DNA from: an uncultured Cytophagales bacterium
GTDB lineage: Bacteria > Bacteroidota > Bacteroidia > Cytophagales > Thermoflexibacteraceae
Assembly: GCA_938039675.1 (NCBI GenBank)
Contig: CALHUI010000003.1
Location: 434,001-498,000, forward strand
DNA length: 64,000 bases
Direction of reading: 5' to 3'
The translations under genes and the position numbers were made by a program. The notes beneath the pieces are model-generated. The model did no database searches and had not been told where the DNA came from. It saw only the letters and a program-made list of their open reading frames with translations. Below, in pieces: positions 1 to 64,000 of the stretch. Numbering within the stretch: position 1 is the stretch's first letter; every line of letters starts with the position of its first letter.

Positions 1-93
1 CGCTACGCAGTTGCACAGCTCGTTGCCGGAAGGAGTAAAACTGCCGAATATCATCATAAAAGCAGTTGTTGCAGTGTATAAAATGGTTTTCAT
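1..93 (-). CDS. N-terminal fragment of an exported protein (runs off the window start)
   Basis: Reverse strand from ATG at 93 reads MKTILYTATTAFMMIFGSFTPSGNELCNCVA..., signal-peptide-like and open to the window edge. Confidence 0.5.
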   Translation of the reverse strand, partial: MKTILYTATTAFMMIFGSFTPSGNELCNCVA

Positions 94-132
94 GTGATTG
101 AATGAGTTGGATTAGAGATAAGATGCCTTATG

Positions 133-990
133 TCATTGGCGTGTTGAAAAATCGTTGACTGATTTGATAAACTCTGCCCCCATTAGAAAAATAATAGCAG
201 AGTAGTAAATCCATACCAACAATACTGCCAAAGAAGCCGTAGCTCCGTAAATCAGATTAATGCTGCTGTAAGCAATGTACATGCCGATTATCCAACGCCC
301 GATGCCAAAAAAAATTGTGGTAAATACAGCACCGTAGAAAGTATGCGACCAACGCATTTTTACATCGGACAACCATTGATAAATAAGCCAAAACAGCAGC
401 AGTAAAATGCTGAATATTAAACCTCGGTCGGTTAAAATGCCAATAAACCGTAATTGTTTGGGTAGTATTTTTTCTATGTGGCTGTAAACAATTGTAAGCG
501 TCTGTTCTGCAATTATCAGTACAATAATGAGCAGCCCTATCATAAACGTAATGAGCAGCCCCATAAATCGCTTGTGCAGCAGTTGCCAGAAAGTGAGTTG
601 TTCGCCTGTTTTGATGCCCCATATTCTGTTGAGCGAGTTATGGATGGCCGAGAATACCGATGTGGCACCAATGATGACCGTAGCTATACCGGCGGTAAGT
701 GCCCAAAAGTTATTTCCTTCCAAATACGCAAAGCGAATAATGGATTCAATCAGTCGTGCGGCATCTTCGCCAATCAGGTCGGCAGTTTTGCGGTAAATTT
801 CGCCCTGTGCGGCTTCTTGCCCAAAAAAGAATCCGCTAACCGATACGATAATGAACAGAATGGGGGCTAATGAAAAAGTAGTATAGTAAGCAAGCGCTGC
901 ACTATGCGTAAAACAGTCATCCTGAATAAAATTGCTTGCCAAAATGCGTACACTTCGCCCGATTTTTGTCAGTAAATATTTGCCATTCAT
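133..990 (-). CDS. YihY/virulence factor BrkB family membrane protein
   Basis: DDCFTHSAALAYYTTFSLAPILFIIVSVSGFFFG and GATSVFSAIHNSLNRIWGI motifs; several TM helices; start placed at internal M (MNGKYLL) rather than the 1113 ORF start. Confidence 0.88.
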   Translation of the reverse strand: MNGKYLLTKIGRSVRILASNFIQDDCFTHSAALAYYTTFSLAPILFIIVSVSGFFFGQEAAQGEIYRKTADLIGEDAARLIESIIRFAYLEGNNFWALTAGIATVIIGATSVFSAIHNSLNRIWGIKTGEQLTFWQLLHKRFMGLLITFMIGLLIIVLIIAEQTLTIVYSHIEKILPKQLRFIGILTDRGLIFSILLLLFWLIYQWLSDVKMRWSHTFYGAVFTTIFFGIGRWIIGMYIAYSSINLIYGATASLAVLLVWIYYSAIIFLMGAEFIKSVNDFSTRQ

Positions 991-1060
991 GCTGCTAAAA
1001 TGCTTAATTTTGGTCAGCAAGGCAAAATTTTGTAAAACCATTGCTTTAATTAATTGCAAT

Positions 1061-3397
1061 ATGATGGAATCCGGAATCTTACAAAACGGCAAAGCAGTAC
1101 TTCTCAGCACCAATCGTTATATAAAAGACAGCGATATTACGGTACACACAATGGCCGAGCCTGCGGCAGGCTTGATGCAGGAGGTGATTGGGCAGCACTT
1201 AATTAGCAGTTTACATGCCGAAAATATCGTTTGGCTGAACAATGAGCCGGATGTCATCAGAATTAAAGAGCAAATCGCTTGGGCTGCCGAACAGGCCAGA
1301 GACTTGCTGTTGATTTATATTGCAGGCACAGCCATTTTGCGCCGCAGTCAAATTTATATCACCTTGCCACATTCCACCCGGGCGCAAATCCACGTGAATG
1401 GTATTTCTATACAGGAGTTGGCCGATGTTGTCCGCGAGCCGGAGGGCGCACACAAGGTTTTTGTGCTGGATTGCCATTTCTCGGGCGATGTCCCCGATAT
1501 GGTGCAGGCAGTACGCGAGGAACTGCACCGACACGCGGCCAAACTGAAAAAATCGTTCCTCATCGCTCAACTGTGGCAAGAAGGACGCGAAACACTGGGG
1601 CAGCAAATCAGCCGCATTTTGCGGAAGGGCATAATGAAACCGCAAGAGTGGCTTACTTTAGAAGATATTTGTCAGGAACTCAGCGAAATTGCACAACGCA
1701 ACCGCCAGCCCGAGCCATTAATAGCCGCCAAAAAACAAACGCTTGGCACAGCCATAGCTTTCAACCAGCGTTACAAAGAGTTTCAGCGCCTGTTTGCCGA
1801 AGCTCGGCAGGCTTTTGATGCACATGATTTTGACCTTGCCCTCACCTATTTCTCACAGGCACAAGGGCTTTATGCCAACGACGACGACACGGCCACTCAC
1901 ATCCGATTTATCAACCGCTTTCAGGAGGCAGAACAGTTTTATGCCCAAAAGCAGTATATCGCCGCGCGTCGTGCCTACGAAGCTGCTTTTGAGTTGATTC
2001 CTGCGCCGTTTTTGTTAGAAAAAATAGAACGCTGCACGGCAGATTTAGCCAATCATTATTTTGAACTGCAACAATATGACCAAGCAAAAGCCGCCTATAC
2101 ACGCTTGGCAAGCGACCACCCCGGCAATGCTTTCTACGCCGAACGGCTGCAAATCAGCTCCTCCGAGCAGCGCTATCACGAGTTGATAGATAAGGCAGAC
2201 AGTCATTATTTCCGCTATGAATTTGTAGAAGCACTGGAAGCCTATCGCGAAGCCATGACCATTCATACCGACACCAAAACCGAACGCCGTGCACAAGAGT
2301 GCCAGCGCTACGTAGATGTGTTGGTATATCTGCAACAAAAAGCCGAAACCGATGTCCGCGCCCGTATAGCGGAAGAAATGCAGCAAAAGGCAGATGCAGC
2401 TGTTGCAGAACGCGTTGCCCAGTTACAAAAAGAACTTACAGCGCGGATAGAGCAGGAGATGACCGCGAAAATGCAACAGTACTACGATACGCTCGTTTGG
2501 GATGCCGCCCTACAAAGCAACCAACGCGCAGCAATTGAACTGTATCGCAGCCTGTTCCCCAACGGGACATATATTGACCAAGCCGACTATTGGTTGAGCC
2601 TGTACCAAGAACCTGTTTACACCCCTGCAAAGCCCGTTGAAACATCTCCTTCCGTGCAATGGCAAAAATCAGCGGCAATTGAAACAAGCCCTTCTATTCA
2701 ACAAGAAAAACCGCCGGCAGAACAGTCTTTGTTTAAGCCGATAATAGAGGTTGTGCAATCCCAAATGCCGCAACCCGCGCCGCAATCTGTAGCCGAACTC
2801 CCTAAAGATGAAGAAACGCTCTGGAATGAGGCACTCAGCAAAGATACGATAGAGGGCTACTTGGAATACATTTCCCGAACCTCCGACGCTGAACATATTG
2901 CTGATGCTTACTACCGCATCAGCCGCATCAGGAATGCCGCCGCTCCTGTTGAAGAGGAAATGACAGCGCCCCACACCCTGCCTGCCGAAGAAATACCCGC
3001 ATTTGTTTACAATAACGACGTTCACGAAGAAACATCTGCCGCCAGTACGAGTGCCTACAAAGCACCCGCAGTTGCAGTGCCTGTAACGGAAACCTACCCA
3101 AACACTGCCGAGATGCTTGAGGAAGACTTTTGGCAACAAGCCCTGTTGGTCAATACTTCTCAGGCATATCAGAACTATCTGAACCGCTCAACGTTGCTTA
3201 AATACGAAAGTCAGGCAAAAGAGCGCATCAGCGCATTGCAGGAAAAAGAAAAAGTGCAGGAAACTTTGGAATGGGAAAAAGCAAGCGCTGAGGATACTTT
3301 GGAAGCCTACAAAGCGTACATTAATAAATATCCGTTTGGCAGTTACTATGCCAAAGCCCGATTCCGCATCGCAAGATTAGAATCGGAAATCAATTAA
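1061..3397 (+). CDS. Caspase-like (apparently catalytically dead) domain fused to TPR/coiled-coil and C-terminal helical repeats
   Basis: LLLIYIAGTAILRRSQIYITLP ... KVFVLDCHFSGD resembles the caspase-like core (YYAGHG...LDCCFSG); TPR-like FNQRYKEFQRLFAEARQAFDAHDFDLALTYFSQAQ; C-terminal repeats such as LEWEKASAEDTLEAYKAYINKYPFGSYYAKARFRIARLE. The ORF opens at 932 but the ATG at 1061/1064 clears the divergent yihY gene. Confidence 0.6.
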   Translation: MMESGILQNGKAVLLSTNRYIKDSDITVHTMAEPAAGLMQEVIGQHLISSLHAENIVWLNNEPDVIRIKEQIAWAAEQARDLLLIYIAGTAILRRSQIYITLPHSTRAQIHVNGISIQELADVVREPEGAHKVFVLDCHFSGDVPDMVQAVREELHRHAAKLKKSFLIAQLWQEGRETLGQQISRILRKGIMKPQEWLTLEDICQELSEIAQRNRQPEPLIAAKKQTLGTAIAFNQRYKEFQRLFAEARQAFDAHDFDLALTYFSQAQGLYANDDDTATHIRFINRFQEAEQFYAQKQYIAARRAYEAAFELIPAPFLLEKIERCTADLANHYFELQQYDQAKAAYTRLASDHPGNAFYAERLQISSSEQRYHELIDKADSHYFRYEFVEALEAYREAMTIHTDTKTERRAQECQRYVDVLVYLQQKAETDVRARIAEEMQQKADAAVAERVAQLQKELTARIEQEMTAKMQQYYDTLVWDAALQSNQRAAIELYRSLFPNGTYIDQADYWLSLYQEPVYTPAKPVETSPSVQWQKSAAIETSPSIQQEKPPAEQSLFKPIIEVVQSQMPQPAPQSVAELPKDEETLWNEALSKDTIEGYLEYISRTSDAEHIADAYYRISRIRNAAAPVEEEMTAPHTLPAEEIPAFVYNNDVHEETSAASTSAYKAPAVAVPVTETYPNTAEMLEEDFWQQALLVNTSQAYQNYLNRSTLLKYESQAKERISALQEKEKVQETLEWEKASAEDTLEAYKAYINKYPFGSYYAKARFRIARLESEIN

Positions 3398-3484
3398 TAT
3401 TGTACACTTGTAATTATTTATTGATTTTTGTTTGCAAATTGCTTACAGAAGTGCTAAATTCACACTTTGAAATAACAATCAGTC

Positions 3485-4537
3485 ATGGCAGAAGACAAAG
3501 AAAAACAGGAAAAGCTCAAAATGCTGGAGCTCACCATAGCCAAGTTAGACAAGGCGTATGGCAAAGGTACAGTCATGCGTTTGAATGGCGATAAGGTAGA
3601 AGACATTCCTGCCATTTCAACCGGTTCGCTGGGCTTAGATATTGCATTGGGCATTGGCGGCCTGCCTCGTGGCCGTGTGGTAGAAATTTACGGCCCCGAA
3701 TCATCAGGTAAAACAACACTGACCCTCCACTGCATTGCCGAAGCACAAAAAGCAGGCGGTTTGGCAGCGTTCATAGATGCAGAGCACGCATTTGACAAGG
3801 TATATGCCGAAAAACTTGGCGTTGATTTAGATAACCTGTTAGTTTCACAGCCCGACAACGGTGAGCAGGCTCTTGAAATTGCCGAACAACTCATCCGCTC
3901 CGGCGCAATAGACATCATCGTTATTGACTCCGTAGCTGCACTCGTCCCCAAAGCAGAATTAGAAGGCGACATGGGCGACAGCAAAATGGGCTTGCAGGCA
4001 CGCTTGATGAGCCAAGCACTCAGAAAACTAACCGGCACCATCAGCAAAACCAACTGCTGTTGTATCTTCATTAACCAGCTTCGCGATAAAATCGGGGTGA
4101 TGTTTGGCAGCCCCGAAACTACCACCGGCGGCAATGCGCTGAAATATTACGCATCCGTTCGTTTAGATATTCGCCGCATTGGTGCCATCAAAGAAGGTGC
4201 AGACAACGTGGTAGGCAACCGCACCCGTGTAAAAGTGGTGAAAAATAAGGTTTCTCCGCCTTTCCGTCAGGCCGAGTTTGACATTATGTACGGCGAGGGC
4301 ATCTCAAAAGTAGGAGAAATCATTGATTTAGCCTCTGAAATGGAAATTATCAAAAAGTCGGGCTCATGGTTCTCCTACAACGGTAACAAGCTCGGTCAAG
4401 GGCGCGATGCAGTGAAAAATCTCTTGGCCGACAATCCCGAATTATCCGATGAGATTGAAGCTAAAATAAGGGCTATGGCAAAAGGGATGCCCGTACCCGA
4501 TACGGTCAGTGCCAACGGAGAAGCAGATGATGAATAA
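3485..4537 (+). CDS. recA: Recombinase RecA
   Basis: [19 protein letters not shown] Walker [52 protein letters not shown]. Confidence 0.99.
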
Positions 4538-4619
4538 TACAAACCCGGACGGATGCAACAATCGGTCGGGTTGATTTTATCAAGCAAGTGAATAAAAGCC
4601 CTTCAATGTGGATAAACCT

Positions 4620-4640
4620 GACAGGTCTTCAAGACCTGTC
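4620..4640. repeat. Perfect palindrome gacaggtctt-c-aagacctgtc
   Basis: 10-bp inverted repeat with 1-nt centre, related to the palindrome at 56847-56878. Confidence 0.75.
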
Positions 4641-4825
4641 ATATGCAAATGTGTATTTTTCAATAATTTGTGAAAATGTTTTCGCAAATCTCTTGCGCTT
4701 TTGTGTAAGCAAGCAGATTTTGGCAAGTAGCGCAAATGAACGCCGATGGATGGGTTGAAAGAGAGAGTCCACATATCTTAACACTATTTAAGCCCGCTCG
4801 CAAACGCATGGCAGGGCTTTTTCCA

Positions 4826-4833
4826 TAGCTTTG
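4826..4833 (+). promoter_or_regulatory. Bacteroidota -7 element TAGCTTTG upstream of the ostA-like gene
   Basis: Matches TAnnTTTG; ATG follows 5 nt later at 4839. Confidence 0.5.
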
Positions 4834-4838
4834 CAGCT

Positions 4839-6827
4839 ATGATACCATTACAAAAATCAGCAATCGGAGTCTACACGGCAATTATTTGGGGTTTGCTGTT
4901 ATTCTTTTTGGCACATACAGGCGGCTTGTTCGCCCAAAATCCCACATCAGGCGGCAGCAGCGCAGATGCCAAACAACAACCTGCCAAAAAAGAGCCTCCA
5001 ATAGAACTGTTGCCCGGTGCAGGCGTGCTCATAGGAGATGTTGTAAAAGGCGAAAATGTGCGGAAAGTACTGATGGATTCGCTTACCAAAGCACAAATCG
5101 GATTCCGGCAAGGAGGTGCTATGATGTTTTGCGACAGCGCCATTCAATACATCGGTCGGAATGTGGTACATGCCTTTGGGCGCATCTATCTGATTGATGC
5201 GGACAGTACCACTGCTGTCGGCGATTCGCTTTTTTACGATGGCAATACCCGCATAGCACGCCTGCGCGGCAACGTTGTGCTGCGCGATAAGGACAAAACC
5301 GTTACAACGAATCGCTTGGACTACAACCTCGCCACCAAAATAGCCAATTACAGCGGTGGCGGCATGGTTCAGGACGACAGCTCGCGCCTGACCAGCCGCA
5401 TCGGTTACTACAACACCATTACCAAAGTTGCCAATTTTCGCGGGAACGTATACTACCAAAGTCCTGAAACCGAACTTTCAGGCGATACTCTCACCTACAA
5501 TGCTCGCTCGAAAATAGTCTATTTCAATTCACGGACGCGCATTAAAACCCGCAACGGCGATATTATCACCGATAAAGGCGAATACAATACCGTGCTTGGC
5601 AAATCCAACTTTAAAGGGCGCACCAAAATCGACACAGACGAATATACCATCAGCGGAGATGTGTTGGATTATGACCGCGTAATGGAACGGGGATTTGCCA
5701 AAGGTAATGTAGAGTTTTACAACAAAAGAGACAACTTTATTATCCTTGGTGACTTTACACGCTATGATGGCGTGCCGGAAACAAGTCAAGTATATGGCAA
5801 TGCCGTACTGATAAGCCCGCAAAAAAACAGCAAGGACACGCTCTTTCTGGCTGCCGATACGCTGATTTCTTACAAGGAAGCACCATTGGCTGACTCATTA
5901 CCTGCCATTAAAAAACTGACTGCTTACCGCAATGTGCGCATCTATCGTTCCGATTTTCAGTCAAAATGCGATTCGCTGGGTTATCATCTGAACGATTCTA
6001 CCATTTTTTTCTACTACGACCCCGTCATTTGGACGAAAGGTTCGCAGTTAGTAGCCAAAGATATCAGCGTCCGCATGAAGAACGGTCAGATAGACTCCAT
6101 GAGTTTGCAGGAAAAGGCTTTTGTGATTTCGCAGGACACGCTGCTCAATTTCAATCAGATTAAGGGCAAAAATATTGACGCAAAATTTTACAAAGGTGAA
6201 CTGCGCAAGGTTTTTGTGAGCGGCAACGGTGAAAGTATTTTTCACGTGCTGGAACAGGATACCTTGTTTATGGGGCTAAACTACGTCAAATGCAGCGACA
6301 TGATTATCACTTTCAACGATTCGGCTCAGTTACAGGATATTTTGTTTATTAAACAGCCCGAAGGAAAGTTTATCCCGCCGCATGAGATTAAGCAGGAAAA
6401 CAAATATTTGGACGATTTTAACTGGCGAAGCAGCGAAAAACCGGCAAAGGGCGTTGTATTAGGCATCCATGCAGCCAATCAGTACCGCAGCGGTGATTTG
6501 AAAGGCGCACTGATGATTGTGGATGACTTTTTTAAGGTCTTCTTAAAGGGTGACAGGTTAATTTTTTATCGCACTGATGCAGATGAGGCAGACATTAAGC
6601 CCGAATTTTTTGTCCATGTGTATCCCAAAAACAAAAACGACTTGCCCATAGACAAGCGAAAGACAGGCTATGAAAATTTGGATTTCCGGTTTCCTGCCAA
6701 GCAGTTGCAAAACCGAACAGCCAAACACGACTTGGTATTACCCGAATTTAAGGCGGCGCGAGTAGTCATTGGGCAATACGGGGCTAAGAAAAAGATACTT
6801 TGGCAAAAAAGCTACAATTTCAGATAA
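4839..6827 (+). CDS. OstA-like protein (LptA/OstA N-terminal domain repeats, LPS transport related)
   Basis: Signal peptide then repeated beta-strand pattern: GNVVLRDKDKTVTTNRLDYNLATKIANYSGGGMVQDDSSRLTSRIGYYNTITKVANFRGNVYY. Confidence 0.85.
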   Translation: MIPLQKSAIGVYTAIIWGLLLFFLAHTGGLFAQNPTSGGSSADAKQQPAKKEPPIELLPGAGVLIGDVVKGENVRKVLMDSLTKAQIGFRQGGAMMFCDSAIQYIGRNVVHAFGRIYLIDADSTTAVGDSLFYDGNTRIARLRGNVVLRDKDKTVTTNRLDYNLATKIANYSGGGMVQDDSSRLTSRIGYYNTITKVANFRGNVYYQSPETELSGDTLTYNARSKIVYFNSRTRIKTRNGDIITDKGEYNTVLGKSNFKGRTKIDTDEYTISGDVLDYDRVMERGFAKGNVEFYNKRDNFIILGDFTRYDGVPETSQVYGNAVLISPQKNSKDTLFLAADTLISYKEAPLADSLPAIKKLTAYRNVRIYRSDFQSKCDSLGYHLNDSTIFFYYDPVIWTKGSQLVAKDISVRMKNGQIDSMSLQEKAFVISQDTLLNFNQIKGKNIDAKFYKGELRKVFVSGNGESIFHVLEQDTLFMGLNYVKCSDMIITFNDSAQLQDILFIKQPEGKFIPPHEIKQENKYLDDFNWRSSEKPAKGVVLGIHAANQYRSGDLKGALMIVDDFFKVFLKGDRLIFYRTDADEADIKPEFFVHVYPKNKNDLPIDKRKTGYENLDFRFPAKQLQNRTAKHDLVLPEFKAARVVIGQYGAKKKILWQKSYNFR

Positions 6828-7005
6828 GCAAGCAGGTATTGGGGTATCAGATTGAAAATCAGGTTTAAACACGTTTTTTTCAATGGTTTAGCCAAAAACT
6901 TTTCGCAAACTGCCTGTATTTTGTATAAAGCCACAGGTTATTGGCAACTATCGGCTTGCATTATGGAATGTGCTTTAGTCGGCTTGGTTGGTTCTTAAAA
7001 AACGC

Positions 7006-7024
7006 GGCCACCCAACGGGTGGCC
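7006..7024 (-). terminator. Intrinsic terminator of nrdB
   Basis: ggccaccc-aac-gggtggcc hairpin; on the minus strand followed by GCGTTTTTTAAG. Confidence 0.75.
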
Positions 7025-7049
7025 TGTCAGGTTATTTAAAGTTACGCTA

Positions 7050-8039
7050 TTAAAAATCTTCGTCCAAGCTGAATTTCTGTGCTGATTTTTCGCTCATCAC
7101 GCCGGCTTTTTGATATTCGCCTACGCGTTTTTCGAAGAAGTTGGTTTTCCCTTGCAGCGAAATCATTTCCATAAAATCGAATGGATTAGATGAGCCGTAG
7201 TATTTTTTGTAGCCCAATTCCACCAGCAGGCGGTCGGCTACAAACTCAATGTATTGGCTCATCAGCCGCGAATTCATGCCTATTAAGTCCACGGGCAGGG
7301 CATCTGTGATAAACTCTTGTTCAATTTTTACAGCATCGGTAATAATCTCGAGCACTCGTTCCTCCGGCAGGCGATTTTTCAAATGGCGGGTGTAGAGCAG
7401 ACAGGCAAAGTCGCAGTGCAGACCTTCGTCTCTGGAAATCAGTTCATTAGAAAAACTCAGTCCCGGCATGAGACCGCGCTTTTTCAGCCAGAAAATAGAG
7501 CAGAAACTGCCTGAGAAGAAAATACCCTCGACGGCTGCAAAGGCCACTAAACGCTCGGCAAAGTTGGGGCTTTTAATCCAGCGCAGTGCCCATTCGGCTT
7601 TTTTCTGCACGCAGGGGATGGTTTCAATGGCATTGAACAGGCGGTGCTTTTCCGCAGGGTCTTTAATGTAGGTGTCAATCAGCAGCGAGTAAGTTTCCGA
7701 GTGGATGTTTTCCATCATAATCTGGAAGCCGTAGAAACATTTGGCCTCAGAATACTGTACTTCGTGCAAAAAATTGGCAGCCAAATTTTCATTCACAATG
7801 CCGTCGCTGGCAGCAAAAAACGCCAATACGTGCGAGATGAAATGACGCTCGCCATCGTTGAGGTTTTCCCAATCTTTCAAGTCTTGCGAGAGGTCTATTT
7901 CTTCGGCAGTCCAAAAACTTGCCTCATGTTTTTTGTACATCTGCCAGATATCGTCGTACTCGATAGGCAGCAATACAAAACGATTGGGGTTTTCAACCAG
8001 CAATGGTTCTGTAAAAGTTGCGGAATCAGTGTTTGTCAT
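7050..8039 (-). CDS. nrdB: Ribonucleotide-diphosphate reductase subunit beta (class Ia, eukaryote-like R2)
   Basis: [53 protein letters not shown]-terminal KFSLDEDF tail. Confidence 0.96.
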
Positions 8040-8323
8040 TGTATGTGCAATCAGTAAGATAAATCAAACATCAGTACCGTATTCTTAAACAAATTGTCTA
8101 AGTGGATTTGTTTTAGAATTTTTACAAGATTTTCGCTAAAGGCGCAGGGTAGGGATAGCTTGTTATTACTTGCAAAGGTGCAATAAATAGGCCTGAATTG
8201 CGAATTTTTTTGCGGTTTTAAACATTTAAACTCTTGTTTGAAGTTTGTACAACTTAAACATTATCGGATTGCGGTTGGGAGTAAAATAGTATTATTTTTA
8301 GTAGGGTTGCAGTTTTACAAGCT

Positions 8324-9433
8324 CTAAAACGCTTCGGCAATGGAAAAATACAAGCCATGATTGCGCCGGCCGAATCCGTAATCCAAGCGCAGGTTGAGTT
8401 GTTCTTTTCGGTTGAGGGCTAAGCGCAGCCCGCCGCCGTAGCTGTATTTAAGTGTTTGCAAATTCACATCGGAAGGTGTTTTGAAAACATCACCAATGCC
8501 TGCAAAAGCCACAGCCCCTATGCGCCAAAACAAATGGCGACGATACTCTACCTGTGTGCCTGCAAAATTCAGGTCGCGAAAGCGGTTTCGGGCATAGCCG
8601 CGCAGGATGTCGTCATTGCCTGCCGCAGCCAGCATCAGGAAAGGCGGATTCCCGAAATTGAAATTAGTCAACACCTGATAGGCAATCACGTCTTTTTTAC
8701 CGATGCGGTAGTAGCGGGAGAAATTAGCCGTCAAATTACGGTAAGAGAAATCTCCGGCAAATGCTTTGCCGTAGGCATAGAAGCCCACATCCAAAAAAGT
8801 ACCTTGCGAGGCGTTTACAACGTTATCGCGTGAATCTATAACAAAAAGTAGTCCAACACCTCCGTTAACGCCTCCACTGCTGCCTATAATATTTTGACTA
8901 CGTAAAATTCCTGCTGTTTCTACCCTGAAATTGTGTAAGTTGGCAATTTGATAGTCAATGCCTGCATATATTTTATCCCAAAATTGGCGCATGGCAGTCA
9001 GGCGGGCACTGAGAATATCGTAGCTGTACAATTCGGGATTGCTGGCAGGGCTCTGATTACCAATGCCGTAAAATCGGTCGGGGAAGTTGCGGTAACGGGC
9101 TTCACCACGCAGCAGCCATGCCTCATCTTTCAGGAAAATGTTCCATGATGACCAGATGTCCAACTGTCTGTTTTGAGTGTAGTCGGCAAGTAGTTTTGCG
9201 TAAGACAGGCGGTTTTTGTCTTGGTCATCACCAATGCGGAAATAATAAAAGCCGACTGCGCCGTAGGCCAGTCGTGTGTCGGGGGTGGAGTAAAGCAGTG
9301 GCAAAATCAGCAATCCGTCTTTCTCTTGGGGCTGAAAAATTTTGGCAACTTTGAGGGTATCAGAAGCCGGTGCAGTGCCTGCATACCACAAGAAGAAAAA
9401 CAAAAAGCATATTTTTGAAGCGTAACGATTCAT
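8324..9433 (-). CDS. BamA/TamA-family outer-membrane beta-barrel protein (no POTRA apparent)
   Basis: Signal peptide; GGVNGGVGLLFVIDSRDNVVNASQGTFLDVGFYAYG; C-terminal RLDYGFGRRNHGLYFSIAEAF. Confidence 0.8.
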   Translation of the reverse strand: MNRYASKICFLFFFLWYAGTAPASDTLKVAKIFQPQEKDGLLILPLLYSTPDTRLAYGAVGFYYFRIGDDQDKNRLSYAKLLADYTQNRQLDIWSSWNIFLKDEAWLLRGEARYRNFPDRFYGIGNQSPASNPELYSYDILSARLTAMRQFWDKIYAGIDYQIANLHNFRVETAGILRSQNIIGSSGGVNGGVGLLFVIDSRDNVVNASQGTFLDVGFYAYGKAFAGDFSYRNLTANFSRYYRIGKKDVIAYQVLTNFNFGNPPFLMLAAAGNDDILRGYARNRFRDLNFAGTQVEYRRHLFWRIGAVAFAGIGDVFKTPSDVNLQTLKYSYGGGLRLALNRKEQLNLRLDYGFGRRNHGLYFSIAEAF

Positions 9434-9521
9434 ATAATTTTTTGACGCACACCGAAAGTAGTTGTGAGGTTAATATATGTTGTGTGAAACTATCGTAAAA
9501 CGGTTCTAACAGTATAAAAGT

Positions 9522-10379
9522 TTGACAAACGCGAAGAGTATTTTACGGCATCTCAGGCAGGAGCTGCGCTGCATCTACGAACCGCAAGAGGCTGACAGCA
9601 TCGCCAATTGGCTCATGGAAGATTTTTTCGGGCTGCGACCTGTGGATATAATTGCAGGTAAAGCACCTGATTTACAGGGTTTTGAGAAATGGAGTGAGGC
9701 GCTTCCTTTATTGCGGCAGCACATGCCCGTGCAGTATGTGTTGGGTTATGGTTGGTTTGCAGGGCAGCGGTTTGTCGTAGGTGAGGGCGTGCTGATTCCT
9801 CGCCCCGAAACAGAGCAACTGGTACAGATGGCCGACGATTTTTTAGGCAGGCTTGCTGCTCAAAAGCCTGTTGTTGTAGACTTGTGCACAGGAACGGGTT
9901 GCATAGCGCACAGCCTCGCCTTGTGCTATCCGCAGGCAGAGGTTTATGCGATTGACAACAGCCCGCAGGCCTTGTATTATGCACATTTGAATGCACGTCG
10001 ATTGGGCGTGCAAACGGTTATTCGCGAGGCGGATGTGCTATCTGATGCTCTTGCAGAGTTGCTGCCTCCTTGCGATGTGTTAGTGAGTAATCCGCCGTAT
10101 GTGCGGCAAAGCGAGCAGGTGCAGATGCACGCCCGCGTGTTGGATTTTGAACCGCCGTATGCACTTTTTGTGGCAGACGATGAACCGCTTGTATTCTATG
10201 AAGCCATTGCCCGAACCGCTTGGCAACGTCTGAAAAACAGCGGGTGGCTGGGTGTAGAAATCAATGAGGCATTAGGTGAGGCAACAGCGGCAATTTTTCG
10301 CGCCAAAGGGTTTGCAGACCTTGCCGTGCAACAGGATTTGCACGGCAAAGACCGCTTCGTGGTAGCAAGGAAACCATAA
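9522..10379 (+). CDS. prmC: Peptide chain release factor N(5)-glutamine methyltransferase
   Basis: LIPRPETEQLV, VVDLCTGTGCIAHSLAL, CDVLVSNPPYV; TTG start. Confidence 0.95.
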   Translation: MTNAKSILRHLRQELRCIYEPQEADSIANWLMEDFFGLRPVDIIAGKAPDLQGFEKWSEALPLLRQHMPVQYVLGYGWFAGQRFVVGEGVLIPRPETEQLVQMADDFLGRLAAQKPVVVDLCTGTGCIAHSLALCYPQAEVYAIDNSPQALYYAHLNARRLGVQTVIREADVLSDALAELLPPCDVLVSNPPYVRQSEQVQMHARVLDFEPPYALFVADDEPLVFYEAIARTAWQRLKNSGWLGVEINEALGEATAAIFRAKGFADLAVQQDLHGKDRFVVARKP

Positions 10380-10382
10380 AAC

Positions 10383-12224
10383 TTATTCTACCGTTACCGA
10401 TTTGGCGAGGTTACGGGGCTTGTCCACGTCCAACTCTTTGGCTACACCGATGTAATAGGCCAGCAGTTGCATCGGAATAACGGAGAGTAGCGGAGTGAGC
10501 AACTCGTCTGTTTCGGGTATGGCAATATGTGCTTCGCAAAGTTGAGCCGTAAAGTCGTCGCCTTCGGTCAGGATGGCAATAACTCTGCCCTTGCGGGCTT
10601 TGATTTCCTGCATATTGCTGACTACTTTTTCATGCACCGCATCTTTGGTGGCCACAAAAACAACGGGCAGGGTATCATCCACCAAGGCGATGGGGCCGTG
10701 TTTCATTTCTCCTGCCGGATAGCCTTCGGCGTGTATGTAGCTGATTTCTTTGAGTTTAAGTGCACCTTCGAGCGCAATGGGGAAGTTATTGCCGCGCCCC
10801 AGATAGAGAAAGTTGTGCGCATCTTTGTAGCGCTGTGCAATTGTTTCGATGGCTGCCGCATCGTTTAGAATCTGTGCAATTTTATCGGGAATGACCGAAA
10901 GTTCGTTGCAAAGTGAAAGGAAGCGCTCACGGCTGATAGTGCCTTTGGCAAGCGCCAGTCGCAGTGCAAAAAGAGTAATGACGGTTAGTTGGGCAGTGAA
11001 TGCTTTGGTGGAAGCTACGCCGATTTCGGGGCCTGCATGCGTGTAAGTGCCTGTATGTGAGACCCTTGCAATGGAGCTGCCTACTACGTTTACGATGCCG
11101 TAGATGAAAGCGCCGTTTTCTTTGGCTTTTTCTATGGCAACAAGTGTGTCGGCAGTTTCTCCACTTTGACTAACTGCCAGAATCACATCGCCTTTACCCA
11201 CTACCGGATTGCGGTAGCGAAACTCAGAGGCATATTCTACTTCTACGGGGATTCGGCAAAGCTCTTCAATCAGGTATTCGCCCACTAAACCGGCGTGCCA
11301 ACTGGTGCCGCAAGCAACAATGATAATCCGCTGTGCCTGTGTAAGCATTTGGAGGTTTTGCTCAATCCCGCTCAGGGTAATACGCCCCAGACCGGCATCT
11401 AAGCGACCGCGCAGACAGTCAAAAATGGTGGTAGGTTGCTCGAAAATTTCCTTCATCATGAAATGGTCGTAGCCGCCTTTTTCAATGGCTGCCAAATCCA
11501 TATCCAACTTGGTGATGAAAGGTGTCTGACGTTCATTACCTAAGTTTTTGAGAATCAACTCATCGGATTTGATGATGGCTATCTGATAGTCATTTACATA
11601 GACCACCTCTTTGCTGTATTCCAGAATAGGGGAAGCATCGGAGGCCAAAAGGTGTTCGCCTTTGCCAACACCGATAACCAATGGGCTGCCTTTGCGTGCG
11701 GCAATTAGCGTATCGGGGTTTTCTACATCCAGCAGCACAATTACATAAGCCCCTACAACGCGTTTGAGGGCAATGCGCACAGCTTCTTCCAGTGGGCAGT
11801 GATTTTGTTCGCGAATATCATCAATAAAGTTGAGCAGCACTTCGGTGTCGGTATCGCTGTGGAAGCGATAGCCTTTGTTGAGCAACTCCTGCTTGATTGG
11901 GGCGTAATTTTCAATAATGCCGTTGTGAATCATGGCAATTTTGCCGCTTTGCGAAATATGCGGGTGAGCGTTACGGTTGCTCGGCTCGCCGTGCGTGGCC
12001 CAGCGTGTATGCCCAATACCGATTTTGGCGGCTAATGGTATGCCAGTTAGGCTTTCTTCTAACTCCGCCACTCTGCCTTTGCGCTTGTAAACTTTGAGTT
12101 GATTATCATCATTTATGAGTGCAATGCCTGCGCTGTCATAACCGCGATATTCTAAACGCTTTAAACCTTTCAGTAAAACAGGGTAGGCCTGACGTGGCCC
12201 AATGTATGCAACGATTCCGCACAT
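10383..12224 (-). CDS. glmS: Glutamine--fructose-6-phosphate aminotransferase (isomerizing)
   Basis: MCGIVAYIGPRQAYPVLLKGLKRLEYRGYDSAGIAL; C-terminal DVDKPRNLAKSVTVE; start moved to MCGIV. Confidence 0.98.
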   Translation of the reverse strand: MCGIVAYIGPRQAYPVLLKGLKRLEYRGYDSAGIALINDDNQLKVYKRKGRVAELEESLTGIPLAAKIGIGHTRWATHGEPSNRNAHPHISQSGKIAMIHNGIIENYAPIKQELLNKGYRFHSDTDTEVLLNFIDDIREQNHCPLEEAVRIALKRVVGAYVIVLLDVENPDTLIAARKGSPLVIGVGKGEHLLASDASPILEYSKEVVYVNDYQIAIIKSDELILKNLGNERQTPFITKLDMDLAAIEKGGYDHFMMKEIFEQPTTIFDCLRGRLDAGLGRITLSGIEQNLQMLTQAQRIIIVACGTSWHAGLVGEYLIEELCRIPVEVEYASEFRYRNPVVGKGDVILAVSQSGETADTLVAIEKAKENGAFIYGIVNVVGSSIARVSHTGTYTHAGPEIGVASTKAFTAQLTVITLFALRLALAKGTISRERFLSLCNELSVIPDKIAQILNDAAAIETIAQRYKDAHNFLYLGRGNNFPIALEGALKLKEISYIHAEGYPAGEMKHGPIALVDDTLPVVFVATKDAVHEKVVSNMQEIKARKGRVIAILTEGDDFTAQLCEAHIAIPETDELLTPLLSVIPMQLLAYYIGVAKELDVDKPRNLAKSVTVE

Positions 12225-12285
12225 ATGTGAGTTTTTGATAGTTTGAGTTTGAGCAGCCCAAAATAACATGATTTTCCGAATCGAT

Positions 12286-12321
12286 AAAAAAATCCACTTT
12301 TTGTGAAAGTGGATTTTTTAT
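12286..12321. terminator. Bidirectional-looking intrinsic terminator
   Basis: aaaaaaatccacttt-ttgtg-aaagtggattttttat. Confidence 0.75.
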
Positions 12322-12430
12322 TTGCGGATAGCGCTTCAATTTCTTTGTCAAGCATCTCAACCGCATGGGGTGTGCAATGCTTTGAGCGGCTGAACTGTTA
12401 TCCTGAAAATCCTATCTGGTACGCTTGTGA

Positions 12431-13543
12431 TTATGGGCTTACCAGATTGATGCCGAAGGCAAAAAACAACGGATTGGTGAGCGTGTTTTCCACAATATAT
12501 TCGCGGCGGGGGGCATTTTCTGTTGCCGATACGTTGAAATTTGCATTTATGCGCAAGCCTGCTTGTGCCGAGAGCCAGATAAATCCGGAGATTTGCTGCT
12601 CGTAAGTCAGGCGAACCTTCAACTCAGAGCGACGTATCTCTGCACCGTTGATACGCCGGCTGAAAGGGTCGCTCGCACGGCTGCGGATATGGTAGGAGTT
12701 GCCTTCCAACTCATAGCCCAACAGCAACAGAGAGGTTGGTGAAAAGTTTCTGCGTACGTTCAGTCGGGCAGGCAGCAATGCCTCTATGCCGTAGCGGTCG
12801 TTGAAAGTGCGGTTGTACATCAGCAGAGGAACGGTGTTGTTTACTTCGCCCAAGCGGTAGGTGCGCGCCCAGCCTAAGCCCCACATGAGTTTATCCGACT
12901 TTTTCCAACCGTAAATACCCAATACGCTGTAGCGGGTAGTATGCAGCGGTTGCAGGTCGGAGAAGTTATAGTTGCCATTCAGGTCGGCATTGGCTGCTAC
13001 TATGACAAAGTTTTTTTCGTTAAGCGGCTTGAAAACCGTTGCCATCAGTCCGGTTGTGCGCAAACCTTTTTCTTGCAAAGCACGGTGCATGGCATTGCTT
13101 ACGGTCGCTTCATTTTCAAACTGCATACGGCTTTCATAATAGTTTACACCCAGATTAACGATAATGCTGCTGCGTGAAATTACAGGAAAGTTTGCACCCA
13201 AGCGCAAACCGTGCGAAAGAAAAGAAGCACTGTGGTTGTCTTCCGATGATACCATGCCGGGAATACCTGTCAAAAAAGGTTTGAAAGTAGTTTCAATGGT
13301 TTGTGGCAACTGCAACTCATAGCCTATGCTAATGAGTTTGGTCGGGCTGAGGAATTGTACTTTTTGTGTACAATAGCGCTTGACGCTCTCATCGTCGCCA
13401 TATTCGCCATATTCGTCAAAATTGTCCTCAATTTTGGTTGTGTCGGTTTGTGCCATTGATAGGCGGACAGCAAACAAAAAGCACATAAGCAACATGACAG
13501 CACGTGCTTCCTGTGTTGCCAACAAGCTGATTCTGAATTGCAT
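12431..13543 (-). CDS. Predicted outer-membrane beta-barrel protein (DUF6268-like)
   Basis: Signal peptide, alternating beta-strand pattern, SPTKLISIGYELQLPQTIETTF; C-terminal NPLFFAFGINLVSP. Confidence 0.55.
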   Translation of the reverse strand: MQFRISLLATQEARAVMLLMCFLFAVRLSMAQTDTTKIEDNFDEYGEYGDDESVKRYCTQKVQFLSPTKLISIGYELQLPQTIETTFKPFLTGIPGMVSSEDNHSASFLSHGLRLGANFPVISRSSIIVNLGVNYYESRMQFENEATVSNAMHRALQEKGLRTTGLMATVFKPLNEKNFVIVAANADLNGNYNFSDLQPLHTTRYSVLGIYGWKKSDKLMWGLGWARTYRLGEVNNTVPLLMYNRTFNDRYGIEALLPARLNVRRNFSPTSLLLLGYELEGNSYHIRSRASDPFSRRINGAEIRRSELKVRLTYEQQISGFIWLSAQAGLRINANFNVSATENAPRREYIVENTLTNPLFFAFGINLVSP

Positions 13544-13547
13544 AGAA

Positions 13548-14027
13548 TTAGTTTTTCTTCACCTGACGTTTCCATACATCTGTTCTGCCGAACAGCGACA
13601 CCCCGATAAAACCACGTACTTCAAGGGTATTTTCATCGGTGAGTTTCATTTCACAACTGTAATCACTGCCGTTTTCGGGGTCATAGATTCGGCCGTTTTC
13701 CCAGACTTTATTGCCTTTGTAAATAAAATCGCGGAGGTTTACCAGCCCTAACAATGGGCGGTTTCTCAACGAAACATCGTTGTTGTTTTTATCTGTTTTG
13801 GGTTTACCGGTCTCATCGTTGGGTTCTTTTAACCACACAATTTTGCCGTAGTATTTGTCGCCTTCCTTGTAGATGCGCACCATACCTTTACCCGAGCCGG
13901 TTTTCCAAACGCCAATTATTGAGTCGGCATATTTATCAATAGCATATGCAACGGCAAGCACATAACAGCCCATAATTGCTGTTACCATTAATATCAGGCT
14001 TCTCCATTTTTTCATAAGACTTTGCAA
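13548..14027 (-). CDS. DUF2147 domain-containing protein
   Basis: IIGVWKTGSGKGMVRIYKEGDKYYGKIVWLKEPN ... DPENGSDYSCEMKLTDENTLEVRGFIGVSLFGRTDVWKR. Confidence 0.85.
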   Translation of the reverse strand: MQSLMKKWRSLILMVTAIMGCYVLAVAYAIDKYADSIIGVWKTGSGKGMVRIYKEGDKYYGKIVWLKEPNDETGKPKTDKNNNDVSLRNRPLLGLVNLRDFIYKGNKVWENGRIYDPENGSDYSCEMKLTDENTLEVRGFIGVSLFGRTDVWKRQVKKN

Positions 14028-14080
14028 TTTGGTTAAGGAATTTTTAATTCAAGCTGCAAATTATTGGATTTAAACCATTT

Positions 14081-14848
14081 CTAAAATAGTACGCCTATCC
14101 GAATACCCCAAAACTGATAATTGGCTTTTTCTGAGAATACGTTTCTTGTAGCCAAATTGATAAGCTCAATTCGCTGTTGTTGTTGTTGATAGCCACCATG
14201 CACATAAATAGCATGGTTTGGAGTAAGATAGGCTTTGATACCCGCAGCGGCTTCAAACAATGCGCCCCCCCAGTTATTGCCGGGCAGATTATCACGCCAG
14301 CCGATGGAGTAGCCGCCGCGGAGCAGCAGATAGGGCGAGAACTGCCTGCGCATCAGATGGCTGCGAATTTCGCCGAAAAGCGGCATTATTTTTCGGTCGG
14401 GAGATAGCTGTCCGTAGCCTGTTCCGGCAGCAAGTATCACATAATCAGCAATATACACACCTGCGCCAGCCATAAAAGTATAGCTTTTCGAGCTATAATT
14501 AAAAGAGCCGTACAATGTGCGCAGCATCCCTGTGCTGTAACCATAACCTATTTCCTGAAAAACAGTGATGCCTTCCGATTTAAAAACTCTTGGTTTAATG
14601 GAATCCGTTTCCAGAGTATTGCGAGGTTCTTTGGCAATGCGCTCCACATCGCTCATGGGCAATTCCACACGGCTTTCACCGTGGGTTCTGATGAGCAAAA
14701 TGCCGTTTTCGATACGAATTAACTCCCCTTTAACCGTGCCGCCGTTTTTCAGATAAATAACATCTTGATAGGACGATTGCGCCCACGTAATTTTGCACGG
14801 AATCAATAATACGACGACTACAAACAGACGCATGTGTATGGTTGGCAT
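14081..14848 (-). CDS. Predicted outer-membrane beta-barrel protein with N-terminal VIYLKNGGTVKGELIRI module
   Basis: Signal peptide at internal start MPTIHMRLFVVVVLL; beta-strand pattern; terminal aromatic WGIRIGVLF. Confidence 0.5.
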   Translation of the reverse strand: MPTIHMRLFVVVVLLIPCKITWAQSSYQDVIYLKNGGTVKGELIRIENGILLIRTHGESRVELPMSDVERIAKEPRNTLETDSIKPRVFKSEGITVFQEIGYGYSTGMLRTLYGSFNYSSKSYTFMAGAGVYIADYVILAAGTGYGQLSPDRKIMPLFGEIRSHLMRRQFSPYLLLRGGYSIGWRDNLPGNNWGGALFEAAAGIKAYLTPNHAIYVHGGYQQQQQRIELINLATRNVFSEKANYQFWGIRIGVLF

Positions 14849-14906
14849 ACTTAGTAAATTGTTAAGAAAATTACGGATATTCGCCTGATACCTTATTCGT
14901 ATAATC

Positions 14907-15836
14907 ATGAAAAATTGTTGGCAAGTTGTCTTCTTTTTTATGTGCATAGGAGCTCAACATGCACATGCACAACAAACCGATTCAATCCCGTTGTATGAGG
15001 GTGTCATACCTTACGCTAAATCGGGGCACGGCATTATTGAAAAGGTTGAACATCGTCCGGGTGGCATAGATATTCTTAGCGGTGTAACCGTCCCCTATAT
15101 AAAGTTGTTTTTGCCGCCACCCGAAAAGCGTAATGGCACAATGGTGATTATTTGCCCGGGCGGGGGCTACTATATTTTGGCCAATAAACACGAAGGAAGC
15201 GATATTGCGCTGTGGCTCAATAACTTGGGTGTTGTGGCGGCGGTGCTGCACTACCGCCTGCCCGATGCACGGGCAATGGAGCAACCTGCTATTGTTCCGC
15301 TCACCGACTTGCAGCAAGCCATCCGATTGGCAAGGCAGCGCGCAGCCGAATGGCAAATTAATCCTGAAAAGGTAGGGGTGATGGGATTCTCTGCCGGCGG
15401 GCATTTGGCCTCTTCTGCCGCCGTGAAATTTCAGACCGGCGATGCGAACGGCAGCCTCCGTCCCGATTTTGCGATACTAATTTATGCGGTTATCAGTATG
15501 CGTGATGAATTCGGGCACACCGGTTCGCGCGAGGTATTGCTTGGAAAAAATCCTGACAGCCAAACGATTGATAGTTTTTCCAACGAACTGTTAGTCAGCG
15601 AGCAAACACCGCCTGCTTTTATCGTACACACGACCGACGACCCCGTAGATGTGCGAAACAGCGTGGCTTTCTACACGGCTTTGAAAGCTAAAAACCTGAG
15701 TGCAGAAATGCACCTGTTTGCCAAAGGCGGGCACGGGTACGGCATGGCTACCCATACGAATCTGCCCATAGCAGCATGGCCGAAACTGTGTGAAGCATGG
15801 CTGCAATCGCTTGGACTGTTATCACTAAAAAAATGA
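14907..15836 (+). CDS. Alpha/beta hydrolase (acetyl esterase-like), exported
   Basis: Signal peptide; IICPGGGYYILANKHEGSDIALWLN; GFSAGGHLASSAA nucleophile elbow; TTDDPVDVRNS. Confidence 0.88.
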   Translation: MKNCWQVVFFFMCIGAQHAHAQQTDSIPLYEGVIPYAKSGHGIIEKVEHRPGGIDILSGVTVPYIKLFLPPPEKRNGTMVIICPGGGYYILANKHEGSDIALWLNNLGVVAAVLHYRLPDARAMEQPAIVPLTDLQQAIRLARQRAAEWQINPEKVGVMGFSAGGHLASSAAVKFQTGDANGSLRPDFAILIYAVISMRDEFGHTGSREVLLGKNPDSQTIDSFSNELLVSEQTPPAFIVHTTDDPVDVRNSVAFYTALKAKNLSAEMHLFAKGGHGYGMATHTNLPIAAWPKLCEAWLQSLGLLSLKK

Positions 15837-15903
15837 AAGGCCTGCTTTTATTCCGAATTCAACTATTTTAGTAACACACAATTCAATATAGAACCGACAA
15901 CTT

Positions 15904-17862
15904 ATGGGCGACCTGAGGGTGCGATTAGCTAAAACACATACCGACCTAAATCGGTTTACGCGCTATTTACTGAAAGATGTGGAAGCATTGGACATCATGC
16001 TTCGCGAGGGATGGTTTGAAACCGATATCATACGCATTGGCGCCGAGCAGGAGATGTGCCTGGTGGACAGGCACGGAAAACCCGCACCGGTGAATATGCA
16101 ACTGCTGGAACGATTGAAACATCCCAACTTTGTAACGGAACTGGCCAAGTTTAATATAGAGGCAAATGTGCCGCCGCTCACGTTTGAAGGCAACTGCTTT
16201 TCGGAGTTGGAAGGCAACCTCAACAACATGTTGCGCACACTGCGCGAAGTTACGTTTGAGCAAGATACTCAGGTTATATTGACGGGTATTTTACCAACCA
16301 TACGAAAATTTGACATCAATTTAGACAATCTTACGCCCGTAGATAGGTACTATTCGCTCATGGAAGCCATCAACATGATGCGCGGCAACCGCTACGAGGT
16401 ACGCATTGAAGGGCTGGACGAATTGAATGTATTGGTGGACTCTGCCCTGATAGAGGCTTGTAACACCAGCTTTCAGGTGCATTTGCAGATTAAGCCCGAC
16501 GAGTTTGTCAGAAAATACAACATAGCACAAGCCATTGCAGCGCCAGTGCTGGCCATAGCTACCAACTCGCCGATGCTGTTTGGCAAACGCCTATGGGCGG
16601 AAACCCGCATTGCCTTGTTCCGGCAATCCATTGATACGCGTATTGCTTCCGAGCACCTGCGCGAACGTAGCCCGCGCGTAACTTTTGGCAGCCAGTGGTT
16701 ACAGGGTTCTTTGCTGGATATGTACAAAGAGGATATCATGCGCTTCCGCGTCATTTTCATGTCCGATATAGAGGAAGATGTGATGGAGTGTGTGCGCAAC
16801 GGACAAACACCGCGCTTGCGGGCTTTAAACATTCACAATTCTACCGTTTACCGCTGGAACAGAGCCTGTTACGGTATCAGCTCCAACGGCAAACCACACC
16901 TGCGCATTGAAAACCGCGTGTTCCCCTCTGGCCCTACGGTGGTAGATGAGGTAGCCAATGCCGCATTCTGGATTGGCCTGATGAACAGCTTTGAAGATGC
17001 CTACGGCGATGTTACCAAACTGATGGATTTTGACGATGCCAAATCTAACTTTCTGGCTGCTGCCCGCGTAGGATTAGGCTCTAAATTCACTTGGTTCAAT
17101 GGCAAAAAAATCATTGATATGGATTTGATTCGCAAAGAATTAATTCCGCTTGCCAAGGAAGGGCTCAAAAAGGCAAATATCAATTCGGAAGATATCGAGA
17201 AATACATCGGCATTATAGAGACACGTAACGAAACGGGCATTACCGGTTCGCGTTGGATTTTGAACTCTTATGCTAAATTGATTAAAGAAACCACCAAAGA
17301 AGAAGCTACGGCAGCCATTACCGCTGCAATGGCTAAAAATCAGGAGCATAACGAACCGGTGCATCAGTGGAAAGATGCCAGCACAAGCGATATTGTGGAG
17401 TATGAACCTACCAATATGATTGTGGAAGAGTTTATGACCACAGACCTCTTTACGGTTAAAAAAGATGACTTAGTAGAGCTCAGCGCCGATATTATTGATT
17501 GGAAGCGCATTCGCTACATGCCGGTAGAAGACGACGAAGGACGACTCATCGGGTTAATTTCTTCACGGGCATTGTTGCGGCATTTTTTGCGCAAAAGCCG
17601 CTACCCCGATGACAAAGATACCCGCGTAGAAGATTTGATGGTAAAAAATCCGATTACCATTACCCCGCAGGCTACAATTTACGAGGCAATGGATTTGATG
17701 CGAAACAATCAGTTGGGCTGCTTGCCTGTTGTGAATAAGGACAGTCTGGTGGGTATCATCACCGAGTCTAATTTTTTGGATATTACCGCAAGTTTGCTCA
17801 AGCGCCTTGCCCAAAAACGCAACAACAAGAAAAAGGACAAGGATAAAGGCGGAGTTGTGTAA
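15904..17862 (+). CDS. Glutamate-cysteine-ligase-family (GCS2-like) carboxylate-amine ligase fused to tandem CBS domains
   Basis: IRIGAEQEMCLVDRHGKPAP; SGPTVVDEVANAAFWIGLM; C-terminal MIVEEFMTTDLFTVKKDDLVELSADIIDWKRIRYMPV and RVEDLMVKNPITITPQATIYEAMDLMRNNQLGCLPVVN. Confidence 0.8.
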   Translation: MGDLRVRLAKTHTDLNRFTRYLLKDVEALDIMLREGWFETDIIRIGAEQEMCLVDRHGKPAPVNMQLLERLKHPNFVTELAKFNIEANVPPLTFEGNCFSELEGNLNNMLRTLREVTFEQDTQVILTGILPTIRKFDINLDNLTPVDRYYSLMEAINMMRGNRYEVRIEGLDELNVLVDSALIEACNTSFQVHLQIKPDEFVRKYNIAQAIAAPVLAIATNSPMLFGKRLWAETRIALFRQSIDTRIASEHLRERSPRVTFGSQWLQGSLLDMYKEDIMRFRVIFMSDIEEDVMECVRNGQTPRLRALNIHNSTVYRWNRACYGISSNGKPHLRIENRVFPSGPTVVDEVANAAFWIGLMNSFEDAYGDVTKLMDFDDAKSNFLAAARVGLGSKFTWFNGKKIIDMDLIRKELIPLAKEGLKKANINSEDIEKYIGIIETRNETGITGSRWILNSYAKLIKETTKEEATAAITAAMAKNQEHNEPVHQWKDASTSDIVEYEPTNMIVEEFMTTDLFTVKKDDLVELSADIIDWKRIRYMPVEDDEGRLIGLISSRALLRHFLRKSRYPDDKDTRVEDLMVKNPITITPQATIYEAMDLMRNNQLGCLPVVNKDSLVGIITESNFLDITASLLKRLAQKRNNKKKDKDKGGVV

Positions 17863-17881
17863 GTTTTTATTTGCTAAGTAC

Positions 17882-17917
17882 AAGAACCCTTCTTTTGTTG
17901 GCAAAAGGAGGATTCTT
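17882..17917 (+). terminator. Putative intrinsic terminator after the ligase-CBS gene
   Basis: aagaacccttcttttg-ttgg-caaaaggaggattctt hairpin followed by T-rich sequence. Confidence 0.5.
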
Positions 17918-18174
17918 TCTTTGAAATATGGTCGGGCGGCGCAATTAAGAATGATGCATTCTAAATGTGTTTTGCCCAAAATGTCAATACTGAAGGTTGC
18001 TTATACACGAAGGTTACATCGCCTGCACAAACCGACAAATTCAACCTCTGAAAACTCATGAAAACAGGCAGGTAATCTTCGTGCTTTTCCAATTCGCTAA
18101 TATCGAAGGGAAGAAATCTTCACAGCCTATGTTAATTTCATGGCTTTTCAAGCCGAGTAAATATGCGGAAAAAG

Positions 18175-18504
18175 CTAATCTTCTAAGTCATCCAGCCATT
18201 GCCTGTAGGCACGTTGCAGTTCGTTGAGGGCGTGGCGGTCTTGCATTTTTTGGCAAACGGCAATGCCTTTCTCATAAGCGGTTCTTGCCTCATCGTTGCG
18301 CCCGGCTTCGCGGTACATGGCTGCCAAGTGGTAATAAGTAGCCGTGTAGTCGGGTTGGTTGGCGGCAAGTTGTTCCAGCATTTGTAGGGCTTTGGCAGGG
18401 TTGCTTTTGCGGTATTCCGTAGCAACGGCATAAATCAGAAAAGCGTCATCAGGTTCATTTTCAAGCATTTGCAGCAATTCCTGCAATCTTTCTTCGGGTT
18501 TCAT
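18175..18504 (-). CDS. Small tetratricopeptide repeat protein
   Basis: KALQMLEQLAANQPDYTATYYHLAAMYREAGRNDEARTAYEKGIAVC. Confidence 0.8.
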   Translation of the reverse strand: MKPEERLQELLQMLENEPDDAFLIYAVATEYRKSNPAKALQMLEQLAANQPDYTATYYHLAAMYREAGRNDEARTAYEKGIAVCQKMQDRHALNELQRAYRQWLDDLED

Positions 18505-18641
18505 GAAACAATGCGGTTTAGAAAAATGTTATGCAAGCATAATATTTTTGGGCAAATCCTTTGATTTCACCCAAAGGTTGGCTTAATTCGCAAAACAAAT
18601 AAAGTACGCTGAAAATTCACTCTTCCTTTTAGTCTAACGAT

Positions 18642-19373
18642 ATGAAAATCTTAACTTGTATCAGCCACGTACCGGACACCAATGCCAAGATTCCGTTTAA
18701 AGACGGACAGCCCGACCTGAACGGTATCAGCTTTGTGATTGCACCTTACGATGATTTTGCCTTGGCGCGTGCCGTAGAACTGCGCGACCAAACCAAAGGC
18801 AAGCTGACTGTTCTGAACGTAGGTCTGGCAGACACAGAGCCTACCATTCGCAAGGCACTGGCTATCGGCGCAGACGATGCTATCCGCGTGAATGCGCACC
18901 CACACGATGCCTTTTATGTAGCTTCACAAATTGCAGCCATTGCCAAGCAGGAAAACTACGACCTGATTCTGATGGGTCGCGAAAGCAGCGACTTCAACGG
19001 CGGACAGGTACACGGCATGGTTGCCGAAATGCTTGGGCTGCCTTGCGTGGTGCCTTGTATGAAGCTGGATTTGAACGGTAATGTAGCCGTGATGCAGCGC
19101 GAAATTGAAGGCGGCAAAGAGATTGTAGAAGTAGCTTTGCCGTTTGTGGCGGGTTGCCAAGAGCCGATTGCCGAGTGGAAAATCCCGAACATGCGCGGCA
19201 TTATGTCGGCTAAGACCAAGCCGCTCAAAGTGGTAGAGCCTGTGGCAGTAGAAAACTACACCCGCATCATCAAATACGAAATGCCGCCGCAACGCAGTAG
19301 CGTGAAGATGATTGACAAAGACAACATCGGCGAGCTGGTGCGCCTGCTGCGCGAAGAAGCAAAAGTTCTTTAA
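18642..19373 (+). CDS. etfB: Electron transfer flavoprotein subunit beta
   Basis: MKILTCISHVPDTNAKIPFKDG; GRESSDFNGGQVHGMVAEMLGLP; PNMRGIMSAKTKPL. Confidence 0.95.
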   Translation: MKILTCISHVPDTNAKIPFKDGQPDLNGISFVIAPYDDFALARAVELRDQTKGKLTVLNVGLADTEPTIRKALAIGADDAIRVNAHPHDAFYVASQIAAIAKQENYDLILMGRESSDFNGGQVHGMVAEMLGLPCVVPCMKLDLNGNVAVMQREIEGGKEIVEVALPFVAGCQEPIAEWKIPNMRGIMSAKTKPLKVVEPVAVENYTRIIKYEMPPQRSSVKMIDKDNIGELVRLLREEAKVL

Positions 19374-19400
19374 TTTCAACTACTAAATAACTGTCTGAAA

Positions 19401-20354
19401 ATGAGCAATGTATTGATATATGTAGAAGCCGAAAACGGTGCTGCAAAAAAATCTTCCTTAGAAGCGGTAAGCTACGGGGCTGCCGTTGCCGAAATGCTGG
19501 GCGGTAAAGCCGTAGCTGTTGCCGCTGCCGATTTGTCAGCTGACCACGCGGGCGAGTTAGCCAAATTCGGTGCAGACAAGGTGTTGCACTTTGGTGGCAC
19601 TGTTAATCAAAGTAGCGAAATAGCCGAACTTGTGGCTGCTGCTGCGCAACAAGAAAACGCTGCCGTGGTTGTTACTGCAAAATCTATCAATGCCGATGGG
19701 GCTGTGCCAATGATTGGCGTAAAACTCAAAGCATCGGTAGCAACCAATGTTACTGCACTGCCCGACTTGAGCAACGGTTTTGTTGTAACCCGCGCTGCCT
19801 ACACAGGTAAAGCAATTACGCAGGTATCGCTGCACAGCAACGTAAAAGTGTTGAGTATCAAGAAAAATGCTTCCGGTACAAAAGAGTACAATAAACCGTT
19901 AGCGGTAGAATCATTCAACGCAAACATCAGCGCGAGCAAAATCACGGTGAAAGAAGTGAAAAAGCAGACAGGGGAAATTTTGCTGCCCGAAGCCGACATT
20001 GTGGTTTCCGCCGGCCGCGGCTTGAAAGGGCCTGAAAACTGGGGTATGATTGAAGAATTGGCCAAAACACTGGGGGCTGCTACTGCCTGCTCTAAGCCTG
20101 TGAGCGACATGGACTGGCGACCACACCACGAGCACGTAGGACAAACAGGTATCAAAGTAAGCCCTAACCTGTACTTTGCCATCGGTATTTCGGGTGCCAT
20201 CCAGCACTTGGCAGGTGTAAACTCTTCCAAAGTGATTGTAGTTATTAATAAAGACCCCGAAGCACCTTTCTTCAAATCTGCTGATTACGGCATTGTCGGC
20301 GATGCTTTTGAGGTAGTGCCCAAACTGAACGAAGCACTGAAAGCCGCTTTGTAA
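19401..20354 (+). CDS. etfA: Electron transfer flavoprotein subunit alpha
   Basis: ADIVVSAGRGLKGPENWGMIEELAKTLGAATACSKPVSDMDWRPHHEHVGQTGIKVSPNLYFAIGISGAIQHLAG. Confidence 0.96.
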   Translation: MSNVLIYVEAENGAAKKSSLEAVSYGAAVAEMLGGKAVAVAAADLSADHAGELAKFGADKVLHFGGTVNQSSEIAELVAAAAQQENAAVVVTAKSINADGAVPMIGVKLKASVATNVTALPDLSNGFVVTRAAYTGKAITQVSLHSNVKVLSIKKNASGTKEYNKPLAVESFNANISASKITVKEVKKQTGEILLPEADIVVSAGRGLKGPENWGMIEELAKTLGAATACSKPVSDMDWRPHHEHVGQTGIKVSPNLYFAIGISGAIQHLAGVNSSKVIVVINKDPEAPFFKSADYGIVGDAFEVVPKLNEALKAAL

Positions 20355-20374
20355 GCAACCGACATAAGAGTATA

Positions 20375-20411
20375 AAAAATCCGCATCGGAGGCTATCGGT
20401 GCGGATTTTTG
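20375..20411 (+). terminator. Intrinsic terminator after etfA
   Basis: aaaaaatccgcatcgg-aggctat-cggtgcggattttt. Confidence 0.75.
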
Positions 20412-20424
20412 TTAATTGCTTGCA

Positions 20425-21183
20425 TTACACCTCCAATTTCATTCTTACTTTGGCAATTTGCTCTCCTAACCATGGCATAGGTTTTATGCGCCGATAGGTG
20501 AGATTGAAGCGGTCAATAGCATATTTCTTAATGTGTGCCATTGCTTCCTCTACAGAATCGGTCAGGCAAATTAAGTCCATATCTTCGGGGCTAAGCGTGC
20601 CTTGTTCTACCATCATCTGCATAAAGTCAATCAATTGCTTCCAGTAAGCCCCTCCAATGAGTACAATAGGAAAATTGGCGATTTTTTTGGTTTGAATCAG
20701 GGTGAGTGTTTCAAAAAATTCATCCATTGTGCCGGCACCGCCCGGCATGACGACAAAGCCATAGGAGTATTTTAGCAGCAGTACTTTCCGAACAAAAAAA
20801 TGCTCAATAGTTACCCACCTGTCCATATAAGGATTGTGCGCTTGTTCATGCGGCAGTTGTATGTTGCAACCGACAGAGTAACCTCCTGCTTCTTTGGCTC
20901 CGCGATTGGCCGCTTCCATAATGCCCGGACCACCGCCTGTCATTACGGTAAAGCCCATTTTGGCCAATTGGCAACCTACTTCCCGTGCTTGCAAGTAGTA
21001 GGGGTGATGCTCATTAAATCGCGCCGAGCCAAACACAGTTACACAAGGGCCTATGAAGTGCAACTTGCGAAAGCCGCGAATAAAGTCAGCCAAAACTTTC
21101 AACGTAAATATAAACTCAGCCCACCTGCTGCGGGGGCCTTCTAAGAATTTTTTGTCATCGCTATTGTTGTTATCACTTGCCAT
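20425..21183 (-). CDS. LOG/TIGR00730-family Rossmann-fold protein
   Basis: VMTGGGPGIMEAANRGAKEAGG and VMPGGAGTMDEFFETLTLIQ motifs. Confidence 0.9.
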   Translation of the reverse strand: MASDNNNSDDKKFLEGPRSRWAEFIFTLKVLADFIRGFRKLHFIGPCVTVFGSARFNEHHPYYLQAREVGCQLAKMGFTVMTGGGPGIMEAANRGAKEAGGYSVGCNIQLPHEQAHNPYMDRWVTIEHFFVRKVLLLKYSYGFVVMPGGAGTMDEFFETLTLIQTKKIANFPIVLIGGAYWKQLIDFMQMMVEQGTLSPEDMDLICLTDSVEEAMAHIKKYAIDRFNLTYRRIKPMPWLGEQIAKVRMKLEV

Positions 21184-21241
21184 GTCTGTATCAATTGACT
21201 GAATAAGGAGAAAAAATGATGCAAATAAAAATAAGCAAAAA

Positions 21242-22327
21242 CTATCGGATTACCTTATTCAACTGTCCCCAGAGCTCATTATCAAAACTTGAAATGGCTA
21301 ATTGTATGTTGCCTGCTGAGTCGCCGATGCGGATAACAACGAGATTTTGCGAAGGAACTACGTAAATTTTCTGGTCATTTTTTCCCAAAGCAGCATACAT
21401 ATCGGCAGGTGCGTTGGGCATCATTGCGCCATTGAATACAAAGCGTGAAATAGGTAGCATGTGCGAACTTTTACCGTTGAGCCAAGTTAAGTAGCCATAG
21501 GATAAATTGAGTGGCTGTGAACTGTTAATCATGTCGTTAAAATAATTGTCGTCATCCAAAATCGGAGTGCTGCCCCACTTGCCGCGATTGAGCAGCAACA
21601 GACCGAAACGCGCCATACTGCGTGCATTGCTAAAGTAAACATTATTGAAACCTACTTTAACCCATAGTCCGCTCATTCCTATGCGGTTGCGAATAGTTCG
21701 CTGAAAGTAGGTGTTGTAGTCGGTGCGGGCTGCCGTTTCTACCACTCGCTCCAACAGGGTGTAGGGGGCATTGTGATATGCCCACCGTGTGCCGGCATCT
21801 GCTGCATATTGCAAACATTGGCGGAGTGTGCAATCATCATCGGGTACGGCATCATTCAGTCCGGTGGTCATTGTTAGTTGATGGCGGAGGGTAATCAGAT
21901 TTTCCTTGTCGGCAGGCAGCGAAGTCCATCCGGTGCCCAAGTATTGCGAGCTGCGGTCGCTGATGCGGAGCAACCCCTCCTTTTGCGCAATGCCGACAAG
22001 CACAGCCGTCAGGGTTTTGCCTGCCGATGCCCAATACCAAATGCTATCGGCAGTGAAACGCCCAAAGTAACGTTCTATCGCAATTTTGCCGTCTTTCAAC
22101 ACAATAAATGCCTTCGTGTTTTTTTGCTGCAAAAAGGTGTAAAGATTGTTGAGTTCTGTCTCGTTCCAGTGCAGAGATGCAGGCGAAACAGTTTCCCATG
22201 CATTGCTGCCGACAGGTGGAAAGTACAGCGATGAAGACGGGTTGGGGGCAGGCGAAGGCGTGTTTTTTTGACAGGAAGCAATGGCGAGCAGGCAGCAGGC
22301 CGCAGAAGCGATAAAAAAGGTTTTCAT
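21242..22327 (-). CDS. Serine hydrolase / beta-lactamase-family lipoprotein
   Basis: Lipoprotein signal LLAIASCQ; SAGKTLTAVLVGIAQKEG (SxxK), YHNAPYTLLERVVE (YxN-like). Confidence 0.85.
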   Translation of the reverse strand: MKTFFIASAACCLLAIASCQKNTPSPAPNPSSSLYFPPVGSNAWETVSPASLHWNETELNNLYTFLQQKNTKAFIVLKDGKIAIERYFGRFTADSIWYWASAGKTLTAVLVGIAQKEGLLRISDRSSQYLGTGWTSLPADKENLITLRHQLTMTTGLNDAVPDDDCTLRQCLQYAADAGTRWAYHNAPYTLLERVVETAARTDYNTYFQRTIRNRIGMSGLWVKVGFNNVYFSNARSMARFGLLLLNRGKWGSTPILDDDNYFNDMINSSQPLNLSYGYLTWLNGKSSHMLPISRFVFNGAMMPNAPADMYAALGKNDQKIYVVPSQNLVVIRIGDSAGNIQLAISSFDNELWGQLNKVIR

Positions 22328-22372
22328 AGGTATGTTTTTTCAGATAAGACAGCCTCTTTGCCTGTGGGTTTA

Positions 22373-22386
22373 ATGTTTGCAAACAT
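22373..22386. promoter_or_regulatory. 14-bp perfect palindrome ATGTTTGCAAACAT between divergent genes
   Basis: Direct reading; lies between the serine hydrolase (-) and the photolyase (+). Confidence 0.45.
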
Positions 22387-22431
22387 AAATGTTTCTTGCA
22401 AGTTGATAACGTAATCAATCAACATAAAAGC

Positions 22432-23976
22432 ATGACCTTACGCCTCTTGCTTGGCGACCAGCTCAATGCCCGACACAGTTGGTTTGCCAATGTTGCGCCC
22501 GATGTAACGTATGTACTCATGGAAATCCGTCAAGAAACGGATTATGTAACGCATCACATACAGAAAATTATTGCCTTTTTTGCAGCCATGCGGCAGTTTG
22601 CCGATGAGTTAAGGCAAAAAGGTCATCAGGTTATTTATCTGAAAATCAATGATAAAGATAACAAGCAAAACTTTGCTGACAACCTGACCGCAATTATGCG
22701 GGCCATCGGGGCAGAGCACTTTGAATATCAGCAGCCCGATGAATATAGGTTAGATGTGTACTTGGCTGAATTTTGCCGACAATTACCGATTCCTTCATAC
22801 ATGGCCGCCAGTGAACATTTTCTCACGTATCGCGAGGAATTGCCCGAAATTTTTAAAGGTAAGAAAACCTACTTGATGGAAACTTTTTACCGCGCCATGC
22901 GGAAGAAATACAACATTTTACTTGATGAATCGGGCAAACCCGAAGGTGGCAAGTGGAATTACGATGCAGAGAATCGCAAAAAATACGACGAAAAAATACC
23001 TGTGCCTCCTGTGCCGAAACCTTCCGAAACCTCTTTGCAAGTTGTCAAGGAAGTTTACCAAGATGTTCTACAGGCAGCCCCTACGACCATCGGCAGCATT
23101 AAAATAGATGCTTTTGAATGGTTTACCACCCGTGAAGAAAATTTACAACTTTTAGCTCATTTCTGTCGCTACGGCTTGCCCGAATTTGGCAGCTATCAGG
23201 ACGCAATGGCAAGCCGCTATCCGTATTTGTTCCATTCGCGGCTTTCATTTGCAATGAATGTAAAGTTGTTGCATCCGCTGGAAGTTGTTGAGGCAGCAGT
23301 CAGTCATTGGCGCAATCATCAATCGCGCATCAGTTTGGCGCAAATAGAAGGCTTTGTGCGGCAAATTATCGGCTGGCGCGAATATATGCGCGGCGTGTAT
23401 TGGGCGCAGATGCCCCGCTATGCCAAACTCAACTTTTTCGGGCACGCGCGCCCACTGCCCCAATGGTATTGGAACGCCCGAACTAACATGAACTGCCTCA
23501 AACATGCCATCGAGCAGTCTTTGCAAAAAGCCTACGCACACCACATCCAACGCCTGATGGTTACAGGCAATTTTGCGCTGTTGGCAGGTATTCACCCCGA
23601 CGAGGTAGACCGCTGGTACTTAGGCATTTACATAGATGCCATTGAATGGGTGGAAATTACCAATACCCGAGGCATGAGCCAGTTTGCCGATGGCGGCATG
23701 GTTGGTACGAAGCCTTATGTGAGTAGTGCCAACTACATGCACAAAATGAGCGATTACTGCACGAGCTGCCATTACAGCAAAGACCTGAAATACGGCGACC
23801 GTGCCTGCCCATTTAATAGTCTTTACTGGCATTTTTATGAGCGCCATCGCGAAAAACTGGCACGCAACCCCCGTATAGGCATGATGTATGTAACATGGGA
23901 CAAAATGGCAAATGCTGAACGGGAAAAAATTCTGGCACAGGCAGAGTATTACTTAGCCAACATAGAAAACTTGTAA
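22432..23976 (+). CDS. Cryptochrome/photolyase family protein, Fe-S bacterial type (PhrB-like)
   Basis: MTLRLLLGDQLNARHSWF; WREYMRGVYW; four candidate Fe-S cysteines in NCLKHAIEQSL and YCTSCHYSKDLKYGDRACPFN. Confidence 0.93.
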   Translation: MTLRLLLGDQLNARHSWFANVAPDVTYVLMEIRQETDYVTHHIQKIIAFFAAMRQFADELRQKGHQVIYLKINDKDNKQNFADNLTAIMRAIGAEHFEYQQPDEYRLDVYLAEFCRQLPIPSYMAASEHFLTYREELPEIFKGKKTYLMETFYRAMRKKYNILLDESGKPEGGKWNYDAENRKKYDEKIPVPPVPKPSETSLQVVKEVYQDVLQAAPTTIGSIKIDAFEWFTTREENLQLLAHFCRYGLPEFGSYQDAMASRYPYLFHSRLSFAMNVKLLHPLEVVEAAVSHWRNHQSRISLAQIEGFVRQIIGWREYMRGVYWAQMPRYAKLNFFGHARPLPQWYWNARTNMNCLKHAIEQSLQKAYAHHIQRLMVTGNFALLAGIHPDEVDRWYLGIYIDAIEWVEITNTRGMSQFADGGMVGTKPYVSSANYMHKMSDYCTSCHYSKDLKYGDRACPFNSLYWHFYERHREKLARNPRIGMMYVTWDKMANAEREKILAQAEYYLANIENL

Positions 23977-24058
23977 AAAAGCAAAATTAAATAAGGCTTA
24001 ACACAAGTTATTTGCTTGACCAATCTCTGTAATTTTACGTCGTTTTTTAGAAAGCTGA

Positions 24059-24498
24059 ATGAACAGTCAAACGCTACTTTATCAAAGCCCAAGCGGTATA
24101 TTGAGATTTTATCCTTAGAATCACCTGAGGTATTGCTTTACCGCATGAAAGGGCGCATAGAATTAGATGAGTAAAAACCGGGATTTGAGGAAGCACTTGC
24201 GGTTAATAAGCACACCGGCTGTTTTGATATTATCTGCGACTACTCCGCTTTGGAATACGACCCCGCACTTGGAAGAGCTTGGTTTACAGGTGTTTACTCA
24301 TCGCGTATTTTGAGGCAGGCCAACAAAACTTACCTATGCATAGTCGTACAGTCGCAAAATTTAGTACAGCGCATGACTATGCCCTTAGTTGTCAAAGGCT
24401 TGCAAAGCACGGGCTTCAAATTTGAGTTGCATTATACCGATACGATGGCTTCTGCCTTGCAATGGTTTGTTGAACATACCCCCCGGCAACAAGCATAA
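24059..24498 (+). pseudogene. Decayed SpoIIAA/STAS-like small protein gene
   Basis: Frame 1 reads PKRYIEILSLESPEVLLYRMKGRIELDE*KPGFEEALAVNKHTGCFDIICDYSALEYDPALGRAWFTGVYSS with in-frame TAA at 24172-24174; the only nearby ATG (24059) is in another frame. Confidence 0.75.
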
Positions 24499-24527
24499 GC
24501 AATATCCCCACATGTTAATTTATGGTA

Positions 24528-24535
24528 TAACTTTG
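24528..24535 (+). promoter_or_regulatory. -7 element TAACTTTG upstream of truB
   Basis: TAnnTTTG match; ATG starts at 24540. Confidence 0.5.
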
Positions 24536-24539
24536 CATT

Positions 24540-25226
24540 ATGCCGCCATTTGATTTTGAAACAGGAGAAGTACTGCTGGTAGATAAACCCGCCGAGTGGA
24601 CTTCCTTTGACGTTGTCAATAAAATTCGCTGTGCCATCCGGCAAAAGAAAATCGGTCATGCAGGTACGTTAGACCCGCTGGCAACCGGTTTGCTCATCCT
24701 GTGTACCGGAAAAAAAACCAAACTGATAGACAGCTATCAGGCGCAAGTAAAAGAATATACGGGCACAATCGTGTTGGGGCAAACAACCCCCTCCTACGAT
24801 GCAGAAACCGAACCTACCGAGGCGGTGGACATCAGCCACCTGACCGAGGCAATGCTCCAACAGGCCGCCAACCGTTTCAAGGGCGCCATTGAGCAATTGC
24901 CCCCTGTTTTTTCAGCTATCAAAGTGGATGGTGAACGCCTCTACAAGAAAGCCCGTCGCGGCGAAGAGGTAGCGCTCAAGCCGCGACGGGTAGAAATTTT
25001 CAGCTTTGAACTGGAAAAAATCACTTTCCCCGTAGTTCGTTTTCGCGTAGTATGCTCCAAAGGCACATACATCCGCAGCTTAGCACACGATTTCGGACAG
25101 GCACTGGGGGTGGGGGCATACTTAGGCAGTCTGCGACGCACCCGCATTGGCGATTTTGCGGTGGAAAACGCTTGGCAATTATCCACACTCATTGAAGCAA
25201 TTAAAGCACAACAAACCACAGAATGA
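24540..25226 (+). CDS. truB: tRNA pseudouridine(55) synthase
   Basis: GEVLLVDKPAEWTSFDVVNKIR; KIGHAGTLDPLATGLLILCTGKKTK. Confidence 0.96.
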   Translation: MPPFDFETGEVLLVDKPAEWTSFDVVNKIRCAIRQKKIGHAGTLDPLATGLLILCTGKKTKLIDSYQAQVKEYTGTIVLGQTTPSYDAETEPTEAVDISHLTEAMLQQAANRFKGAIEQLPPVFSAIKVDGERLYKKARRGEEVALKPRRVEIFSFELEKITFPVVRFRVVCSKGTYIRSLAHDFGQALGVGAYLGSLRRTRIGDFAVENAWQLSTLIEAIKAQQTTE

Positions 25227-26167
25227 AAGTCCAGCACGGAATAGCGGGGTACAGACCTCCTTCATATGCCATTGTTACGGAAGGTACTTTTGACGGGGTG
25301 CATGTCGGGCATCGCAAAATTCTCTCATCGTTGGTAGCTGAGGCGCGCCAAATCAAGCAGTTTGACCCCAATGCCGAGAGCGTGGTCATTACTTTTTGGC
25401 CGCATCCGCGCTTGGTACTTTTCCCTGAGCAGCAAGACCTGAAACTACTTTCTACACTGGACGAAAAAATCGAAGCACTGGCAGCCATTGGCATTGACCG
25501 ATTGGTCGTATTGCCGTTTGATAAAACCTTTTCTACGCTGACACCCGAACAGTACGTACAGCAAATACTGATAAACGGACTCAATACGCGGCGTTTGATT
25601 ATTGGCTATGACCACCGCTTCGGGAAAAACCGCGCAGGCGACTTTAACTTTTTGAAAAACAATGAAGAGCGTTTTGGTTTTACCGTAGAAGAAATTCCCC
25701 GTCAGGATATAGAGCAAGTTGGTGTCAGCAGCACCAAAATACGTCATGCACTGTTACAAGGCGAAATTGCAACAGCCAATCGCTATTTGGCAGCACCTTA
25801 TACCCTTTGCGGCAAAGTAGTGAAAGGCAATCAGTTGGGGCGCACCATCGGCTTCCCGACCGCCAATCTGTACATCAGCGAAAGCTATAAACTCATACCC
25901 AAAGACGGTATTTACGCCGTGCGCGTGCGCCTGAATCAGGCAATATACAATGGAATGCTCTACATAGGCATTCGTTCTACTTTGGGCAGCCAGTTAGAGC
26001 GCACCATTGAGGTTAATATTTTTGATTTTAACGAAGAAATATACGACTCTTTTTTACAAGTTGAGTTGATGGCATACCTGCGTGGGGAAGAAAAATTTGA
26101 CAGCTTAGAGAGTATGCAACACCAGTTGTGCCGCGATAAAGCAGATGCACTGCGGGTGTTAAGCTAA
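25223..26167 (+). CDS. ribF: Bifunctional riboflavin kinase/FAD synthetase
   Basis: GTFDGVHVGHRKIL; GRTIGFPTANLYI; ATGA overlap with the truB stop. Confidence 0.95.
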   Translation: MKVQHGIAGYRPPSYAIVTEGTFDGVHVGHRKILSSLVAEARQIKQFDPNAESVVITFWPHPRLVLFPEQQDLKLLSTLDEKIEALAAIGIDRLVVLPFDKTFSTLTPEQYVQQILINGLNTRRLIIGYDHRFGKNRAGDFNFLKNNEERFGFTVEEIPRQDIEQVGVSSTKIRHALLQGEIATANRYLAAPYTLCGKVVKGNQLGRTIGFPTANLYISESYKLIPKDGIYAVRVRLNQAIYNGMLYIGIRSTLGSQLERTIEVNIFDFNEEIYDSFLQVELMAYLRGEEKFDSLESMQHQLCRDKADALRVLS

Positions 26168-26182
26168 AAATTTATATGTTGC

Positions 26183-26609
26183 TTATCCTTTTTGAGAATT
26201 AACGCGTAATGTATCAGATATGCGAAAATCTAAGCTGCCTAACTTTGTTATAAAAGCCTGCTTTTTTGCTTGTATCAGAATTCCCAAACTGCCAATAACT
26301 TTTATGCCCAAATCTTGGGTAAATTTGCGCTCTTTTCGTTCATTTATGATTAGCAGGCTATCGTCGAGTTTCATACACAAAGCAATAGCACTTGCTTCAC
26401 CAGCATGAAGATGAATATTTAACAGTTTAATGGTGTCAAAATTATTTGCAGGCTTTATCCATTCGGGCAAGATTTCTTCATACTCTTCTGCTGAGCTGCT
26501 ACTGTGAGTGTAATCCCAACCATAGCAAAAAGTTTTTGTAGCAGGTACAATTGTTGAATTTTTTTCTAAGATAATCAAGTAAGTTGTATCTGGAATAAAC
26601 AACAATCAT
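26183..26609 (-). pseudogene. DUF3368-type PIN-like toxin, frameshifted
   Basis: C-terminal HLHAGEASAIALCMKLDDSLLIINERKERKFTQDLGIKVIGSLGILIQAKKQ intact; N-terminal core only recoverable by switching frames (MIVV / DTTYLIILEK / KIQQLYLLQKLFAMVGITLTVAA / EEYEEILPEWIK). Confidence 0.7.
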
Positions 26610-26616
26610 AAGTTTT

Positions 26617-26837
26617 TCAAGTCTTTGTATATATTATTTGCGTTATATCTAAAGACAGAAATTCTGTTTTTCCTGCCAACTCAATAAATGCTATTTTAGA
26701 AATCCTGCAACTTGGGCAGCTTGTCCGGCAGACAGTTTTTCAGTTTCATATAATCGCATTGCTACGACCACGCTCAGTTCCTACCGGGAAATTGTTCTTG
26801 TTAAAGAATCAGGCAGGCGAATCACATACTCGTACAT
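26617..26837 (-). pseudogene. UPF0175-like antitoxin, nonsense-mutated and frameshifted
   Basis: Reverse strand reads MYEYVIRLPDSLTRTISR*ELSVVVAMRLYETEKLSAGQAAQVAG then, after a 1-nt shift, ISKIAFIELAGKTEFLSLDITQIIYTKT*. Confidence 0.7.
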
Positions 26838-26899
26838 GATTAACAAATTTATGAAAGTATCTTGTTGCAGATGCCGCTCTTGCACGATGGAGTTATTGT

Positions 26900-26940
26900 A
26901 AAAAAAAAGCCATCACACCGATTAAGAGGATGGCTTTTTG
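26900..26940 (-). terminator. Terminator downstream of tRNA-Leu
   Basis: aaaaaagccatc-acaccgattaagag-gatggcttttt hairpin; T-run on the minus strand. Confidence 0.7.
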
Positions 26941-26943
26941 TTG

Positions 26944-27027
26944 TACCCAGGGCCGGGGTCGAACCGGCACGGCATTGCTGCCACTGGTGTTTGAGACCAG
27001 CGCGTCTACCGATTCCGCCACCTGGGC
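26944..27027 (-). tRNA. tRNA-Leu (anticodon CAA)
   Basis: Reverse strand GCCCAGGTGGCGGAATCGGTAGACGCGCTGGTCTCAAACACCAG...GCCGGTTCGACCCCGGCCCTGGGTA; acceptor stem GCCCAGG/CCTGGGT, anticodon loop CTCAAAC, long variable arm; CCA not encoded. Confidence 0.95.
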
Positions 27028-27107
27028 AAACAGTGGTGCAAAGCAAAAGGTAAATTTTGGTTCGTGCAAGCCTCAGGTAAAAATTTTTTTTTGCGACTAT
27101 TTGCACT

Positions 27108-27115
27108 TAGCTTTG
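27108..27115 (+). promoter_or_regulatory. -7 element TAGCTTTG upstream of accC
   Basis: TAnnTTTG match 18 nt before ATG 27134. Confidence 0.45.
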
Positions 27116-27133
27116 CTCACATTCCTGAACGAT

Positions 27134-28639
27134 ATGCGTAAGATACATAAGATTCTGGTTGCCAACCGTGGCGAAATTGCATTGCGTGTGATGCGTACTG
27201 CACGCGAAATGGGTATTCAAACCGTTGCTGTGTACAGCCAAGCCGACCGCAATGCGCCACATGTGCGTTTTGCCGATGAGGCTGTTTGCATTGGCCCTCC
27301 GCCATCGGCACAGTCTTATCTGTTGATGGATAAACTTATTGAAATCAGCTTGCAAATGGGCGTAGATGCCATTCATCCGGGCTACGGTTTTCTTTCAGAG
27401 AATGCTGTTTTTTCGCGTAAGGTCAGCGAAGCAGGTCTGATTTTCATCGGCCCTTCGCCCGAGTCTATCGAGATGATGGGCAGCAAACTTTCAGCTAAGT
27501 TGGCAGCCAAACGCTATAACATTCCGCTTGTGCCCGGCACAGAGGAAGCCATTAGCGACGTTGCGGCAGCCAAACAGCGCGCAGCGGAAATTGGCTACCC
27601 CGTGCTGATTAAAGCCAGTGCAGGCGGCGGCGGTAAAGGGATGCGCCTTGTGCACCACGAAGAAGAATTTGAGGAGCAAATGCATCGCGCTATCAGCGAA
27701 GCACAGGCAGCGTTCGGCGATGGGGCAGTTTTCATTGAAAAGTTTGTTACTGCACCGCGACATATCGAGATTCAGGTACTGGGCGATAAACACGGCAATA
27801 TTATCCACCTATTCGAACGCGAATGCTCCATTCAGCGCCGCCACCAGAAAGTGATAGAGGAAGCACCCTCAGCCGTGCTGACTCCCGAAATTCGCGCAGC
27901 AATGGGTAAGTGTGCCGTAGATGTGGCGCGCGCCTGCAATTACTACGGTGCAGGCACGGTAGAATTTATCGTCAATGACAAGTTGGAATTTTACTTCCTT
28001 GAAATGAATACGCGCCTGCAAGTGGAGCACCCCGTTACAGAGATAATTACGGGTGTGGATTTGGTGCGTCAGCAAATTTTGGTTGCCGAAGGGCACGCAT
28101 TGGCAATCCGTCAGGAAGACCTACAAATTAAAGGTCATGCCATAGAGGTGCGCGTATGTGCCGAAGACCCTGCCAACAACTTTCTGCCCGATATCGGCAA
28201 ACTGCATACCTACGTGCGCCCGCAAGGGCCGGGCATCCGCGTAGATGACGGCTTTGAGCAAGGCATGGACATCCCGATTTACTACGACCCAATGATTGCC
28301 AAATTGATTGTCCATGCCGAAGACCGCAATAAAGCCATTGCTAAAATGCTACGAGCAATTGAGGAATACCAAATCACGGGCATTCAGACGACGCTGGGTT
28401 TCTGCACTTACGTACTAAACCACGAGGCGTTCATCAGTGGGCAGTTTGACACCAAGTTTGTAGAAAAATATTTCACCCCTGAGGTTCTGCAAAGTGCCAA
28501 CCGCCCCGAAGAGGAGCGCGTGGCAGCGGCATTGGCTGCCTTCCTGTTAGCACAAGGAAACGGTACACCTGCTGTTACAGCAACTGTAGCGCCTATTTCA
28601 GCCGCAACTTCCGCGTGGAAACGTCGGGGGCGAATGTAA
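27134..28639 (+). CDS. accC: Acetyl/acyl-CoA carboxylase biotin carboxylase subunit
   Basis: MRKIHKILVANRGEIALRVMRTAREMG; KASAGGGGKGMRLV; EMNTRLQVEHPVTEIITGVDLVRQQ; the 26930 ORF start overlaps the tRNA and is rejected. Confidence 0.94.
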   Translation: MRKIHKILVANRGEIALRVMRTAREMGIQTVAVYSQADRNAPHVRFADEAVCIGPPPSAQSYLLMDKLIEISLQMGVDAIHPGYGFLSENAVFSRKVSEAGLIFIGPSPESIEMMGSKLSAKLAAKRYNIPLVPGTEEAISDVAAAKQRAAEIGYPVLIKASAGGGGKGMRLVHHEEEFEEQMHRAISEAQAAFGDGAVFIEKFVTAPRHIEIQVLGDKHGNIIHLFERECSIQRRHQKVIEEAPSAVLTPEIRAAMGKCAVDVARACNYYGAGTVEFIVNDKLEFYFLEMNTRLQVEHPVTEIITGVDLVRQQILVAEGHALAIRQEDLQIKGHAIEVRVCAEDPANNFLPDIGKLHTYVRPQGPGIRVDDGFEQGMDIPIYYDPMIAKLIVHAEDRNKAIAKMLRAIEEYQITGIQTTLGFCTYVLNHEAFISGQFDTKFVEKYFTPEVLQSANRPEEERVAAALAAFLLAQGNGTPAVTATVAPISAATSAWKRRGRM

Positions 28640-28733
28640 TTATTAAGTTTTCTGTGTGGTGCGCTATTTTTCTGCTGTAATCTTGAAAATGAAAAAATTT
28701 CGACAAAATGCTTGCAAATAGTTTAAACATTGC

Positions 28734-30224
28734 TTACTTTTTAGCTTCTTCCAGTGTGCCTGCAAATTCTTGATTATCAGGTTTTAATCGCAGGGCATTT
28801 TCCAGCGCTTGGATGGCTTGCTGTTTTTTGCCTTCTTTCAGGAGGATAAGCCCCAGCGTGTGGTAGGCGAATGCATTTTCGGGGTCTAATGCCAGCGATT
28901 TTTGCGTATCGGCTTGTGCCTGAGGCAGTTGGTTTAGGTGATAATAGGCAATGGCGCGGTTGTTGTAGGCATAAGCAAAGTTGGCATCTAAGCTGATAGC
29001 TTTATCAAAATCTTTTACTGCTTCTGCATATTTTTTCATTTGGTTGTACAGATACCCACGGTTATTGAAAAAGTCGGCTTGTTTATCGTCTAAGATGATG
29101 GCTTTGTTGTAATCTTTCAGCGCTTCTTCTAACTTGCCAAGTGCGCGGAAAGTGCGCCCGCGCAGGTCGTAGGCAAAAGCATTGGCTGTGTGCACTTCTA
29201 ATACTTTATTGAGGTCAGTAAGTGCTTCGTTGAGCCTTCCGATGCTTCGGTAAAGCGCAGCGCGGTCTAACATTACTTGAAGATTATTGGGTTGCAGAGC
29301 CAATGCAGCGGTATAGTCGGCAATGGCGGCTTCGGGGTTGCGGTCTAACTTATGTGCTTTGGCGCGTGCCGTCAGAATGTTTACCGCTTTGGGTTGCAAG
29401 CTCAGCAGCTTGTTGTAGTCTTTGATGGCCTCCTTGAACTGCTCCATACCTATCAGTATGGCGGCTCTTGATTGGAGAGCGATAAGGTCATTGGGCGCCA
29501 GATTCAGGTACAAGTTGTAGTCGGGCAGTGCATCGGCTGGCCCTTTGGTGTTCAATTTTAACTCTGCCCGATGGAGGTAGGCTGTTTTTTCCTGTGGGTT
29601 GAGGGCAATGGCTTTGTCAAAATCCTGCATGGCAGCATCAAAATCATTTTCGGAGCTTAAAATGATGCCGCGCCGAACATAGGCAGGCGCATATTGGGGC
29701 GATATACTGATGAGTTTGGTATAGTTCTGTTTGGCAGCTTCAAAGTCTTTGGCGGCTTCCATGCAAAGACCGCGGTTGATATATGCTTTTTGAACAGCCT
29801 CCATATCGCGCTGGGCAGTGGCTATGGAGATAAAGGTATTGTAGTGCTTAACGGCTTCTTTGTAGCGCTTCAGCCCAAAATTGGCGTTTCCTGCATTGAA
29901 ATGGTAGGTGGGTGTATAGTCAGCCTCCATTTTGCGTTTGGCACGTTCCTGTTCAAAGTTTGCTAGCGCTCTGTTGTAATCGGCGAGTGCTTCTTCAAAT
30001 TTGCCGAGTCGTTCGTAAGCCATACCTCGGCTGTTGAATACGATGAAGTTATCTTTCAATTTTAACGACTGTGTGTAGCTGGCAATAGCGGCTTCGTATT
30101 TGCCGGCGCGCATCAGGCGCTCACCTTCGTCAAAAAAGAAGCGGGTTTTGGGCTGTGCATATGCCAAAAGGCTCATCATCAGGCAGCCGATGAGCCAAGC
30201 AACGGATAAACTATTTTTTTTCAT
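28734..30224 (-). CDS. Exported tetratricopeptide repeat protein
   Basis: Signal peptide then many TPR units, e.g. AYDLRGRTFRALGKLEEALKDYNKAIILD. Confidence 0.92.
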   Translation of the reverse strand: MKKNSLSVAWLIGCLMMSLLAYAQPKTRFFFDEGERLMRAGKYEAAIASYTQSLKLKDNFIVFNSRGMAYERLGKFEEALADYNRALANFEQERAKRKMEADYTPTYHFNAGNANFGLKRYKEAVKHYNTFISIATAQRDMEAVQKAYINRGLCMEAAKDFEAAKQNYTKLISISPQYAPAYVRRGIILSSENDFDAAMQDFDKAIALNPQEKTAYLHRAELKLNTKGPADALPDYNLYLNLAPNDLIALQSRAAILIGMEQFKEAIKDYNKLLSLQPKAVNILTARAKAHKLDRNPEAAIADYTAALALQPNNLQVMLDRAALYRSIGRLNEALTDLNKVLEVHTANAFAYDLRGRTFRALGKLEEALKDYNKAIILDDKQADFFNNRGYLYNQMKKYAEAVKDFDKAISLDANFAYAYNNRAIAYYHLNQLPQAQADTQKSLALDPENAFAYHTLGLILLKEGKKQQAIQALENALRLKPDNQEFAGTLEEAKK

Positions 30225-30276
30225 CGAGGGTAAAATAAGTTAATTCCGGTTTGCTACTGAAAATATTGTTCCAAGT

Positions 30277-30939
30277 TTAAATAAAACATTTTAGTCGGAA
30301 TTCGTCAAAATAACGATTGAATTCATCGTTGGCATCGGCAGGATTGGCAATGTCTTTGAACGTAGATACGCCGCGCTTGTAGCGCACCAAGTTGGAAAGC
30401 GTGGAGTAGAAAATTTCCAGCCCGCCAATACCTACCAATTTGGACAAATGTTTGTACTCAATACTTTGGTCTTGTTTGTTAATTACCCCGAAAACTTCTA
30501 AGGGTTTTAAGGGGCGTTCTTTTTTGAGTTCGGGCAGTTGTTCCAGAAAGGCAGTAGTGGCATTGATGTCTAATTGGCTGGCAACTACAGGCACAATCAG
30601 GATGTCGGATGCCATTATGCTGTAATAAATGGTCGGGTCGGTGATTCTGCCCGGTGGTAAGTCCATGAAAATCAGGTCGTATTTTCGCTTAGCAAGCGTC
30701 AGTACTTTATCAAAATATTCCTGCGGATTAGGCTGCGTCCAATTGATGGCAAAAACATCAAACGATTTTGGGTTGTTTTCCTGAAGAAAAATCTGTTTAA
30801 CGGAAAGTTGCGGGTCAGAATCAATCACGAGCAACTTCTTATCTGTTCGGTTATGGATGGCAGCGGCAGTCAGCATTAGCAGGGTTGTTTTGCCGGAGCC
30901 GCCTTTCAGGGTTACAAATGAGATAACTTTGGTACTCAT
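30277..30939 (-). CDS. ParA/MinD-family ATPase
   Basis: ISFVTLKGGSGKTTLLMLTAAA deviant Walker A; YDLIFMDLPPGRITD. Confidence 0.92.
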   Translation of the reverse strand: MSTKVISFVTLKGGSGKTTLLMLTAAAIHNRTDKKLLVIDSDPQLSVKQIFLQENNPKSFDVFAINWTQPNPQEYFDKVLTLAKRKYDLIFMDLPPGRITDPTIYYSIMASDILIVPVVASQLDINATTAFLEQLPELKKERPLKPLEVFGVINKQDQSIEYKHLSKLVGIGGLEIFYSTLSNLVRYKRGVSTFKDIANPADANDEFNRYFDEFRLKCFI

Positions 30940-31043
30940 GCAACTGTCCGAGTAATTTTCTTTTGCGCAAGGTTACTAAAAAGATTTGACGTTGTTAGTA
31001 TAGACATCATTTTAATACGGTTTAGGCAGTATCTTTTCATTGT

Positions 31044-32432
31044 ATGGCAAGGTGGAAGTATTTTTCGGTATTGGCAATAGGTTTGCTTATCCGAACGCTT
31101 TATGCACAAACGCTCACACCGCAAGAATGGGGTAGGCAACTGCGCCGCAGCATCCCTGCCGAGCAGGACAGGGCGTATGCGATTTACCAATGGATTACCC
31201 GCAATATCAGCTACGATTGGGAGGCATACCGAGCCCCCGTTAACCCTGACCAAAGCCCGGCGGCAGTGCTTCGGCACAAAAAAGCCGTTTGTGAAGGTTT
31301 TGCAGCATTGTATCACTTGCTTGCCCGCGAGGCAGGCTTGGCGTGCGTGCAGGTGCGAGGCGTGGTAAAGGGCATCCAATATGAAGTCGGCGATGAGATG
31401 ACTCGCCCCAATCACGTGTGGAATGCGGTGCGTATTGACGGCTGCTGGGAACTGGTAGATGCTACATGGGGCGCAGGTGACGGCAAGAACCAGTTGCCCA
31501 ACGATACGTATTTCATGATTTCCCCCGAAGACCTTTCGTTTACGCATTTTCCCGAGGAGGAGCGTTGGCAACTATTAGAACGCCCCATTACGCTGCATGA
31601 ATTTGAGCGCAAACCGATTGTGTATCCTATTTTCAGCGAATTACAGCCGCAACTGCTCCACAACGCCCGTGAACTGATTATTGAAACCTCGCGCGACAGT
31701 CTGCAAATTCGTTTGCGAACGCTGCCAACGGCTATTTTTATGGCGGTAGTAGGCACTGCCGAAGGTCGGCAACGCGAAATAAGTGAGGGTATTGAGAACA
31801 GATGGGGCAATGTAAGCATCCCAATTGACAGTTTGCAAAAAGGGCAATCGTACAGGCTGGATATTTTTGCAGCAGCCTCTGATACTGTTGGCGAACTGCG
31901 CCAAATGCTGACCTATTTCATTAATTATCAGGGAAGTGCCAAATATGTTACTCGCCCCGACAGCCGAGTCCGCGTGGACAGCATGACTGGCATGCCCACG
32001 GGGTTTGTACAAGATTACATTGCATTGCAACAACAAAAAGACTATGCAGGTGCGTTAGCACTGCTGGATGACTATGCCCTCCGCTACCGCGATAATGTAT
32101 GGTTGCATACGGCAAGGGGAGAAAATTTGGAACAGTTGCAGCGCCCCGATGAGGCCGAAGCGAGCTATTTGCAGGCCATTGTACTGCAAAACGATTACTA
32201 CCGCGCCAATTATGCGCTTGGTGTGTTGTACTATAACCGTGCCGTCAGCGTGAACGAATCGCTCCTTCGCCTGACCCCGCAGCAACGGCAGAAACAGGAA
32301 GCATCTATTATGCAACAAGTGCGCAGATGGTTTATCAAAGCACAGCCCTATCTGCAAACTGCTTACTGCAAGCGCCCCGACAACCGGAACATAGAACAGG
32401 CTTTGCGGCAGATAGAACAGGTGCTGAAATAG
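31044..32432 (+). CDS. Exported transglutaminase-like domain protein with C-terminal TPR
   Basis: RAYAIYQWITRNISYDW; HKKAVCEGFAALYHLLAREAGLACVQVRG; NHVWNAVRIDGCWELVDATWGAG. Confidence 0.9.
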   Translation: MARWKYFSVLAIGLLIRTLYAQTLTPQEWGRQLRRSIPAEQDRAYAIYQWITRNISYDWEAYRAPVNPDQSPAAVLRHKKAVCEGFAALYHLLAREAGLACVQVRGVVKGIQYEVGDEMTRPNHVWNAVRIDGCWELVDATWGAGDGKNQLPNDTYFMISPEDLSFTHFPEEERWQLLERPITLHEFERKPIVYPIFSELQPQLLHNARELIIETSRDSLQIRLRTLPTAIFMAVVGTAEGRQREISEGIENRWGNVSIPIDSLQKGQSYRLDIFAAASDTVGELRQMLTYFINYQGSAKYVTRPDSRVRVDSMTGMPTGFVQDYIALQQQKDYAGALALLDDYALRYRDNVWLHTARGENLEQLQRPDEAEASYLQAIVLQNDYYRANYALGVLYYNRAVSVNESLLRLTPQQRQKQEASIMQQVRRWFIKAQPYLQTAYCKRPDNRNIEQALRQIEQVLK

Positions 32433-32571
32433 TTTTTGAGCAAACGGTTAGAAAATTGTATTTGTCAATTATTCTGCATAGCTTAACAAAACCATACAGT
32501 TGTAAGATAGCATATTTCCATGATTTTTTTTGAATGATACAACTTTGGCGCTCCATTCTTAATGCAAAAAT

Positions 32572-33207
32572 GTGGTGATGTATTGGCAAATACGGTTTCA
32601 AAGTACAAAAAGAGCTATTCTATCAATGGCTGTTGCTTGTTTATTTGCCCTACATACAACCGCACAATTGCTGGACGTGCGCCAATATGGCGATGCCACA
32701 GACCAGCGGCAACCACATGGTGCGGCTACCTATGGATTACGGCTCAAGGCGGTATCACCCGTTTTAACGGCAAATACTTTAAAACATACACCCAATGCGA
32801 TGGTTTAGTCAGTGACCTTGCCACTCGATTGCTGATAGGCAGCAAGGTGCATTTGTGGATTGGCACACGCAACGGTTTGAGCTAATTTCAACGGCAATCG
32901 GTTCAACAAGTTCTAATCGCTCATGCTGAAATTCAGACAACCGCAAAACCGCCCCGTTATTGAGTTCAGAAGTTACGTGCATAGCAAATACACGCGCATA
33001 GAAGTAAAAGACAATGGCTTAGATACAGATTTGAAAGCATACGGCGAAAACTGTTTTCGCTCTATGCACGCTTTCATTTCCATTTAGAAGGTAAAGGCTT
33101 GGGGTTTTGCTTAGTAAAAATGCAAGTTACGGCTTTGGGAGGCAAATATAGATGTTAGCAGCCGCATTGGCGAAGGAACTACTTTTATCATAGATTTGAA
33201 GTCTTAG
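32572..33207 (+). pseudogene. Remnant of a Reg_prop beta-propeller hybrid sensor histidine kinase (N-terminal and C-terminal ends joined)
   Basis: Signal peptide MAVACLFALHTTAQLLDVRQYGDA; YLWITAQGGITRFNGKYFKTYTQCDGLVSD...LWIGTRNGLS / FNGNRFNKF; then YTRIEVKDNGLDTDLKAYGE, HLEGKGLGFCLVKMQVTALGGK, DVSSRIGEGTTFIIDLKS* in shifting frames. Confidence 0.75.
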
Positions 33208-33209
33208 AA

Positions 33210-33950
33210 ATGACAGCAATAACCATGAACAGCGTAATTGTTACAGGCTCTTCGGGGCGAATCGGTGCAGAAATTTGCCGATTATTTAAACGGGAAGGAT
33301 TTTTTACCATTGGCTTAGACCGGCAGTCCATGCAAAATGCCGATGTGTACATGCAAACCGACTTGAATCGTCTTTGTATCGATGAGAGCTATCGTCAGCA
33401 GTTAGAGCAATCGTTAGACGAACTTGTCACCCGATACCCGCTGAAATGCTTGGTCAATAATGCGGCCGAGCAGTTGCTGAACAAAACCGATGACTTGACA
33501 TTAGAGCAGTGGCAAACCACGCTGAACGTAAACCTGACCGCACCTTTTTTGCTGATTCAGCATTGCTTGCCGCATTTGGAAGCAACCAAAGGTTCTGTGA
33601 TTAATGTAGCAAGTATCCATAGGCAACTGACCAAGCCGCGTTTTGTGGCATATGCTACGAGCAAATCGGCATTAGTAGGGCTTACAAAAGCACTGGCGGT
33701 TGATTTGGCAGGCCGCATTCGAGTAAATGCCATCAGCCCGGCGGCTATAGAAACCCCTATGCTGCAGGCAGGTTTCCCCAATCCTGACGATTACCGCAAA
33801 CTCAACGAGATTCATCCCGTGGGGCGCATCGGGCAGCCTGACGAAGTGGCAGAAGTTGCCGTTTTTCTAGCATCCGACAAGGCAGGCTTTATCAACGGTG
33901 TCGATATTCAGATAGACGGCGGTATTAGTAGTGTGTTGAAAGATTTATAA
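33210..33950 (+). CDS. SDR family oxidoreductase
   Basis: VIVTGSSGRIGAEICRLF; CLVNNAAEQL; VAYATSKSALVGLTKALAVDL; FINGVDIQIDGG. Confidence 0.93.
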   Translation: MTAITMNSVIVTGSSGRIGAEICRLFKREGFFTIGLDRQSMQNADVYMQTDLNRLCIDESYRQQLEQSLDELVTRYPLKCLVNNAAEQLLNKTDDLTLEQWQTTLNVNLTAPFLLIQHCLPHLEATKGSVINVASIHRQLTKPRFVAYATSKSALVGLTKALAVDLAGRIRVNAISPAAIETPMLQAGFPNPDDYRKLNEIHPVGRIGQPDEVAEVAVFLASDKAGFINGVDIQIDGGISSVLKDL

Positions 33951-33976
33951 TATTTGCAAATATTTTTTATAGTTAC

Positions 33977-34387
33977 ATGGAAAATATTGCCGAATATGCT
34001 AACACTCGCATATATTATGATACCAAGCAGCGATTGATGAAATGTGAACGCTATTGCCGAGTCGATGAGTTTATTGAAGATAGCGATTATCGCAATCAAA
34101 TGAAACGTATGGTTGAAATTGTCAAGGAAAAGTTACCTTTATTTATTTTAATGGACTTGCGTGAATTTTTTTACCCGGTCAACCCTGAACAACAGAAATG
34201 GATTAATGAAGAGATAATACCAGCTATTTTGCATACAGGTGTACGCAAGGGCGCTTTTGTACTACCCGCTGATATGATAGTTGCTCTTTCCATTGAGCAG
34301 ATATATGACATAGAAAATAATACGAATTTGCCAGTTTGTATGTTTAGCAATTATGAGCATGCACTCAAATGGTTGGGAATAAATTAA
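33977..34387 (+). CDS. Small SpoIIAA/STAS-like hypothetical protein
   Basis: 136 aa; pattern similar to the decayed gene at 24059-24498 (LFILMDLREFFYPVNPEQQKWINEEI...). Confidence 0.5.
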   Translation: MENIAEYANTRIYYDTKQRLMKCERYCRVDEFIEDSDYRNQMKRMVEIVKEKLPLFILMDLREFFYPVNPEQQKWINEEIIPAILHTGVRKGAFVLPADMIVALSIEQIYDIENNTNLPVCMFSNYEHALKWLGIN

Positions 34388-34496
34388 TAAATCAACAAAG
34401 ATGGTGTAATAAGTTGGCCAAATATATTGGTAGTATGTAAGAATAGAAATATATTCGCTGCATCATATCACCTTCAATAATATATTAACTGTTATT

Positions 34497-34531
34497 TAGC
34501 CGGATAGCTTGTTGGCTTTTCGGCTATTTTT
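34497..34531 (-). terminator. Putative terminator after the dctA-like gene
   Basis: tagccggatagcttgttggcttttcggcta hairpin; T-rich (AAAAAATAG on plus) on the minus strand. Confidence 0.45.
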
Positions 34532-35850
34532 TATGTCTTACTTTCTGAAAGCACGGGTTTTTCAGCAGATGGGTTGGCAATCGGGTTGTTAAATGCAATT
34601 TCCATCTGCCTGCGGTCAAACTCTTTTTCGTTGTTAGCAAGCCATATAGTAGCTACTCCATTACCAATAAAATTGGTAATGGCACGCGCTTCCGACATAA
34701 ACCTGTCCACCCCGAGCAATAGTGCCAATCCTTCAACCGGAATGACTTTGATGGCTGTCAGTGTAGAGGCAAGCACAATGAAACCACTCCCCGTAACTCC
34801 TGCTGCACCTTTAGAAGTAACCATCAGAATACCAATAATAGTTAATATTTGCGTAATATCTAAGTGCACATTATATACTTGGGCAAGAAAAATAGCAGCC
34901 ATTGACAAATAAATAGTCGTTCCATCTAAGTTGAAAGAGTATCCTGCGGGAACAACCAGCCCTACCACCGGTTTTGAACAGCCCATGCGTTCCAGTTTTT
35001 CCATCAGGGATGGCAGAGCGGCCTCCGATGAAGAAGTTCCTAGCACAATCAGCAACTCATCGCGGATATATTTCAAAAAATTCCACAAGCTGACGCGGTA
35101 GCTGCGCATAATGTACCACAGCACAACAAAAATGAAAAGCGCCATTGTAGTATAAACCGTAATCATCAGTTTGGCAAGCGGCAGCAGTGTTTTGATGCCA
35201 TATTTACCGATGGTAAAAGCCATGCCACCGAATGCACCTATCGGGGCAAGCAGCATGACTTTATGCAGCGCCCAAAATACCTTTTTTGAAATCGGATTTA
35301 GAAAGTCAATAATTTGCTGCCTGCTGGAGTAGTTGCTCATAAATGTTCCGAACAAAATGGCAATCACCAGCACTTGCAGCGTGGAGTTATCCATAAAAAA
35401 CTGCCACCAGCTAAACTCAGCAGAGGCCTGTGTATATTTAGAAATATCACCTCCTTTTACTTGATTGGTAACAACACCGTCTCCGGGGCGTATTATGTTG
35501 GCTACCGCAACACCTATGATAAGTGCTATGGTTGTTACTACTTCAAAGTAAAGCAATGCTTTTGCGCCTACTTTGCCTACCTTTTTTAGATTCCCCATAC
35601 TGATAATACCCAGCGTGATGGTAAGGAATATGATAGGATTGATGAATACTTTGACAATACTAATGAAGGTTTTGCCTAAAAATTCGCTGAATGTTGCGCC
35701 AATTTCAAATTCCTGTCCTAAAAAACGCGTTTTAATAGGGGCTTCCATAATTTTGGCCAGCGCCCACTCCGGATAGAAATGCCCCAGAATAACACCGAGC
35801 GAGATGGCAGTGAGTACCCAGAAGGTAAGGTTGGTAAATATTTTTTTCAT
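34531..35850 (-). CDS. Dicarboxylate/amino acid:cation symporter (SDF/DAACS family)
   Basis: TSSSEAALPSLMEKLERMGCSKPVVGLVVPAGYSFNLDGTTIYLSMAAIFLAQ; GVDRFMSEARAITNFIGNGVATIWLA. Confidence 0.93.
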   Translation of the reverse strand: MKKIFTNLTFWVLTAISLGVILGHFYPEWALAKIMEAPIKTRFLGQEFEIGATFSEFLGKTFISIVKVFINPIIFLTITLGIISMGNLKKVGKVGAKALLYFEVVTTIALIIGVAVANIIRPGDGVVTNQVKGGDISKYTQASAEFSWWQFFMDNSTLQVLVIAILFGTFMSNYSSRQQIIDFLNPISKKVFWALHKVMLLAPIGAFGGMAFTIGKYGIKTLLPLAKLMITVYTTMALFIFVVLWYIMRSYRVSLWNFLKYIRDELLIVLGTSSSEAALPSLMEKLERMGCSKPVVGLVVPAGYSFNLDGTTIYLSMAAIFLAQVYNVHLDITQILTIIGILMVTSKGAAGVTGSGFIVLASTLTAIKVIPVEGLALLLGVDRFMSEARAITNFIGNGVATIWLANNEKEFDRRQMEIAFNNPIANPSAEKPVLSESKT

Positions 35851-35859
35851 GTTACAAAA

Positions 35860-36774
35860 TCAGTTGAACCATTGTAAAAGGTAGTAAACAGGCAATGCCG
35901 TCAGCAGGGAGAGCGGCAAACCGATGCCCACCATAGCCGAAGCCAGCGGGGGATTGAGCCCATATTGCGTGGCAATAATGGCAGCGGTATTCATAGGCCC
36001 CAGCGCTGCACCGATAACGCATATTTCGGCAACCATACCCTTTTGCCCTGCTATTGGGAACAGCACCAGCCAAACAAGCACGGGTGCTAAGAGCAGTTTA
36101 AAGCCTAAACCCGTACAAACGTGCTTCAGCAGGGTGCGTTTACCCGACAGGTCTATTTGTAAACCCACTGAAAACAAGGCCAGAAAACTGAACGGAGCAG
36201 CAATTTTTTGAAGGACTTCTCTGGCAAGCGACGGTATCGCCAATCCTGTTAAATTGATGCCCATAGCCAGTATAAAGGCCGGAAAAACAGGGAAGCCCAA
36301 TACGTTAAGCAATATTTTTTTCAACGAAGGTGTGCTGGAAGAATAATAAGAGGCCGTGATTACTCCGAGAGTTGCACAAACCATGAAAGAGCCGGCCTGA
36401 CTCATCAAAATTCCGATTCGCAAGCCCTCCGCACCGTAGAAAAGTTCAAAAATGGGGAATCCGAGAAAGGAGATGCTCGGAATGCCTGCGGTCATAATCA
36501 GTACTGCTTCGCTGTGAGGGTGCATGTAGTTGAGTTTGCCCGTTACTTTGAAAAAAAGAAAACCCACAGCATATAAGCACCAAGGCATCAATATAGGCAT
36601 GAGTATATGCCTATTCAGGTTGGCTTCAGAGCCGTAAATGAGCGTAGCAGCGGGTAAACAAACATATAAGATAACCTGATTAATCACTTGGTGCGCATTG
36701 CCTTGGAGGAGGCCGCTTCTTTTGAAAGCAGCCCCCATTGTCAGGCAAGCAAGCAGGAATAATATGTTTGTCAT
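35860..36774 (-). CDS. AEC family transporter
   Basis: About 10 TM segments; AALGPMNTAAIIATQYGLNPPLASAMVGIGLPLSLLTALPVYYLL. Confidence 0.82.
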   Translation of the reverse strand: MTNILFLLACLTMGAAFKRSGLLQGNAHQVINQVILYVCLPAATLIYGSEANLNRHILMPILMPWCLYAVGFLFFKVTGKLNYMHPHSEAVLIMTAGIPSISFLGFPIFELFYGAEGLRIGILMSQAGSFMVCATLGVITASYYSSSTPSLKKILLNVLGFPVFPAFILAMGINLTGLAIPSLAREVLQKIAAPFSFLALFSVGLQIDLSGKRTLLKHVCTGLGFKLLLAPVLVWLVLFPIAGQKGMVAEICVIGAALGPMNTAAIIATQYGLNPPLASAMVGIGLPLSLLTALPVYYLLQWFN

Positions 36775-36810
36775 GTTGTAAAAAAAACGATTGTGTAATG
36801 CCGCACTTCA

Positions 36811-39759
36811 TCAGAAGTTAAGCGATGCATTAACATAGTAGAACGCGCCGTTGAAGCCGAACTGGTTGGCATTTCGCGTAAACGGTGTTTGTCCGTTAAA
36901 GTAGGATGCATAATTGGTAAATACCCGGTCAGGATATACATCAAAAATGTTGTTGCCGCCCAGTGTAATGGCAAACTTATCGGTAACGTTATAAGTAATC
37001 ACTATGTCGGTAAGGGTTTTGCCACTGAAAGTCTGGCTGCGGTGCGGCAGGTTGGCCGGTTTTTCCCAAGCGGTAACAGGGCCAAAATAGTTAAAGCGCA
37101 CGGTCGTGCTAAGTTTTTTCCACTGATAACCCAATGATACAAGTACTTTTTCGCGGGGCTGACTGGTTTCTATCAGCGAAATGCTGATGGTATCGAGCAG
37201 TACGACAGGGCGCGCAGAGCCCTCCTGCAATTGCGAAGAGGTGGGCTTAATGCGACTAACTTGTGTGCGGTTCAGGGTCAGCGCTACGCTGGCATTAAAA
37301 CTCTTGCGCTCGTTGAAAGCGTGTTTGTAGGTAGTAACCCAGTCAATGCCCTGTGTGCGGGTGTCAATCTGGTTGGTGAAGAATGCCACTTCCTGAAAGC
37401 CCGGAAACAAATTGCGCAAAGCGGGAATATTATTGACAATCAGATTTTCGGTTATGATAATTCTGTCTTGAATATCAATCTGATATGCGTCGAGCGTAAC
37501 CAGCAGTTTGTCCTTGATATTGGCAGTTACTCCAAGGTTGTAGTTCCATGAGGTTTCGGCTTTGGGTTCGCTAATGCCTAATTGACGGAGGCGAGGCTCA
37601 TCGCTGCGCAACTGTTTAGTCTGGCGGATTTCGCCTGCCTGAACCGTAGAGGTGGTAACGCTATTAAAAATTTGTTGCAGCGAAGGCGCACGGAAACCAC
37701 GGTTGATAGAACTTCTGACAGAGAAACTTTCAGTCAGTTTGAGGCGAGTGGCCATTTTTCCCGAAAGATTGCTGCCAAAGTCGCTGTAATTTTCGTAGCG
37801 CAGTGCAACTGCGAAAAGGAATTTATCGGTAATATCCGATTCTACGTCTGCATAAATACCAATGTTGGAGCGTGTAGTATTGGTTTCGTCTTCGGGAGCA
37901 ATACCCGGGCGACCGCTAGAACCCGGCAGTTTGCCGCGTGTACGCGCCAAAGGCCCTACGAGGTAAGAGTTAGGGTCGCCGCGCACCAATTGGAAGCGGT
38001 CTACGCGGAATTGGCTGCCCAGCGCCACGTTAAAGGTCTTTGTACCTAAAAAGCCGATAAAGTTTTTAGACAGATTGACCTCTGTGGTGGTTTGTCCGAA
38101 CGCACTTTTGCCTACGTAAAAGTCACGGGGCGAATCTGCACCCATAGAGGGGTTGGACGTATTTTTTGCCTCCAAGTCCAGCGAGTTATAGCCGTAGCCT
38201 GTGCTGAAATCAAAATTCCACTCGCCGAACACTTGTTTGCGGATACCTACAACACCTGAGTAGTCAAGGGTTTTACCGGGCAGTATGGGTGAGTAACCGT
38301 CCGGCCATAAGTCTATATTGGAGTTGGCATTAGTAGGAATGGCATTGCGGAAAAATCCGAACGCTTTGATTTGCTTTTGAGAGTAGCCGCCAAAGCCATA
38401 CAGCATCCATTTGTTGCTAATGGGGTAGCCAAAGTTAGCAAAGCCCTGATAAACTGTGGTTTGGTTGCTTCCATACTGCGACACGCGGAATTCTCCATCT
38501 ACCGGCCATACGCCGCGTGCAGCACGGGTAGCACGTTCTACTTCGCGATTGGAGGAGTAAATGTTGCCATTGAACGGGTCGGAGCGGTCAGTGCCGTCGG
38601 CATGTTGATAGTGCAAAGTCAGGTTGAGGTAGCTTTTGTCTTTGCCTAATCGGAAACCATAGTTTACGCCAGCCATGTAAGTGGCACCGTCGCCTTTGGT
38701 AGTAATACCAAACTGAGACATAAATTTGCCTTTGTTTACACTCTTGTTCAGGCCAATATTGACAATACCGGCAATGGCATCAGAGCCGTATTGCGCTGCC
38801 GCACCGTCGCGTAGAATTTCCACGCGGTCAAGAGCAAGCGCCGGAATGGTGTTCATGTCCGTTACAACCGTTCCTTTACCAACCGTAATATTGAGATTCA
38901 ATGCTGAAAACTGATGACGGCGCTTGCCTTCAATCAGCACAAGCACTTGGTCGGGGGAGAGGCCGCGCAGCGTAGCAGGGTCGGCATAGTTGGCTACACC
39001 GTTGATACCGTATTTGGCAGAGTTGAACGAAGGCGAGGTAAATTGCAGCATTTGCCCCAGTTCTACCTGTCCTGTGTTTTGTAAGTCCTTGAAATTCAGT
39101 ACATCAATGGGTGCAGGACGTTCTACGTCGGTACGTGCAATATTGGAGCGTGAGCCTACGATAGCCACTTCGCTTAATTGAAGCGAAGCATCTTCCAGCG
39201 TAATGTTTAATGTTGTTTCATCGCCAATGGTTACTTCCTGTGTTTTGTAACCGATAAACGACAACACAAGCGTCTGGCCTTTGTCGGCATTAATGGTGAA
39301 GTTACCGTCGGTATCGGTGGTCGTGCCTTTGCTGGTTCCCTTGATAAGGATAGAAACACCCGGCATACCTTCGCCCGCCGCATTGGTTACTTTGCCCTTA
39401 ATGGGATTGTCGGGTAAAGCAGGTGAAAAATCCACAGGTAGGCTAAGGATAATTTGATTACCTTTGGCAGTGTAGGAAATGCCCATAGGCAACAATAATT
39501 TGTCCAATACTTCGGACAGCCGTTCGTTTTTTGCCTCCAAATTAATTTTCCGTTCTGCATGAATCGCTTTGGGGCTGTATATGAAACGCACATCGGCTGC
39601 TTTTTCTATTTGAGCGAGTGCAATTTTCATTTCTGCATTTTGAACGCTGACAGAAACATTTCGTTCCAGTAAATCCATACCGGCCAGAGAGGGCGCTTGC
39701 CAAAGCAGAATCGCAAGCAGAATAAACATGAATTGTGTAAGTAACTTTTTCATCTTCAT
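36811..39759 (-). CDS. TonB-dependent receptor with N-terminal STN and carboxypeptidase-D-like domains
   Basis: VSVQNAEMKIALAQIEKAADVRFIYSPKAI (STN); IKGKVTNAAGEGMPGVSILIKGTSKGTTTDTDGNF; RVEILRDGAAAQYGSDAIAGIVNIGL plug; C-terminal GAFYYVNASLNF. Confidence 0.95.
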   Translation of the reverse strand: MKMKKLLTQFMFILLAILLWQAPSLAGMDLLERNVSVSVQNAEMKIALAQIEKAADVRFIYSPKAIHAERKINLEAKNERLSEVLDKLLLPMGISYTAKGNQIILSLPVDFSPALPDNPIKGKVTNAAGEGMPGVSILIKGTSKGTTTDTDGNFTINADKGQTLVLSFIGYKTQEVTIGDETTLNITLEDASLQLSEVAIVGSRSNIARTDVERPAPIDVLNFKDLQNTGQVELGQMLQFTSPSFNSAKYGINGVANYADPATLRGLSPDQVLVLIEGKRRHQFSALNLNITVGKGTVVTDMNTIPALALDRVEILRDGAAAQYGSDAIAGIVNIGLNKSVNKGKFMSQFGITTKGDGATYMAGVNYGFRLGKDKSYLNLTLHYQHADGTDRSDPFNGNIYSSNREVERATRAARGVWPVDGEFRVSQYGSNQTTVYQGFANFGYPISNKWMLYGFGGYSQKQIKAFGFFRNAIPTNANSNIDLWPDGYSPILPGKTLDYSGVVGIRKQVFGEWNFDFSTGYGYNSLDLEAKNTSNPSMGADSPRDFYVGKSAFGQTTTEVNLSKNFIGFLGTKTFNVALGSQFRVDRFQLVRGDPNSYLVGPLARTRGKLPGSSGRPGIAPEDETNTTRSNIGIYADVESDITDKFLFAVALRYENYSDFGSNLSGKMATRLKLTESFSVRSSINRGFRAPSLQQIFNSVTTSTVQAGEIRQTKQLRSDEPRLRQLGISEPKAETSWNYNLGVTANIKDKLLVTLDAYQIDIQDRIIITENLIVNNIPALRNLFPGFQEVAFFTNQIDTRTQGIDWVTTYKHAFNERKSFNASVALTLNRTQVSRIKPTSSQLQEGSARPVVLLDTISISLIETSQPREKVLVSLGYQWKKLSTTVRFNYFGPVTAWEKPANLPHRSQTFSGKTLTDIVITYNVTDKFAITLGGNNIFDVYPDRVFTNYASYFNGQTPFTRNANQFGFNGAFYYVNASLNF

Positions 39760-39794
39760 TATATGTATTTAGGTTGAGTAAAGCAAATGGCGTA

Positions 39795-40766
39795 TCAGTC
39801 GCACCCCGCCCCGACAATCAGGATGGTTGTGCCTTTAATTTGGTAAGATGCGCCGATGGCTTGTGCTACCGCATCTAATTGCGCATACATATCCATCTGA
39901 CTGAGGTTGCCGGTGAGGTTACAGTTGGCTAACCTATTGTTTTCCAGCGTAATTTGAATCTGATAGGTCGTCTGTAAGTCGTTGATAACTTCCGGCAAGG
40001 GGGTTTCTTCGTAATTGAATGCAGGGGGGGTGGCTGTTACCGGTATGGGTTTTTCTACCAGTGCCGTAACAAAGTGCTGCTGTTCGGCATAATAAACCAC
40101 CTTTTGATTAGGGGTAAGCAGTACGCCGTTGTTCTTGTTATTGACCGAATAACGTTCCGAAACGGCCACTCTGCCTGTTCGCACAGCTACTTCGGTTTTG
40201 GACTCTGCTGTTTGGCGAACAAAAAAACTTGTGCCTAAAACTTTGATTGCCAAGTCATTGGTTTTTACATAGAAAGGCTGAGCAGGCCGGTGGGTAATAT
40301 CAAAAAAAGCATCACCTTCCAGCAAGACTTCCCGAATCGTATCGGCAAACACATCGGGGAATTGCAAACGGGCTCTGCTGTACAGGATTACCTTACTGCC
40401 ATCCGGGAGGAGTAATTGTTTGGGCTTGCGGTCAGTATTGGCTATGCGAAATTGTTCCGCAGGAGTTTTGTTAAAATAATACCAGCCTGAAAAACATACG
40501 ATTAGCAGTGCTACGGAAGCAGCTATGCGCAACCACATTCGGTTGTAAAGCGGTTTTACGGGTGCAGCGGGTTGTCCGGTTTGCAGCATAATGCGGCTCC
40601 ACATGCGGTCGGTGATGTGCTGCCATTCTTCATCCGATACTGCCGACTGTGGTCGGTCTTCTTTCCATGCCTCAAACCATTGCTCAGCCATTAAACGCTC
40701 CTGCTCTGTACAGATGCCGTTTAAATACCGCTGTAAAAGCTGATTAAGAGCCTGCTTGTTCATCAT
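39795..40766 (-). CDS. FecR family protein (anti-sigma regulator)
   Basis: DRKPKQLLLPDGSKVILYSRARLQFPDVFADTIREVLLEGDAFFDITHRPAQPFYVKTNDLAIKVLGTSFFV; C-terminal FNYEETPLPEVINDLQTTYQIQITL. Confidence 0.93.
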   Translation of the reverse strand: MMNKQALNQLLQRYLNGICTEQERLMAEQWFEAWKEDRPQSAVSDEEWQHITDRMWSRIMLQTGQPAAPVKPLYNRMWLRIAASVALLIVCFSGWYYFNKTPAEQFRIANTDRKPKQLLLPDGSKVILYSRARLQFPDVFADTIREVLLEGDAFFDITHRPAQPFYVKTNDLAIKVLGTSFFVRQTAESKTEVAVRTGRVAVSERYSVNNKNNGVLLTPNQKVVYYAEQQHFVTALVEKPIPVTATPPAFNYEETPLPEVINDLQTTYQIQITLENNRLANCNLTGNLSQMDMYAQLDAVAQAIGASYQIKGTTILIVGAGCD

Positions 40767-40831
40767 CTTACGGTGTTTCTAACCATAAGAAACGCAAGCA
40801 GGCTGTATCCCTAAACTCGGAAGAAAATTTT

Positions 40832-43800
40832 TTATTGTTCAGTAATTACCTGTACCCAGCCGCGGCAGGTTTTTCCTTCGGGCGAGGTGAGCAGGTAGAA
40901 GTAAGTAGCGCTTGTACCTTCGCCTGCCCAGTCGTTGCGATAATTGGACGATTCAAAAACAGATTTGCCCCATCGGTTGAATATTTGCAATTTCCAATTG
41001 TCTCGAATGTTGTTAATAACGAAGAAGTCATTTTTACCGTCATTGTTGGGCGTAATCACATTGGGCGGCAGGATGTTTTCTATAGGGATTTCAATGGTGC
41101 GCGTAGCCGTACATGCGCGATTGCTAGCCGTCAATGTGATGCGATACACACCGGAACGCGGATAGGTTACAGTGCCCGGTGTTTGTCCGTTGAATGTTAC
41201 GCCGTTGTCTAACGACCATACAAAATTGGTTGCATTGGTAGTGCGGTTGATGAGTTGCAGTGTTCCGGGGCTGCCGCACTCTGCCGACGTAACAGCTTCA
41301 AAGTCAATGTTAATGGCCTGAAAAACTTCTATGGTTACGGCAGTATCTAAAAAGCATCCGCCTGCATCAAAAATACGCACTTGGTAGCGTGTGGTTTGTG
41401 TAGGTCGGGCAATGGGGTTGGCAATATTGGGATTGCTCAAACCTGTGGCAGGTGTCCACTGATAGCGTGCGCCGCCTGTGGCATTCAATTGCGCAGATTC
41501 ATTGGAGCAAATAAGCGTATTGGGGCTAAGCGTAATACCTGCGCGGAACAGCGCCTGATTAAACCCATTGACATTGACAAAGGCACTGTCGCGGGCAATA
41601 CATCGTCCGTTGCGCACCGTCAAACGAATCAGGTAGCGCCCATTGGCGGCGTATTGTTGCGGCGGCGGCTGAAAGCCTTCAAAGGTTCTGCCATCGCCGA
41701 AGTCCCATGTGTAAGTTTCGCCGTTGTTGGTGCCGTTGTTGGTGATGCGTACCAACGGATTGGGTTCGCATTGTCCTTCTACTGCTGTCGTAAAGCGCGC
41801 TACCGGTTGCGGCACAACAGTTACGATAAGAAAAGTATCACGGATGCAGCCGCTCTCGGCTTCTACCCGTAAGTTATAGCGGGTGGTTTGTTGTGGCGAT
41901 GCGATGGGGTTGGCAATATTGGGATTACTCAAACCTGCAGCAGGTGTCCAAGTGTAGCGTGTGCCGCCTGTGGCTGTTAATTGTACCGATTCTCCGCTGC
42001 AAATAGTCGGCGGTGCGTTCAGCGACACTGCCAACTGCGTACTGATTCGCACCGTGGCCGTGTCGCGGCTGATGCAGTTACCTTCAATGGCGGTGAGAAT
42101 AATGCGATAAGTACCCGGGCGCTCATAGCGGAAAATAGCAGGCTGTCGGCCAGAGAAAGTCCTGCCGTCGCCAAAGTCCCATTCAAAACGCTCGCCTCCC
42201 GTAGAGTTATTAGTAATGCGCACAAAAGTTGCAGGGTCGCAAGGGTCGGCTAACTGTGCGTTAAAAGCAGCCTGCACATTGCGCACCGTTACTGTAACGG
42301 TTGTGTCATATGTACATCCGGTAGGGCTGGTCGCGCGCAGGCGATAGATGGTAGTTTGCGTAGGTCGGGCAATGGGGTTGGCAATATTGGGATTGCTCAA
42401 ACCCGTAGCCGGCGACCATGTGTAGGTGCTGCTCGGGTCGCGAGTATCGGCAGAAAGTTGTACGGTTTCGCCGCGACAAATAGGCTGAGGCGCAACCAGT
42501 CGGAGTTGCCCCGGACGCACCCGAACCGTATCAAAAGCTTGTGCCGGACGACACAGAACATCGCTTTCTGCTGTCAGTTGGATGGCGTAGCGCCCTTCGT
42601 TGGGGAATACAAAGCGTGCATCGCGGACAGTTGAAGTAAATACAACGGTATTAGTTGCCAAATCGCGGACTTCCCAACGGAAGCGAGTGGCGTTGGTGCT
42701 GCGGTTCGGAAAGCGAAAGTCGGCAGGTGCACAGAGTTCTTTGGTGGGGTTGCCTGCTGCGTCGGTTGTCAGGAAGGCTGCGCGCAGTTCGTCTATGTCA
42801 ATTTTAAAAGCTGCATTGTTGCAACCTGTTGCCGATGCGCGGTTGGAGGTAGCCCAAACCCCGGGCGTAGTAGGGAAGCTGTTGCTTCGGCAGGCACAAA
42901 CCGAGTGGTAGATAACTCCATTTTTATCAAAACGACTGGTGCCGCCGTCCACATGGTCGCCGTCGTCCAAGCTGTTTCCGCCGATGTAGGTGCCGTAAAT
43001 GAGTGAGCGCGCATTGCTGCTAAGTACGGCAATGTAGAAATCATCACCTGCAAAAGCAGAGGCTTTGATAGCATCGGGAGTAACGGGCATGCCTGTAACG
43101 GAAGTTGCTTGACCTGCCACAGAACCCGGATAAGGCGGGAAGTTATTGGTGAAGCCTCCCCAGCCGGCCAAGTAAATATTGCCGCATTCATTCACCAAAA
43201 AAGCGGTAGGCGATATATCGGGCCTGCCGCGCGAAGCTCCTATAACGGTTGAAAACAAAGTGCGGTTTAGTGTTGGCGGCAAGGCGTGGATAAATTGCCC
43301 ACTGCCTGCGTTGGCATATACACCTGCCGTAACGGGATATGTGCCTACGGTAGTACCAAATACGTAAACGTTGTTCTGCCGGTCTAAGTCTAACAAATAG
43401 GCTTGGTTGAAATTATTTGTACCCAAAAATGTACTATTCAGCAGTACACCTGCCGATGACAACCTGACAACGAAGCCGTCGGTTGCACCTGCATAGGTAT
43501 TGATTAAAGCACTCGGTGTGATAGGGAAACTGGTACTGGTAGTTCCGCCGCAAACCAGTACTTCACCTGTTGAAGCAATGCGAAGACTGTAAGCCGCATC
43601 AAAACCGTTTCCGCCAAGGTAGGTGCTCCAATCCAATATGCTCAAAGTCGGATTCATACGAAATACCACGCCATCAGTTGCGCCGCTGAGCGTGTTGGCA
43701 AAAGCATTGCGCACAGGGAAGTTTGTAGAACGCGTACAGGAAGCGATGTAAACATTATCATTGGCATCTACTACTACCTCGCCGCGCAGTTCATCACCAT

Positions 43801-45130
43801 AGTTGCGAATCAGCGGGGAAAATAAGGTAATGCCTTGGATTTCGCGGAGGTTTACCCCGTCGTTACCCGTGCCGCCAACATAGGTAGAGGCTAATAATTG
43901 ATTGCCAAGATTGTTGAGAATACTGATAAAAATGTCAGAACCTGCCAAATATTGCATGCCGCCGATGGGTTCGTGCGCTACTCCTCCGTTATATGTGCGG
44001 TCAAAGGCGGTGATGGTGGTAGGAAAATTGGCAGAGCCGGTAGTACCGAAAATTATGAGTTGATTGCGGTTATTAACAATCATGCTGTGCGGAATTTCCG
44101 TATTGCCGCCGCCTAAAAAAGTGGAAAAAAGCAAGTTGCGGCCGTCGGGGCTGAATTTCTGAACGGCAACATCTACCAATTCGCCAAATACCACCTGAAA
44201 TGCGCCAATAGTAACAGGAAAATTTCTACCGAAAATAGTACCGCCTGTGTAGGTATTACCCTCGCTGTCAAAAGTGGCGCAGTTGCCCCAGTTGTCGCTG
44301 ATAGAGCCTGAGTAAGTTGAAAATACAAGGCGCGGGTCTATAATGAGCGGATAGTTGGCGTTGTAACCTTGTGGAAAATCAAAACGCAGTACATCGCCGT
44401 CTAATACAAAACGCGAAGGGACTTCTACTTCTGCTCCGTCAATTACCTGAAAAGTGTAGGGTTTATATTCGGTAATGGTTTGCAACGACGATTGTACGAT
44501 TAGGTTGCCGTTGGTTTCCAGCTTGATGCCTGTTGCACCCTCATAGCGCAAGGCAATGTGCATGGGGTTGGCTTGGGGAGCTACCTCAAACTCATATTTT
44601 AATGCTGCACTGTTCGTAAAAATGCGCATATCAATCCCTTCATAGAGTTGTTTATAGCGCACTTCGGCGTATGATTTTACGTTGGTTGCCCAGCGGCGCT
44701 CATCCGAACCGATAAAGTAGTTTTGTAGGGCAGATGCAGGCAGCAGGCCGTTGATTTGAGGTGAAGGATTTGCATTGACAAAATGCACCCGCACACCGTG
44801 TGCTTGTATGGTTCTGACGGGTATCGGGGCAGCCTGTTCCGTGCGCGAAAGTTGTGATATGCCCGAATCGTTCCCAAGATTCCTGCCGTGTTTGAGGTCA
44901 TTGACGCGTTGTTGGTCGTAGAAACCGTAGTGTATTCCATTGTTCATTAGGAAGAAAAAGCCGGCAGGAATATCTGCCCGATAGCGGATTTGCTGTTCCC
45001 ACTGACCTTTGTTCTCTGTAAACAGGTACGCATGTTCAGTTTGTTGCAGTCTTCTGCCGAATCCCTCACCTGCCTGCAAATGGAGAATAACACCTGAAAA
45101 AATCAACCAAAAGAAGCATAACGTTCTCAT
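40832..45130 (-). CDS. Very large secreted protein: SBBP-like repeats, PKD domains, T9SS gliding-motility-type C-terminal sorting domain
   Basis: AYLFTENKGQWEQQIRYRADIPAGFFFLMNNGIHYGFYD; STYLGGNGFDAAYSLRI; ETYTWDFGDGRTFEGFQPP; C-terminal PPNVITPNNDGKNDFFVINNIRDNWKLQIFNRWGKSVFESSNYRNDWAG...TYFYLL. Confidence 0.9.
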   Translation of the reverse strand: MRTLCFFWLIFSGVILHLQAGEGFGRRLQQTEHAYLFTENKGQWEQQIRYRADIPAGFFFLMNNGIHYGFYDQQRVNDLKHGRNLGNDSGISQLSRTEQAAPIPVRTIQAHGVRVHFVNANPSPQINGLLPASALQNYFIGSDERRWATNVKSYAEVRYKQLYEGIDMRIFTNSAALKYEFEVAPQANPMHIALRYEGATGIKLETNGNLIVQSSLQTITEYKPYTFQVIDGAEVEVPSRFVLDGDVLRFDFPQGYNANYPLIIDPRLVFSTYSGSISDNWGNCATFDSEGNTYTGGTIFGRNFPVTIGAFQVVFGELVDVAVQKFSPDGRNLLFSTFLGGGNTEIPHSMIVNNRNQLIIFGTTGSANFPTTITAFDRTYNGGVAHEPIGGMQYLAGSDIFISILNNLGNQLLASTYVGGTGNDGVNLREIQGITLFSPLIRNYGDELRGEVVVDANDNVYIASCTRSTNFPVRNAFANTLSGATDGVVFRMNPTLSILDWSTYLGGNGFDAAYSLRIASTGEVLVCGGTTSTSFPITPSALINTYAGATDGFVVRLSSAGVLLNSTFLGTNNFNQAYLLDLDRQNNVYVFGTTVGTYPVTAGVYANAGSGQFIHALPPTLNRTLFSTVIGASRGRPDISPTAFLVNECGNIYLAGWGGFTNNFPPYPGSVAGQATSVTGMPVTPDAIKASAFAGDDFYIAVLSSNARSLIYGTYIGGNSLDDGDHVDGGTSRFDKNGVIYHSVCACRSNSFPTTPGVWATSNRASATGCNNAAFKIDIDELRAAFLTTDAAGNPTKELCAPADFRFPNRSTNATRFRWEVRDLATNTVVFTSTVRDARFVFPNEGRYAIQLTAESDVLCRPAQAFDTVRVRPGQLRLVAPQPICRGETVQLSADTRDPSSTYTWSPATGLSNPNIANPIARPTQTTIYRLRATSPTGCTYDTTVTVTVRNVQAAFNAQLADPCDPATFVRITNNSTGGERFEWDFGDGRTFSGRQPAIFRYERPGTYRIILTAIEGNCISRDTATVRISTQLAVSLNAPPTICSGESVQLTATGGTRYTWTPAAGLSNPNIANPIASPQQTTRYNLRVEAESGCIRDTFLIVTVVPQPVARFTTAVEGQCEPNPLVRITNNGTNNGETYTWDFGDGRTFEGFQPPPQQYAANGRYLIRLTVRNGRCIARDSAFVNVNGFNQALFRAGITLSPNTLICSNESAQLNATGGARYQWTPATGLSNPNIANPIARPTQTTRYQVRIFDAGGCFLDTAVTIEVFQAINIDFEAVTSAECGSPGTLQLINRTTNATNFVWSLDNGVTFNGQTPGTVTYPRSGVYRITLTASNRACTATRTIEIPIENILPPNVITPNNDGKNDFFVINNIRDNWKLQIFNRWGKSVFESSNYRNDWAGEGTSATYFYLLTSPEGKTCRGWVQVITEQ
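41400..41443 (-). repeat. 44-nt exact repeat copy 1 inside the T9SS protein gene
   Basis: gtaggtcgggcaatggggttggcaatattgggattgctcaaacc, identical at 42360-42403. Confidence 0.85.
42360..42403 (-). repeat. 44-nt exact repeat copy 2 inside the T9SS protein gene
   Basis: Identical to 41400-41443, 960 nt apart; a diverged third copy lies near 41903-41943. Confidence 0.85.
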
Positions 45131-45142
45131 TATCAACATTTT

Positions 45143-46093
45143 TTATTGTTGGTAAATTAGCAGTGAAATGTAGGCGATGTATATGATAAGCAGCATGCCT
45201 CCTTCCCACCGGTCAATGCGTCGGCCTTTACCGATAAAGAGAAATGCGAACATGGCAATGCTGATACCTATGTTAATCAAAAGTTCCGTATTCATGGCAG
45301 GGTTAAAAGGCAGCGGTGTAACAACTGCGCTTGTACCCAAAATAAGAAATATGTTCATAATATTCGAACCCACCACATTGCCAATGGCGATATCGGAGTT
45401 TTTTTTGTAGGCCGCAACAGCAGAAGTAGCGAGTTCGGGCAGTGATGTACCTGCGGAAATGATGGTCAGCCCGATAACGGCTTCACTTACTTGGAAAGCA
45501 CGCGCCATTGCTATGCCCCCCTCTACAATCCATCTTCCCCCAACCATAAGCCCGCCAATGCCCAACAGAATATAGACAATGGATTGGTAAAGCGGCAAAA
45601 CAGCTATCGGTTTGCCGGAGTCGGTATCGGAGCGGGCAACATCGGTGATATAATACATAAATATGCCAAAGAAACAAAGCATCAAGAGCCCTTCGGAGCG
45701 AGAAATAACCGAAACCGCTTCACCATTGAATAAGGTATCATTGGCAACCAACCATGCTACAACGGCAGCCAGCAGACAAAGCGGTATTTCTTTCCAAATG
45801 GTATTGTGTTTAACATCAATGGGGTTGAGTACTGCCGACAGCCCCAAAATTACCATTACATTAAAAATATTGCTGCCAATGGCATTGCCAATAGCCATGT
45901 CTGTGCTGCCCTGTATGCCTGCCGTGAGATTGACAATCATTTCGGGGGCGGAAGTGCCCAGCGCAACAATGGTGAGACCGATGGTCAAATCGGAAACATT
46001 AAAGCGTTTGGCCAATGAAGAAGCGCCATCTACCAACCAATTAGCGCCAAAGATGAGCAGGAATATACCTACTGCAAACAGAAAATACGTCAT
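45143..46093 (-). CDS. Calcium/sodium antiporter (CaCA family)
   Basis: LTIGLTIVALGTSAPEMIVNLTAG...IGNAIGSNIFNVMVILG and EAVIGLTIISAGTSLPELATSAVAA...IGNVVGSNIMNIFLILG duplicated alpha motifs. Confidence 0.95.
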   Translation of the reverse strand: MTYFLFAVGIFLLIFGANWLVDGASSLAKRFNVSDLTIGLTIVALGTSAPEMIVNLTAGIQGSTDMAIGNAIGSNIFNVMVILGLSAVLNPIDVKHNTIWKEIPLCLLAAVVAWLVANDTLFNGEAVSVISRSEGLLMLCFFGIFMYYITDVARSDTDSGKPIAVLPLYQSIVYILLGIGGLMVGGRWIVEGGIAMARAFQVSEAVIGLTIISAGTSLPELATSAVAAYKKNSDIAIGNVVGSNIMNIFLILGTSAVVTPLPFNPAMNTELLINIGISIAMFAFLFIGKGRRIDRWEGGMLLIIYIAYISLLIYQQ

Positions 46094-46158
46094 ATTTTGC
46101 GTGTAAGAATAGGCTAATTTAATGGCTTCGGTTTGTTATTTCACTATTGGGCAATTTT

Positions 46159-47256
46159 TTAGGGCAGCCGCTCCGGCAACCAATACGTTAATTTGCCGTA
46201 GGTGCGTTGCAAAATACCCTGCAAATCAGTGGCAGTGTTGCCTGCGGAGGCAGGGCGTAAATTTTTGAGCCGGTAGATACTAAAAAGCGAGGCAGGAACG
46301 CTTGCAGCGGAAATCTCAAGCAGGTCGGCGATGGGGTCGCCCAGCAGAAAGCGCATATAGGAAGGAACGAAGCCTTTCATTTGCATCAGCGGAGAAACTG
46401 TTACATTTTCCTCTATGCTGTTAATCAGTGCACGGGTGAGTGCCTTGCCTTCGGGCGAAGGTCGGAACTGCCGTTGCGCAATGGCACGGTCTAAATGTGC
46501 GGCTACTCTTTCATCGGCAGGCAACAGTTGCTCTTGTACACCCAAAAAATGCCCGATGACGTTCCACAAATGAATAAATGCAGCGGCCTGTTCATGTGCA
46601 ATGGCATAACCTATTTTTCGCAAACCCTGTATGATGATGAACGAAAAAGCCAGATTCGTGCCTGCCATATCTTCCTGATTCACAGGGACTCCTAATTGCT
46701 CATTGTTCCATTTACCCAAACGGCGGATGTGATAGCGCACAGCAGCGTGCATCAGTCTGACGGTAACAACTGTGCGCATTGCCTGCGGCATTTGTGTTTG
46801 GGCTATGTTAAATATATCATCATTATGTACGGTAAAGACAAATTGAGCAGTTTCTGCCAATCGGCGGCGTGTATCTTCTGCAATGCGTCGGGTGCGATGC
46901 AACACTTTTGCACCGTCGGCAGCAGCATAGCAATAGGGCAAAGACAATAAGCCAAGCAACAGCATAATGTCTTCCGCATATCGGCGGAAAAATGTTCTAC
47001 CCGTTTGTAATTGCCGGTCGTTTGCCCAGTCGGGCATTTGTTGATAGTGCAGCCAAAACGGATGCTCGGGATACAACATCAGGGGTAGGGGCGTGTTTTT
47101 TTCGGAAGCCCATTGATGAAGCGCCGGCAATGCTTGGCGCGGGCTGTCTTCAAGCAGTAAAGAGATAAAAGCATCGGCAGGCGCATCGCCCTGCTGACGC
47201 ATAGCTGTCAGCCACTCGTTAATATTGCTTCGAGTAAAACGTTGGATGGTAAGCAC
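46159..47256 (-). CDS. Oxygenase MpaB-like (DUF2236) protein
   Basis: MRTVVTVRLMHAAVRYHIRR...GVPVNQEDMAGTNLAFSFIIIQGLRKIG pattern. Confidence 0.65.
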   Translation of the reverse strand: MLTIQRFTRSNINEWLTAMRQQGDAPADAFISLLLEDSPRQALPALHQWASEKNTPLPLMLYPEHPFWLHYQQMPDWANDRQLQTGRTFFRRYAEDIMLLLGLLSLPYCYAAADGAKVLHRTRRIAEDTRRRLAETAQFVFTVHNDDIFNIAQTQMPQAMRTVVTVRLMHAAVRYHIRRLGKWNNEQLGVPVNQEDMAGTNLAFSFIIIQGLRKIGYAIAHEQAAAFIHLWNVIGHFLGVQEQLLPADERVAAHLDRAIAQRQFRPSPEGKALTRALINSIEENVTVSPLMQMKGFVPSYMRFLLGDPIADLLEISAASVPASLFSIYRLKNLRPASAGNTATDLQGILQRTYGKLTYWLPERLP

Positions 47257-47287
47257 GTTTTTTTAACATGCTGTTGTCTGCATTTGT

Positions 47288-48757
47288 TTAGTTTCTTACA
47301 GGTGGCGTGGTTGTAGAAATAATTTCGCCTTTTCGCCACATTTCTGCGCGCAGCAGTTTGCCGTTTTCGTCATAATACAGCCATTTGCCAAGTTTGCGGT
47401 CGCCAAGTTGTTTGCCGTAAGACTCCAACTTGCCATTAGGATGATAATTTTTGACATCGCCGTTTATTTTACCATTTCTGTACATTTGCTCGGAAGCTAT
47501 GTTGCCATTTTCGTGGTAATATTTTTGCCAACCTTGAAGAGTTCCTTTAACAAAGTTTTCTTCGGCTGCCATTTTGCCGTTGCGATGCCACGAAAGGCGC
47601 AACCCGTCTATTCTGTTTTCCACGTATTTCTCGCGGCGGCGCAGTTGTCCGTTGTCGTGGTAATATTCCCACGTACCTACAGGTTTGTTGGCTACATATT
47701 CCTGTACGTGTTGAAGGTTGCCGTTTTCGTAGTAAGACTTAATCTTGCGGTCTTGTTCGTTGTTGCGGTAAACGATGCGTTGTTTGAGGTTGCCGTTTTC
47801 GTAGTAGTAGTCGTTAGTGCCGTGCAATTTGCCTTGTTGGTAGTTGAGTTCGCTTTTCAGCGCGCCGCTCTCGTAATAGCTTTTCACCGTGCCGTGCAGC
47901 ACTGCACCCAAAATGGCTGTCATGGTATTCTGTCCTTCCAGTAAGCCTTTTTGCTTCATCAGTACACGCCCCTCAATAACTTTGGTGCCGTTGGGGCTGA
48001 ATTTTTTAAATATGCTGTATCGTTGGTTGTCGCGCAAGATTTCGGTTTGCAACTGCCCGTTGCGGAAAAACGAACGAATGGTATCTCCCGAAATTTGCCC
48101 GTTGATATAATAGACCTCACTTTGCGGATTGCCGTTGTCATAAAAGGTCGTCAGTTTGCCGTGTTGCAAGTGTTTTTTGTAATAGGCAATTTCTTTCGGG
48201 TTGCCGTTTTCGTAATACTCAATGGCAGGGCCGTTTAAAGAATCGCGCTCAAATACAGCCTTTGACTTGATTTTACCGTTTGGAAAGTATGTGTAAAATG
48301 TGTCTTGTAAGGCATCTTCAACAAATTTGCCCCTTTGCAGCACGCGCCCTTGCAGGTCATAAACAATCAGTTCGCCCTGCCGTTTATCATTTTTACACTC
48401 ATATTCCAATTTTTTTTGTCCCGTAACGTAAAATTCTGTAAAAATGCCTTCGCGTTTGCCATTGATGAAGTTCCCGCAGGCTTCCAGCTCGCCGGTTTCG
48501 TAGTAGCGCACATATTTGCCCGCCATGTTTCCTTCATCAAACTGTCCTTTGGTTTTCAGCTTGCCGCTTTTGTAGTAGCTTGTGTACGGGCCGTGCATAA
48601 CCTCTTTTCCATCTCTTTCTTTGACAAAATATTCCTCTTTAACGGCTGTATCTACCGAATCAAAGTGTGTAATTACTTTTTTTAACGATTGTGGCAAAGC
48701 TGTATGCACAACAGCTATCATCAACAGCAGCCATACTGTCAGTATTTGGTTGCTCAT
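47288..48757 (-). CDS. Exported MORN/YwqK-type repeat protein
   Basis: Many YYENGNLK...G repeats (e.g. SYYENGNLQHVQEYVANKPVGTWEYYHDNGQLRRREKYVENRIDG) after a signal peptide. Confidence 0.88.
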   Translation of the reverse strand: MSNQILTVWLLLMIAVVHTALPQSLKKVITHFDSVDTAVKEEYFVKERDGKEVMHGPYTSYYKSGKLKTKGQFDEGNMAGKYVRYYETGELEACGNFINGKREGIFTEFYVTGQKKLEYECKNDKRQGELIVYDLQGRVLQRGKFVEDALQDTFYTYFPNGKIKSKAVFERDSLNGPAIEYYENGNPKEIAYYKKHLQHGKLTTFYDNGNPQSEVYYINGQISGDTIRSFFRNGQLQTEILRDNQRYSIFKKFSPNGTKVIEGRVLMKQKGLLEGQNTMTAILGAVLHGTVKSYYESGALKSELNYQQGKLHGTNDYYYENGNLKQRIVYRNNEQDRKIKSYYENGNLQHVQEYVANKPVGTWEYYHDNGQLRRREKYVENRIDGLRLSWHRNGKMAAEENFVKGTLQGWQKYYHENGNIASEQMYRNGKINGDVKNYHPNGKLESYGKQLGDRKLGKWLYYDENGKLLRAEMWRKGEIISTTTPPVRN

Positions 48758-48796
48758 AAATTTAAACAGGTCAGTTTAAAATCGGGGTAGTTGTTG

Positions 48797-49486
48797 TTAT
48801 CGCATAGTGATTGTTTGCGATAGGCGGTCGTTTTCTTCAAGTTTGTACATGTACTGCATGCCATTGCTTACATAATAACGGTCGTGAGTCAATGGCGGAC
48901 CAATTCTGGGGTATGGTTTTCCGGTATTATGAAAATGGAAGGCATCGCGGTATGCCTTTTTTTTCAATAAATGACCGTAGTTTTGTTTTGCCCAAACCAT
49001 GCCGTAATACAAACTTTGTTCGCCTTTTAATTTATCAATATGGATGCCAAGATGTATAGAGTGGTAACCCATAATTTGCAACGGACCCCAAGAGGTAGCC
49101 ATTTTTTGTAAATTTTTTTTACTGAGTCCTTTCAAATGTGTCTGTCTGATACCGTTGTAAGCAGGTATGATACCTTTCTGTACGGCCAATAACTGTGCAA
49201 ATACATGCGGTTCGTAGCGGCTGCCCGGCGGATAATCGCCCGAACATTCCAATAAAATCAGCGCCTTAAAATAATTGACAGGTAAATTTAACAAGCGTGC
49301 AAACAGTTCCACACGCCTGCCGTAGTTTGCATTCACTTTTTTGATGGCAAAGGCTACTGCCCAATCACTCGTATTGGCACGCAGCAGTCGCTGTCGCCAG
49401 AAAACATACGCAAGGCTGATAAGGCAACCTAAACCCAGCAGGATGAGCCAAAAATACGGACGTGTGAATGTACTTATACGAGGCAA
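48797..49486 (-). CDS. Membrane-anchored lysozyme/transglycosylase-like protein
   Basis: One TM then FKALILLECSGDYPPGSRYEPHVFAQL ... MATSWGPLQIMGYH ... AYRDAFHFHNTGKPYP pattern. Confidence 0.5.
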   Translation of the reverse strand: MPRISTFTRPYFWLILLGLGCLISLAYVFWRQRLLRANTSDWAVAFAIKKVNANYGRRVELFARLLNLPVNYFKALILLECSGDYPPGSRYEPHVFAQLLAVQKGIIPAYNGIRQTHLKGLSKKNLQKMATSWGPLQIMGYHSIHLGIHIDKLKGEQSLYYGMVWAKQNYGHLLKKKAYRDAFHFHNTGKPYPRIGPPLTHDRYYVSNGMQYMYKLEENDRLSQTITMR

Positions 49487-49531
49487 GCATTTAAATGATT
49501 AAGTATTTAACTTTGCATAAACAGTTTAGCT

Positions 49532-50560
49532 ATGCGCAAAGACTATCTCAGCGGAGAACCCGGCGAAAATAAAGAAGATAAAGAAATAGAACGCGCATTG
49601 CGCCCTCTTACGTTTAGCGATTTTGCTGGTCAAGATAAAATCGTTGAAAATTTAAAAATTTTTGTACAAGCTGCCAAGATGCGTGGCGAAGCATTAGACC
49701 ATGTATTGCTTCACGGCCCTCCCGGGCTTGGCAAAACCACGCTTTCCCATATTATTGCCAACGAATTGCGCAGCAATATCAAAATAACCTCAGGCCCTGT
49801 TTTAGACAAACCGAGCGAGCTTGCCGGCCTGCTTACCAATTTGGAGGCAGGTGATGTATTATTTATTGATGAAATTCATCGCCTCAATCCGGTAGTAGAG
49901 GAATACCTCTACTCGGCAATGGAAGATTACAAAATAGACATCATGCTCGATTCCGGCCCCTCTGCGCGTTCCATCCAAATTGGGTTGAATCCGTTTACTT
50001 TGATTGGTGCTACTACTCGCGCAGGTTTGCTTACTTCGCCGCTGCGCGCACGTTTTGGCATCAATGCCCGTTTGGAGTATTACAGCGCCGAGCTGCTGAT
50101 GAGCATCGTCAAACGTTCTTGCGATATTTTGATGACTCCCATAGACGATGAGGCAGCCTATGAAATTGCCCGCCGCAGTAGAGGGACGCCCCGTATTGCC
50201 AATAACTTATTGCGTCGCACTCGCGACTTTGCACAGGTAAAAGGGCAGGGCAAAATAACTATTGATATTGCCGAAATGGCACTGGCTGCGTTGGATGTAG
50301 ATGAAAACGGCCTTGATGAGATGGATAATCGTATTCTGCTGACGATTATTGAAAAATTTAAAGGAGGACCGGTGGGAATTTCAACAATTGCCACTGCCTG
50401 TGGTGAAGAAGCAGAAACGATTGAGGAGGTGTATGAGCCTTTTTTGATTCAAGAGGGTTATATCAAGCGAACATCGCGGGGCAGAGAAGCTACGCCACTT
50501 GCCTACAAACACCTAAAAATTACGCCGCCATCTCAATCAGGTACGTTATTTTCAAACTGA
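49532..50560 (+). CDS. ruvB: Holliday junction branch migration DNA helicase RuvB
   Basis: [80 protein letters not shown]. Confidence 0.98.
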
Positions 50561-50575
50561 AAGTTAATTGGGTTG

Positions 50576-50992
50576 TTAGTGTAAACCGTTTAATTTTTCT
50601 TTCACTTTTTTGAGTGCATCGTCAGTAAGTGGCTTAGTAATAAACATGATTACGTATTTTTCGCTGATGATGCGCTCTATGTCGCGTTTATTGTCCGAGC
50701 TTGATAATACCACAATTTTACATTTCTCTTTGACGTTTTCAGGGAAGCGACTGAACTCAAAGAGGAAACTAAAACCATCTACAATTGGCATGTTGATATC
50801 TAAAAAAATCAAGTCGGGCAACAAAGCCGGGTCTGACTGGGCTTTTTCCAAATACTCTAATGCCGATTTCCCGGAGTTTTTCACTTCAATTTTAGGGGCA
50901 AATTTGGTTATTTCAATGATGCGTCTGCTGATGAAATTATCAGTATCATTATCATCCACAAGCATCACCAAGTTAATATTGCTACAATTCAT
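50576..50992 (-). CDS. Single-domain response regulator receiver
   Basis: VMLVDDNDTDNFISRRI; LPDLIFLDINMPIVDGFSFL; VVLSSS; FITKPL: phospho-acceptor Asp and conserved Lys present. Confidence 0.92.
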   Translation of the reverse strand: MNCSNINLVMLVDDNDTDNFISRRIIEITKFAPKIEVKNSGKSALEYLEKAQSDPALLPDLIFLDINMPIVDGFSFLFEFSRFPENVKEKCKIVVLSSSDNKRDIERIISEKYVIMFITKPLTDDALKKVKEKLNGLH

Positions 50993-51067
50993 AAGTGGTT
51001 GTCATGTCTTCTGTATTTGCACGAAAATAGAGCAAATATACAGTTTTAGGATAATTTTACATTAAAA

Positions 51068-52009
51068 TCATTCTTTGTTTCCAAATGAAAGCATAGCAGC
51101 ACCGAATACTCCCGCGCTGTCGCCTAATTTGGGGCGCATTAAGAGAATTTCGGGATTGGTATTAAAAATATATTTTTTTGCTTCCGATGCTCCTAACGTA
51201 TAAAGTTCGGCAATATTGCCTACGCCGCCACCCAATATGATGGCATCAGGGTCTAAAATATTAACAATGTTGGCAATGGCTTTGCCGAAGAAGTGAATCA
51301 ATCGCTCAATAGTGGCTGTTGCGTGCGGGTCGGTGCCCTCTTTGTAGCGCCGATAAATGGCTTTGAGGCTGTCTTTGCAGCCGCTGATTTGGGCATAATA
51401 TTTTTGCAAGCCCGTGCCGGAAAGAATGGTTTCTACGCAACCCGTTTTGCCGCAATAGCAAGCACCGCCGCTTTCATCCAGAAAATTGTGCCCCCATTCG
51501 CCGCCGATACCTTGTTTGCCGTTGATGAGCAAAGCCTCACCTGAAGGTGTGCCGAAGACTACTCCGCCGCCTACTCCCGTGCCCATAATGACCCCAAAAA
51601 CCGACTCAAAACGAGAGAGTTTTTCAGGGACGATACCCAGCGTAGCCTCTGCCAGTGCAAAACAATTGGCATCATTGGCAATGTGTACAGGAATCTGTAA
51701 CAGATTTTCCAAGTCTTTGTGCAGAGGTTGGCCGTTTAAGCACAGGGTATTGCTGTTGCGCATCAGTCCTGTAGTCGGGCTGATGCTGCCCGGCGTACCG
51801 ATGCCAATTTGATGGGGTTGTGTTCCTACAATGGCGGCAAGTTGGTTACACAGGCGGCAAATTTGACCCAATACGTGTTCATAGCCTTTGTCTGCTTCTG
51901 TGTCTATCCGCAAGCGGGCTACTACATCGTTTGCATCAGGTGAACGCAATACAACGCCTTCTACTTTGGTGCCGCCCAAATCAATTCCCCAGATAAGATT
52001 TTGTGCCAT
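51068..52009 (-). CDS. ROK family sugar kinase
   Basis: IWGIDLGGTKVEGVVL; GTGVGGGVVF; ACYCGKTGCVETILSG zinc motif; DAIILGGGVGN. Confidence 0.93.
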   Translation of the reverse strand: MAQNLIWGIDLGGTKVEGVVLRSPDANDVVARLRIDTEADKGYEHVLGQICRLCNQLAAIVGTQPHQIGIGTPGSISPTTGLMRNSNTLCLNGQPLHKDLENLLQIPVHIANDANCFALAEATLGIVPEKLSRFESVFGVIMGTGVGGGVVFGTPSGEALLINGKQGIGGEWGHNFLDESGGACYCGKTGCVETILSGTGLQKYYAQISGCKDSLKAIYRRYKEGTDPHATATIERLIHFFGKAIANIVNILDPDAIILGGGVGNIAELYTLGASEAKKYIFNTNPEILLMRPKLGDSAGVFGAAMLSFGNKE

Positions 52010-52010
52010 T

Positions 52011-53168
52011 TCAAACTTTAATGATAATGTTTCTTTTGAACATCCACAACAGTACTAAATACCAAGCACTGACCCATGTAAGTGCATAGGCAAGCGATGC
52101 GTTATTCGGGCTTAAAAATTTACTGTAAAACAAATACAAGACAGTGTTAATACCCACGCGTCTGCCTTCATAATCTACCTTGAACAGGCCGAAGGTTTCT
52201 GCCAACACACCGCTCAATACAAACACGATAATTGCATTAACGCCGTATACCTGAAAGGGGAACGCCCAACGGCGATAGTTGCGTTGGTCAATGAAATAAT
52301 AGCAAAGTGCCAGCCCGCACATAGCTTGTCCGCCCGTAAAAACCGCATAGGAGCTTGTCCAGAGGGGTTTGTTAATAGGGAAGAACCAATCCCATACATA
52401 GCCTGCAATTACCAGCAGACAGCCTTCGGCAAACAAACGCACGCTTTTTTGTTCACTTGTACATTCTTTGTTTTTCATAGTCAGTCCTGCACGGATGCCG
52501 ATGATGGTTGTAACAACGGCGGGCAACGTACTGAGTAGCCCTTCGGGGTCGCGTTGCCGCTGTGCACCCGCCCAAAGGTGGTCTTCGGTCAGAATGAGGC
52601 GGTCTATATAGGCGGCCAAATTACCAAACTCCGAGTCAATATTACCTGCACCATAGCCGGGCACTTTTACCCACAGCATCAGTCCCCAGTAGCCAAACAG
52701 CAACACCAATGCAATCCGATAAATTGCGCCGGGCTTCAGATACAGAAACAGCAGCGAAGCAATCAGGTAGCAGAGTGCAATACGCTGCAAAACACCCATA
52801 ATCCGAATGTGTGTTACTTGTTTAGAAATGGTCATGGCATCAAAGTCCCAAAAAGGATAAGCCGACATGAAAAGCCCTAAGCCGAAGATTTTTGCAGAAC
52901 GAATAAAAGCCTTGCGAACTGCTGCCCGTTTGCCTTCCTTGTTTTGCTCCACCGTTGCCGAAAGTGCAAATACAATAGCAACGCCAACAATGAAGAGGAA
53001 AAACGGAAAAACCAGGTCGGTGGGTGTCCAGCCGTGCCAAGCGGCATGACTCAGCGGGGCATACATGTGCGCCCACGAGCCCGGATTATTGACCAGAATC
53101 ATACCGGCAATGGTAATGCCGCGAAAAACATCCAGCGACATCAGCCGCTGTGAAGCAGATATGCTCAT
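52011..53168 (-). CDS. NagX/HGSNAT-like membrane acyltransferase
   Basis: QRLMSLDVFRGITIAGMILVNNPGSWAHMYAPLSHAAWHGWTPTDLVFPFFLFIVGVAI; RIMGVLQRIALCYLIASL. Confidence 0.88.
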   Translation of the reverse strand: MSISASQRLMSLDVFRGITIAGMILVNNPGSWAHMYAPLSHAAWHGWTPTDLVFPFFLFIVGVAIVFALSATVEQNKEGKRAAVRKAFIRSAKIFGLGLFMSAYPFWDFDAMTISKQVTHIRIMGVLQRIALCYLIASLLFLYLKPGAIYRIALVLLFGYWGLMLWVKVPGYGAGNIDSEFGNLAAYIDRLILTEDHLWAGAQRQRDPEGLLSTLPAVVTTIIGIRAGLTMKNKECTSEQKSVRLFAEGCLLVIAGYVWDWFFPINKPLWTSSYAVFTGGQAMCGLALCYYFIDQRNYRRWAFPFQVYGVNAIIVFVLSGVLAETFGLFKVDYEGRRVGINTVLYLFYSKFLSPNNASLAYALTWVSAWYLVLLWMFKRNIIIKV

Positions 53169-53355
53169 AAAATGCAGTTACAGTTATTATTTCCATTTTC
53201 AACAGGTTATCCCCTCTGCAGGGGCTTTGACGGCAATTAACGGCAAAAGTTGCCGCCTTGCGCCAAGGTTCGCTAATTACTGAATTGACGGGAATAATGC
53301 AATTCTTTTCGGCGAACCCTTTTGCTCACAATAGGTTATATCGCTGATTTCGCGT

Positions 53356-53363
53356 TAATTTTG
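53356..53363 (+). promoter_or_regulatory. -7 element TAATTTTG upstream of lepA
   Basis: TAnnTTTG match 6 nt before ATG 53370. Confidence 0.5.
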
Positions 53364-53369
53364 CAGTCT

Positions 53370-55157
53370 ATGAAGAACATTCGCAACTTTTGCATCATTG
53401 CTCATATTGACCATGGAAAAAGCACGCTGGCCGACCGCCTGCTGGAATATACCAATACCATCACTAAGCGGGAAATGCAAGACCAGTTGCTTGACAACAT
53501 GGATTTGGAGCGCGAGCGCGGCATCACCATTAAAAGCCACGCTATCCAGATGAACTATCACTATCAAGGTGAACACTATATATTTAACCTGATTGACACC
53601 CCCGGCCACGTTGATTTTTCTTATGAAGTGTCCCGTTCCATTGCCGCCTGCGAGGGCGCATTGCTGTTGGTAGATGCTTCGCAAGGTATTGAGGCTCAGA
53701 CTATTTCCAACCTATTTTTGGCTTTGGGCAATAATTTGGAAATTATTCCCGTACTGAACAAAATTGACCTGCCCGGTGCAATGCCTGAGGAGGTAAAAGA
53801 CCAAATGGTTGAGTTGCTGGGCTGCCGTCGGGAGGATATCATCCCTGCCAGTGGCAAAGAAGGTATCGGTATTAAAGAAATTCTGGATGCAGTGGTAGAG
53901 CGCATTCCGCCACCCAAAGGCGACCCCGAAGCGCCGTTGCAAGCACTCATTTTCGATTCGGTTTTCAACAGTTTTCGCGGCGTGGAAGTAATCTTCCGCG
54001 TGATGAATGGAACTATTAGAAAAGGCGATAAAGTAAAATTTTTCAACACGGGCAAAGAGTACAATGCCGACGAAATCGGTATTCTCAAATTTAAGCAAGA
54101 GCCTGTGCAGGAAATGTCGGCCGGTAACGTAGGTTATTTGATTTCAGGCATCAAATCTGCCCGCGAGGTAAAAGTAGGCGATACAATCACGCACGTAAAT
54201 AATCCTTGTAAAGAAGACATCAAAGGTTTTTCAGAAGTAAAACCGATGGTATTTGCCGGTATTTACCCCGTAGATACATCCGAACTGGAAGACCTTCGCG
54301 CCTCGTTGGAAAAACTCCAACTCAACGATGCAGCCCTTGTGTGGGAGCCGGAAAGTTCTGCGGCGCTGGGTTTTGGCTATCGCTGCGGCTTTTTGGGCAT
54401 GTTGCACATGGAAATTGTGCAGGAGCGTTTAGAACGCGAGTTTGACATGACCGTATTGGTAACTGTACCGTCCGTGTCGTTCCATGCCTTCACTAAAAAA
54501 GGCGAGCAAATTGTTGTGAATGCTCCCTCCGAAATGCCCGACCCGAGCGTGCTCGATTGGGTTGAGGAGCCCTATATCAAAGCACAGATTATCACAAAGG
54601 CAGAATACATAGGCCCTGTTATGACTCTCTGCATGGACAAACGCGGCATTCTTGTTTCTCAATCATACCTCACAACCGACCGCGTGGAGATGATTTTTGA
54701 AATGCCGCTTTCCGAAATGGTATTTGACTTCTTTGATAAGTTAAAATCCATTTCACGGGGCTATGCTTCGTTGGACTACGAACTGATTGGCTATCGCGAG
54801 TCGAACATGGTGAAGTTGGATATCCTGCTGAACGGTGAAAAAGTTGATGCGCTATCTGCCATTGTCCACCGCAACAAAGCCTATGAGTGGGGTAAAAAAC
54901 TTTGCGAAAAACTCCGCGAGCTTTTGCCGCGTCAGCAATTTGAAATTGCCATTCAGGCGGCTATCGGCGGTAAAATCATTGCCCGCGAAACCATTAAAGC
55001 CCTCCGCAAAAACGTGTTGGCGAAGTGTTACGGCGGCGATATTTCCCGTAAGCGCAAACTGTTGGAAAAACAGAAAAAAGGCAAGAAGCGCATGCGTCAA
55101 ATTGGCAGCGTAGAAGTGCCTCAGGAAGCATTTATGGCTATTTTGAAGATAGACTAA
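53370..55157 (+). CDS. lepA: Elongation factor 4
   Basis: [42 protein letters not shown]-terminal [27 protein letters not shown]. Confidence 0.98.
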
Positions 55158-55173
55158 GTATCAAATAAAAATA

Positions 55174-55203
55174 AAAAGGCTGCCTCAACGAGTGCAGCCT
55201 TTT
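55174..55203 (+). terminator. Intrinsic terminator after lepA
   Basis: aaaaggctgc-ctcaacgagt-gcagccttttc. Confidence 0.7.
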
Positions 55204-55246
55204 CTTCTTAGTTTAGTGATTTGGAAGACTCTATTTGCTATTCATT

Positions 55247-55438
55247 TTACCAGTATCTTTCTTGGGGAAGAACTGCTGCCAATACAGCGTAGAGAACAAT
55301 GGGCACTCCTACACCAAAAACGGTAGCTACTACAAAACCCATGCGCAGCAGAGAAGGGTCTATGTTGAAGTAGCGGCCTAAGCCTCCGCATACGCCGGCT
55401 ACCATTTTGTTTTCCTGAGATTTGGCAAGCGATTTCAT
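55247..55438 (-). CDS. PspC domain-containing protein
   Basis: KMVAGVCGGLGRYFNIDPSLLRMGFVVATVFGVGVPIVLYAVLAAVLP. Confidence 0.93.
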   Translation of the reverse strand: MKSLAKSQENKMVAGVCGGLGRYFNIDPSLLRMGFVVATVFGVGVPIVLYAVLAAVLPQERYW

Positions 55439-55503
55439 GGCTGTAAGTAATTTGACGATTTGTGCATTTATACGAACAGCCTGTCAAGGGGGGTGCAAAA
55501 TTT

Positions 55504-56202
55504 TTAATAATCTGTGATAATCAGCTCTACTCTCCGATTGACAAGATGCTCGGCATTGCTGCACTTAACGTCGCTTCGGCAGTGGTTCAGCAGCCGCGTT
55601 TCTCCGTAGCCTTTGGGGGTTATGCGCCTGCTGTCTATTCCTTTGCCAATCAGATAGTCTGCAATGCGAACGGCGCGCAGTTGCGAAAGCCTCAGATTGA
55701 AAGCATCATCGCCGCGGGAGTCGGTATGAACGGCTATTTCAACCTTGATGCGGCTGTTGAGCGAAAGCAGCAACTGCAATTGCAAAAGTGCGGGGTTAGA
55801 CTCCGGCAAAAGTGAATCGGAACCAATGTCAAAATAAATACTGTCTATTCGGAAGGGTTTGTCTTTCTCAATTTTATTCAACTTGATGGGTAGCCGAAAG
55901 TAGGACTGCTCGCCAATGGTGTTAATTTTAATAGCAGGCTGTGCAAAGTACTCTTTGTGCAGGGCTGTTATTAGGTATGATTGTCCTTGTTGCAAATTGA
56001 CTCTGTATTTACCCGTCTCGTTGGTCAAAATGCGCATTTGGTTGGTGCTGGTGTTAGACGTAACTACGACCAGTGCCTCGGCAATTGGGAGGTTATTGGA
56101 AGCATCGGTTACTTCCCCTTCAACAGTAGTATATGTAATTTTTTGAGCAGCCGCCGCTTGTAACCAAAAAGCGAAAATGAAAAACAGCCACTTTTTATGC
56201 AT
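55504..56202 (-). CDS. OmpA-family protein with N-terminal carboxypeptidase-regulatory-like domain
   Basis: MHKKWLFFIFAFWLQAAAAQ signal; IYFDIGSDSLLPESNPALLQL ... HTDSRGDDAFNLRLSQLRAVRIADYLIGKGIDSRRITPKGYGE. Confidence 0.92.
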   Translation of the reverse strand: MHKKWLFFIFAFWLQAAAAQKITYTTVEGEVTDASNNLPIAEALVVVTSNTSTNQMRILTNETGKYRVNLQQGQSYLITALHKEYFAQPAIKINTIGEQSYFRLPIKLNKIEKDKPFRIDSIYFDIGSDSLLPESNPALLQLQLLLSLNSRIKVEIAVHTDSRGDDAFNLRLSQLRAVRIADYLIGKGIDSRRITPKGYGETRLLNHCRSDVKCSNAEHLVNRRVELIITDY

Positions 56203-56267
56203 CGGTTGAAGAAATTGCCTGAATAGATACCTGTACCTTTTTAGGAAGGCCGAGAAGCACAAGTTCA

Positions 56268-56564
56268 TTAGGAGTGGCGTACACATCGAATGATTTCCGC
56301 ATCGGGCACATCGCCGTTTACAACAATAGTGTTCCAATGCTTTTTGTTCGTATGACAGCCCGGCTTTATGTCGTTGTGCTTTTCGCGCAGCTCAATGGCA
56401 GTTTCGGGGTCGCATTTTACATTAATGCTTTCAAAATCATCCATATCAGTAAGGGCAAATATTTTGCCGCTTACCTTAAAAACCAGTGTTTGTTCGTCAA
56501 AAGGAAACTCCTCGATAGCCCCTGCCAGCGAAAGGCAAAATTCTCTGAAAGCCTCTATATGCAT
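56268..56564 (-). CDS. MmcQ/YjbR family protein
   Basis: FCLSLAGAIEEFPFDEQTLVFKVSGKIFALTDMDDFESINVKCDPETAIELRE. Confidence 0.9.
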   Translation of the reverse strand: MHIEAFREFCLSLAGAIEEFPFDEQTLVFKVSGKIFALTDMDDFESINVKCDPETAIELREKHNDIKPGCHTNKKHWNTIVVNGDVPDAEIIRCVRHS

Positions 56565-56609
56565 ATGCTTGCGATTGTATGCATATGCAATTAATAAAAA
56601 AGTGAAAAC

Positions 56610-56825
56610 TTACAGGAAGAGCCTGCGAACAATAATGACAATCAAGCAAAAAAGAAACATCAGAATAGAAATGCGGTTGATGCCATGCATCATGCGCAGG
56701 TTGAAATTGATATGCCCACTGCCGCCGTCTTTCTTAAAAACACGCAGAAAATAGCCTAACATAGGGCCTAAGGAAAGATAATCGGCGAGAGTATTTTTCT
56801 CTCTTTTAACGGGTTCTTGTGTCAT
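56610..56825 (-). CDS. Small membrane protein (DUF6728-like)
   Basis: YLSLGPMLGYFLRVFKKDGGSGHINFNLRMMHGINRISILMFLFCLIVIIVRRLF. Confidence 0.65.
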   Translation of the reverse strand: MTQEPVKREKNTLADYLSLGPMLGYFLRVFKKDGGSGHINFNLRMMHGINRISILMFLFCLIVIIVRRLFL

Positions 56826-56846
56826 AATTTTTCATTTGTTTATTGT

Positions 56847-56878
56847 AAACTCGACAGGTTTAGAAGCCTGTCGGGTTT
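56847..56878. repeat. Imperfect palindrome aaactcgacaggttt-ag-aagcctgtcgggttt
   Basis: 15-bp stem with two G-T pairs; same core as 4620-4640. Confidence 0.7.
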
Positions 56879-56977
56879 GGAAGATATCAGCCTTTTTAAC
56901 CGCAAAATTAAGCCATCTGTTTAGCACACTCTGAAAAAGTTTCCGATATTGTCAAACTTTTAACAGTTCCTGACCAT

Positions 56978-58252
56978 ATGCAAAGACGCAGTTTCATCCG
57001 TAAAACGGTGGCAGCTACTGCCGGAAGTGCCTTCTTGTTACACAACGATACGCTTGCCGCTTTGGCACATGAACTCTCCGGTTTTCGGCGCGACAATACC
57101 GAACAACTGGCACGCGATGAGCGTTTCTGGCTGCCCGTGCAGCGGGCTTTTCGTCCTTCCCCCCATTTTATCAATTTGGAAAACGGCTATTTTAGCCCCA
57201 TGCCGCTGGAAACGCAAGAGGCATGGATGGATAACATTCGGGAAATTAACGGCTTACATACTTTTTATATGCGCCGCAGACAGTTCAGCGAACGTGAAAA
57301 CATCCGTCAAATGTTAGCAGAGCTGGCGGGAGTATCACCCGACGAAGTTGCTCTGCTGCGCAATACGACCGAAGCGTTGGATAACCTGATTATGGGCTTG
57401 CCGCTGCAAAAAGGCGATGAGTTTATCATTACCGACCAAGATTATCCCAACATGGTGGAAGCGGCGCATATGCGTGCCAAACGCGAGGGGATTGTGGTGA
57501 AAACCATTGCCCTGCCGCTGCATCCGAAAAGCGATGCGGATGTGCTGCAAGCCTACGAGCGGGCAATGACCGCCCGAACAAAAGCGATGCTCGTAACGCA
57601 TGTGATTAACCTGACGGGGCAGGTGTTGCCTGTGCGCGAACTGTGCCAATTGGGCAAACGCCGCCAAGTGGAAGTATTGGTAGATGGAGCGCACGCCTTT
57701 GGGCAACTGAATTTCAAAATCCCTGATTTGGACTGCGACTACTACGGTACAAGTTTGCACAAATGGCTTTGTGCGCCGCTTGGTTCGGGAATGCTGTATA
57801 TCCGCAAAGAAAAAATTGCGCATATTTGGCCGCTTTTCGGCGATGTTTCCACGGGTGAAGACAACATCCGCAAGTTTGAGCGCAACGGTACGCAGCCCTG
57901 TTCCAACCATTTGGCAATTGCCAATGCCATTCGTTTTCATCAGTTAATCGGCAGTGAATTGAAGGAAGAACGACTGCGCTATTTGTGCCACTATTGGGCG
58001 GAAAAAGTTGCCGATTGGTCGCATATCACACTCAACATGCCGCTGGCGCGTGGGCTTTCCTGTGCGCTGGGCAATGTTGCGGTAAAAGGCATGACGCCTG
58101 CCCAATTGGCCGATTTTCTATACGATAAACATCGGATTTTTACCGTGGCTATTGATATGCCGACCGTGAAAGGCGTGCGAATTACGCCACACCTGTACAC
58201 TACCCTTTCCGACTTGGATAAATTAGTGGCAGCGCTGAAAAGTCTTGCCTGA
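56978..58252 (+). CDS. Aminotransferase class V-fold PLP enzyme with twin-arginine signal
   Basis: MQRRSFIRKTVAATAGSAFLLH Tat-like leader; NTTEALDNLIMGL; VDGAHAFGQLNF; YYGTSLHKWLCAPLGSGMLYI PLP lysine. Confidence 0.9.
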   Translation: MQRRSFIRKTVAATAGSAFLLHNDTLAALAHELSGFRRDNTEQLARDERFWLPVQRAFRPSPHFINLENGYFSPMPLETQEAWMDNIREINGLHTFYMRRRQFSERENIRQMLAELAGVSPDEVALLRNTTEALDNLIMGLPLQKGDEFIITDQDYPNMVEAAHMRAKREGIVVKTIALPLHPKSDADVLQAYERAMTARTKAMLVTHVINLTGQVLPVRELCQLGKRRQVEVLVDGAHAFGQLNFKIPDLDCDYYGTSLHKWLCAPLGSGMLYIRKEKIAHIWPLFGDVSTGEDNIRKFERNGTQPCSNHLAIANAIRFHQLIGSELKEERLRYLCHYWAEKVADWSHITLNMPLARGLSCALGNVAVKGMTPAQLADFLYDKHRIFTVAIDMPTVKGVRITPHLYTTLSDLDKLVAALKSLA

Positions 58253-58258
58253 ATTGCA

Positions 58259-58266
58259 TACCTTTG
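58259..58266 (+). promoter_or_regulatory. -7 element TACCTTTG upstream of ychF
   Basis: TAnnTTTG match 20 nt before ATG 58287. Confidence 0.4.
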
Positions 58267-58286
58267 AAATCTGAAAATAAGACACC

Positions 58287-59387
58287 ATGGGACTGAAATG
58301 CGGTATTGTCGGTTTGCCCAACGTTGGCAAATCTACTTTGTTTAATGCGCTATCCAACGCCAAAGCCGAAGCGGCAAACTATCCGTTCTGTACAATTGAG
58401 CCTAACGTAGGCGTAGTAACCGTTCCCGATGAGCGGTTAGACCTTTTGGCCGAAATCGTCAATCCGCAAAAGGTAATTCCTACGATTATTGAGTTTGTGG
58501 ACATTGCCGGCTTGGTGAAAGGTGCCAGCAAAGGCGAAGGGTTGGGCAATCAGTTTTTGGCCAATATCCGTGAGGTGGATGCAATTATCCACGTGATTCG
58601 CTGTTTTGAAGACGAAAACGTGGTACACGTGGCAGGCAAAGTCGATCCGGTTGCCGACAAGGAAATAATTGATACTGAACTCCAACTCCGCGATTTGGAT
58701 TCGGTAGAGAAAAAATTAGCCAAAGTGCAGCGTGCTGCCAAATCGGGCGATGCCAAAAGCAAAAAAGAACTGGCAGCCTTAGAGAAATTCAAGGCACATC
58801 TGGAACAAGGCAAAAACGTGCGGATGATGGAAGCCGAAGCAGACGAGTGGGAAGCCGTAGCCGATCTGTTTCTGCTCACGCAGAAGCCTGTGATCTATGC
58901 AGCAAACGTAAAAGAGGCAGACCTTGCTAAAGGTGGTAATCAGTACGTAGAACAACTCAAAGAAGCCGTTAAAGACGAAAATGCACAGGTAGTGGTGATT
59001 TGCGCTGCCATTGAAGCCCAGATAGCTTCTTTGGAAGACGCGGAAGAACGTAAAATGTTTCTGGAAGAATATGGCCTGAAAAACTCAGGCTTAGACCGCC
59101 TCATTCGCGCTTCGTATGAGCTATTGAACCTGATAACTTACTTTACGGCAGGCGAAAAAGAAGTGCGTGCATGGACGATTCATCGCGGGTGGAAAGCTCC
59201 GCAGGCTGCCGGTGTAATCCACTCCGACTTTGAGCGCGGATTCATCAAAGCTGAGGTAATCAAACTGCCCGATTACGTGAAATATCGCACTGAGGCCGCT
59301 TGCCGTGAGGCCGGTAAAATAGCCATTGAGGGCAAAGAATATGTAGTGCAAGATGGAGACATTATGCACTTCCGTTTTAATGTGTAA
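58287..59387 (+). CDS. ychF: Redox-regulated ATPase YchF
   Basis: [62 protein letters not shown]-terminus. Confidence 0.98.
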
Positions 59388-59417
59388 ATTTTGAAAATCA
59401 GATACTACGTATTTTCT

Positions 59418-59449
59418 GCCATCCTGCGTGTTCGCAGGGTGGCTTTTTT
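59418..59449 (+). terminator. Intrinsic terminator after ychF
   Basis: gccatcctgcg-tgtt-cgcagggtggc followed by tttttt. Confidence 0.85.
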
Positions 59450-59514
59450 GGGTTGCGAGTGGAAGACTATACACAAAGCAAATGCTTTAATGATTGCTGA
59501 TAAATTCAATTTTT

Positions 59515-60888
59515 TTATTTAGATTTGATATAACTACCTGCTATCATGCTAAAAATACTGACTAATGTAGCGTAAATCAGCGGTGGAGTTTCTGTTTCCA
59601 GCAGAATGCAAAGCAGCCATACAAACATACCGCTGACCATAGAGGCAACAGCACCCAATGAATTTGCTTTTTTCCAATATAAGCCTGCCGTTAGTGGCGC
59701 AAAAAGCGAAACCAACGTAAAAGCTGATGCCATAGCTGCCAATTCGTAGATACTGGTGCTCATGTTGGCCATTACGGCAGAAAGTACTGCTACGGCAACA
59801 ACAGAGCCGCGCATTAAGTGGAGCATCTGACGGTCGGAAAGTTTTGTACCCTTAAAAAGGGGTTTGAGAATGTTTTCACCCAAAACGGCTGCGGGAGCCA
59901 GAATTGCCCCACTTGTCGTGCTCAGAATGGCCGATAGCAATGCACCCATAAAAAGAATTTGCAACCACGGTTCCGTATGCTGCATGACCATTATCGGCAG
60001 TGCCAGCTGTGTGTCGCCTTTCATAATGTCAGAGTACAAAATGCTGCCGCAAAGACTAATAATCAGCGGCATAATGCCGATAGAAAGATACATAACCCCG
60101 CTCAGGAAAGAAGCATGGACGGCAGCTTTGGCAGACTTTGACGATATAATACGCTGGAAAAGGTCTTGTGAAGGGATAGAACCCAGCCCCAGCGTAATCA
60201 GCGCAGCGATGTAATGGGTGATGCCCAACCAAGAAAACTCAGGTGTAATGTTGAAAAAGCCCTTTGGTGTATGTTGATGGATGGCTTCCCAGCCGCCTAC
60301 ATCTGTCCATAAACGGCTCATCAGAAAAAATAGCCCGACAATAATGATAAAAGTTTGCAGAAAGTCAGTAATGGAAACTGCCCACATGCCGCCAATGTAG
60401 GTATAAAACAATACAACTATCATGGAGAGCCAGATACCCCACATCATTGGCAGGCCGGTGATGGTTTGCAGCAGCAGCCCCAGTGCCACTAACTGTGCGG
60501 CAATCCACCCGAAATAGGATGGCACCATAAAAATAGCAGAAATCAACTCTGCCTTTCTGCCAAAACGAATGCCGAAAAAATCGTTGATTGTTAGTATATT
60601 AAGTTTGTAGAGGGGTTTGGCGTAAAAAAAACCGACCATGATAAAGCATAGAGCAGCCCCAACCGGGTCTTCAATAATGCCCATTGCTCCCTTCTCAATA
60701 AATTTAGAGGAAGCCCCCATCAGCGTTTCCGAACCAAACCATGTAGCAAAGAGTGCTGCCGCTGTAACAAGCATTGGCAGTTGCTTGCCTGCCACCAGAA
60801 AGTCTTCTGTGGTAGTAACTTTTCGCGAAGCCCAATAACCAATTAAAATGGTAATGAGTAGGTAAATGATAATGAAGCCGAGCAGCAT
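59515..60888 (-). CDS. Sodium:solute symporter family protein
   Basis: TEDFLVAGKQLPMLVTAAALFATWFGSETLMGASSKFIEKG; GMWAVSITDFLQTFIIIVGLF; FMGALLSAILSTTSGAILAPAAVLGENI. Confidence 0.94.
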   Translation of the reverse strand: MLLGFIIIYLLITILIGYWASRKVTTTEDFLVAGKQLPMLVTAAALFATWFGSETLMGASSKFIEKGAMGIIEDPVGAALCFIMVGFFYAKPLYKLNILTINDFFGIRFGRKAELISAIFMVPSYFGWIAAQLVALGLLLQTITGLPMMWGIWLSMIVVLFYTYIGGMWAVSITDFLQTFIIIVGLFFLMSRLWTDVGGWEAIHQHTPKGFFNITPEFSWLGITHYIAALITLGLGSIPSQDLFQRIISSKSAKAAVHASFLSGVMYLSIGIMPLIISLCGSILYSDIMKGDTQLALPIMVMQHTEPWLQILFMGALLSAILSTTSGAILAPAAVLGENILKPLFKGTKLSDRQMLHLMRGSVVAVAVLSAVMANMSTSIYELAAMASAFTLVSLFAPLTAGLYWKKANSLGAVASMVSGMFVWLLCILLETETPPLIYATLVSIFSMIAGSYIKSK

Positions 60889-61015
60889 AACACGGAAAAA
60901 TCAAGGAAAAATGCATAATTTGAATCGTCGAGGAGCATTGCCATAGGACTCTCAGCCTGTAACAAATGTTAGTGCTCTATCCGATAGGTGAAACTTTCAA
61001 CAACAAATTACAAAA

Positions 61016-62068
61016 ATGGAAAACGAAATTTATGTGCTTCTCGAGAAAATGCCGTCTAAAAATGTGGCAATCAGCTATTTGCTTGGCGGGTTTGTGCTTG
61101 CCGCAGCAGGCTGGATATTTGGCGGCGTGCTTGCTTTTCTACTGGGGGCGGTCGGGCTGATTGGTATGGGGGTAGGTGCCGTGCAATATTTTTCAAAACC
61201 TGTACAGAAAGTACTGCTCAACGAAGAGCGGCTGGCCTTGCAGTCGGTGGGTAAGACGCAACAAATTGCGCTGGCTGAAATCAGCAAGGCAGAGTTGCAG
61301 CAATTAGCCGACGGGAAAGTGCAAAAAATTCCCTTGCAGCAAGTGCAATCGTTCACCGCTAATAACAAGGCCATACTGACCATTACCGACAGTAAAGGGC
61401 AGCGTATTGAAATTCCTGCGGCCAAATTCGGTCTTTCCGACTTTGAAAGCCTTGTGTATGTATTGCAAACACAACTTGCAGGCGCAAACATGCTGCCCGA
61501 TGCTTTGCAATACGATGCACTAATTGAAGAAAATAAGCAATACATCCGCAAAGACGAGCAACTCAAAGAATCGCTCACCAAAAACCTGCTTGATGGCTTT
61601 AAGGCGCTGTATGTACCGCGAGGCGAACTGTACCTTAAAGAGCATCCCGAAGCGGTTGTACTGTTTAAGCATCAGCCTAACCCCAACGATGGAGCGACCT
61701 ATTTTTTGGACAATGATTACCAGCCCGGGCTCAACGAGCAAGCCATTCAGCAAGGGGCGCAGTTGCTGTTGCAGGCACAGCAAAACCTAACAACCGTTAA
61801 TAAGCGCATAGAAGCCTACCGACAAATTGCTGACAAATTGTCAGGTATGAAACAGGAGTTGCTGGCGCAGCAAAAACTTGCACAGGCAGGGGCAGAACTC
61901 AAATCTTTGGCGGCACAAAATCAGCGCGGCCGGGAGGCGCAAAGCAACCACGACCTGCAAATTACAACCTTCCATCAGCTAAAGCAACTCACTGCCGACC
62001 TGAATAGCATTCAGGACTTAGGTAATGCTTCTATATTGGCAGAAGTAGATAAAATTCTGAACGGTTGA
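61016..62068 (+). CDS. Uncharacterised membrane protein: N-terminal TM pair, PH-like middle, C-terminal coiled coil
   Basis: ISYLLGGFVLAAAGWIFGGVLAFLLGAVGLIGMGVGAVQYF followed by a soluble region rich in Gln/Leu; no recognised motif. Confidence 0.6.
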   Translation: MENEIYVLLEKMPSKNVAISYLLGGFVLAAAGWIFGGVLAFLLGAVGLIGMGVGAVQYFSKPVQKVLLNEERLALQSVGKTQQIALAEISKAELQQLADGKVQKIPLQQVQSFTANNKAILTITDSKGQRIEIPAAKFGLSDFESLVYVLQTQLAGANMLPDALQYDALIEENKQYIRKDEQLKESLTKNLLDGFKALYVPRGELYLKEHPEAVVLFKHQPNPNDGATYFLDNDYQPGLNEQAIQQGAQLLLQAQQNLTTVNKRIEAYRQIADKLSGMKQELLAQQKLAQAGAELKSLAAQNQRGREAQSNHDLQITTFHQLKQLTADLNSIQDLGNASILAEVDKILNG

Positions 62069-62280
62069 TAGCACATTATTTCCTTTCTGTGACTTCTGTA
62101 CGGCATACTTAACCATTGCTGTCGGCAGTGCACCAAAAGATGCCGCCTTTTATTTTCGGGGTTGAAGTCTCTACTGCAACAGGAAAAGTACACAGTTTTT
62201 TAAAATCACAACTGTGCAGGCCGTTGGTTTAGCGTGGGATAGGTTTACTTTTGCCATTATTGCAAAATCAATTAAATACG

Positions 62281-64000
62281 ATGATGAGAACAAAACTCTT
62301 TGTGTTACTGGCTGCTCTATGGCTAACCGGCAGCATTTGGGCGCAGCAGCTTGCTTACCAACTCAGCATAGATGCCCCGCATACGCACTATGTGGATGTG
62401 GAAATCCGTTTTGAAAATCTGCCTGCCAACATCCAAAAACGCGGCTACGTGGACTTTAAAATGCCTGTTTGGGCACCCGGTTCGTATTTAGTACGCGAAT
62501 TTGCTAAAAATGTGGAAGGTGAAACTGCCAAAGACCTCAACGGCAATGCTCTCAAATTCCAAAAAATCAATAAAAACAACTGGCGCGTGCAGTTGGGCAC
62601 GGCAAAAGGTGTTGTATTCAGCTACAAGGTATATGCTTTTGAGCAATCTGTTCGCACCAGTTTTGTAGATGATTCGCATGCTTTCATCAGTCCTTCGGGC
62701 GTGTTCATGTTCCCCGATGGCTTTGTAAATCTGCCTTCTACGATTCGCATTAAGCCTTACAAAGAGTGGAAAGAAATTTCCTGCACCTTAGAAAAAGTAA
62801 ATGGCGACAAGTACACCCTGCGCGCTCCTAACTACGACGAACTGGCAGATGCTCCCATTGAAATCGGCAATCAGAAAATCATTTCCTTCACCGCTGCGGG
62901 CGTACCTCACCAATATGCCATGTACGGCGTAGCACAATACGACGAAGAACGCCTCGTTCGCGACACAAAAGCCATTATTGAAGCAGCAGTAGAAATTTTT
63001 GGCGAATTGCCCTGCAAAGAGTACATTTTTATTGTACACAACCTCGGCGGCGGTGCTACCGGCGGTCTGGAACACTTGAACTCAACCGTTTTGGCAGTGA
63101 ACCGCAATGCTTATCAGACGCAAAGCGGCTATCTGGGCTTTTTGCGACTGGCTGCTCATGAGTATTTCCACCTGTGGAATGTAAAACGCCTGCGCCCCGA
63201 TGTGCTCGGCCCGTTTGATTATGACAACGAAAACTACACCCGCCAACTCTGGATGGCTGAAGGTTTTACTTCTTATTATGACGACTTGATTGTGCGCCGC
63301 GCCGGTCTGATTGACGAAAATGCTTACCTGCGCAGTGTGGCTGCCAATATCAATGAACATGAAAATGCCCCGGGCAGCAAGGTGCAGTCTGTAGCCGAAG
63401 CCAGTTTTGATGCGTGGATTAAGTATTACCGCCGCAACGAAAACTCCATCAACAGCAGCATTTCCTATTACGGCTCGGGAGCAAGAGTAGCCATGCTCAT
63501 TGACTTGGAAATTCTCCACAACAGCAAAGGGCAGAAAAGTTTAGACGATGTGATGCGTGCCCTCTATGCCGACACCTACAAAAAAGCCAATCGCGGTTTT
63601 ACCGAAGCTGAACTGAAAAAGGCCTGCGAAGCAGCTGCCGGAAAAAATCTGGATGACATTTTCAATGACTACGTATTTGGGACAAAGCCAACCAATTACG
63701 AAAAATACCTTGCCTATGCGGGCTTGCGCTTGAGCGTAACTCCCGACAATACACCAAGCCTTGGCATGACTACTGCCGACGAAAATAACCGCATCATTGT
63801 AAAAGTAACCCGCAAAGATGCACCCGCCTATAACGACGGCATTAACGTAAATGATGAAATTATCGCCATAGACGGCTTTCGTATGAGCAATACAGCGGCT
63901 ATGGATGCCCACATTGCCAATCGAAAAATAGGCGATGCCGTAAAAATTACTCTTGCACGCAACGGTCTTATCCGAGAAATGACAGTAAAAGTAGGTACCG
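62281..64000 (+). CDS. M61 family (glycyl aminopeptidase-like) peptidase with PDZ, truncated by window end
   Basis: MMRTKLFVLLAALWLTGSIWAQQLAYQLSIDAPHTHYVDVEIRFENLP; GGATGGLEHLNS; LAAHEYFHLWNVKRLRP; WMAEGFTSYYDDLIVRRAG; open to 64000. Confidence 0.93.
   Translation, partial: MMRTKLFVLLAALWLTGSIWAQQLAYQLSIDAPHTHYVDVEIRFENLPANIQKRGYVDFKMPVWAPGSYLVREFAKNVEGETAKDLNGNALKFQKINKNNWRVQLGTAKGVVFSYKVYAFEQSVRTSFVDDSHAFISPSGVFMFPDGFVNLPSTIRIKPYKEWKEISCTLEKVNGDKYTLRAPNYDELADAPIEIGNQKIISFTAAGVPHQYAMYGVAQYDEERLVRDTKAIIEAAVEIFGELPCKEYIFIVHNLGGGATGGLEHLNSTVLAVNRNAYQTQSGYLGFLRLAAHEYFHLWNVKRLRPDVLGPFDYDNENYTRQLWMAEGFTSYYDDLIVRRAGLIDENAYLRSVAANINEHENAPGSKVQSVAEASFDAWIKYYRRNENSINSSISYYGSGARVAMLIDLEILHNSKGQKSLDDVMRALYADTYKKANRGFTEAELKKACEAAAGKNLDDIFNDYVFGTKPTNYEKYLAYAGLRLSVTPDNTPSLGMTTADENNRIIVKVTRKDAPAYNDGINVNDEIIAIDGFRMSNTAAMDAHIANRKIGDAVKITLARNGLIREMTVKVGT

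Follow-up and report, generated by a model that had tools for sequence, protein, structure and literature searches.

What remains of a caspase domain once the residues that make it a protease have gone? The question is raised by a gene near the start of the window, by which we mean the whole stretch of 64,000 nucleotides that was analysed. The first-pass annotation had read its product as a caspase-like protein in which both catalytic residues are replaced and to which helical repeats are fused.

The gene and its caspase-like domain

The frame that opens at 1061 is translated as a protein of 778 residues beginning MMESGILQ, with its stop codon at 3395-3397, and its start ATG is matched by those of two congeners when the loci (L067 and L068) are compared. 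The N-terminus, MMESGILQNGKAV, has no signal-peptide look when judged by eye, and the protein is cytoplasmic-looking in sequence. The repeats that had been reported behind the domain are present according to Pfam, the structural model and repeats in the sequence itself (Table 1). The hairpin units follow the pattern W-x-x-A ... Y-x-x-Y ... P-x-G-x-Y ... A-x-x-R-I, and the end of the stretch that holds the last two is the best-modelled part of the full-length model (pLDDT 80-87).

Table 1. Features of the gene, its product and the adjoining genes, in window coordinates.
Feature	Position	Strand	Basis
YihY/BrkB-family membrane protein (PF03631), divergent upstream neighbour	133..1041	-	Pfam; also in three congeners and G096
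Whole gene: dead caspase-like domain, TPR, coiled coil, helical-hairpin repeats (778 aa)	1061..3397	+	ORF
Caspase-like (EACC1-associated type) domain, residues ~8-215	1082..1705	+	NF047832 match, hhalign, fold search
K22 (22/22 dead, 0/10 intact)	1124..1126	+	Alignment
K69-E70 (E70 22/22 dead, 0/10 intact)	1265..1270	+	Alignment
Catalytic His position, Thr90; AGTA (residues 88-91, 1322-1333) for GHG	1328..1330	+	Alignment
R94, four residues past the lost His (22/22 dead, 0/10 intact)	1340..1342	+	Alignment
Q109-x-H111-x-N113, specific to the dead clade (Q109 20/22, H111 21/22; N113 22/22 dead, 0/10 intact)	1385..1399	+	Alignment
E126 (22/22 dead, 0/10 intact)	1436..1438	+	Alignment
D137, first Asp of D-x-C (22/22 dead, 10/10 intact)	1469..1471	+	Alignment
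Catalytic Cys position, His139; DCH (residues 137-139, 1469-1477) for D-x-C	1475..1477	+	Alignment
Tetratricopeptide repeats, residues 236-425	1766..2335	+	Pfam TPR_2, 1.5e-6
Long helix, probable coiled coil, residues ~426-480	2336..2500	+	Helix 405-498 in low-confidence model
Helical-hairpin repeat 1 (VWDAAL...FPNGTY...), residues 476-515	2486..2605	+	Sequence repeats
Helical-hairpin repeat 2, residues 584-626	2810..2938	+	Sequence repeats
Helical-hairpin repeats 3 and 4, residues 686-778	3116..3394	+	Sequence repeats
recA, downstream neighbour	3485..4537	+	Same order in G003, G082, G023

Residues 11-211 of the protein match the NCBIfam model NF047832 ("caspase, EACC1-associated type") at 3.6e-20 and 72.3 bits, which is below the curated naming cut-off of 140 bits, in an alignment that spans nearly all of the 211 model positions; this is the best and only NCBIfam match. 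When a profile of 12 members of the family to which the protein belongs (hereafter the dead family) is aligned by hhalign with eight intact caspases, the probability is 99.9% (E 1.5e-33, 235 columns). A Pfam search of the window protein itself gives no caspase match, and most of the dead family is missed by the Pfam caspase model. Two orthologues from another genus of the same taxonomic family, L010 and L009, nevertheless score above the Peptidase_C14 cut-off of 21.4 bits, at 43.0 and 40.2 bits. A p10-like Pfam match is likewise absent for the window protein, although, given the weakness of the domain model, a p10 remnant may lie within residues 170-215. Identity between dead proteins falls as low as 20-25%, and PDB sequence searches return only chance matches for the dead-family profile and only marginal metacaspase matches (0.01) for the profile of the intact relatives.

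Because the full-length AlphaFold model, built from two sequences, is poor (pLDDT 46.7), a domain-only model was used, and for fold recognition only. This model, also from two sequences, is of low confidence (pLDDT 50.5, pTM 0.52) and has the alternating strand and helix order of a caspase. In a fold search its top PDB matches are metacaspase 4, metacaspase 9, MALT1 and caspase-9; 13 chains lie at E <= 0.001, and all 50 matches listed are caspase-fold entries, among them the Raptor-containing mTORC1. Judged by these comparisons, the domain is clearly akin to the EACC1-associated caspases and clearly descended from an EACC1-type bacterial caspase. The caspase assignment of the first-pass annotation is thus borne out by the NCBIfam match, the profile alignment, the orthologues and the predicted fold, and its remark on EACC1 was right in that, among intact proteins, those most closely related to the window protein are caspases of the EACC1 type.

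The succession of caspase-like domain, TPR region and hairpin repeats is the same in all 17 dead proteins examined, each of which has a TPR-homologous region. The C-terminal parts of the intact relatives differ, with GNAT and LRR in one (L081) and an inactive STAND in another (L083); in the intact protein of G004 (L088) hairpin repeats alone stand behind the caspase domain. The G004 protein, intact and followed by ~12 hairpin units, may be the nearest to a possible ancestral form. At this locus (L088 5854-8574) the hairpin units of the EACC1-type caspase match BamD/YfiO models (TIGR03302, 81.4 bits) despite the caspase fusion, and such matches in caspase-fused hairpins could mislead annotation.

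Loss of the catalytic pair and exchange of conserved residues

The coordinates first given for the frame and for the AGTA and DCH motifs are exact, and the alignment confirms that the catalytic His and Cys are both lost in the window protein. Among the 22 genomes with a dead gene, the catalytic Cys column holds Glu in six, His in four, Asp in four, Ala in three and Tyr, Thr, Pro, Ser and Val in one each, with Cys in none; the catalytic His column holds Tyr in 13, Thr in four, His in three, and Val and Asp in one each. All ten intact relatives compared keep both residues. The particular pair AGTA/DCH is conserved only within the genus of the window, where three of four genomes carry both motifs and the fourth has SGTA and DCY. 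Elsewhere in the dead clade the motifs are SGY/DAE, SGY/DAD, AGY/DCA or AGH/DCA, with Tyr/Glu, Tyr/Asp, Tyr/Ala or His/Ala at the two catalytic positions. No conserved His/Cys pair stands elsewhere in the domain in the 22 genomes, which was the alternative that the homologue alignment was meant to check. To judge by this alignment, catalytic loss is a trait of the family and not of a single odd gene. Since the His survives in three dead proteins and the Cys in none, the Cys was probably the first to go. The loss of the nucleophile is by itself our ground for predicting that these proteins are proteolytically inactive; the pseudo-caspase reading is supported, and neither the predicted fold nor the alignment contradicts it.

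The domain has also gained constraint. Eight residues are invariant in 22 of 22 dead genomes (K22, E70, R94, N113, E126, D137, G190 and N235), while G91, S141, N35, N55, F179 and T180, which are invariant in the intact relatives and several of which lie around the active site, have been released. This exchange, in which new invariants are fixed and old ones let go, looks like a change of function. The placement of the invariant residues in space is unreliable in the weak two-sequence model (pLDDT 50).

The frame of the dead gene is open in all 22 genomes. Comparison of the domain with that of G003 by the NG86 method gives dN 0.031, dS 0.127 and an omega of 0.25 (bootstrap 95% 0.13-0.47), which rests on only 28 differing codons since G003 is close to the genome of the window; the dS of recA for the same pair, 0.148, is close to that of the domain. 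YN00, a routine of the same experimental module, gives omega values of 0.72 against G003, 0.14 against G082 and 0.22 against G023, and because of the first of these values the G003 pair alone is indecisive on selection. Relative to G082, identity is 70% in the domain, 82% in the TPRs and 81% in the hairpins, compared with 31% in the linkers. Taken at the level of codons and residues, the dead clade is under purifying selection.

Distribution, neighbours and the link to EACC1 cassettes

Distribution searches, amounting to 1311 overlapping genome look-ups, place the dead family in nine of 14 genomes of the window's own family and in one other Cytophagales family (f18), the carriers being Cytophagales bacteria related to Bernardetia. 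The searched genomes outside these two families give only intact caspases, and the class and phylum samples beyond the order contain a single relative, in G392, with its catalytic residues intact. No relative of the dead protein was found in the viral contigs searched, and PADLOC has no model that matches it. Because it is absent from five of the 14 genomes of its own family, the gene is dispensable over longer time.

Trees of the domain were built without the two trait columns (catalytic His and Cys). A single branch, supported at 98/98, separates the 17 dead proteins from the intact ones, and its support becomes 99/98 when three more C14 proteins are added; two C14 proteins from the window's genus then fall far outside (100/98), and the dead clade groups with the intact relatives of EACC1 type. 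Several branches are long, and the branching order inside the dead clade is unsure. Since the dead proteins form one branch, a single ancestral inactivation, long ago, is likely on this phylogeny.

The order of the divergent YihY/BrkB gene, the dead caspase gene and recA is kept in four genomes of the genus, and a different stable neighbourhood of housekeeping type surrounds the dead gene in genus g37 of f18. No adjacent partner gene is conserved across all genera with the dead gene. In two f18 genera a gene for a small acidic protein (~81-94 aa, motif SPYPDDFLA) lies just upstream of it (L078 8638-8922 and L080 9144-9560, and likewise in G034, G064, G078, G091, G119, G132, G164 and G213). This protein, which has no Pfam match and is absent from the window's family, is a candidate partner of the dead caspase. 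A cytochrome P450-like gene that immediately precedes the window (L094 12177-13381, G000:C3) appears as three short frames; at the same place in the congeners G003 and G082 it is one open frame of 452 aa.

The EACC1-associated caspases (NF047832; PMC7159879) share the domain over its full length and, like the proteins described here, have repeat regions fused C-terminally. The dead family differs from them in lacking the catalytic pair, in its score, in having no EACC1 gene and in its one fixed C-terminal architecture, whereas theirs is variable and diversifying. EACC1 stands directly ahead of the intact relatives in G067 and G021 (PF19953, 54.2 and 53.6 bits; cut-off 23.6), and an EACC1-like gene with weak PF19953 scores stands ahead of those in G004 and G003; the intact G392 relative is an EAD11 fusion with an adjoining MoxR-type ATPase. 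A PF19953 search of 13 genomes with the dead gene, the window's own included, found none, and the gene directly upstream of the dead gene in the window is the divergent YihY/BrkB gene. With EACC1 absent beside the dead gene and present beside intact kin, the dead clade no longer belongs to the two-gene conflict format. The dead gene is a stable, single-copy chromosomal gene outside any defence island or two-gene conflict cassette.

The EACC1 system was originally described from actinobacteria and, sporadically, proteobacteria (System 4, PMC7159879). True EACC1-caspase cassettes also occur in Cytophagales, at L092 (6729-7124 with 4806-6623) and L093 (7220-7591 with 5302-7122); PF19953 scores 54 bits in these cassettes, and the L093 protein scores 157 bits against NF047832. 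MoxR-like AAA ATPases lie beside other intact relatives (L089 2623-5954, L090 4853-8010 and L083 4445-7732), which suggests that ternary conflict systems occur in the same order or class.

Proposed role and alternative readings

The loss of the catalytic residues, the conservation of new charged residues and the attached repeat scaffold together make binding more probable than cutting. We therefore favor, as the probable reading of these sequences, that a dead descendant of an EACC1-type caspase has been reused as a non-proteolytic binding adaptor on a repeat scaffold. On this view the former protease domain would have given up cutting but would still bind something, whether a small ligand, a peptide motif or a partner protein, through its remodelled active-site face together with the newly invariant residues. 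Client proteins might then be held around the domain by the TPRs, coiled coil and hairpin repeats, which would make the whole protein an intracellular adaptor with a logic comparable to that of Raptor, the closest case in which such a logic has been worked out. The caspase-like domain of Raptor shows no caspase activity and is a proposed recruiter of substrates with TOS motifs (PMC5205667). Like the dead protein, Raptor (PF14538) has a caspase fold followed by a repeat scaffold, but the likeness is one of analogy only: a Pfam echo of Raptor in L010 (19.0 bits) is below the cut-off of 27, and none of the other tests here points to kinship. Raptor, moreover, is eukaryotic, carries HEAT and WD40 repeats where the dead family has TPR and hairpin repeats, and keeps His153 and Cys196 (PMC5205667), whereas the dead family has lost its pair.

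A fuller scenario, which we put forward tentatively, is that a conflict-system caspase was retired once, in the ancestor of the two Cytophagales families, and became a housekeeping adaptor or sensor. K22, K69-E70, R94, E126 and Q109-x-H-x-N113 might make up its new binding (or catalytic) site on the face of the old active site, and the protein would then have followed, in bacteria, a path like that of Raptor.

The first-pass annotation had proposed that the dead protein may act with an intact caspase encoded elsewhere, and a dominant-negative regulator or decoy of this kind would pair or compete with such an enzyme. Precedent exists in the MoxR-vWA systems, where inactive effector caspases are common: ~70% of the vWA-effector caspases are reported to be inactive, with peptide-binding or dominant-negative roles proposed for them (Kaur et al. 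2020, PMC7159879); the window gene, with YihY/BrkB and recA as neighbors, lies outside such a cassette. The search of the genome for an intact paralogue found one intact C14 protein (L002/L086), at G000:C24 (L086 6766-8850), with the motifs AAHG...DACFSG, and every genome with the dead gene has at least one C14 protein. Peptidase_C14 proteins are present, however, in 26 of 26 genomes searched, equally in five genomes of the window's family that lack the dead gene, and co-occurrence is therefore uninformative. The C14 proteins of the window's genome and of G082 also lie in a distant branch of the tree and, since they have signal-peptide-like starts that the dead protein does not have, are probably exported. 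Nor does any caspase gene adjoin the dead gene. The proposed partnership thus finds no support here, and a decoy role seems unlikely.

Another reading, that K22, E70, R94, H111, N113 and E126 form the center of a new catalytic or small-ligand-binding activity (for nucleotides, for example), we consider quite unlikely. It draws on the fixation of six to eight polar residues across proteins that share so little identity, and on an exchange of constraint that goes beyond mere loss. Against this, the domain contains no recognized cofactor motif, the weak model cannot show the invariant residues clustering in space, and the role of these residues may lie in folding or at an interface.

It is very improbable that the domain is a relic, a decaying protease that persists through its attachment to a useful TPR/repeat protein. 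Such genes do decay, as a second caspase gene in the same genome illustrates (L087 ~7750-8166, G000:C1:37761-38264): it looks broken, with GHG and DAC intact and an in-frame TGA shortly past the Cys. The dead gene, in contrast, has its open frames, purifying selection, a domain far better conserved than the linkers and invariant residues of which some are new, and these largely refute the relic reading. That the domain is an active protease using another nucleophile is hardly credible, since position 139, although Ser, Thr or Tyr in a few dead members, is mostly Ala, Val, Pro, Glu, Asp or His, 10 of the 22 have Ala at the neighboring position, Cys138, and no Ser, Thr or Cys is conserved in the domain.

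The dead Cytophagales caspases are a traceable new form among the already known bacterial pseudo-orthocaspases, which likewise have a caspase-like p20 domain with His and Cys replaced, often with Tyr for His. Most descriptions of dead bacterial caspases so far come from Alphaproteobacteria and Cyanobacteria: among caspase homologues of bacteria 8.6% are pseudo-orthocaspases, and these two groups hold 90% of them (Klemencic et al. 2019, PMC6426788), with 10 of 1078 sequences in Bacteroidetes (PMC6426788). In the present case a whole lineage is traceable, leading from an EACC1 caspase cassette of immune type to a putative adaptor that has no partner, is kept by vertical descent and carries newly fixed residues, which makes it possible to test what a caspase domain does after cutting stops and which residues carry the new function. 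Deletion of the pseudo-orthocaspase SyOC of Synechocystis increases tolerance of oxidative stress (PMC7889975). The Phe-Ser pseudo-orthocaspases of Alphaproteobacteria carry TPRs, as the dead family does (PMC6426788), and the dyads differ, being mostly YS, YA, FS, QC and HA in pseudo-orthocaspases and mainly Y/E, Y/D, T/H and Y/A in the dead family.
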